The position numbers and the translations under genes are program-made. Shown here piece after piece: positions 1-29,895 of a DNA stretch of 29,895 nucleotides. This DNA is from a virus, in IMG/VR virus record IMGVR_UViG_3300037246_000142, positions 1 to 29,895 of that record, one strand, 5' to 3'. Every line of letters starts with the position of its first letter. Position 1 is the first letter of the stretch. Under the pieces are notes generated by a model. That model had not been told where the DNA came from and ran no database searches. It saw only the letters and a list, made by a program, of their open reading frames with translations.

Positions 1-2604
1 CCCAGAGTAAGCTACACCAGGACTTTGAGATACACCTAGAGTTAAAACAGTAGACATAGCGGTCTCGTCCCAAGCACTCAGGTCTAAATCTCTATCAAGT
101 ATACCAAACTCAGTTACAAACTGCTGCCCACCGTATATTAATTCTTCTTCAAGTACTTCACCACCACCACGCTTTAGTAACGGTTTACCTATTAAGTTAG
201 CTATTTTTTCATATTTATTAGGCCCGAATTTTCCAAATTTAATATTTTTTGATATATTAAAAGCTGTTGTTGGTGTTCTAAAATCTTTTAACAACTTCAT
301 GGTGTTAGGTGCTGTACCTAAAAACCTACTAAAAGTTCCTTCAATTATACCATTTGCGACTGCAGCATTTATAATCTGGTCATCATCTAACTCGTACATA
401 GCGCGAGCGGTGTTGATATCTTGCATAGCTCTAGTATAGCGGTCTAGATCTATAACGCCATCTTCATATGCTTGTAGAGCTACTTTAGCTTGCCTGTCTG
501 CTGTACCTTTTATTTGCTGTGTTGATTTAAGGTCACGATAAGTTTGAGTACCAGAAGATATACCAAAAGCAGCACTAATAGCATTAGCCGTCATAGCAGT
601 AGATAATCCAGCCGCTGAGCCAAGTCCACCCGTAGCTATAGCCAATGTTATATTACCTGACTGTTGACTAACACTTCTAAGAGCGTATGTGAGAAAATCA
701 CCGTCACTATAAGTACCCATTGTTTCGTAATACTCATTCTTAGCATTCAATCTCTTTTGTTGCTCTACAGCCCAATCAGCATTTGCAAGCGTCGGCAACG
801 CTAGTAATATACCGGCAAAAGAATCATTAACGTCTTTTCTAATTAAAGCACCTAAACCATACTCTTTCATAGAGTCATTAAACACTTGCTCGTCAGCAGG
901 ATTGTTAGCGTAAAACTCTACAGCCTTTTGCTGAAGATTATTAATACTAGCCTGCCTATCTATTTGTAGGTTTTCGTAATCTTGTTGTAATCTAAAAAAT
1001 CTAGATCTACCTTTTTTTAATTGCTCCTGCTCTTGCGCGTTGAGGTCTTTCCTGTCGTTTAATATTTCAAATATAGAAGAGCCATTTGGAGTGTATTCTA
1101 CTTTAACACTACTTCCTTCTGGTAAAGATCCAGAAATATCTTTTAATTCGGTATCGAGTGTTACTTGAAACTCTTCATTTATGGCAGCTATTCCTGACAC
1201 CTCTTTCTTCATTCCATCTTCAAATACATTTTTCTCAATATTAGCAAGCCCTTGACCAAACGCTAAAAAATCCTGATCTCTAGCAGCCATCAGTCTCTCT
1301 GATATTGTGCTAGATCTAGCAATTAGCTCACCTGCTTTCAACTGCTTTATCCCGTCTGTTCTTATACTTTCAATAAACTCATTACCACCAGCTTCTAATA
1401 TTTTTAAACCAACACTTTTAGGTAGACCAGAAAGATTTTTTATGGCGTTAAGCGATTGCTCTCTAGACACAGGTATCTTGATCATTCTATCTAGCTTAGC
1501 GTTGTATATCATTTCAGCTCCATCATCAACGCCTTGGTATTCTTTTATCTGTTCTATTTCCTCTTCGGTTAGTTTATTTCCTTTGGGTAGTATAGCTTGC
1601 AGTCTAGTGATTAGTTCTTTATTGAAGTTGTTTTTGAAGTACTTTAGATTTAAACTATCATCAGATTGTATTACTTTACTTTCTTTGTCTATCTCTTTAG
1701 CTCTGTCTTCTAAGTAAGTACTAGTATATGTGTATGCTTTTTTAGCTATAAGTCCACGTGTTTCGTCAGGTAGTTCGTTAGCAATAAACTGTCTTAGCTC
1801 AGCTGGATTAACATCTTTTACAAGTTGACCATCTTTATATATGTCATACATGTTACCAAATCCAGACAGTATACCTCCGTCGTCTGCCATCAGTGTGCCT
1901 GAATCGTCGTTTAATTCTATTTTATAACCTGTACCTTCTAAAGCGGTATTAAGCGTACTTGTATTGCCTTTTGCTTCTGCTAGGTTTACAAGACCTATCA
2001 TACCGTTTTCTACCAATGCCTTTTCATCTTGAGCCTTGTAGGCCTTATCTAAAGCTTTTAAAACAGCAACAGACTCATCTGTACCGTCTAAAGTAAAAGG
2101 GTTTAAATCTAACTCAGTGGGCTTGTCTTGTCCTGGAAAATATATATTTAAAGCATTTCTAACACCTGTCTTCTCCATGTAAACACCTGGATAAGATTGA
2201 CTTAAAAAAGATAGAGCTTCGCCTTCTCCTTTGTTGATTATAGATCTTGGTTTAGAGATATTCATTTCTTTCCCAACATAAGCATTGTCTAGATCTCTTC
2301 TTACTGTGTTGTATCTTTGATCAAGTCTTATTTTACCAGCTCTGGTGCCTTCATATTTATCACCTAACCAGTTTTTCTCAACTTTTTTGTATTCCGATAA
2401 AATATTTTCCAATTGTGATTCCAACTCGGGTGTCTTGTCTATCTCCGCTACTGCAGGTGCATCCTCCGTTGCAGCAGCTTCTTGAAAATCCTGATTAACT
2501 AGTGTTACTCCGTTTTCTGCTAATATAGCGTCGGTTATCACGTCAACACCTAAGATCATTTTTATATCATCTAAAGTGTATATACTACCATTATATTTGT
2601 ACAT
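1..2604 (-). CDS. Large internal virion / cargo-like protein, 3' end beyond window
   Basis: The frame is open from an ATG at 2604 to the window edge, 868 codons without a stop, so the C-terminus is missing. Residues 1-33 (starting MYKYNGSIYTLDDIKMIL) form a small N-terminal module resembling the start of large internal virion proteins in other marine phages (from memory). The middle is Lys/Glu-rich and predicted helical. About residues 645-680 form a long Ala/Gly/Ile-rich hydrophobic stretch (NITLAIATGGLGSAAG...). Near residue 815-830 is an acidic GEVLEEELIYGGQQF segment of the kind seen after such hydrophobic stretches in very large phage proteins. It is last in a row of three big proteins after the tail genes, where podoviruses place proteins ejected with the DNA. 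Function is inferred from position, size and composition. A peptidoglycan hydrolase domain could lie in the missing part. Confidence 0.75.
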   Translation of the reverse strand, partial: MYKYNGSIYTLDDIKMILGVDVITDAILAENGVTLVNQDFQEAAATEDAPAVAEIDKTPELESQLENILSEYKKVEKNWLGDKYEGTRAGKIRLDQRYNTVRRDLDNAYVGKEMNISKPRSIINKGEGEALSFLSQSYPGVYMEKTGVRNALNIYFPGQDKPTELDLNPFTLDGTDESVAVLKALDKAYKAQDEKALVENGMIGLVNLAEAKGNTSTLNTALEGTGYKIELNDDSGTLMADDGGILSGFGNMYDIYKDGQLVKDVNPAELRQFIANELPDETRGLIAKKAYTYTSTYLEDRAKEIDKESKVIQSDDSLNLKYFKNNFNKELITRLQAILPKGNKLTEEEIEQIKEYQGVDDGAEMIYNAKLDRMIKIPVSREQSLNAIKNLSGLPKSVGLKILEAGGNEFIESIRTDGIKQLKAGELIARSSTISERLMAARDQDFLAFGQGLANIEKNVFEDGMKKEVSGIAAINEEFQVTLDTELKDISGSLPEGSSVKVEYTPNGSSIFEILNDRKDLNAQEQEQLKKGRSRFFRLQQDYENLQIDRQASINNLQQKAVEFYANNPADEQVFNDSMKEYGLGALIRKDVNDSFAGILLALPTLANADWAVEQQKRLNAKNEYYETMGTYSDGDFLTYALRSVSQQSGNITLAIATGGLGSAAGLSTAMTANAISAAFGISSGTQTYRDLKSTQQIKGTADRQAKVALQAYEDGVIDLDRYTRAMQDINTARAMYELDDDQIINAAVANGIIEGTFSRFLGTAPNTMKLLKDFRTPTTAFNISKNIKFGKFGPNKYEKIANLIGKPLLKRGGGEVLEEELIYGGQQFVTEFGILDRDLDLSAWDETAMSTVLTLGVSQSPGVAYSG

Positions 2605-2610
2605 AAAATA

Positions 2611-4314
2611 TTATTTATTTCTTTGTTGAGCGCTTGCGCTTCTAAGGATATCTCTAAATTTCTTTGGGTTTTGGTCTTTCTTAACGATCACAGGGTAGTT
2701 AGTTATATTTGCAGACCCATCGTTTCTTACTATATTACCATCAGGATCAACTAAGTATGTTCCTCTACCAGTAACAGTCAAAGGCGCATCTGTTAGAGAA
2801 TTTATTAATTCTTCATCAGACATGTTATAGAAATATGAATATTGATCTACTGCATCATCACTACTAGGTTTAGGTGTAACTCTACTTTTCTCAGTTCTTA
2901 TAACGTATATAGATTCTCCTTCTTGGTAAAGCTCTCCTGTTAGTGGGTTTTTTATACCTTGATCCTGTATACTCTTTAACAATGCTTTATCTGCCTCGTC
3001 TAGATCAAACTGTTTTGTTTTTTCATTGTAAGTACCTAGTTGCTTTTGGATTTGCTGAGAACCAGTTCCAGATGATACGTATTTTTCTGGAAAATAACCT
3101 TCCCAAATGTTTTCACCCATTGCATCCATTATGAGCTTCTTCTGTTCTTCGGGTGTCCTATTTTGTATTGATTTTATATTTTCAACTATACCTATGTCTA
3201 TTAAGTATTGTTGTTTTTGTGCTTGAGATACGTTAGGATTATTAAATACGGACTCGTACTCAGAATCTAATTCAGCTATATAAGCTTTATCAAGTGTCAT
3301 AGCACCCACATTTACGATGTTATAGTCTACTTTATTTGAATAACCCGTTGGTTTACCGTTGCTATCTTTTTCAACCTCAGCAATAACTACAGGGTTTTGA
3401 ATAACAAAGGCTTGATTCCACGACCCTTGTTTGCTTAGATATTTATTTTCTTGTAGTATTTGATCACTGCTTTGAATTGGTAGCTTTTTTTGCACTAGAT
3501 CCATGCCTCCTTTAGAAGAGTAGTTACTTACGTTTATATCTGTTTTAAATACTAAAAACTTTTTACCGTCGATTTCTTCTTCTTTTATAGTTCCAGCTAA
3601 TAATCCATTTTGAATTATACTATTAGCACCGCCTTCACCAGCCTTGTTTGCATCTTTAAAGTACGCTGAGTTAGCAGGTATTTTAACTGTAGACGTCACT
3701 ATGTTTTGATTACCTCTAGTTGTTAGCTGTCTAGACGTTATAGCATTTGGATCAAAAGAAGCTGCAGCAGCTCCATTTATATTTTGAAGTGCTAAAACAT
3801 TACCTAGTTGCTCGCCATTCATAGGATCACCTACGACAACGTTATCTTTATCTTTAACTATAGTAGCATCAGCTATTAACCCACCCATTTGAGCTAAGCT
3901 TTTCTCTGAGTAGCTTTTAAAGTCATTAACTATTTTACCAAGTTTAATTCTCTCGTCATCATCCAAGTCAGCATCAAACTGCATCTTCATTCTAGCGTCT
4001 AACGCTGCTCTAGCTCTAGTATCTACCTCTTGTTGAAATTGATCAAACAATTCGTTTTCCTTGTCAGGATCATTAGTTATACCAGCTTTCTCTAAGGAAC
4101 CAAAGTAACCTGTCTTTAATTCATTTTGCTGGAGAATTAAATTATTTTTAAATGCGTTTTGAGTTGCTTGAAGTCTTTTAGCTTCTGCTCTTTGTTGACG
4201 CCTAATGTTTCCAATGGCTGTAATTTGAGCAGCTAAACTCTTACCTAGGTCCGCAGCAACGTTTACTTGCATTGGCGGTAATGAATAATCTCCAGGTGGT
4301 ATACTATATCCCAT
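2611..4314 (-). CDS. Putative internal virion / structural protein (567 aa)
   Basis: A complete 567-residue protein with no enzyme motif I recognise. The N-terminal 20 residues are Pro-rich (GYSIPPGDYSLPP). They are followed by a helical, Gln/Arg/Lys-rich stretch to about residue 150, likely coiled coil (IRRQQRAEAKRLQATQNAFK). The remainder is mixed alpha/beta with many Asn, Asp and Gln residues. The start lies one base after the stop of the upstream S74-domain gene (TAACATG), and the next large gene begins six bases after its end, so the three are surely co-expressed. The position between the S74-domain protein and the largest protein suggests a virion protein carried inside the capsid or in the tail. 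That is positional inference only; the family is unknown to me. Confidence 0.75.
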   Translation of the reverse strand: MGYSIPPGDYSLPPMQVNVAADLGKSLAAQITAIGNIRRQQRAEAKRLQATQNAFKNNLILQQNELKTGYFGSLEKAGITNDPDKENELFDQFQQEVDTRARAALDARMKMQFDADLDDDERIKLGKIVNDFKSYSEKSLAQMGGLIADATIVKDKDNVVVGDPMNGEQLGNVLALQNINGAAAASFDPNAITSRQLTTRGNQNIVTSTVKIPANSAYFKDANKAGEGGANSIIQNGLLAGTIKEEEIDGKKFLVFKTDINVSNYSSKGGMDLVQKKLPIQSSDQILQENKYLSKQGSWNQAFVIQNPVVIAEVEKDSNGKPTGYSNKVDYNIVNVGAMTLDKAYIAELDSEYESVFNNPNVSQAQKQQYLIDIGIVENIKSIQNRTPEEQKKLIMDAMGENIWEGYFPEKYVSSGTGSQQIQKQLGTYNEKTKQFDLDEADKALLKSIQDQGIKNPLTGELYQEGESIYVIRTEKSRVTPKPSSDDAVDQYSYFYNMSDEELINSLTDAPLTVTGRGTYLVDPDGNIVRNDGSANITNYPVIVKKDQNPKKFRDILRSASAQQRNK

Positions 4315-4315
4315 G

Positions 4316-5287
4316 TTAGTTTATTTTTTTAAATTCAACATCAACCTTAGAATAGTCAACGCCATCAAATTCTCCAGCAAAGTTCTTAACTACAGCTTCG
4401 CTTGAAACCTCATCTGACATAACACCTTGCCAAGTACCTTCACCAAATATTTTGTCTATATATTCAAAAGCGTATATGTTTAGTCCACTTTTTGATTTAC
4501 CTATAAGTTTTATATTTTTCTTTATACGTCTATCAGAGCTCATTGTAGGGCCTCCCATTGCAGCTCCAGCTACACTTCCAGCTATAGAACCAATACCTGA
4601 GAATATCCCTGCTGTTGCGGCGCTTCTGTTTGATCTAGCTTGAGCTTCTCTTTGAGCAGCCCCAGTCTCTTTAGCAATGTTGTAAGATATATCTGAATTT
4701 GTTCTATCTTCTTGTGCGTTGAACTGAAATATGTTTCCAGCAGCTTCAGCTTGTTGCTCTCTCTGTCCTTCAGATATAGCTATAGACTGTAGTCTTTGTT
4801 GCTCTGCAGTTTGTCTTTCTTGTAGGTTTTGTTCACCCTGTGCTCTAAGTTTTTCATTAGCAGCTTCTTGTTGTTCAATACCAGCAGCAACTCCTTTCTT
4901 ACTTCTTAAAGCAGCCTGTGCTAATGCGGTTGCACCACCAGCGCCAGCTCCAGTGGCCATCATAGCATCAAGTGAATTAGCTAAAGCTATATCACTTTGT
5001 TCCATTTGTATTTCAGCCGCCTGTGTAGCTACACCTAAACTAGAATAAGGATTAGACATTTGCCCAGACAGATCAGATGCTAAGTTAGCTAGTGATGTTA
5101 CACCTCCATAAGGGTTTGTTATAGTCTGTCTACTATTTTGTAGAGACTCTACCTTTGCTGCTGCTCTACCTTTTTCGCCTCTAGCTCGTCGCATGTTTTT
5201 ATGCTCTGCACCGGACTGTATTGCGCCACCTACTGCTGTCGCTGCTACCGCTACACTTCCCGCTACTATTGCTGTTGCTAATGCCAT
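4316..5287 (-). CDS. Internal virion-like protein with C-terminal S74 chaperone domain
   Basis: A protein of 323 residues. Residues 1-25 are strongly hydrophobic and Ala/Val-rich. Residues 85-225 are Ala/Gln/Glu-rich and helical. Residues 223-246 form a second Gly/Ala hydrophobic stretch. This resembles the architecture of T7 gp14-like internal proteins. Residues 250-320 match the intramolecular chaperone auto-processing (peptidase S74) signature. Residues 251-256 read SDRRIK, placing Ser and Lys at the catalytic dyad spacing (SDxRxK). Downstream are IYAFEYI, a Gly-rich turn with MSDEV, and VDYSKV. In known proteins this domain helps trimerise fibres and cuts itself off. The domain call is fairly secure; the internal virion role of the rest is inferred. 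Here the domain is short and sits at the extreme C-terminus. Confidence 0.8.
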   Translation of the reverse strand: MALATAIVAGSVAVAATAVGGAIQSGAEHKNMRRARGEKGRAAAKVESLQNSRQTITNPYGGVTSLANLASDLSGQMSNPYSSLGVATQAAEIQMEQSDIALANSLDAMMATGAGAGGATALAQAALRSKKGVAAGIEQQEAANEKLRAQGEQNLQERQTAEQQRLQSIAISEGQREQQAEAAGNIFQFNAQEDRTNSDISYNIAKETGAAQREAQARSNRSAATAGIFSGIGSIAGSVAGAAMGGPTMSSDRRIKKNIKLIGKSKSGLNIYAFEYIDKIFGEGTWQGVMSDEVSSEAVVKNFAGEFDGVDYSKVDVEFKKIN

Positions 5288-5288
5288 G

Positions 5289-5696
5289 TTAAATGTTTTT
5301 AATTAATTCGTATGATGGACTTTCGTCTACTGTCCACCCTAATTTTTTATGAGTATTTATCAAATGTTTGTTTCTCCCGATACTAAACATATGTTTCTTA
5401 CCTGCTAATCTACAAGTCTCTTCAGCTGTAGATATTAATATTTCTAATGCTTCTTTTCTATCTTGCTCTCTATATTCTGGATTTGAAACTATCCACTCAA
5501 GCAACACGCCATCTGAGTTTGTGAAATATAAAAACCCAGCTACGATAGGTGTATTTTCTTTGTACACCATCAAGCCTCCAGTACCGTTGTCTGGTAAAAA
5601 ACTTTTTGGTGGATTAACCCATTTAGGCCAAGAATCCCACCATTTAACTAAAGTATCCCAATCAGTCTCCTCTAGTTTTCTAACTTCTAATTTCAT
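5289..5696 (-). CDS. GNAT-like N-acetyltransferase
   Basis: A 135-residue protein with the length and strand/helix order of a compact GNAT fold. Residues 1-20 (EVRKLEETDWDTLVKWW) resemble the first strand and helix. Residues 50-59 (PIVAGFLYFT) and 63-71 (GVLLEWIVS) are the central strands. Residues 72-97 hold the acetyl-CoA pyrophosphate loop region and following helix. Residues 108-121 (GRNKHLINTHKKLGW) resemble the late GNAT signature in which N..H.KLGW precedes the last strand. The classical Q/RxxGxG/A loop is degenerate here (YREQDRKEA). It lies between nozzle-like and internal virion genes, with one base before the next gene. The substrate cannot be read from the sequence; it may modify a virion or host protein. 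Confidence 0.7.
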   Translation of the reverse strand: MKLEVRKLEETDWDTLVKWWDSWPKWVNPPKSFLPDNGTGGLMVYKENTPIVAGFLYFTNSDGVLLEWIVSNPEYREQDRKEALEILISTAEETCRLAGKKHMFSIGRNKHLINTHKKLGWTVDESPSYELIKNI

Positions 5697-5711
5697 TTAA
5701 TTGTATTTAAT

Positions 5712-7229
5712 TTAACTACTTATACTAAAGTTTGAGTTAACTGCAAATAATTCTTTTGCTCCTCCAGGGTTAGTGTAGTCGTCGTTTTCTATTACCACTG
5801 TACAATAGTATCCTTTTATACCAGTCATTTGATCTCCAAACCTAACTTCACCCGCTGTTGGCTCTGAGTCGTTTACTAGGTTTGCATAATACTTATTTTC
5901 TTTTCTTGTAAAACCAGCATATAATCTATTATAAGGAGGGTCGTCACTTCCAAACACAGCTGTGTAGTCTGGTCTATAAACAGGTGTACCAAATGTTGCG
6001 CTTGCCACTCTAGGATCTATTATATATTCACCTTCGTAGTAACTATATATGCCATTTGTTGTATCTCTAGTCTCAGGTGGTAACAACCATTGAGGTACAT
6101 TAGAGCCATTCACCTCTATGCTATCAACACCTGTTATGTCTGACACATAAGATTTTACTTCCCAACCATTGCTACCTTCGTAGTCCACGGTTTTAAATAC
6201 CTTGCTTCTGCTTACATCAGGATTAACTATGAATACTATATTTGATTTATATTCACCACCATAAAAACTAGCTCTATTTACACTAGGATCATTATGTATC
6301 CAAACACCTTGACCTCTTGTATCTACGCTATAAAATCTATTAGCTAAGCTAAACATCCATCTTGGTTGGTAACTATAAAAAGAAGGCCAACCTAATACTC
6401 TTTCATCAAACTGCAAGGTGCTGTATGGTGGTAGTGCTGTGTTAGATTCGGACTTTTGTAGTGAAACTGTGTATTGTTTTGTATATATATCCCAGCCACC
6501 TACTATCTTACCATCGCCAAATCCTGATGAATCTACAGTGCTTAGGTTGTCTCTAAACCAATCAATCATACCATAGTTAGAAATTTCTGTAATACCATCT
6601 CTAGACAGCCTTAAAACAGCATTTCTATTTTTGTCTACAAAGTATTTTCTATATCCATATACAGCAAAGCTTTCTGGATTATCTGCTATACCAAAATTAC
6701 CTGCATAAGGAATTATTTGGCCAATAACTAAATTCAATTGACTAATAGGTACACCGCCACCTTCAGCTGTGTATATAGCGTCTTTATCTATTAAAGCTCT
6801 ACTAACTTTCTTCTCTGAAAATATAATTAAATTTGTATCTTCAGCGTATAGTCTTTGTATACTACCATCTGACGGGTCCGTTGCTTTGGTTATTTCTGCT
6901 GCTACAGAGAATTGATTAGTTTGGTTAATACCTGTTCTAGAGTTAAATATACCCGAGTATATCATAGCGTTACCTCTAATACTTCCTTGCGGTTCGTCTT
7001 CAACTAAATAAGCTTTAGCACCTAGAGAAATAGAGGTATTATTATAACCACCTCTAATTCTTGATTCTTCTATTGCCCAGTTAAGTGGTGTGTCAGCTAG
7101 ATCAGTAGGGTCAAAACCACCTACAGATGTAGGTATACCTGTTGATCCAAACCATTGAGGTTGATCAGCAGTATCTAAACTCTTTTTTAAGATAAAGGAA
7201 TTGAAATATTTTACTTCTATTAATGCCAT
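5712..7229 (-). CDS. Tail nozzle / stabilisation protein, second component
   Basis: A 505-residue beta-rich protein, poor in charged helices, with many Tyr, Gly, Asn and Ser residues. It begins with EVKYFNSFILKK and contains NWAIEESRIRGGYNNTSI, AEDTNLIIFSE, GYRKYFVDKNRNAVLRLSRD and ISNYGMIDWFRDNL. I recognise these elements from proteins paired with P22 gp10/T7 gp12-like nozzle proteins in marine podoviruses; the last reads like a repeated propeller blade. It follows the 1578-residue protein by only 34 bp. The two probably build one structure, the distal tube or nozzle of a short tail. The family link comes from memory of similar phage proteins and needs a profile search. No catalytic motif is visible. 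Confidence 0.7.
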   Translation of the reverse strand: MALIEVKYFNSFILKKSLDTADQPQWFGSTGIPTSVGGFDPTDLADTPLNWAIEESRIRGGYNNTSISLGAKAYLVEDEPQGSIRGNAMIYSGIFNSRTGINQTNQFSVAAEITKATDPSDGSIQRLYAEDTNLIIFSEKKVSRALIDKDAIYTAEGGGVPISQLNLVIGQIIPYAGNFGIADNPESFAVYGYRKYFVDKNRNAVLRLSRDGITEISNYGMIDWFRDNLSTVDSSGFGDGKIVGGWDIYTKQYTVSLQKSESNTALPPYSTLQFDERVLGWPSFYSYQPRWMFSLANRFYSVDTRGQGVWIHNDPSVNRASFYGGEYKSNIVFIVNPDVSRSKVFKTVDYEGSNGWEVKSYVSDITGVDSIEVNGSNVPQWLLPPETRDTTNGIYSYYEGEYIIDPRVASATFGTPVYRPDYTAVFGSDDPPYNRLYAGFTRKENKYYANLVNDSEPTAGEVRFGDQMTGIKGYYCTVVIENDDYTNPGGAKELFAVNSNFSISS

Positions 7230-7263
7230 TATATATTAGATTACATGTTCTATGGTTACTTTA

Positions 7264-10200
7264 CTAACCAACTTTACCTATAGATGTACCCATTTGTTTT
7301 GTACCTGTGCTAGCTTCCATTATACAAGCCCAAACTCTTTTATCTTGAAAGGTGTTTGGAGTTGCGTTAGGTGACCCAGCTCCTTCCGCGGACTGAGCGT
7401 TTGGTTGATTTGTTTTGCTAGTTACTCCCGCGTTGAAAGGTGGCGTACTACCAGGAACGCCAGTATTACCATCAAAAGATCTATAAGAAATATATCCAGG
7501 ATTACCACCAACACTAAGGTCCCAAGCTATAAATGGCACTGTTAAAGCTGCGTCTGAGTAAAATGTACTAACATATCTATGCACTGGCTCTAACGCATAT
7601 AATACTTTGTACCTAGGACCTACCGTACCAAAGTTATTATTTAAAGCTTGGCTTTTTCCTGAGGAAGTGTTTGGGAAAGTCTTTGTGTCAACTAAGTAAG
7701 CAAATGCTCTTTGTGGCCCAAGATCATAAAAGAAATCACCAAACTCAATTTCACCTACTTCAAAAGTAACTACCGGAAATGGTTGAGTCGCTGGATCTCT
7801 CCAACAACCTACACAGGCATCTTCAAATGAGCTATCTTGACCGCCTATTGTTTGTATTACAACTCTATACTCTCCAAAACAAGGCGTTGCTCCATACGTA
7901 GGACTGTTCCCTACAGCAACCCATTTTGCTAAAACAGTTTCACTCGCACTAGTAGAAATACTAGCTCTATTTCTAGCTATTAATTGATACGTATTAGGGT
8001 TTGGAGCTGGTATAATAGCAGAGCTTACCGGCGCATTGTTGCCAGCTGCTCCGTAAACCTGATCCTGTATGTATGAAGTACTAGATTGTGGTTGAGACCA
8101 CGACACTGGCTCGTTTGTGCCACCGTTAGAGTCAGCATCTAACACCTTACCAGATTGCTGTGGATCTGTTTGATTACCAGACACACCGCTATTCCAAGAT
8201 AGAATATTACCCTCTATATCTGTTGCTGCTTGCCAAGGTGATACACTTGTAGGTCTATATTCTATCGCCCAAGAAAAATTACAAGACGCCCATTGATTAA
8301 AAACTGAACCACTTCGTTGACCTGTTAATCTTAAGAACACCGCCACATACCCTGTACCTTGAGTCAAAGGACCTTCTAAAGCGCCACTTCCGGTGGGTTG
8401 CTGAAGTATTAGACTATTTGGTCCACCTCCTGTAGCTGGATATCCACCACAAACAGAGTTCGAAAACGAATCATTTAATGCAGTGCCAGCTGGAATATTG
8501 CCTGGGTCTGGGTAGGTATATTTGAATGTTGTGCTCGCTGAACCACCATTACTGTTAGGAATCTGAGCATATGCATTTGAAGGACTATTATGTAAGTTGT
8601 ATATAAAACCAAAGTCAATTGGTAAATTATTATTTCCTGCAGTATTAAAATAGCTACTATTATTGAAAGATCCATTTGCTGTTGGAACACCTATTACTAT
8701 AGATATATTTATAGTTTGAAAAGTTCCATATGCGGATACTCGTATTTTAAGATCATGTTGACCTCGAGCTACTCCAAAGCTTGTTTCTGTAACTTCACCT
8801 GTAGCTGAGTCTATTTGAAAAGCTGTAGAAGGAAGTCCTGCTTTCGTCTGTACTGGTATGTCCCAAAACAAACTATTTTGGTTTTGACTAGGTGATAAGA
8901 GCGCGACGTTACTTCCGTTTGAACCATATAATTTTAGAGGAATACCAGCGTATCCAACCTGAATAACAACCTGTCCAGGAGGACCTCCCGCTGGTAGTGG
9001 TTGTTGACCGTAATCAATAGGTGTATTGGTAGTTTGACCCCACGATGTGTTGACATAACCTGGTGTTGTTATTAAAGTTTCACCACCTACTTGAACAGTT
9101 GGAACATCATCTAAGTTAGTACCATCTTGCGTACTAGTAAGTGTAAACGTTTTTATTGGTATTGGTGGAGGATTTGGATTATCTAAATCTTTGACGCTTA
9201 CAACTAAAGTAAACTGAGTAGCTGGTATGTCAGCGCTGTCGTATACGTAAAATGCTTTGTTAACTAATATAAATGTATCGTGAGTATAAGTAGTTGTTGT
9301 AGCCCCAGTAAAGTCTATGTAGTTACCTATTCCAGCTGGAGTAGATCCTGTTCCTTTTATTCTTAATATATCAAAGTCACTAGTAACTATTGCATTGTTT
9401 CCGTCTTTTACGCTAAAGCTATCAAGCTCTACGTTTTGTATAGGAGTATTAGTGTTATCGTCAAACCAAAAAGGACCCATAACAACAGATCTGTATCTTC
9501 CGTATTCAGCATTGTCAGGTCCTATTACTGGAGTAGCTGGTGATGGCCCTGGTTCAGGTGAAGCGTTTAAAGCTGTTTCACTCCATGGAGATGACGACGC
9601 TGTTTGCTTGTTGAAATATTCGTTTAAAAACCAAGAATCATTAATTATTCCAAATATAGTTTGACCACCTGTAGCTATCACTTGCTCGTTTAAATCATCA
9701 ATTGTACCACTAGAACTAGTCTCCCAGTATATGTCTAGTCTTGATTCTACAGGTTCTGTCTCATATACAGCTAAGTTTTGTATAGTGTAAGTTAAACCAC
9801 CTGATGTAGGGTCTATTTGACCAAACTGATCTGTAGTACTTACTCTACCTATTAAAGGATTTGAGTCTGCTTCATAAAAAGCCTCTTGATACTCTGGATC
9901 TAAAGCAGTCCCAGGATCTAGATTAAACATATCAAACTCGTTTGAAATAGTAGACACCGTGTCTGAGAATCTAGAAGGATAATATTGTTGGTTTACTACC
10001 CCATAATCTGTAGGTATTCCACCGGCTGCAGCATCTGGGGTTGGAGACTGATCAGTATTTTCTACTCTACCAAATAACTGAACAGAGCTTCTAAATTGTT
10101 TTTGATCAGGACCTACTTGTGACAAATCTCTAGGCACTTTATTTATATTGTCATTTAATAAAACAATATGCGATGTTAAACCAAGTTCTAACTCATCATC

Positions 10201-12000
10201 TTCTGGGTAAGCTGTTATGGAACCAGGTAGATAAACATTATAATAGTCTTGCTCTTGTTGCTTAACAACTACCTTCCAAGATTTAAAACCTAGTGGATTA
10301 TAAAGAGGGTCTGCTGGATCACCGTTGTAAGTGCCTGGGTATAAAGTAGATGCCACAGGTGTTTCACTTATAGTATCGTTAACCTGTATTAACAACGTGT
10401 CTCCAGGCCATAAACCAACATCTACAAGATTGTCATTGTAAGGTGAGTATACAGTAGACAAGGAACTAGCTGTAGCAGAACTAGCAACATCTCCAGTATT
10501 TGATAATAGCGTAGATGTTGTTCTACCAAATTTATCTGAAAATACAAAACCAGCTTGATAATTTCTATTTTGTTTTAATGTACTACTAGGATATTCAATT
10601 ATACTAGTATTCCATGAAACAGGTGTTGCCGGTGTTGTTATGTCAAAAGGTTGTTTTGGACCTGTACCTACATTGTAGTTTAATCCACTTGGAGGCGTGT
10701 GTCTAGTTTGAAAATTACCATAAACAACTCTATTGCTTATAATTTCCTGGCTTAAAGCCTTAACAGGAACCTTATCGTAAACTCTAGTTAATTGACTTTC
10801 AGGTAAAGTTCTAAAAGGTTTTGTACCAGAGTATTTATATTGATATATATTGTTAGTTGGGTTTGACGAGCTGAACTGATCTTTTATATCAGCAGCAGGA
10901 ATAGTGTCTACAACTAGTACAGCTGCGCCATCAGACTCTTTAAATAGTATTTCTATTTCTGTTATTTTAAAATAACTACTAACATTAAATAAGTTTGTGG
11001 TACCAAGAGCTGGATCACCAACCACTGGCATTTCAATTAAAAGAGTTAATTGATTAACCTTGTTCTCCATGAATTCTACTATAGTACTTCTGTAGGCGGC
11101 AGACATATCATTGTCATCTCTATCTGTTCCAGATGGGTTAAAAAGAAAATAACCATCTTGCTGAGGTATAAAACACTCTTGAGTAAATGGAGCAAATACA
11201 GAGTATTCACCGTCGTCAAACTTAAATCTATAACTGAATCTTACGAACTTGTCTTCTAAGTAGTTAGGATCACCCCTATACACAACATCTTCATAAGGAT
11301 TGTCAGTAGTGCCGTCTGGTAAAAAAGGACTAACAACGTCTTGCATTGTAGTTTGATAATCACCTAGCGCAGGCTGTAGCCTTGTAGGATCACCACTTTC
11401 GTCTATAACTTCTTGAGTTACTTCTTGCCATAAAACAGGAGCGGTAAATGGCATTACTTTAGCTACACTAATAGTATCTTCTATTGCATAGTAATCGAAA
11501 CCTAGTGTAAGAGGTGGTATTATTTCAGCTAAATCAACATTTATTTTTCTTGGTTGATTTCTATTATCTGTCCAGAATAGTAACTCTTCAAGTAGATTAA
11601 CACCGTATATCGGGTATAATGTAGAGAAGTTTAAAAAAGCACCTCGCACTAATATCTCATTTTGAGTGATAGTTCCTTGAGAAACAATAGATCTTACTAT
11701 GTAATTTTCCGCAAGAGGATCATACCCTTCAGATTCATTATCTGTTAAAAAGAAGTAAAAGCAAGAATTAACCTCTGATACTAAGTATCCTATACACTGT
11801 ATATCGGTGTTGCTAGTTATATCTGTAAAATCAATAAATTCAGAGTTTCCTAAAACATTCTCTAATGCTCCTACGTCTTCTGCTTCTGATTTACTAACCT
11901 GTATATTTTCTGCATCTCTATACTCACCTTGTGGTAACAAGCGATCATCAAGATCCTTGTTCATTTTAGATTTTATAAAAAGATTTTTAAAGATTGCCAT
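7264..12000 (-). CDS. Giant tail nozzle / 'muzzle'-like stabilisation protein
   Basis: The largest complete gene in the window, 1578 residues. Residues 12-52 contain KMNKDLDDRLLPQGEYRDAENIQ followed by DVGALENVLGN. This is the hallmark start of the phage stabilisation/nozzle family (P22 gp10, T7 gp12-like, crAss-like muzzle). A beta-rich domain runs to about residue 650, with FTDNRNQPRKINVDL-type propeller elements. The region from about 750 to 1130 is Thr/Ser/Pro/Gly-rich and looks like consecutive Ig-like beta-sandwiches. The C-terminal 450 residues are also beta-rich and low in Lys, and I do not recognise them. P22 gp10 is about 470 and T7 gp12 about 790 residues, so this version is greatly enlarged, probably by surface-exposed modules that could touch the host. 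A small hairpin (7253-7270) lies over its stop codon. Confidence 0.75.
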   Translation of the reverse strand: MAIFKNLFIKSKMNKDLDDRLLPQGEYRDAENIQVSKSEAEDVGALENVLGNSEFIDFTDITSNTDIQCIGYLVSEVNSCFYFFLTDNESEGYDPLAENYIVRSIVSQGTITQNEILVRGAFLNFSTLYPIYGVNLLEELLFWTDNRNQPRKINVDLAEIIPPLTLGFDYYAIEDTISVAKVMPFTAPVLWQEVTQEVIDESGDPTRLQPALGDYQTTMQDVVSPFLPDGTTDNPYEDVVYRGDPNYLEDKFVRFSYRFKFDDGEYSVFAPFTQECFIPQQDGYFLFNPSGTDRDDNDMSAAYRSTIVEFMENKVNQLTLLIEMPVVGDPALGTTNLFNVSSYFKITEIEILFKESDGAAVLVVDTIPAADIKDQFSSSNPTNNIYQYKYSGTKPFRTLPESQLTRVYDKVPVKALSQEIISNRVVYGNFQTRHTPPSGLNYNVGTGPKQPFDITTPATPVSWNTSIIEYPSSTLKQNRNYQAGFVFSDKFGRTTSTLLSNTGDVASSATASSLSTVYSPYNDNLVDVGLWPGDTLLIQVNDTISETPVASTLYPGTYNGDPADPLYNPLGFKSWKVVVKQQEQDYYNVYLPGSITAYPEDDELELGLTSHIVLLNDNINKVPRDLSQVGPDQKQFRSSVQLFGRVENTDQSPTPDAAAGGIPTDYGVVNQQYYPSRFSDTVSTISNEFDMFNLDPGTALDPEYQEAFYEADSNPLIGRVSTTDQFGQIDPTSGGLTYTIQNLAVYETEPVESRLDIYWETSSSGTIDDLNEQVIATGGQTIFGIINDSWFLNEYFNKQTASSSPWSETALNASPEPGPSPATPVIGPDNAEYGRYRSVVMGPFWFDDNTNTPIQNVELDSFSVKDGNNAIVTSDFDILRIKGTGSTPAGIGNYIDFTGATTTTYTHDTFILVNKAFYVYDSADIPATQFTLVVSVKDLDNPNPPPIPIKTFTLTSTQDGTNLDDVPTVQVGGETLITTPGYVNTSWGQTTNTPIDYGQQPLPAGGPPGQVVIQVGYAGIPLKLYGSNGSNVALLSPSQNQNSLFWDIPVQTKAGLPSTAFQIDSATGEVTETSFGVARGQHDLKIRVSAYGTFQTINISIVIGVPTANGSFNNSSYFNTAGNNNLPIDFGFIYNLHNSPSNAYAQIPNSNGGSASTTFKYTYPDPGNIPAGTALNDSFSNSVCGGYPATGGGPNSLILQQPTGSGALEGPLTQGTGYVAVFLRLTGQRSGSVFNQWASCNFSWAIEYRPTSVSPWQAATDIEGNILSWNSGVSGNQTDPQQSGKVLDADSNGGTNEPVSWSQPQSSTSYIQDQVYGAAGNNAPVSSAIIPAPNPNTYQLIARNRASISTSASETVLAKWVAVGNSPTYGATPCFGEYRVVIQTIGGQDSSFEDACVGCWRDPATQPFPVVTFEVGEIEFGDFFYDLGPQRAFAYLVDTKTFPNTSSGKSQALNNNFGTVGPRYKVLYALEPVHRYVSTFYSDAALTVPFIAWDLSVGGNPGYISYRSFDGNTGVPGSTPPFNAGVTSKTNQPNAQSAEGAGSPNATPNTFQDKRVWACIMEASTGTKQMGTSIGKVG

Positions 12001-12006
12001 ACTATT

Positions 12007-13215
12007 CTAGTGTTTGATCCATTTAGATTTACCTCTCATAACTTGAACTATTTCACCAAGCTTTATGTTAGATAATCTTATTTTAGTATTTCTTAATTTA
12101 GAGCTAGCTTCTCTCTTCAATCTGTTTATTATGTACTCAGGTTGATTTATTCTACTAGCTAATACAGCGTGTGATAGGTATGCGTATATAGCGGCTTCAG
12201 CTAATTTAGGTACTCTACTATCCATGTCATATGCTAGTCCATCAGATATGTATTCTAGTATTATAAGCTTGCCAACAAGATTGCTTGAAAAAGATATTTT
12301 ACCTTCTCTGTCGTTCATATTAAACCACCCGTTTACTTGAGAGTATTGTGGATCTATTCCATATAATTGACCATAACCTAAATTCCACATTCCGCCGTAA
12401 CCCCAATCAAATCCAGCCCAGTCTACACTAGCATTAAATTCTCCTTCTAAAATACCTTGACTATTGCTCTTCCATCTTTCCTCTGTTATCGATGTCCCTT
12501 CTATATTCTCGCCAAAATTATCTTGAGTCGGTACACCTTCAGAATCCTGCAGCGGAGTGCTATAAGGAGAATTAGTTAGATTATTTGCTGGGTATATAAT
12601 TCTTTGTACACCAGCTTGATCTATCCAAGACATACGCACGTAATTTACATAGTCTTGTGGTATAACCACGCTTAGGTTAGGTGGTATTGTTAGCTCTTGA
12701 GATTTTATACTTTTAAGAGTATCATAGCTAAACTCTTGCAAAGCTCTCTTAGCATGAAATATTAAGTCTGTTCTTTTAACGCTTGGTATTAATTTACCAG
12801 CTCCAACATAAGCAACTATAAAGTTGTTAACAACATCACCTAGCGTTACATATTCATAACTACCATAGTTTTGTTCTGTGGTAATTCCATAAGCGTCTCT
12901 ATCCCCGTAGCTACCACCATCGAGCCTCTTTAATTGGCAAACCAATACGTGGCCTTGTGGTAGTGCAGTTATCAAAGAAACAGTGTTACCAGCCACAGTA
13001 TATGGAGCTACATATTCCACATAGTTTACACCATTAAAACTAGAGTATAATTTAAAATTATTTTTCTGGTAGTCTACTTGAGAAGGATCAAAGTTTCCAA
13101 ATTCTAGATTTGTATCAAAGGTAAAAGTAAAATTGCTTTGCCCTGAAGGATCTTCAACTACAAAGCCTTGAGCTCCTGCGTAATATTGTTGATTAGTTTC
13201 GTTTATAACTCCCAT
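12007..13215 (-). CDS. Tail tubular / ring protein (T7 gp11-like)
   Basis: A 402-residue protein. Residues 1-120 are beta-rich (DPSQVDYQKNNFKLYSS, YTVAGNTVSL), resembling a small adaptor domain for fibre binding. Residues 125-210 contain DVVNNFIVAYVGAGKLIP and AKRALQEFSYDTLKS, then IPQDYVNYVRMSWIDQAGVQR. These are typical of gatekeeper/tail tubular A-like ring proteins of short-tailed phages as I remember them. The C-terminal 70 residues are helical and basic (INRLKREASSKLRNTKIRLSNIKLGE), as expected for a ring packed against a portal or adaptor. The next gene, the giant nozzle-like protein, starts six bases past its stop. The role is inferred from motif memory plus gene order. Confidence 0.75.
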   Translation of the reverse strand: MGVINETNQQYYAGAQGFVVEDPSGQSNFTFTFDTNLEFGNFDPSQVDYQKNNFKLYSSFNGVNYVEYVAPYTVAGNTVSLITALPQGHVLVCQLKRLDGGSYGDRDAYGITTEQNYGSYEYVTLGDVVNNFIVAYVGAGKLIPSVKRTDLIFHAKRALQEFSYDTLKSIKSQELTIPPNLSVVIPQDYVNYVRMSWIDQAGVQRIIYPANNLTNSPYSTPLQDSEGVPTQDNFGENIEGTSITEERWKSNSQGILEGEFNASVDWAGFDWGYGGMWNLGYGQLYGIDPQYSQVNGWFNMNDREGKISFSSNLVGKLIILEYISDGLAYDMDSRVPKLAEAAIYAYLSHAVLASRINQPEYIINRLKREASSKLRNTKIRLSNIKLGEIVQVMRGKSKWIKH

Positions 13216-13218
13216 CTA

Positions 13219-14034
13219 TTAGCTTTTTTTATTAACTTCTTTTCCTTGAACCTGTTGCGAGGCTACTTGAACTATAGAAGGATCTTGTATTATTATTCCA
13301 GCATACGCTAGTATTCTTAATATAACGTTAACTTGTTCTGACTCATGCAACTCAAAATCTCTAGATCCAGTTCCTAGTCCAGCGTCATAATAATTTCCAT
13401 CAAATATGTATTGACCTCTACCAGCTGTAGAGAAACCCCATATAGGTGGAATAGGTTTTCTTACGTAATCAACCTCTATGTTACTAGTTATGTCAACAGG
13501 ATTAACATATATTACATTTTGTAAATGGTTGTTTATTGGTTGACCAGATACATTAATATCGCCTCTATTCTCATATAAATAAGTAGGAAAACTTTTGGTT
13601 GATTTTGTTAAAGGAGATCTCTCTATGTTGTAGAAATCTGTTCTTGGTAATCTTTGTAGTTCTATCTGATTACCTCTATCGTCTTTGTATATAACAGTAC
13701 CTAATCTGTAGAAGTCTACAGTAGCTCCATAAGCATCTGTAGTAGGTAGTTTAAAATACGCAAGACCTGGATTACTCACATTGTCGTATTGAGCTTGTCC
13801 AAATGTTTTAAATATTGCTAACTTTTCGTCAAGATTCATTATCCTGTCAGCGTAGTCAACGTCCGCTTGTGGTACTCTTAATTGTTGATTTAAGTCTTCA
13901 AAGTACTTCTCAAATATATCTAATTGAACTTGTGTTCCTACTGTATTAAATTCAGCAGGTGTTAGATAACCTCTTTGTTCTTTATTTATAATAGATAAGA
14001 CTGTCTGATATACAGTGTTTACATTTATAGCCAT
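13219..14034 (-). CDS. Head-tail connector / ring-like structural protein
   Basis: A 271-residue protein starting MAINVNTVYQTVLSIINKEQ. I chose the ATG at 14034 over an upstream in-frame ATG at 14067. The extra 11 residues (MVPWCIIIQTN) are encoded by the hairpin at 14058-14081, and the 14034 start has the usual AACAAAC leader. Residues 15-50 (NKEQRGYLTPAEFNTVGTQ then IFEKYFEDL) resemble the opening helices of small connector or ring proteins in Bacteroidota podoviruses. The middle is beta-rich and Tyr/Asn-rich. Residues 228-255 (RDFELHESEQVNVILRILAYAGI) form a helical C-terminus. Lying between the capsid and ring genes, it is probably an adaptor below the portal. The exact position in the tail cannot be decided from sequence. 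Confidence 0.65.
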   Translation of the reverse strand: MAINVNTVYQTVLSIINKEQRGYLTPAEFNTVGTQVQLDIFEKYFEDLNQQLRVPQADVDYADRIMNLDEKLAIFKTFGQAQYDNVSNPGLAYFKLPTTDAYGATVDFYRLGTVIYKDDRGNQIELQRLPRTDFYNIERSPLTKSTKSFPTYLYENRGDINVSGQPINNHLQNVIYVNPVDITSNIEVDYVRKPIPPIWGFSTAGRGQYIFDGNYYDAGLGTGSRDFELHESEQVNVILRILAYAGIIIQDPSIVQVASQQVQGKEVNKKS

Positions 14035-14057
14035 GTTTGTTTGAATTATAATACACC

Positions 14058-14081
14058 AGGGTACCATTAATATGATACCCT
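14058..14081 (-). terminator. Stem-loop between unknown structural gene and connector gene
   Basis: On the minus strand AGGGUAUCAU - AUUA - AUGGUACCCU forms a 10-bp stem with a four-base loop. One pair is a U-G wobble that works only in minus-sense RNA. It lies 20 bp past the stop of the upstream gene (14102) and just before the connector start at 14034. No long U tract follows, so it may be a weak terminator, an RNA processing site or an mRNA 3'-end protector. Confidence 0.45.
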
Positions 14082-14101
14082 AATATATTAGTATCACTTG
14101 T

Positions 14102-14929
14102 TTATACTCTTTTTTCTATAGATTTGTAAACTTCTACACCTTCGTCAGTTTTAAACCAAGAGGCTAAAGCTGAGTATGGGTTTTCATCAAATGGTACAGT
14201 AAATAATTTTCTGTCATTTGAACCCCAGTGAAAAGTTCTTTGATCTTGTGACAAGTTAATTATTCTAGCTTCAATAGCTTTTATACCAAAGTTTCTTAAT
14301 TGAACGTTTTCATCATTAGCTAAACTTATAAACAGTTCTGGTTTTCTTTTAGCAAACAATAACAAATCTCTCTTGAGTTCTTTAGATTTCATATTAGAAA
14401 CAGAGCTACCTTTTTCAACTCTAAGTATAGCTTCAGCTTGATCTACATCCATTTCCATCGCGGCATTGAGCGCATGAATTTCTAATTCTATAATATCCAA
14501 ATCATCTTCTGCCTCTATAACAGAATCAAACTCATAGTATTTTTTATCTTTTAATGGGTGGTATTTACTTAGCAGTTTTTGCAAGATTTGATTTTCTTGT
14601 GGAACTGTAAGTACACCATCTCTAAAAGTGATATGCCCTAACGTTGCTTCTCCTTTTTGTTCATCTATAAAAGGACTGTTCATGTTTGTAGCATATCTTA
14701 ATTCCCTTTGCTTAGATTGATCTAAATCAAAATACAATAAAGGATTTTTTCTAGTATGTTTACCTGGAATTGTTAATGTTAATGGTTGTTTATTACCTTT
14801 AACAATATATGTCCTAGGTTTTATTTCCCACTCTGGTTTCGTGGGTTGTACTGGAGTAGCAATTTTTTTTGCTACTATAACTTCTTGAGGAGCAACCTCA
14901 ACTTTTTTTGCTTCAGCTTTTTTAGCCAT
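14102..14929 (-). CDS. Conserved structural protein of unknown role, next to capsid gene
   Basis: A 275-residue protein. Residues 1-30 are Lys/Ala/Val-rich and basic (MAKKAEAKKVEVAPQEV), probably disordered. Residues 33-75 are beta-like, with KPRTYIVKG, PLTLTIPGKHTRKNPLLYFD and YATNMNSPFIDEQ. Next come FRDGVLTVPQENQILQKLL and YHPLKDKKYYEFD. The second half is an acidic helical part (AEDDLDIIELEIHALNAAMEMDVDQAE), then LKRDLLLFAKRKPELF, as in helical bundles. I recall similar proteins just after the capsid gene in marine phage contigs, always without known function. It stands alone between two hairpins (14966-14992 and 14058-14081), so its mRNA level may be set separately from the capsid gene. 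A head-completion, decoration or DNA-binding role is possible; none can be chosen. Confidence 0.75.
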   Translation of the reverse strand: MAKKAEAKKVEVAPQEVIVAKKIATPVQPTKPEWEIKPRTYIVKGNKQPLTLTIPGKHTRKNPLLYFDLDQSKQRELRYATNMNSPFIDEQKGEATLGHITFRDGVLTVPQENQILQKLLSKYHPLKDKKYYEFDSVIEAEDDLDIIELEIHALNAAMEMDVDQAEAILRVEKGSSVSNMKSKELKRDLLLFAKRKPELFISLANDENVQLRNFGIKAIEARIINLSQDQRTFHWGSNDRKLFTVPFDENPYSALASWFKTDEGVEVYKSIEKRV

Positions 14930-14965
14930 AATATAATATAATTAAATAATTTATAAAAGTAATAA

Positions 14966-14992
14966 TTACCCCCGTTGATATAACGAGGGTAA
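14966..14992 (-). terminator. Stem-loop downstream of major capsid gene
   Basis: On the minus strand UUACCCUCGUU - AUAUC - AACGGGGGUAA forms an 11-bp stem with one U-G wobble and a five-base loop, 23 bp past the capsid stop. A U-rich stretch (UUACUUUUAUAAAUUAUUUAAU) follows but there is no clean U run. It is a plausible terminator or 3'-end stabiliser for the abundant capsid message, leaving reduced read-through into the next gene. Confidence 0.5.
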
Positions 14993-15014
14993 GAATTACA
15001 TTAATCTCGAGTAA

Positions 15015-16475
15015 TTACACTCCTTTGAATAATACGAAGTTATTCGCAGCTTGTACAACTAAACATCTTTCAGATAAGAAGTTTACAGTCATAGCATCTA
15101 GATCGCTAGTGAAAGCTCCACCAACAGAACCAGTTAACCAAGACTTCATACGTCTGTCATCTGCTTGAGACGCTCTATATCTTACGTGTAAGAAAGGACG
15201 TCTAATGTTAGTACCTAAGATCTGATCGTAAACTGTACTTGTTCCAGCAGGAACTAATACACCTTCGATAGAAGCAGGCCCAGTCATTGCACCACGAGTA
15301 GAAGCATCGTTTAAGTATTTCCAGTCAGTTTTGTAGAAATCGTAAGATCCACGTCTGAAACCAGAGAAACCTAAGTTCAATGCCATTTCTTCAGAGTTTT
15401 CAAATAATCCAAAAGCAGTTCCACCGTTTCCTCCAGATGAGATAGCAGCTAGCATATCATCAAAATCAAGATTAGTGTTTCTGTTTAAGAATAACATGTT
15501 TTCTTCAATTGCTCCCTGAGTATCTAAGTTTCTAAGAATATCATCAAAGTCACTAATACCAGTTCCAGCAGAGAATCCAACTTGTACGTTACCTCTATCT
15601 TCGATAGCAGCAAACAAACCTTCTGTACCAGTTACATTAGTAATACCAGAACCAGCAGCAACTTGCTCACCTTCTACAACAGACATCTCTAGGTAATCTT
15701 CAAAACGTAGTCTTGTTTCAGACTCTGCTTTTAAGTACCACAAGTATCCTGATGTTCCATCTTCAGTAGCAACTTCTACCCAACCGATCTGAGCAGTGTC
15801 AGAACCATTGATTGAATATTGACTTCTAATGATAATTGGCTTGTTAGAAAACTGAGTAAACTCAGGAGTTACAGTAGCAATTGGAAAATCACCATTCGCT
15901 GCTTGTGCAACTGCGTTAGCAGATGGAGCGATTGTTGTGTTTGTTCCTTTTGGATATTCAGAACCGTAAACAAATATCTTTACAGCACCAACTAATCCCT
16001 CAGTAGCTAATGTAGCAGAACCGTAAGGTAATACATTTAATACACCAGTACCACCAGCAGCAGCTGTTCTTAAGTCAGAATCAACAACTAAACATTTTGC
16101 TTCACCACCAAAATCATCCATCACTACGATAGTTTGTTGAGGCGATACAACGTTGTTAATGTCTGCAGCAACTGGAATAGTAATTGTATTCGCAGCTCCA
16201 CCATTAGTACAGTTGTCATATGCAATGTGTAATCTATTTTGTTCAGACCAGATTACTTGATCAGACGTCATTGGTAGCTCAGCTCCAACCATACGTAAAA
16301 ATCCTGATAACGTTCTGTTACCGTATCTCTCTACCTCTTGCTCATAAAGCTCAGGTAAATATTGTTGTGCAAAGTTTCCACCAGCTGCACCGTCAAATGT
16401 TAGATAGTTATTCGAAAGCGTTTGTTGCGCCTGCGATGGTACTATCGACCCAAATTGTGGATTTAAAATTCCCAT
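15015..16475 (-). CDS. Major capsid protein
   Basis: A 486-residue protein at the expected place: terL, portal, scaffold, then capsid. Its composition fits a HK97-fold shell protein: Gly/Ala/Thr/Asn-rich, few Cys, no enzyme motif. Residues 30-55 (AAGGNFAQQYLPELYEQEVERYG) form the N-terminal helix. Later elements are SEQNRLHI, SYDFYKTDWKYLNDASTRGA and RRPFLHVRYRASQADDRRMKSW. The C-terminus SERCLVVQAANNFVLFKG is typical of capsid proteins of Bacteroidota podoviruses as I recall them. Codon use is more host-like than neighbours (CGT and GTA, GCA frequent), as expected for the most expressed phage gene. The A/T-only leader (TTAACATTAAACTTTTAAATT) has no Shine-Dalgarno. A hairpin at 14966-14992 follows its stop. 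It is a likely client for the encoded chaperonin. Confidence 0.88.
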   Translation of the reverse strand: MGILNPQFGSIVPSQAQQTLSNNYLTFDGAAGGNFAQQYLPELYEQEVERYGNRTLSGFLRMVGAELPMTSDQVIWSEQNRLHIAYDNCTNGGAANTITIPVAADINNVVSPQQTIVVMDDFGGEAKCLVVDSDLRTAAAGGTGVLNVLPYGSATLATEGLVGAVKIFVYGSEYPKGTNTTIAPSANAVAQAANGDFPIATVTPEFTQFSNKPIIIRSQYSINGSDTAQIGWVEVATEDGTSGYLWYLKAESETRLRFEDYLEMSVVEGEQVAAGSGITNVTGTEGLFAAIEDRGNVQVGFSAGTGISDFDDILRNLDTQGAIEENMLFLNRNTNLDFDDMLAAISSGGNGGTAFGLFENSEEMALNLGFSGFRRGSYDFYKTDWKYLNDASTRGAMTGPASIEGVLVPAGTSTVYDQILGTNIRRPFLHVRYRASQADDRRMKSWLTGSVGGAFTSDLDAMTVNFLSERCLVVQAANNFVLFKGV

Positions 16476-16492
16476 AATTTAAAAGTTTAATG

Positions 16493-17677
16493 TTAAAATT
16501 TTCGTTTTTTAATTTTTAGTTTAGACGAATCTAAACCACTTATTGATTTTACTTTTAAACCATTTATAAAGACATTACCGTCGGCAACTTGCCTAGGTTT
16601 ATCATTACTTAAGTTCTTAGAAGAGTCAACGATGTTTTTAACACCATCAGCTTTTCCTTGTTCGTAAAAATGATTAGCGATTTTGTCCGCATTCATTGCA
16701 GCATAAAGAGCTTTATGATAACCTGAAGGGTTAGTCACAGCACCTTTGTCATCAGTATATTGTGAAATAAAATTACCGACATCTAACTGTGATTTACCTA
16801 CCTCAGAAGGATTTGGTACTTGGTATCTAAACTTCTTTTGTCCTAAATCGAAATCAAAACCTTTGAAATCGTCATTAAAAATCTGTTCAGTTTGTACTTT
16901 AAAATCCTGCTGAAGAGTCTTAGTTTGCTCTTGCTGCTCATTGTACCTATTGAAAAAGTCCATAGCTTTCGTCTGATCTTGGGTAACACCAGGTCTCAAC
17001 TTGATTTCCTGGTAGTATTTATCCTTCATAGAGTCTAGCTCTTTACGGGCTTTAGCAACTTCTTCTTTGAAAGCCAATTTCTTCTTTCTGATATCCCTTG
17101 GCTCATCAAGTTCCTCATCGAACTCAAAATTATCTTCCATTAGAAAGTTAACTTCTTCTGGATCTAAATGAGGTTTAGTTTGTTTATAGTATTCATTAAG
17201 TAAAACTTTTTCGTTTACTTTAGAGTAATCATGATTAAGTCTTACGTAATCTTCAATTGTACCACCTGTTTCTCCCATGAAGTCAACAAGTGCTTGTATG
17301 TTTTCAGGTAATGTTTTACCTTGTGTAACCTGTTCCTTAACAGCTTGCTCCGCTTGATCGTAAAGCTCTACTGTTTTTTCGTCTACTTCTTCTTCGGTTA
17401 TTTCCTGTATCACAACATCTTGAACCGGAGTTTCGACTTGTACTTCTTTTACATCAACACTCTCTTCGTTTAATTCTTGAGGAGTATCTTTTTTTTCTGT
17501 TAAATCAACCTTTACAATATCTGGCACAACTTCTCCCTGTGCTTCAGGTTTTGTTAAATCAACTTTAACTGGTTCGTTGTTAGTGCTGTCCACTAATTTT
17601 TTAGGTTTTGTTTTCTTACCTTTTAATGAAAACTCACCTTCTTGTTTGACCTCTGCGGCCGGGTTTACTTCTGACAT
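16493..17677 (-). CDS. Putative capsid scaffolding protein
   Basis: A 394-residue, highly charged protein between portal and capsid genes, the usual place of the scaffold. Residues 1-120 are acidic, Val/Glu/Lys-rich and probably disordered, with the hexapeptide VKVDLT repeated at 37-42 and 55-60. Residues 105-160 hold a helical part (EQVTQGKTLPENIQALVDFMGETGG). Residues 195-275 are charged coiled coil (DIRKKKLAFKEEVAKARKELD, NEQQEQTKTLQQDFKVQTEQ). Residues 310-350 and the basic C-terminus (SSKLKIKKRKF) would fit the capsid-binding end seen in other scaffolds. There is no protease motif, so removal from the procapsid would need another protein or exit intact. Identification rests on position and composition, not on a specific motif. 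Confidence 0.75.
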   Translation of the reverse strand: MSEVNPAAEVKQEGEFSLKGKKTKPKKLVDSTNNEPVKVDLTKPEAQGEVVPDIVKVDLTEKKDTPQELNEESVDVKEVQVETPVQDVVIQEITEEEVDEKTVELYDQAEQAVKEQVTQGKTLPENIQALVDFMGETGGTIEDYVRLNHDYSKVNEKVLLNEYYKQTKPHLDPEEVNFLMEDNFEFDEELDEPRDIRKKKLAFKEEVAKARKELDSMKDKYYQEIKLRPGVTQDQTKAMDFFNRYNEQQEQTKTLQQDFKVQTEQIFNDDFKGFDFDLGQKKFRYQVPNPSEVGKSQLDVGNFISQYTDDKGAVTNPSGYHKALYAAMNADKIANHFYEQGKADGVKNIVDSSKNLSNDKPRQVADGNVFINGLKVKSISGLDSSKLKIKKRKF

Positions 17678-17701
17678 AATATAATATTATAAAATTAAAA
17701 A

Positions 17702-20110
17702 TTACTTGGGACCAAAGGCTTCTAAGCCAAAGTCACCTAAACTATCGTTAGTAGATTCAAAATCAATAGGCGTCCCATCGTTTTGTCTCTGCTGTATCAT
17801 TTGTGATTGCTGTGTTCCTATTATTCTAGCGCGCTTATCTTTTCGATCTTCAATATCGCCTTCTTTGTTCTTTTCACCGTTAAATCTTTCTTTAGCTAAT
17901 TGAACATTATAATTAAACTCCTCAGCCATAAGCTCTCTCTTTATTCCTGCTTCAGCTTGCATTCGCTGTATTTCAAACTGAGACTTAGCTTGCTCTAACT
18001 GCATTTTTTGATCAGTTAGTATTTGCTGCTTTTGCGTCTCTGCCATAGCGGTTTGTTCTGCTAATTGACCATTAGCTTGTGCCTGTGCTTGCATGTTTGC
18101 TTGAGCTGCTTTCTGGTCTCTCTCTTGTTTTAGTCTACGTTTTTGTTTTAGCATTTGATTTGCTAACTTTAAATTACGTATCTGTCTAAGATCTATAGCG
18201 TCTTCTAGATCAATACCTCCAGACTGTAATGCTACTTGTATGTTTTGCTCTAACTGCGCTTTCTCCTCTTCATCAGGTTCTAAGTCTAAGAATATACCAA
18301 AGTCATGCAAGTTAAGATTAGCCACTTCTTGTAATGTCCTAACATTAAAAGTAGATATAGAGTTTTTTAATGCGTTAGCTGTTAAAGGAAAACGCACAAC
18401 ATCAGCTAGTTTTTTAGATATATTCTCGCATAATCTTAACGTTAAATACAAACTAGCATTGTTAATATGTTTAGTAGCTATATTAGATTGTTGAGCAGCT
18501 ATTTTCTGCAACCCAACTAATGTGTCTCTATCAGGTAAGCTACCATCTCTAGCTTCATTGAGACCTGTCACGTCCCTAATCATTTGAACGTAATAGTTAT
18601 ACGTGCTTATCAAAGCGCCTATTTTTCCTTGCCCTGAAGAAGATGATAATTCTTGAATTGGCACTTTACCAGCATTCATGGCTCCGTCTTGTGTAAGTGA
18701 TCTACCAACAACAGATCCTGTTTGGAAGTACATATTCAATGCTTCCGCTGGATTGTAATTAGTACCGTTACCAAGATCAACCTCTGCTAAACCGTCCATA
18801 TCTAAAAATACACCATCTGGTACCATTCTAGATATTACTTGCTGTAACTTAAGATGAGTTAGCTGAATCATGTCAGCAAAACCTATAGTCTTACTAACTA
18901 TAGACTCTATCCTACCCTTGTAAATTCTAGGCGCACATATAGTGTAGTTCATTTCTACCTTAGTAGTATCAGCCATTGGCCTAGTCATATTCTCCGCCAT
19001 CTTCCAGTCTAGCATCATATTAGATCCTAAGACTTTAACACCTTGAAATAAAACCTCTATACTCCTTGAAACTCTATTAAAGTTATCGCTTTTAGGCGGA
19101 TCAAAAGTATCTGGTTTTTCTAGTATTTTTTCTAAACCCTGATCCGTGTGTTTGAGTTTGAAAACTTGATCCATATAAGTCTTATACTCAAAGTATAATA
19201 CTTGAACAGTGTTCTCATCATAAGCACCCCAACCGTATATGTAATTTTGGTTGCTATATGATTTTTGTATTTTAGTTAACTCCTCATCTGATATATGAGG
19301 GAATTGCTGCTTGATCTCTGCTATGGTAACCGCTTTTACTTCACCTACATAGTATATATCTTCAAAATTTGGATCTTCCGTATATGAGTGTATCATATAA
19401 GCTGGATCTACATAATCTAATGTAATACCCTCAGCGGTATTAAAGTTTGTTTTAGCAGCAGCAATACCCAATGTAACAAGATCGTAGTTAAGCCTACGCT
19501 TAAGTAAGTCGTATTTATTTTTATCAAGTGTTTGAGTTATAGCTTCTTCCTCTGCTATTTCTATAGCTTGCTTATATGATAGCTGCAAATGCAACTCCAT
19601 TTCCTCCATTGTTTTAGGAAGATCTATGGCTGGTATATTTGTACTAGATATATCTTGACCTGTTGTTTGCTTTACTTCTTGTATGATGTCTTGACCAAAC
19701 ATATCCATAGCTAGTTTACTAGCGTAGTCGGTTCTTTTCTTAACAGACATAGGATCATTAGCATAGGCTTTAATGTCGTAGTCTTTGTTAGATATACCAT
19801 TGGTTAGTATATCTACAAACTTAGATAATATAGGAACTGGTTTCCAATCTAAATTAAGATAAGATAAATCACCATTAATAGATAACTCATCTTTGTATTT
19901 TTGTGTTGGCTGCTCTCCTCTAGCATATAATCTTCTAGTATGATAGTTGTCAAAAGAAGTTAAATACCTGTTTCCGTTAGTTCTACCTTGTGAAAACCAT
20001 TCAGACTGTATGGCATCAGCAACTTGCTCTCCATATTTCAGACTTAATTTTTCCTCCAAAGGTACTACCTGATTGGGAAAAGCGCTGTTAGTATTATAAT
20101 TTATATTCAT
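17702..20110 (-). CDS. Portal protein
   Basis: An 802-residue protein starting directly after the terL stop (TAAATG). Residues 45-110 (RYLTSFDNYHTRRLYARGEQPT, KPVPILSKFVDILTNGI) look like the portal wing start. Residues 395-430 (RIYKGRIESIVSKTIGFADMI) and 500-570 are helical. The segment GLNEARDGSLPDRDTLVG at 516-533 strongly resembles the stem/crown junction of portal proteins in crAss-like and related Bacteroidota phages (from memory). Residues 640-745 are an unusually Gln/Ala/Met-rich coiled coil (AQANMQAQAQANGQLAEQ), likely the barrel inside the capsid. At 800 residues it is long for a portal (often 450-750) but normal for podoviruses with a barrel. It is the docking site for the terminase and the ring proteins. 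Confidence 0.85.
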   Translation of the reverse strand: MNINYNTNSAFPNQVVPLEEKLSLKYGEQVADAIQSEWFSQGRTNGNRYLTSFDNYHTRRLYARGEQPTQKYKDELSINGDLSYLNLDWKPVPILSKFVDILTNGISNKDYDIKAYANDPMSVKKRTDYASKLAMDMFGQDIIQEVKQTTGQDISSTNIPAIDLPKTMEEMELHLQLSYKQAIEIAEEEAITQTLDKNKYDLLKRRLNYDLVTLGIAAAKTNFNTAEGITLDYVDPAYMIHSYTEDPNFEDIYYVGEVKAVTIAEIKQQFPHISDEELTKIQKSYSNQNYIYGWGAYDENTVQVLYFEYKTYMDQVFKLKHTDQGLEKILEKPDTFDPPKSDNFNRVSRSIEVLFQGVKVLGSNMMLDWKMAENMTRPMADTTKVEMNYTICAPRIYKGRIESIVSKTIGFADMIQLTHLKLQQVISRMVPDGVFLDMDGLAEVDLGNGTNYNPAEALNMYFQTGSVVGRSLTQDGAMNAGKVPIQELSSSSGQGKIGALISTYNYYVQMIRDVTGLNEARDGSLPDRDTLVGLQKIAAQQSNIATKHINNASLYLTLRLCENISKKLADVVRFPLTANALKNSISTFNVRTLQEVANLNLHDFGIFLDLEPDEEEKAQLEQNIQVALQSGGIDLEDAIDLRQIRNLKLANQMLKQKRRLKQERDQKAAQANMQAQAQANGQLAEQTAMAETQKQQILTDQKMQLEQAKSQFEIQRMQAEAGIKRELMAEEFNYNVQLAKERFNGEKNKEGDIEDRKDKRARIIGTQQSQMIQQRQNDGTPIDFESTNDSLGDFGLEAFGPK

Positions 20111-22321
20111 TTACTTTATAATTTTAGAGGTAGCCCCAGTGTTGTCGTATCTTTTTATACCTAAATTATAAGATATAATTTCTCTTTTTTGTATAGGTCT
20201 ATATCTATTTTTGTTGCAAGCCATTAATGCTAATCCAGAACTAATAGAAGCATCATGCTTTGTTCTGTTGTTTATATTGAATCTACTCCAGTCGTTTAAC
20301 GTTCTTTGAAAATACATGTCACCGTAGCCTTTATCCTGTAAACCTATAAAGCTTTCTATGTAGGTTTCTATAGCAGCAGCGTGAGCTTGCTTAATATCTT
20401 CACTTGAGTTTGGTATACCACCAATATCTCTTTCAGTCACAGACAACTTATTATATACTTTATCTGGTCTGTTCATTGAGAAACCTCTATATCCTCTACG
20501 CTTAAAATGGTAAAGCAACCTAGGTTTATTGTTCTCACAAAGTATAGGCATACCATAAAAAACACAAGCCATCAAGACATCTTCAAAAAACATCTCAGCT
20601 GTTTGAGGTCTAGCTATGTATTCTAAAAAAAAGTGATTAGGTGGAACATCCAACATACTAAAGCTAGTTAGACCGTGCAAAGCTCCGTTAGAACCTCTAT
20701 TGTCTACAGTTCCTGATATATCATAACTATCACAACCAAACGCACCTAAACCGTCATTACCTGGATATTTAACACCATTCTTTACTATCACACGATTTTG
20801 TAGATTTTCAGGTGGAACCCAAGTAACCAAAAACCTTCCCGTGTTGTTTGGAACAAATATAACACTTGTATCTTTTATACCATCTCTCCACTGAAAGCTA
20901 CCTTTGGTAACTAAAGAGCTATGTCTTAGATCGCCATTAAAATCTATTTGCTCGTATATTTTTGTTAGATTAAATAAAGATTGTTTTGCTTCATCTCTAA
21001 ATGCGTGATCTTCTGTTCTTGGAAATTGTCTGTAAAACTCATTCAATGCATCTTGATCACCCTTTAAACCATCAACTTCATTTTGCCAATAATCTATAAC
21101 ACCTAAATCTATTATATCTCCATTTGGCCCAGTGGTTTCAGTCTCTGGTGTTTCGAATACAGGTATTCCATAAGAATCAATGTATCCTTCGTAGTTCCAT
21201 TCCATAGGAATGAACAGACTATATAATCCCGAGCGAGTTTGGCCATTGCGATTTCGCTTTGTAACATCTGAGTCATAATAAAGTTTTTTAAAGTTTTCCC
21301 CACCCTTGTCTAAGGCATTCGAGGTTGACCCCATCATACACTTACCTATAACTCTACTACCTAATCTTAATGTTGTTTTTGTAACCCTCCAGTTGTTGAG
21401 GATGTTGTTCGGCCTTTCCCATTTACCTGATTCATCGTGGACGAGGAGTTTAAGTTTCTCTCCATCATAGGAGTTGTCACCTGTGTTCTTCCAGTCGATT
21501 GTGGTATCAAGACCCGTAATCTCCTTGACCGTTTCGTTTGTTTCAAGTTTCTTACGTGTAAACTTTGATGCTGGGACTCTATACGCGAGCTCTGTCTTTG
21601 GCCTGTCCATACCATCTTGGATCGGTTTAAAAAAGAACGGGTAATTAACGGAAATTGGTACAACCTTATCTGTGAACATTGCTTTAGCATCGGGACCAGA
21701 TTTGGACAATATGCCGTACCGTGAATCCGAGGATATTGTCGCAAGGTTAACTGTCTCAGCTGAGGACATAAAAGAGAATCCTGACCTACGGTTTTTAAGA
21801 TAGCACATTCCATATGAACGGGTATCTGCCTTACATGCCTCCCAGAATATAAAAAATAATCTGTTTGCTTCTCTAAAGTCTGGCTTCCCAACATCAATTT
21901 TGGACCACTGCAGGTACATAAAGTGAGTACCAGTAATGTAAGTAGCCAGGCCTTTATTATCGAACCAAAAACCTTGTTCCCTTCTAGTAAACTCTTTATC
22001 GATGTAATCATACCATTCTTCTTTAAATTCAACAGGGTATTCTTCCCAGTCAAATATAGTTTTTATTTTCTTTAGCTCATCTGGTATTGGAGTTCTTTCC
22101 CAGGAATTAGATTTAAACTTAGCAACGTCACTAGGTTTAGGTAGTGCTATCTTTAAATTCTGTATATCGTATATTTCTCCTATCTCTCCGGTCTTACTTA
22201 TAACAACAACATCATGCTCTTTATTATAGCCATATTCCCACTTTTTATACCTATTATTTTTCTTAATAACGTGTGGCTTGATATAGTCATCTACGACTTT
22301 GTATAATTCTTGTTTATACAT
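20111..22321 (-). CDS. terL: Terminase large subunit
   Basis: A 736-residue DNA-packaging motor. The N-terminal 110 residues contain an adaptor-like part. Residues 173-184 (CYLKNRRSGFSF) form the variant Walker A loop. Residues 290-298 (LKLLVHDES) are Walker B with catalytic Asp-Glu. Residues 329-333 (MMGST) are the coupling motif. The RNase H-like nuclease follows, with Asp531 in GCDSYD, a second acidic residue at 597 (PILCENN) and Asp690 in KHDASISSGLALMA. The start shares one base with the stop of the preceding small gene (TAATG). Residues about 131-400 are encoded by DNA with clearly higher GC and CGN/AGG arginine codons, unlike the AGA of neighbours (listed separately). No frameshift is visible, so the protein should be functional. 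Confidence 0.92.
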   Translation of the reverse strand: MYKQELYKVVDDYIKPHVIKKNNRYKKWEYGYNKEHDVVVISKTGEIGEIYDIQNLKIALPKPSDVAKFKSNSWERTPIPDELKKIKTIFDWEEYPVEFKEEWYDYIDKEFTRREQGFWFDNKGLATYITGTHFMYLQWSKIDVGKPDFREANRLFFIFWEACKADTRSYGMCYLKNRRSGFSFMSSAETVNLATISSDSRYGILSKSGPDAKAMFTDKVVPISVNYPFFFKPIQDGMDRPKTELAYRVPASKFTRKKLETNETVKEITGLDTTIDWKNTGDNSYDGEKLKLLVHDESGKWERPNNILNNWRVTKTTLRLGSRVIGKCMMGSTSNALDKGGENFKKLYYDSDVTKRNRNGQTRSGLYSLFIPMEWNYEGYIDSYGIPVFETPETETTGPNGDIIDLGVIDYWQNEVDGLKGDQDALNEFYRQFPRTEDHAFRDEAKQSLFNLTKIYEQIDFNGDLRHSSLVTKGSFQWRDGIKDTSVIFVPNNTGRFLVTWVPPENLQNRVIVKNGVKYPGNDGLGAFGCDSYDISGTVDNRGSNGALHGLTSFSMLDVPPNHFFLEYIARPQTAEMFFEDVLMACVFYGMPILCENNKPRLLYHFKRRGYRGFSMNRPDKVYNKLSVTERDIGGIPNSSEDIKQAHAAAIETYIESFIGLQDKGYGDMYFQRTLNDWSRFNINNRTKHDASISSGLALMACNKNRYRPIQKREIISYNLGIKRYDNTGATSKIIK
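21121..21930. other. High-GC, odd-codon patch inside terL
   Basis: Hand counting gives about 42% GC over 21121-21840, against about 32% in 20821-21120 and 32% in 22021-22320, all inside the same gene. Within the patch arginine is often CGT, CGG, CGA, CGC or AGG, and ATC, CTC, ACC and TCC are frequent. Elsewhere AGA, ATA and CTA dominate. The reading frame is intact across both edges. The patch covers Walker A, Walker B and the coupling motif. Recombination with another phage lineage is the simplest explanation; selection on mRNA is an alternative. Confidence 0.6.
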
Positions 22322-22593
22322 TACTTAGATCTTCCTTCTGCAAAACCTTTAAAGTTCTTTTCTTTAACTTCTTTTGGCTTGTTGTTTAATAAATCCTCTT
22401 CTTCTTGAATACGTTGCAATATTTCAAAAGCATCGAATATAGCTAGCTTTTTAGTAGCTGCTGCGTTTTTTAATCTATCAGCTGTTATATCGTCTCCTGA
22501 ATCAACAATAGCCTCTTTAGCTACCTTTATTAATTCTTCAACTGCTACCTGCCCAGCTTGGATTATATTCTTCTTCGTCTTCTTTATATCCAT
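22321..22593 (-). CDS. TerL-adjacent small protein, possible small terminase
   Basis: A 90-residue helical protein. Residues 10-30 (NIIQAGQVAVEELIKVAKEA) and 37-65 (ITADRLKNAAATKKLAIFDA, then FEILQRIQEEED) form two likely amphipathic helices, and the tail is basic (KEKNFKGFAEGRSK). Its first 56 bases overlap the end of the tandem GroES-like gene, and its stop shares one base with the terL start, so the two are translationally coupled. Genes immediately before terL are commonly small terminase subunits. The size is small and no clear helix-turn-helix can be assigned, so the function remains an inference from position. Confidence 0.55.
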   Translation of the reverse strand: MDIKKTKKNIIQAGQVAVEELIKVAKEAIVDSGDDITADRLKNAAATKKLAIFDAFEILQRIQEEEDLLNNKPKEVKEKNFKGFAEGRSK

Positions 22594-23143
22594 GTTCTAA
22601 TAAAATATCATTTGATTTCATACAATACAAACGTTCTCCGTCTATATTAAACTCCCATTCAGACCCAGCTTTAAACGTCACTATATGTCCTGGAGTTATT
22701 CCTAGCTCTTCTAAGGAGCTATTACCTATTTTTAGTATACCAATATTATTTACCTCTATATTGTTTGTTAGAAGCTCTCTATCTTTAATTGGCATTATGA
22801 AACAACGATCGTTGATCGATTTCCATATATGTGATCTCTTGTATAAATAAACTTGATCAACACTAGCAAAGTATAGGTCGTCTTTAAAATAAGACCTACT
22901 GTTTGTTTGCTTACCTTGCATGTTATAAAATCTTCTAAATACATTTTGGTGTATCACAACTATATCACCCTGTTTAACAGGCGTTGCGATAGCGAGAGGA
23001 GTAGATACTACTTCAGCAAATCTATTTACAAATTTCCAGGCTTCTATTTTAGTATTTAAAACTAATTCTCCACCTTCAACTTTTTTTGTGTTCGCGTATC
23101 TTTCACCTATCGGCTTAACGATAAAATCGTAAACACTCCTCAT
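22538..23143 (-). CDS. Tandem GroES-like protein (double co-chaperonin fold)
   Basis: A 201-residue protein that aligns by eye with two GroES units. Unit one (residues 5-101) has YDFIVKPIG for the first GroES strand, EGGELVLN like the mobile-loop GGIVL, VKQGDIVVIHQN for the VKVGDIVIF turn, and LYFASVDQVYLY for the last strand (EVLIMSESDILAI). Unit two (111-184) has DRCFIMPI, NNIGILKIGN, ITPGHIVTF, then IDGERLYCMKSNDILLE. It ends with an acidic tail EEYNPSWAGSS. Unit two has no clear mobile loop, so it may not bind a chaperonin in the usual way. I recall similar proteins in marine phages annotated as GroES. It overlaps the next gene by 56 bp and abuts the 75-residue gene. It is separate from the canonical GroES at 27771-28031. 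Confidence 0.7.
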   Translation of the reverse strand: MRSVYDFIVKPIGERYANTKKVEGGELVLNTKIEAWKFVNRFAEVVSTPLAIATPVKQGDIVVIHQNVFRRFYNMQGKQTNSRSYFKDDLYFASVDQVYLYKRSHIWKSINDRCFIMPIKDRELLTNNIEVNNIGILKIGNSSLEELGITPGHIVTFKAGSEWEFNIDGERLYCMKSNDILLEHGYKEDEEEYNPSWAGSS

Positions 23144-23370
23144 TAGTATTTCAATTCATACTCGATTGATATAGCCATATTAGAATTAAACTTTTTCCAT
23201 GGTAATATCTCTTCGTTCTTTGTAATAAATATGTTGTATGATGAATCTTTATCTTCTAGCAAGATATGAGAAATAATATGTCCCCCATAAACCTCTTGCC
23301 CTACAGAATAATGCATAGCATCATTTTTATAATCAGCACCTACGCTAATCTTTCTTATGATGTTATCCAT
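23143..23370 (-). CDS. Conserved small phage protein, unknown function
   Basis: A 75-residue protein with no recognised domain. It reads as a mostly beta fold: YSVGQEVYGGHIISHILLED, then YNIFITKNEEILPWKKFN, and SIEYELKY at the end. Its stop shares one base with the start of the tandem GroES-like gene (TAATG), and its own start is one base from the upstream gene's stop, so it belongs to the pre-terL operon. The pairing suggests it may act with the GroES-like protein. There is no direct evidence for that. Confidence 0.65.
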   Translation of the reverse strand: MDNIIRKISVGADYKNDAMHYSVGQEVYGGHIISHILLEDKDSSYNIFITKNEEILPWKKFNSNMAISIEYELKY

Positions 23371-23371
23371 T

Positions 23372-23605
23372 TTATTCTTCTTTTTCTATTTTAGTATATG
23401 TACCGTCTTCTAAATTTATATTGATAGGTCCGTACTTTCCTTCTAGGTCATTTTTCATTTCCTCCATACCTTTGTTAATAGTAGTTATGTTATGGAGTAA
23501 ACTATGTTTCTGTGTTTCTAATATACCTATATTTGTTAGAATTTCATTTAACTTTTTTTGTTGTTCAACTACCTTCTCTAACTCTTTTTTTTCTATTTTA
23601 TTCAT
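23372..23605 (-). CDS. Small coiled-coil protein
   Basis: A 77-residue protein starting MNKIEKKELEKVVEQQ. I chose the ATG at 23605 over the in-frame one at 23665. The longer form would add 20 residues overlapping the holin-like gene, while 23605 has the usual A/T leader TAAATTAAATCAA. Residues 3-60 form a heptad-rich coiled coil (LEKVVEQQKKLNEILTNIG, HNITTINKGMEEMKNDLE). The C-terminus KYGPININLEDGTYTKI resembles short proteins near lysis genes of many marine phages, which I recall only as hypothetical. It could be a lysis accessory or minor virion protein. Confidence 0.65.
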   Translation of the reverse strand: MNKIEKKELEKVVEQQKKLNEILTNIGILETQKHSLLHNITTINKGMEEMKNDLEGKYGPININLEDGTYTKIEKEE

Positions 23606-23615
23606 TTGATTTAAT

Positions 23616-24014
23616 TTAATTATTACTTTGAATTTTTTTAGCTTTTTCCCAGCTACGACCCACAAAATAAGCTCCGTACACTGTTACTAAAAGGGTTTGA
23701 AATATCGGTATGTATTCTTCCGCTATTTTAAATTGCCCTACATTACCATCAAAAAAAGCGCACACGGTAAATATAACTGTTAAGTATATAAGAACCAGAG
23801 GGCGTATATTTTTAGAGAGCATACTATCTGATGCCATGTCTGACTTCCACCTTTCGGTTACTTGCGACTGGGCTTCACTGTCTGCTTTCTCTAGAATTTC
23901 AACCATTAGCCTTTTAGCTTCAAGCTTCTCTTCTTTGGTAGTTGTAAGCTTATCAATGACGCCACCAACTTCTTTGATGACGCCACCTGTAAGCCATTGA
24001 ATTATTTTATTCAC
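23616..24014 (-). CDS. Holin-like membrane protein
   Basis: A 132-residue protein beginning with GTG. The stop of the upstream gene and this start share a base (TAGTG). Residues 1-60 are soluble and helical (WLTGGVIKEVGGVIDKL, KLEAKRLMVEILEKAD). Residues 71-88 (RPLVLIYLTVIFTVCAFF) and 102-119 (IPIFQTLLVTVYGAYFVG) are membrane segments, and the tail is basic (RSWEKAKKIQ). The SKNIRPLVL motif before the first membrane segment resembles the 3TM holins of gene transfer agents and related phages (Pfam GTA holin family, from memory). Such a protein would open the inner membrane to a lysin. No recognisable endolysin is inside this window, so it may be encoded elsewhere or in the truncated gene at 1-2604. 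Confidence 0.65.
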   Translation of the reverse strand: MNKIIQWLTGGVIKEVGGVIDKLTTTKEEKLEAKRLMVEILEKADSEAQSQVTERWKSDMASDSMLSKNIRPLVLIYLTVIFTVCAFFDGNVGQFKIAEEYIPIFQTLLVTVYGAYFVGRSWEKAKKIQSNN

Positions 24015-24895
24015 TATCCGTCTATATCTTCTTTACTAAAATTACCACTTCTTGTTCCTGGCACATTTGGTTTTAATGGAAAAGCAGCGATAGCCTCTGA
24101 ATGAGTAACAGACTTAGGGGCCTTAATTCGTTTATGCCCGAGACTTCGTCTTGCTGTTTTATTTGCAAGTGTAGTAATTAAGTCAGCTTGTCTTTGAGAA
24201 AGCGGAGATTTACCATCACGTGTAACCTGTTTTCTAAGTTTGTTAGAAACTGCAGTTGAATCATTTTGAGCTTTTATAAGAGCCGCTTCTTTTAATGCTG
24301 CTCTTTTTTGTTGAGCATTCTGAACATACTCTTTACCTTCCGCAATAACTTGATCGGTAGATTTCTCACCCACTTGAGTTGTTTTTGTATTTGTTGCTTT
24401 AGTTGTTGGTTTAACCACTGGCTTTGGATTATTTTTATTGTATTCTTTAGCCGCAACCGTGAAGCTCTCTAGCGTTGGGTATTTACTCTTATTAGCATTT
24501 TTATAAGCTGAAGCATAAGACACACCACTAGAAGTATTACCTCCTCCAGAAGTTGTATTAGTCTGAGTAGTAGTATTTGTGTTGTAAGAAGGAACCTCAC
24601 TACCACTTGCTGGTTCAACGTGACTTGGTATGTGCTTCATAGGGGCTCTTGAAACTCCCATATATTTAGGTGCACCATTCATGTACTTACCACCACCATC
24701 ATAATACTTAGCAGCTGCGTCAGCACCTCCCATCATTGAAGCTGTAGTCATGTCAGCCATTTTACCTGGAGACTTTCTACTTGCTCCGAACGTTTGTTTA
24801 TAACCCATTTTAGCTGAGCTATTTTGTATTTTAGTTAGTTTTTCTGCAGGTACTGCGTAGCTTTCGCCTTTCATACCTTTCCCTTTTTTTTCCAT
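24014..24895 (-). CDS. Low-complexity virion-like protein
   Basis: A 293-residue protein, basic and rich in Ser, Thr, Lys, Asn and Gly, with a Thr/Asn run at 105-125 (TNTTTQTNTTSGGG). Residues 128-155 (SYASAYKNANKSKYPTLESF, TVAAKEYN) form a small predicted helical unit. Residues 185-240 are helical and charged. The N-terminus contains GYKQTFGASRKSPGK and Met-rich stretches (MADMTTASMMGG). No enzyme motif is seen. Composition resembles disordered internal or minor virion proteins that bind DNA. It is preceded by 27 bp of A/T leader and shares one base with the holin-like gene. The role is unknown. Confidence 0.65.
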   Translation of the reverse strand: MEKKGKGMKGESYAVPAEKLTKIQNSSAKMGYKQTFGASRKSPGKMADMTTASMMGGADAAAKYYDGGGKYMNGAPKYMGVSRAPMKHIPSHVEPASGSEVPSYNTNTTTQTNTTSGGGNTSSGVSYASAYKNANKSKYPTLESFTVAAKEYNKNNPKPVVKPTTKATNTKTTQVGEKSTDQVIAEGKEYVQNAQQKRAALKEAALIKAQNDSTAVSNKLRKQVTRDGKSPLSQRQADLITTLANKTARRSLGHKRIKAPKSVTHSEAIAAFPLKPNVPGTRSGNFSKEDIDG

Positions 24896-24922
24896 AATAA
24901 ATAATTGTTAATTGGGTTTTTT

Positions 24923-25255
24923 TTATTTCTTTGCTTTTATCTCGTTAGCGTAAGCTGGTCCTTCCCAAGGCCCAGTTCCTTTAGCGAAATGTTCTTTTGA
25001 ATATGTTTTACCTTTATAGTAAATTTGTTTTTCATCCCAATCAAAACCTTCGTGCTTCATTTGATTCACGTGAGTTTGCTCGTGAGAATGGGTTTCTGTT
25101 TTCATAGAAGGAGATAAATCTTCTTCCATTATTATCACACCATTTTTTAAGGTTCTACCTACGGCTGGATCACCAGACATATCTCTTTCATACACTGGTG
25201 TAACACTTGTAGCATAAGGTGGTTCTATAGTAAACTTACTTTTTAAAGGAATCAT
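24923..25255 (-). CDS. Small HExxH zincin-like protein
   Basis: A 110-residue protein starting MIPLKSKFTIEPPYATS. I chose the ATG at 25255 because the longer in-frame start at 25342 would lie inside the 56-codon gene. Residues 58-62 read HEQTH, a zinc-peptidase HExxH motif in a helix context (THSHEQTHVNQMKHEG). A third ligand is likely Glu98 (GPWEGPAY) or Glu105 (ANEIK), the usual HExxH...E gluzincin order at a short distance. There is no signal peptide. With only 110 residues it is a minimal metallopeptidase fold or a non-catalytic derivative. Lying next to holin-like and virion genes, it could process a virion protein or help lysis. The motif is seen directly; activity is inferred. Confidence 0.65.
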   Translation of the reverse strand: MIPLKSKFTIEPPYATSVTPVYERDMSGDPAVGRTLKNGVIIMEEDLSPSMKTETHSHEQTHVNQMKHEGFDWDEKQIYYKGKTYSKEHFAKGTGPWEGPAYANEIKAKK

Positions 25256-25406
25256 TTCTATAAGGAAATTTATTATTAAACCATTCTTGCCTATTGTTAC
25301 AACCACAATTGATATTAAGCCCGTCGGAGACAATGTCAACAACGTGCTTAATACCTGTTTTTTGTGTGAAATTAGCTATGCTATCACCTAGCCCTTTGGA
25401 TCTCAT
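25236..25406 (-). CDS. Short CGC-motif protein (56 aa)
   Basis: A 56-codon gene starting ATG AGA directly after the TAG of the upstream gene. It reads MRSKGLGDSIANFTQKTGIK, then a hinge VVDIVSDGLNIN, then CGC NNRQEWFNNKFPY. The start KSKGLGD.I, the TGIK, and the C-terminal CGC..R...N..FPY are the hallmarks of a tiny protein family I have seen in many marine and large phages, probably metal-binding through its two Cys. It overlaps the zincin-like gene by 20 bp in another frame, arguing for translational coupling. Function is unknown. It is likely to be missed by ordinary length cut-offs. Confidence 0.75.
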   Translation of the reverse strand: MRSKGLGDSIANFTQKTGIKHVVDIVSDGLNINCGCNNRQEWFNNKFPYRNDSFKK

Positions 25407-25748
25407 CTATACGAATGCTACATTTCTAATGTACATTTGATCTCCGTTGTCGTCTTTTCCTAAGAAAACTTTAGCTTTTACTCCTCCTGGGTTAGCTGTT
25501 AAAGCGTAGTTAAATGCTTTAGTACCTAAACCTGATGTCATTACTGGAGTTGTAATTGCTCCAGTGGGTGCAATACCTAAAGTAATTTCTACTTTATCAC
25601 CTGGTGTTCCAGCTGTTGTTAAAATTTCAATATTATTGTCTGCTGTTTGAATAACACCTACAATATTATCTTTGTTTACTAATACTTCTCCGTTTTCCCA
25701 GTCACTGACTGCTCCAACTACTTCGAATGCAATAAAGCTTGCTGCCAT
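25407..25748 (-). CDS. Small virion-like beta protein
   Basis: A 113-residue protein without Cys, rich in Val, Thr, Ala and Gly. Short strands are FIAFEVVGAVSDWENG, VLVNKDNIVGVIQTADNNIE and VEITLGIAPTG, ending in VFLGKDDNGDQMYIRNVAFV. The pattern is that of small decoration or minor capsid beta-barrel proteins of phages, but no specific family is recognised. It has a strong A/T leader (AAATAAAAACAAAAATT) and codon use with little AGA, suggesting good expression. Its TAG is directly followed by the ATG of the CGC-motif gene. Confidence 0.65.
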   Translation of the reverse strand: MAASFIAFEVVGAVSDWENGEVLVNKDNIVGVIQTADNNIEILTTAGTPGDKVEITLGIAPTGAITTPVMTSGLGTKAFNYALTANPGGVKAKVFLGKDDNGDQMYIRNVAFV

Positions 25749-25809
25749 AATTTTTGTTTTTATTTATTAATTGATATTTGTTTTTGATTTATTACAGTTT
25801 TCTCTGTTT

Positions 25810-26145
25810 TTATTTTACGCAATATCTTTTACCTGGAGCATCTATTATTGATTGCTTTAGATGATCTGGTAAGTTTACTTGTTTTCCAACTAAAGCTTTA
25901 GCTGGTGCGTGATGTTGTTTGTTGTATTTCATATCTCCAGCTAATTTAGATATATGTTTTTCGTCAGCTGTCATATTAATATCACTATGCCCATGATGAG
26001 CATCGTAGTTAACGTCTTCTTTTAAGTACTCAATATGAGCAGCATCATCTCTTTCTGCTGCGTCATAATTATGTGCTGTAACTTTTGTACAGCATCTAGC
26101 GTTACCGCTGTATTTTCCGTAATGTCCGTCTTCGTGTATTGCCAT
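25810..26145 (-). CDS. His-rich small protein, unknown function
   Basis: A 111-residue, His/Asp/Lys-rich protein beginning MAIHEDGHYGKYSGNA. It has a Cys pair at ARCCTK and a late Cys at RYCVK. His residues cluster at DAHHGHSDIN, where metal binding is possible but the spacing is not a known motif. The C-terminal part is helical (DHLKQSIIDAPGK). The start is preceded by AAACAAACAA and lies 44 bases inside the end of the preceding gene. About 60 bp of AT-rich non-coding DNA follow its stop. I do not recognise a family. Confidence 0.6.
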   Translation of the reverse strand: MAIHEDGHYGKYSGNARCCTKVTAHNYDAAERDDAAHIEYLKEDVNYDAHHGHSDINMTADEKHISKLAGDMKYNKQHHAPAKALVGKQVNLPDHLKQSIIDAPGKRYCVK

Positions 26146-26314
26146 TTGTTTGTTTTTTTATTATTGGTTTCTTAATTGGCTCATCAATTGGTTTTACAAT
26201 TGGTTTTGCAATTGGTTCATCAATTGGTTCCTCAATTTTGCTAGGTGGTACAGGAGGTGTTACTGGTAAACCTCCAGGTCCTACACCTATACCTATACCT
26301 ATTCCTAATCCCAT
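26102..26314 (-). CDS. Gly-Ile/Pro repeat protein
   Basis: A 70-residue protein with three parts: a GLGIGIGIGVGPGG start, a Pro-rich linker (LPVTPPVPPS), and a tetrapeptide (E/K)PI repeat (IDEPIAKPIVKPIDEPIKKP), then a very basic tail TRRRTLRKIQR. The repeat follows the 12-bp DNA repeat listed separately. It overlaps the next gene by 44 bp. The opposite strand is also open here only because of the repeat. No function can be assigned. Extended Pro/Ile rods with a basic end could serve as a linker or DNA-contact peptide, but this is speculation. Confidence 0.5.
   Translation of the reverse strand: MGLGIGIGIGVGPGGLPVTPPVPPSKIEEPIDEPIAKPIVKPIDEPIKKPIIKKQTNGNTRRRTLRKIQR
26161..26244 (-). repeat. 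12-bp tandem repeat (CAATTGGTTNNN)
   Basis: On the plus strand, near-perfect copies of CAATTGGTT begin at 26185, 26197, 26209 and 26221, each 12 bp apart. Degenerate copies are seen from 26161, 26173 and 26233. The unit holds the palindrome CAATTG. In the minus-strand gene each unit encodes one four-residue (E/K)PI repeat. Seven units are visible; copy number could easily vary between related genomes by slippage. Confidence 0.8.
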
Positions 26315-26315
26315 A

Positions 26316-26603
26316 TTATTTTATAGCTATTAGATCGGTAGCTGTTGTGCTAGTTGCCATAATGTAGTCTATAACTACAGGTAAAAAACTACCTGATTGA
26401 ACATTTTTAAAAATTACAGAATCTGATATTGTTGGTGGCGATCCGTCAGGTCGCGTTTCTCCTGTTAATATAACTCTTATATCTCCTCCTGTACCAACAT
26501 ATAGCACAGATCCATTATAAGAAACATTTGGACTTATAGTGTCTGTTGATTGTGCAGATTCCGCTTTAGTAGCGAAGTCTGGTTGATTTGCGTATTGTCC
26601 CAT
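26316..26603 (-). CDS. Small virion surface / decoration-like protein
   Basis: A 95-residue protein, beginning MGQYANQPDFATKAESAQ. Its core SVLYVGTGGDIRVILTGE is followed by VIFKNVQSGSFLPVVIDYIM and ends ATSTTATDLIAIK. This combination (YVGTGGD, FKNV.SGSFLPV, TTATD) is familiar from small proteins in structural clusters of marine phages, sometimes assigned as minor capsid or spike base proteins. That is memory, not a search. It is probably a beta-sandwich. It has an A/T leader TAATAAATAAAAT. It is a good candidate for a minor virion component; the exact site is unknown. Confidence 0.6.
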   Translation of the reverse strand: MGQYANQPDFATKAESAQSTDTISPNVSYNGSVLYVGTGGDIRVILTGETRPDGSPPTISDSVIFKNVQSGSFLPVVIDYIMATSTTATDLIAIK

Positions 26604-26613
26604 ATTTTATTTA

Positions 26614-26823
26614 TTAGTATTCTCTACCTTGAGCGCAAAGAACAGCGTTAAGTGGTTTGTATGGTACACCGGCGTGATTAAGTTTCATACCTGTTATACC
26701 TCTAGAGTTTCCTTTACCTTTTGGAAATTCGTCCATGTTTAATGGTCCGTCCCATACATGGCTTTCTCCAACTTGACCTGTTAATTCAGGTGTACCAATA
26801 ATTAATTTACTTTTGTGATCCAT
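26614..26823 (-). CDS. Small conserved-looking protein, unknown
   Basis: A 69-residue protein, MDHKSKLIIGTPELTGQVGE at the start, then HVWDGPLNMDEFPKGKGNSR, ending AVLCAQGREY. It is Gly-rich without predicted membrane parts and has a single Cys. It begins one base after the stop of the preceding gene (TAATATG) and belongs to the run of small virion-like genes. No family or motif recognised. Confidence 0.55.
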   Translation of the reverse strand: MDHKSKLIIGTPELTGQVGESHVWDGPLNMDEFPKGKGNSRGITGMKLNHAGVPYKPLNAVLCAQGREY

Positions 26824-26824
26824 A

Positions 26825-27325
26825 TTATATCTTTTTATTTATTTTCATTTTTGCAGCTCCAACTGCACTGTTTCTTGCAAATTCACTTCCAAATATATCC
26901 ATTGATGCTGCTTCTGGACCCGGCATTGCTTCAGACAAAGATCCCGCTGCTTGTGGTGCTTCAGGCATTGCGCCAGAAGTAACAGTAGCCAAATCTTGCT
27001 TTACCGCGCCTCCAGTACCCTGAGCAGTTAAATCGCCGCCACCGCCGCCTTCTAAAGCTTCTAGTCTAGATTCAATACTGGTAAATCTACTGTCGTTTCC
27101 TCCAACCGCTGACGTAGCGCTTCCTACTGCACCTGCTTTTCTAGCTGCTCTTCTTGCCCTTGCTTTGTTTAACAGGTCTTGGGTCATTCCCATTAACCCT
27201 CCTCGATTTCGTCCACCAAACATGTTACCAAATCCTGGGATATTGCTAGATCCTGCAGTATTGGCATTATTGCCAAATCCCGCATTAGATCTACCTGCCG
27301 CCATCGCCGCTGATGTTACACTCAT
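26825..27325 (-). CDS. Ala/Gly-rich protein with short coiled coil
   Basis: A 166-residue protein of low complexity. Residues 1-45 are Gly/Asn/Ala-rich (GRSNAGFGNNANTAGSSN), with FGNMFGGRNRGG. Residues 48-65 are a basic helix (TQDLLNKARARRAARKAG). Residues 80-91 (RFTSIESRLEAL) form a short heptad coiled coil, followed by GGGGGD. The rest is Ala/Pro/Met-rich (GAMPEAPQAAGSLSEAMPGP) and ends in a basic KMKINKK. It resembles an internal virion or DNA-associated protein in composition only. It follows the winged-helix-like gene by two bases. Confidence 0.6.
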   Translation of the reverse strand: MSVTSAAMAAGRSNAGFGNNANTAGSSNIPGFGNMFGGRNRGGLMGMTQDLLNKARARRAARKAGAVGSATSAVGGNDSRFTSIESRLEALEGGGGGDLTAQGTGGAVKQDLATVTSGAMPEAPQAAGSLSEAMPGPEAASMDIFGSEFARNSAVGAAKMKINKKI

Positions 27326-27327
27326 AG

Positions 27328-27774
27328 TTATCTATTTTTATCTCTATTGACATTATACACGGATGTTTGTAATACCTTATCCATGTATGTTTTACCTTGC
27401 ATTATAGAGTTTCTTCTTTCGCTTGTTGGAATATCTTCGTCACCAATCATTATTCTGTAAATTCTCCTTATAAGTTGTTTACCTTTAAAAGAAACTTTAT
27501 ATATGTTATATTTTTGGGTTGTTCTATTTCTTTTTCTCCAAACAGTTATCCAGTCTTCTTGAATAAGTTTATTCCATCTTCTGTTGTTCCAGCTAAAAGA
27601 ATAACTCCCCATTTTAAAATCATCGATTGTAAACATATCTATACAATCTAAATATATAAGTAATTCTATTTCAGCATCAGTTAAGCCGTTGTTTCTGCAG
27701 GCCCATTTACGTATAGTACGGTAATGTTTTAGCAGATTGAGATCTTTTAAATCTCCTGCTTCCAGCCTTTTCAT
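27328..27774 (-). CDS. Winged-helix-like DNA-binding protein, coupled to groES
   Basis: A 148-residue protein. Residues 31-42 (LTDAEIELLIYL) look like the second helix of a MarR/PadR-type domain. FTIDDF (48-53) and RRWNKLIQEDWITVW (65-79) fit the third helix with its following strand, residues 80-96 the wing, and FKGKQLIRRIYRIM (96-109) a dimerising helix. The C-terminal 40 residues are basic. The start overlaps the GroES stop by four bases (ATGA), so it is translationally coupled to the chaperonin genes. It could regulate late transcription or the chaperonin operon, or bind DNA in the virion. The fold is inferred from pattern, not from a search. Confidence 0.6.
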   Translation of the reverse strand: MKRLEAGDLKDLNLLKHYRTIRKWACRNNGLTDAEIELLIYLDCIDMFTIDDFKMGSYSFSWNNRRWNKLIQEDWITVWRKRNRTTQKYNIYKVSFKGKQLIRRIYRIMIGDEDIPTSERRNSIMQGKTYMDKVLQTSVYNVNRDKNR

Positions 27775-28031
27775 ATTACAACGACAATATCCTGAACTTT
27801 TATTACTTGTAGTTTTTCACCATCATGCTCTATATTGTGACCAGCATGTTTGTCATAAAATATATGATCATTCTTTTTTAGAAATGATTGATCTCCTGGA
27901 TCTATTACTTCTGCTTGAACGTATCTAATATCATCTCTATCGTTTTCAGATAACAACAAACCTCCTTCGGTTTTAGTTGTTTTCTTTTCTAGCTTATTAA
28001 CTAGTAAATAACTACCTACTGCTTTCATCAA
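27771..28031 (-). CDS. groES: GroES co-chaperonin
   Basis: An 86-residue co-chaperonin lid, near the usual 90-97. Residues 3-12 (KAVGSYLLVN) form the first strand. Residues 15-35 are the mobile loop, whose GGLLL at 23-27 stands for the GGIVL that binds GroEL. Residues 38-45 (VQAEVIDP) and 52-60 follow, with KNDHIFYDKHAGHNIEHDGE resembling the Bacteroidota type (GDKVLYGKYAG.....DGE). The end LQVIKVQDIVVVI is the canonical last strand. The first 20 bases overlap the end of groEL in another frame, and its stop overlaps the next start. In bacteria groES precedes groEL; here the order is reversed. It should form the ring cap for the encoded GroEL. Confidence 0.9.
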   Translation of the reverse strand: MMKAVGSYLLVNKLEKKTTKTEGGLLLSENDRDDIRYVQAEVIDPGDQSFLKKNDHIFYDKHAGHNIEHDGEKLQVIKVQDIVVVI

Positions 28032-29559
28032 TTCTAATATTATTAATTACACAATCAGTTGATAGTATTGTTGTTGCTACTGAAGCCGCGTTTTTTAAAG
28101 CGCTCTTTGTAACGAGCAGAGGATCTATAATACCAGCTTTAATCATATTTACCATATTACCTGTAACCACATTTATTCCTTCACCTTTCTTATTAGGTTC
28201 ATCAACCTCAAGACCGGCGTTTTTCAAAATTGTTTTGTATGGTGCTTTTATTGCTTTTCTTAATATACTTTCTCCAGGTATTTTTTTGTCTAAAACCTTA
28301 GAAGCATTCAACAAAGCAATACCACCACCTGGTACTATACCTTCTTTTATCGCGGCTCTTGTAGCACATATAGCATCTTCTACTCTATCTTGTTTCTCTT
28401 TCAACTCTATAGCTGAATTAGCTCCTACCTTAACTACTGCTACTTTAGCGCTTAGTCTTGCTAGTCTTTGCTCTAAACCTACTCTAACATGTTCTTTATT
28501 AGTCTCTAGTAATTTAGATCGTATCTGGTTTATTATAGCCTCAACTTCTTCTGAATCCTTTTCAACTCTAATTATTGACTTGTCTTTTTCTGTAACAACT
28601 TTAATACATTGTCCTAGATAGTTTACCTCTATAGAACTTAGATCATCACCTAAGTCTTCGTTAACAACGGTAGCTCCTGTTAGTAATGCTAAGTCGTCTA
28701 GTATTTCTTTACGTCTCAATCCGTATGCAGGTGGATCTAACACGTTTATCTTTATATTACCTTTCATTTTATTCATAAGTAACGCAGACATAACATTTGC
28801 TTCTACTTCACCTATGATCAATAAAGGTTCTTTTGTTTTTATAACATGCTCTAATACTGGCTGTATCTGTCTTATTGAATCAACTTTAGAATCTATAAGT
28901 AGAACTAAAGGATTGTCTAGCTCTGCTGTACCTGTATCTTTGTTTGTTATGAAGTTAGGGTTTAGTAGCCCTTTGTTATACTCAACACCTTCAACAACTT
29001 CAACACTTGTGTCTCCTTCAGCTGATGGCTCCATAACTACCAAGCCTGCATCTCCTACTTTTTTAAATGCATCCGCGATAATAGAACCTAAAGCTTTATC
29101 ATTGTTCGTGGATATAATAGCTATGTCGTCTATCTTATCTTTAACTGGTACAGATTGTTTCTCTAGTTCTTTTATGATTATATCTACACCATTTAGTATT
29201 TGTTCCTTTACAGCTCTAACATCTTTATTGTCTAGCTTGTAAGATTCATCTAGTATAGCGTGGGCCAAGATAGTGGCTGTAGTAGTACCATCACCGGCTT
29301 CTTTTACTGTCTTGCGAGCTGCTTCTTTTAAAAGCGTGGCCCCTATGTTTTCTACTGGATCTCTAAGAAATATAGCATCTGCAACTGTAACACCGTCTTT
29401 TGTTATAAGCGGCTTACCTCCTGCGTCTTCCAGTATAACACATTTACCGCTAGCCCCAAGTGTGGAGCTAACAGCTTTTGTGAGTTTTTCTATTCCTTTA
29501 AATATTTGGTTCCTAGCCTCGTCCCCGAAGTTAAGATTCTTTACTATAGCATCTGCCAT
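28012..29559 (-). CDS. groEL: GroEL chaperonin
   Basis: A full chaperonin subunit of 515 residues (bacterial GroEL is about 545). The ATP-binding residues are intact: Asp55 in KDGVTVA, Asp90 in GDGTTTAT and Asp395 in RVEDAICATRAA, followed by VPGGG. The apical domain (about 188-370) has KGLLNPNF at 196-203 where E. coli has RGYLSPYF. Tyr199 is therefore replaced by Leu and Tyr203 by Asn; Leu234 is replaced by Gln in RQIQPVLE. Leu237, Phe204 and the hydrophobic pair at 263-264 are kept as hydrophobic. The C-terminal Gly-Gly-Met tail is absent (ends IRIDESSR). Leader TAAATTAAATTAAATC has no Shine-Dalgarno. It is followed by overlapping groES. Its likely role is folding phage virion proteins together with GroES. 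Confidence 0.95.
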   Translation of the reverse strand: MADAIVKNLNFGDEARNQIFKGIEKLTKAVSSTLGASGKCVILEDAGGKPLITKDGVTVADAIFLRDPVENIGATLLKEAARKTVKEAGDGTTTATILAHAILDESYKLDNKDVRAVKEQILNGVDIIIKELEKQSVPVKDKIDDIAIISTNNDKALGSIIADAFKKVGDAGLVVMEPSAEGDTSVEVVEGVEYNKGLLNPNFITNKDTGTAELDNPLVLLIDSKVDSIRQIQPVLEHVIKTKEPLLIIGEVEANVMSALLMNKMKGNIKINVLDPPAYGLRRKEILDDLALLTGATVVNEDLGDDLSSIEVNYLGQCIKVVTEKDKSIIRVEKDSEEVEAIINQIRSKLLETNKEHVRVGLEQRLARLSAKVAVVKVGANSAIELKEKQDRVEDAICATRAAIKEGIVPGGGIALLNASKVLDKKIPGESILRKAIKAPYKTILKNAGLEVDEPNKKGEGINVVTGNMVNMIKAGIIDPLLVTKSALKNAASVATTILSTDCVINNIRIDESSR

Positions 29560-29584
29560 GATTTAATTTAATTTGATTTAATTA

Positions 29585-29895
29585 TTATTTAAAGGTTTTT
29601 ACTACCTTTGGTCCTTTTATGAACTCTAATTTTGCTGTGTAATGCTCGATGCTACCATCAATAGCAGCTTCAGCTGATTCAATAGTTTCTCTTCTAGTTA
29701 CATCTAGCCAATTTTCACAGCACGTGTCTTTATCTGGATCACACTTACAATCTGGGTCTTTATACTCTGTTTGGTAAAACCCGTTAGGTAATTGAACGAT
29801 CCTCCAGTTTTTCTTTTCTGATAAGTGTTTCCACCAATCTATCTGGTCTTGGGATAATTGATTTGGTTGACTAGACCATGTGTCAGTCTTATAGT
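29585..29895 (-). CDS. Cys-cluster protein, 5' end beyond window
   Basis: The frame is open from the window edge to a TAA at 29585-29587; about 103 C-terminal residues are seen and the start is missing. Readable parts include QLSQDQIDWWKHLSEKKNWR, then LPNGFYQTEYKD, then CKCDPDKDTCCENW with four Cys within ten residues, and a helical TRRETIESAEAAIDGSIEHY. It ends FIKGPKVVKTFK. The CxC...CC cluster might bind a metal or form disulfides. I do not recognise a family. The gene lies 25 bp upstream of groEL, and the gap holds only an A/T leader and a weak six-pair hairpin (29591-29609). Confidence 0.65.
   Translation of the reverse strand, partial: YKTDTWSSQPNQLSQDQIDWWKHLSEKKNWRIVQLPNGFYQTEYKDPDCKCDPDKDTCCENWLDVTRRETIESAEAAIDGSIEHYTAKLEFIKGPKVVKTFK

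Follow-up and report, generated by a model that had tools for sequence, protein, structure and literature searches.

Identification of a muzzle protein encoded by two ORFs

Two adjacent open reading frames (ORFs) in IMG/VR record IMGVR_UViG_3300037246_000142, of which the whole stretch of 29,895 nucleotides was analysed (hereafter the window), raise the question of whether one virion nozzle protein is encoded in two pieces, and what has been added where they part. The phage is marine and related to the gut crAss phages. The coordinates and lengths of both ORFs were reconfirmed, and the features concerned are as follows.

7264..12000, minus strand: N-piece of the muzzle, 1578 aa (conserved core followed by a C-terminal module)
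9685..12000, minus strand: conserved muzzle core, residues 1-772, aligned in 99 relative N-pieces
5712..7229, minus strand: C-piece of the muzzle, 505 aa (family matches, profile comparison, fold)
6114..7073, minus strand: conserved C-piece core, residues 53-372 (family matches, profile comparison, fold)
12007..13215, minus strand: neighbouring ring-type virion protein, phrog_13977, order as in phi38:1

Residues 13-158 of the 1578-aa ORF matched the Pfam family crAss_MUZ (PF25731) with 43.7 bits and the 505-aa ORF matched crAss_MUZ_C (PF25729) with 41.2 bits (curated cut-off 27 in both cases), while phrog_14478 was matched by both ORFs, by the shorter one over the later positions 923-1237. The match of the 505-aa ORF to crAss_MUZ_C and to these later positions makes it the second part of the same protein, as the initial annotation had proposed. 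Judging from these families, the 1578-aa ORF is the first part and the 505-aa ORF the last part of a crassvirus muzzle. In the profile comparison, core residues 1-685 aligned with residues 1-512 of the fused muzzle of phi38:1, and the muzzle gene directly follows that of the ring-type protein and lies downstream of portal and MCP. Encoding in one gene, which is a usual but not a defining trait of crassvirus muzzles and is also missing in phi18:3, was absent here. The combined length of the pieces is 2083 aa, about 1.5 times that of gp44 (1371 aa), which is the proper standard of length here. The protein, described earlier as gp10/gp12-like and two to three times as long as those of T7 or P22, is of the crassvirus type and more than an enlarged T7 or P22 nozzle. 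With phmmer, neither piece had a relative among the PDB sequences (three chance matches at E 0.6), no DNA similarity to phage records was found, and the NCBIfam scan gave nothing useful. The earlier remark that no separate tail fibre gene is visible applies to a fragment of 29.9 kb, in which one 95-aa ORF has a weak tail-fibre match.

The model of the C-piece was weak (pLDDT 59, and below 50 over most of residues 1-171), and its top fold match was the crAss001 muzzle (7qol_P, Z 14.9, 341 residues, rmsd 5.7; 7qok_A, Z 14.5, rmsd 3.5, 292 residues), the next match after these being GP4 with Z 12.0. The propeller and C-terminal half is accordingly modelled with the crassvirus-muzzle fold, and residues 53-372 presumably comprise the end of blade 3, the later propeller blades and the muzzle C-terminal domain.

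Position of the break

Loci for comparison were chosen, among the matches listed, for their resemblance to the window's pieces or to two further muzzles, and the proportions given below are not to be read as prevalence. The alignment of N-pieces held 99 of the 102 distinct ORFs, L163 and two fragments of L142 being left out.

9700..9774, minus strand: anchor strand before the break, residues 743-767, LAVYETEP...LDIYWETSSSGTI (by eye)
7267..9684, minus strand: module after the anchor, residues 773-1578, 806 aa (cut at residue 773; 246-943 aa in relatives)
7230..7263, minus strand: 34-base gap between the ORFs, which lie in different frames (read from the sequence)
7188..7217, minus strand: restart strand EVKYFNSFIL, C-piece residues 5-14 (by-eye alignment)

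By eye, the anchor strand was present in all 99 relatives, each with 246-943 further residues beyond it, and its counterpart in the fused muzzle of Gundel is residues 884-908. The restart strand corresponds, also by eye, to LDWFNAWSFGNGVES of Gundel and has the majority consensus IEVKYFNSF in alignment A2. The loop from anchor to restart is 19-27 residues long (by eye) in the six muzzles intact at the window's break point (phi38:1, elemoF, Gundel, Panino, phi18:3 and Manatee Spring); in place of this loop, the window has about 800 additional C-terminal residues on the N-piece, then a stop codon, a 34-base gap and a second start. By-eye alignment and profile comparison together show the position of the break.

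Distribution of the break and a second break site

The window-type break belonged to one branch of the tree, in which 56 of 58 rows were so labelled, with L163 (Maribacter phage Panino) and L212, both frameshift cases, as the exceptions; near-duplicates and rows with fewer than 200 of the 446 columns (crAss001, DAC15, phi14:2, L166 and L262) had been left out. In the sampled tree (a random sample plus named rows, less L212 and L252) the branch held 23 of 23 rows (100/100). On these trees the break in this one loop is clade-wide. L163 and L212 appear to have frameshifts inside the core rather than breaks at a domain border, and both were set aside, as was L142, whose N-piece is split over two overlapping ORFs.

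6420..6446, minus strand: second break site, about C-piece residues 262-270, intact in the window (second clade and phi18:3)

The second break site, about 230 residues beyond the first as counted in the fused Gundel muzzle, was found in a different clade and also in Cellulophaga phage phi18:3. The latter stands on a long branch, and the second break may have one or two origins. In this second group one homologous family, which we take to be adhesin-like from its resemblance to fibre domains, occurs in 46 loci as an ORF of its own between the pieces and in 10, phi18:3 included, as a fusion to the N-piece (both counts include redundant loci, and L240 has both forms); in the window's clade a separate ORF lies between the pieces in four loci. 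A separate C-terminal ORF is present in each of the second-clade loci L185, L188, L194, L206, L210 and L234, and the seven changes counted for the three groups are inflated because these six were labelled fused there. No Pfam match was obtained for nine separate in-between ORFs and six second-clade arms; Big_9 and cadherin models matched the seventh arm scanned, which belongs to phi18:3. The nearest annotated terminases are those of flavophages with records classified outside the order Crassvirales.

A conserved Ig-like stalk

8686..9669, minus strand: predicted tandem pair of cadherin/Ig-like domains, the presumed stalk, residues 778-1105 (AlphaFold2, Foldseek, VIA)
7267..8685, minus strand: distal part, residues 1106-1578, presumed exchangeable tip (family and identity comparisons)

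Stacked Ig-like domains had been suspected at about residues 750-1130, and the AlphaFold2 model agreed with this, with residues 778-1105 predicted as two cadherin-type domains in tandem (lowest Foldseek E 1e-5; VIA Z 8.6-10.0 among the best 50 rows, moderately above the background that the tool describes). Predicted residues 962-1105 matched cadherin-23 EC1 (2wbx; Z 8.9, rmsd 2.7, 98 residues) and residues 968-1105 matched the SusE-like 4ak1 (Z 8.9, rmsd 2.5, 91 residues). For a model of residues 379-1578, 47 of the best 50 PDB rows were cadherin-type, a list that one domain can fill, and the VIA list was likewise dominated by such rows. In BFVD, 21 entries matched at E <=0.001, most of them without a name, and a crAss-like 'stabilization protein' followed at E 1.2e-3. 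Pfam recognised no domain in the window's own module at E 0.01; among 82 modules at the same threshold it recognised Cadherin in three, RibLong in three, Big_9 in two and PKD-type models in one each. The fold of the stalk is given here as a predicted cadherin/Ig-like one; a Pfam match would help but does not define a fold.

The first 330 residues of the module were homologous in 98 of 100 N-pieces, a count that includes near-identical rows, and the proximal Ig-like part has no counterpart here in the six relatives with the muzzle intact at the break point. The comparison of related contigs proposed earlier thus shows no gain and loss of the Ig-like middle within this clade.

Variability and exchange of the distal tip

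The distal part formed 11 unlinked families among the N-pieces, and several close pairs were only about 50-62% identical there in comparison to 85-96% in the core and C-piece. A tip drop was defined as an identity over the last 200 residues at least 0.10 below that of both core and C-piece, with eight of 100 rows left out for want of a complete C-piece. It was seen in 9 of 22 pairs at core identity 0.90-0.99 (and absent in the other 13 of these closest pairs), in 24 of 39 at 0.80-0.90 and in 99 of 104 at 0.70-0.80. The fast-changing part anticipated at the end of the protein was thereby located at about residues 1106-1578.

At fourfold sites, the distal part was below both core and C-piece in six of eight pairs hand-picked for their profile. 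For L007/L010 the values were 0.81 in the core, 0.54 in the distal part and 0.87 in the C-piece, with silent sites already low (0.56) in the proximal module. For L114/L119 they were 0.70 in the core, 0.96 in the module and 0.94 in the C-piece, which, to judge from these sites, is an exchange with a border near the module start. L043 and L046 have cores 0.91 identical and modules 0.64 identical, the modules being 482 and 349 aa long. The modules of L043/L045 are 0.94 identical in protein and only 0.66 at fourfold sites, so this apparent swap may be old or may reflect amino-acid conservation. The downstream ORFs also diverge, with 44% identity for L007/L010 and 65% for L114/L119, and matches between the next large ORFs extend over just 38 and 108 residues, respectively. 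At the level of sequence comparison, recombination of the distal part is shown in several pairs.

No receptor- or carbohydrate-binding family was recognised in the window's tip by Pfam or NCBIfam. A target of a diversity-generating retroelement was considered and rejected, as the reverse transcriptase PF00078 was found in none of 27 records, all linear and possibly fragments (control: 3 of 14 genomes).

Proposed arrangement and alternatives

We consider it fairly probable that the two ORFs encode a two-chain crassvirus-type muzzle with a free arm, made of a stalk and a variable tip, which likely binds the host. The N-piece would supply the ring-joining start, the first propeller blades and, as far as one strand, the Ig/crass region, and would end in the free C-terminal arm, with the cadherin/Ig-like pair as stalk and the variable tip. 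The C-piece would resume at the next strand, complete the Ig/crass domain and the remaining blades, and end in the muzzle C-terminal domain; the domains are named here by analogy with gp44, as we infer them. Because the break cuts through a domain, the pieces would have to pair during folding, and we likewise infer that the chains pair in the virion, that they are present in six copies and that the receptor is bound. An opened surface loop of the tail-tip domain could let a long arm hang off the chain end, and the arm could be swapped by recombination between homologous flanks with the gate undisturbed. The arm would most likely make the first contact with the host surface, and this contact could set off the opening that is attributed, as a proposal, to the crass domain in crAss001. 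The crass muzzle is suggested to sense the cell surface and open the gate (PMC10172136). With the break lying where an exchanged, probably host-recognising arm attaches, the nozzle itself may choose the host.

A break that is only apparent, with frameshifting, stop read-through or a recoded stop yielding one long protein, is highly improbable, even though TGA is recoded as Trp in some crAss-like phages (PMC12386605, in part) and the frames were compatible in 8 of 100 distinct relative junctions, five with one same-frame stop and three with the C-piece frame open into the N-piece. All eight have an N-piece ending in TAA and a Met within about eight codons of the start of the C-piece frame. In the other 92, either the C-piece has a different frame that is closed (63) or it follows additional stops (29), so that frameshift, read-through and recoding were rejected for most members; the count covers junctions whose pieces end within their contig, in loci other than L142, L163, L212 and that of the window. 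In the window, where the frames differ, the N-piece stops with TAG followed by TAA, and an in-frame TAA starts 9 bases before the ATG of the C-piece.

An extension that is purely structural, bracing the tail tip or docking fibres or an accessory adhesin with no receptor contact, seems unlikely to us. The conserved proximal Ig pair would suit it, as would the ORF that stands on its own between N-piece and C-piece in the second group and at four loci of the window's clade, which suggests that the arm may hold another protein; against it, exchange in several pairs is most pronounced at the distal end, and phi18:3 and nine further second-group N-pieces carry the extra domain as a fusion to the arm. 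Quite unlikely, too, is ordinary length variation with a gene break fixed once as a neutral accident. Crassvirus muzzles are described as varying in length by insertion into the crass and IG2 domains (PMC10172136, in part), but the break is retained throughout the sampled clade and a second break site in another clade also lies beside a large variable addition.

Returning to the two-chain muzzle, we tentatively raise the possibility that in aquatic flavophages the muzzle gene was broken at least two times, at two loops beside Ig- or adhesin-like additions, and that the resulting free end of the nozzle chain is an exchangeable receptor-binding organ, replacing tail fibres or acting beside them. 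A natural series of phages with the tip exchanged and the gate nearly identical points to the part of the crass muzzle that senses the receptor. A two-chain muzzle, if true, would be a naturally split protein central to genome ejection, and the tip sequence could help predict the hosts of uncultured marine flavophages.

Comparison with known systems

The nozzles T7 gp12 and P22 gp10 share the ring-joining and propeller fold (VIA Z 8.0 and 9.2, respectively, against the C-piece model), but are single shorter chains of 789 and 471 residues with no phmmer sequence match, and to our knowledge they have neither an Ig stalk nor a tip module. The muzzles of phi38:1, Flavobacterium elemoF and Tenacibaculum Gundel share the core, but are single ORFs of 1324-1493 aa with the short loop; the gene order of phi38:1 and elemoF is that of the window. 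Podovirus ctfjg026 (Manatee Spring, MW202828), which has the nearest annotated terminase (64%), also has a broken muzzle, but its clade is broken at the second site, in most cases with an additional ORF in between, which in ctfjg026 is annotated as 'putative glycosidase' and has no Pfam match. Among the matches listed in open-licence PubMed Central, to which the search was confined (subscription papers lay outside its scope), there was no report of a split muzzle. In phi18:3 (Pachyviridae) the muzzle is in two genes as in the window, gp114 and gp115, both annotated from virion MS/MS, evidence that concerns the second break site and not that of the window; the upstream piece carries an Ig-like Big_9 (E 2.7e-20) followed by the domain common to the second-clade extra ORFs, and the break, unlike that in the window, is in the propeller part.

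The closest structural counterpart is crAss001 gp44 (PDB 7QOK/7QOL), with the same family at both ends, its gene after the ring-protein gene and the top fold match to the C-piece, and with Ig-like domains known in the tail-tip region of crassvirus muzzles (PMC10172136, in part). The IG1 place, residues 163-292 in gp44, is short in the window (residues 190-233) and has 45-117 extra residues in many relatives. While gp44 is one chain of 1371 aa, the window has two chains with an arm of about 800 aa, and its break corresponds by eye to about gp44 residues 956-966, within the published G-H insertion 940-1012.

Gene order, relatives and host

The window comes from a 29,895-base viral IMG/VR record, and on its minus strand the terminase is followed by the portal, a scaffold-like ORF (our own label for the ORF after the portal), an MCP-like virion protein, one more ORF, two ring-type virion proteins and the two ORFs studied here:

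7264-12000, minus strand, 1578-residue ORF (N-piece)
5712-7229, minus strand, 505-residue ORF (C-piece)

The gene order is identical in Cellulophaga phage phi38:1, and in crAss001 the portal, major head protein, ring proteins and muzzle come in succession with other genes interspersed. Among the matches listed, the closest annotated terminase was that of podovirus ctfjg026 from Manatee Spring (64%), with identities of up to about 45% for the elemo flavophages and about 37% for the Cellulophaga phages. Four of the seven binned C-piece relatives fell in Bacteroidetes- or Flavobacteriaceae-named bins (three distinct bins), and the other three in Crocinitomicaceae, Ilumatobacteraceae and Woesearchaeota bins, one each; we read these bins as indicating a Bacteroidota host, with the Ilumatobacteraceae and Woesearchaeota contigs misbinned.

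A muzzle encoded by two genes

The results showed that the N-terminus of the N-piece reaches the curated cut-off of the Pfam profile for the crassvirus muzzle and the C-piece that for the muzzle C-terminal domain, while the N-piece matches phrog_14478 at positions 2-180 in the best of its three stretches and the C-piece matches it at 923-1237. In profile-profile comparison with gp44, the single-gene muzzle of crAss001, N-piece residues 12-179 aligned with gp44 12-167 and C-piece residues 116-366 with gp44 1057-1292. For the C-piece, an AlphaFold2 model built from 48 sequences (pLDDT 59, poor across most of residues 1-171) gave the crAss001 muzzle in both of the top two places of the structure search (Z 14.9 and 14.5), and the GP4, Pa223, SU10, P22 and T7 nozzles ranked below it.

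Muzzles that are unbroken at this point carry an anchor strand (LIIFETEPNDSLPEIFYEIGRTYEI, 884-908 in the fused muzzle of Tenacibaculum phage Gundel), then 19-27 residues and a second strand (LDWFNAWSFGNGVES in Gundel), as aligned by eye across phi38:1, Flavobacterium phage elemoF, Gundel, Maribacter phage Panino, Cellulophaga phage phi18:3 and the Manatee Spring phage. The window has its anchor at residues 743-767 of the 1578-residue ORF and its second strand at residues 5-14 of the 505-residue ORF, separated by some 810 residues and, past the stop codon, by 34 bases that lead up to a new ATG. By eye, the break point corresponds approximately to gp44 residues 956-966, inside the G-H insertion (940-1012), which the available part of PMC10172136 assigns to 'crass', the distal domain that is formed on IG2. 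A break at this point would run through a single domain, and joint folding of both chains would then be needed. Of 100 distinct junctions in relatives, 92 had the C-piece frame shut off; the remaining junctions had a single in-frame stop (five) or a short open overlap (three), with TAA in all eight. The muzzle here is thus two genes.

The arm and exchange of its tip

The N-piece beyond the anchor (residues 773-1578) is referred to as the arm or module, and residues 1106-1578 as its distal part or tip. AlphaFold2 modeling of residues 379-1578 (72 sequences, pLDDT 75) and structure search predicted residues 778-1105 to form two cadherin-type beta-sandwiches in tandem. The model had 104 PDB matches at E <= 0.001, and 47 of the 50 listed were cadherin-type; VIA gave Z 8.6-10.0, the tandem pair superposing with a large rmsd of about 9, and the second domain by itself scored Z 8.9 with an rmsd of 2.7 angstrom. 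No Pfam match was found in the window's arm, and a few of 82 modules matched Cadherin, RibLong, Big_9 or PKD. The first 330 arm residues linked 98 of 100 N-pieces as one set, while the last 220 fell into 11 unlinked sets (61, 25, 4, 3 and seven singles).

Along close pairs, identity ran at about 80-100% until it switched, stayed mostly at 40-70% for the remainder of the ORF, and returned to 85-96% in the C-piece of the same pairs. At fourfold sites, the distal part was below both core and C-piece in six of eight hand-picked pairs, which favours recombination involving a diverged donor over amino-acid selection alone; for L007/L010 the values were 0.81 in the core, 0.54 in the distal part and 0.87 in the C-piece, with the proximal module also low (0.56). 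For L114/L119, the module (0.96) and C-piece (0.94) were near identical and the core was 0.70, and L043/L045 showed the same direction more weakly (0.66 and 0.60, core 0.53). Of the 22 closest pairs, 13 showed no marked drop in the tip, which suggests that its exchange is intermittent.

At the place of gp44's IG1 domain the window is short (11302-11433, N-piece residues 190-233); 59-103 extra residues follow residue 191 in 30 of 99 relatives, and 45-117 follow residue 233 in 52 of 99. The IG1 place is a second variable spot of the muzzle.

Distribution of the break

We sorted 263 loci by muzzle arrangement: 140 were broken at the first site (a redundant count in which the window's own record is included, as are two frameshift cases, L142 and Panino, L163), 5 were partial (L212, which belongs to the second clade, is one of these), 46 were second-site breaks in the first sorting, 13 were initially fused (6 re-filed as second-site, 7 remaining fused), 41 ran off the end of their contig, 13 had otherwise incomplete evidence, and 5 were gut-type or phi14:2-type loci missed by the profiles used. 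The N-core tree (93 rows) placed 56 of the 58 first-break rows in one branch, the exceptions being L163 and L212, and the N plus C core tree (50 rows) placed all 23 sampled first-break rows in one branch with support 100/100. In mid-core, a frameshift splits the Panino muzzle (L163, 6402-10313) into overlapping ORFs, which may reflect a sequencing error or a real break.

Four loci of the window clade have an extra ORF of 252-303 residues between the muzzle pieces, a family with no link to the second-clade family at E 1e-5 and no Pfam match:

L056, 11187-12083
L059, 11378-12160
L061, 11198-11953
L065, 11187-12095

In the ctfjg026 clade and phi18:3, the N-piece retains the next approximately 200 core residues, and the C-piece starts again at profile position about 270, equal to window C-piece residues 262-270. 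An additional ORF lies between both pieces in 46 loci of this group, and the 47 intervening ORFs form one family by single-linkage BLAST, all but one being 184-561 residues long. The same domain is fused at the C-terminus of ten N-pieces, including phi18:3 gp114 (E 4.5e-18), which also has a Big_9 Ig domain and, like gp115, is annotated from virion MS/MS. The second break requires two changes on the 50-row tree, but phi18:3 is a long branch and the break may have arisen once.

Neighbouring ORFs

Other ORFs of the window
4316-5287, minus strand, Ala/Gln-rich virion protein, phrog_6121 (head and packaging), C-terminal end SSDRRIKKNIK...
5289-5696, minus strand, 135-residue ORF directly after the C-piece, GNAT acetyltransferase-like by inspection
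12007-13215, minus strand, ring-type protein whose family match, phrog_13977, begins at residue 112, leaving about 110 N-terminal residues as an extension
22538-23143, minus strand, GroES-like, 201 residues, phrog_13932 co-chaperonin (E 6.6e-23)
24923-25342, minus strand, 139-residue ORF, zinc-peptidase-like HEQTH motif, matched weakly by DUF6782 (E 0.056)
26316-26603, minus strand, 95-residue ORF, matched weakly by the PHROG tail fibre family phrog_12296 (E 1e-3)
27771-28031, minus strand, GroES-like by inspection, 86 residues, adjoining the GroEL-like ORF
28012-29559, GroEL-like ORF by inspection

The phi38:1 equivalent of the ring-type protein has 283 residues. The extension of the window's own copy is reminiscent of the N-terminus of the T7 gp17 fibre; nothing exceeded the Pfam cut-off in the window copy or five relatives, and L029 gave one sub-threshold BclA_C match (E 0.013). 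The end of the 4316-5287 protein resembles the S74 endosialidase chaperone domain (Pfam sub-threshold, E 0.12), which looks odd on a protein seeming internal to the virion. The 135-residue ORF had no Pfam match, and in L167 the ORF at the equivalent slot carries the annotation of a subunit of an N-terminal acetyltransferase complex.

Proposed working and comparison with known muzzles

The available parts of PMC10172136 and PMC10136315 propose that the muzzle's distal domain touches the cell and opens the gate. The muzzle closes the tail, and in the window's clade its longest and most exchanged part would be borne on an Ig-like stalk from the presumed distal domain, with the tip taken as the receptor-binding part; a chain ending at the arm would need no return to the core, which may make exchange and lengthening easier. 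Breakage of the gene at a different loop in another clade, again next to an added domain, argues for an advantage. We infer receptor binding, the copy number and a link to gate opening.

Counting against this reading, further genes also differ between close pairs, and no known binding family was recognised in the tip. The arm may instead be a holder for another protein, in keeping with the additional ORF at the break site in four window-clade loci. A two-chain muzzle with an exchangeable receptor-binding tip is nevertheless the reading we regard as reasonably probable, slightly less so because the silent-site evidence for a swap in L043/L045 is weak.

Neither a two-gene muzzle nor the two break sites and the fused or separate domain were reported among the matches listed from open-licence PubMed Central, and they are absent from the available portions of PMC12386605, PMC11054128 and PMC8776804. 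Muzzle variation through sequence inserted in the crass and IG2 regions is already described in PMC10172136.
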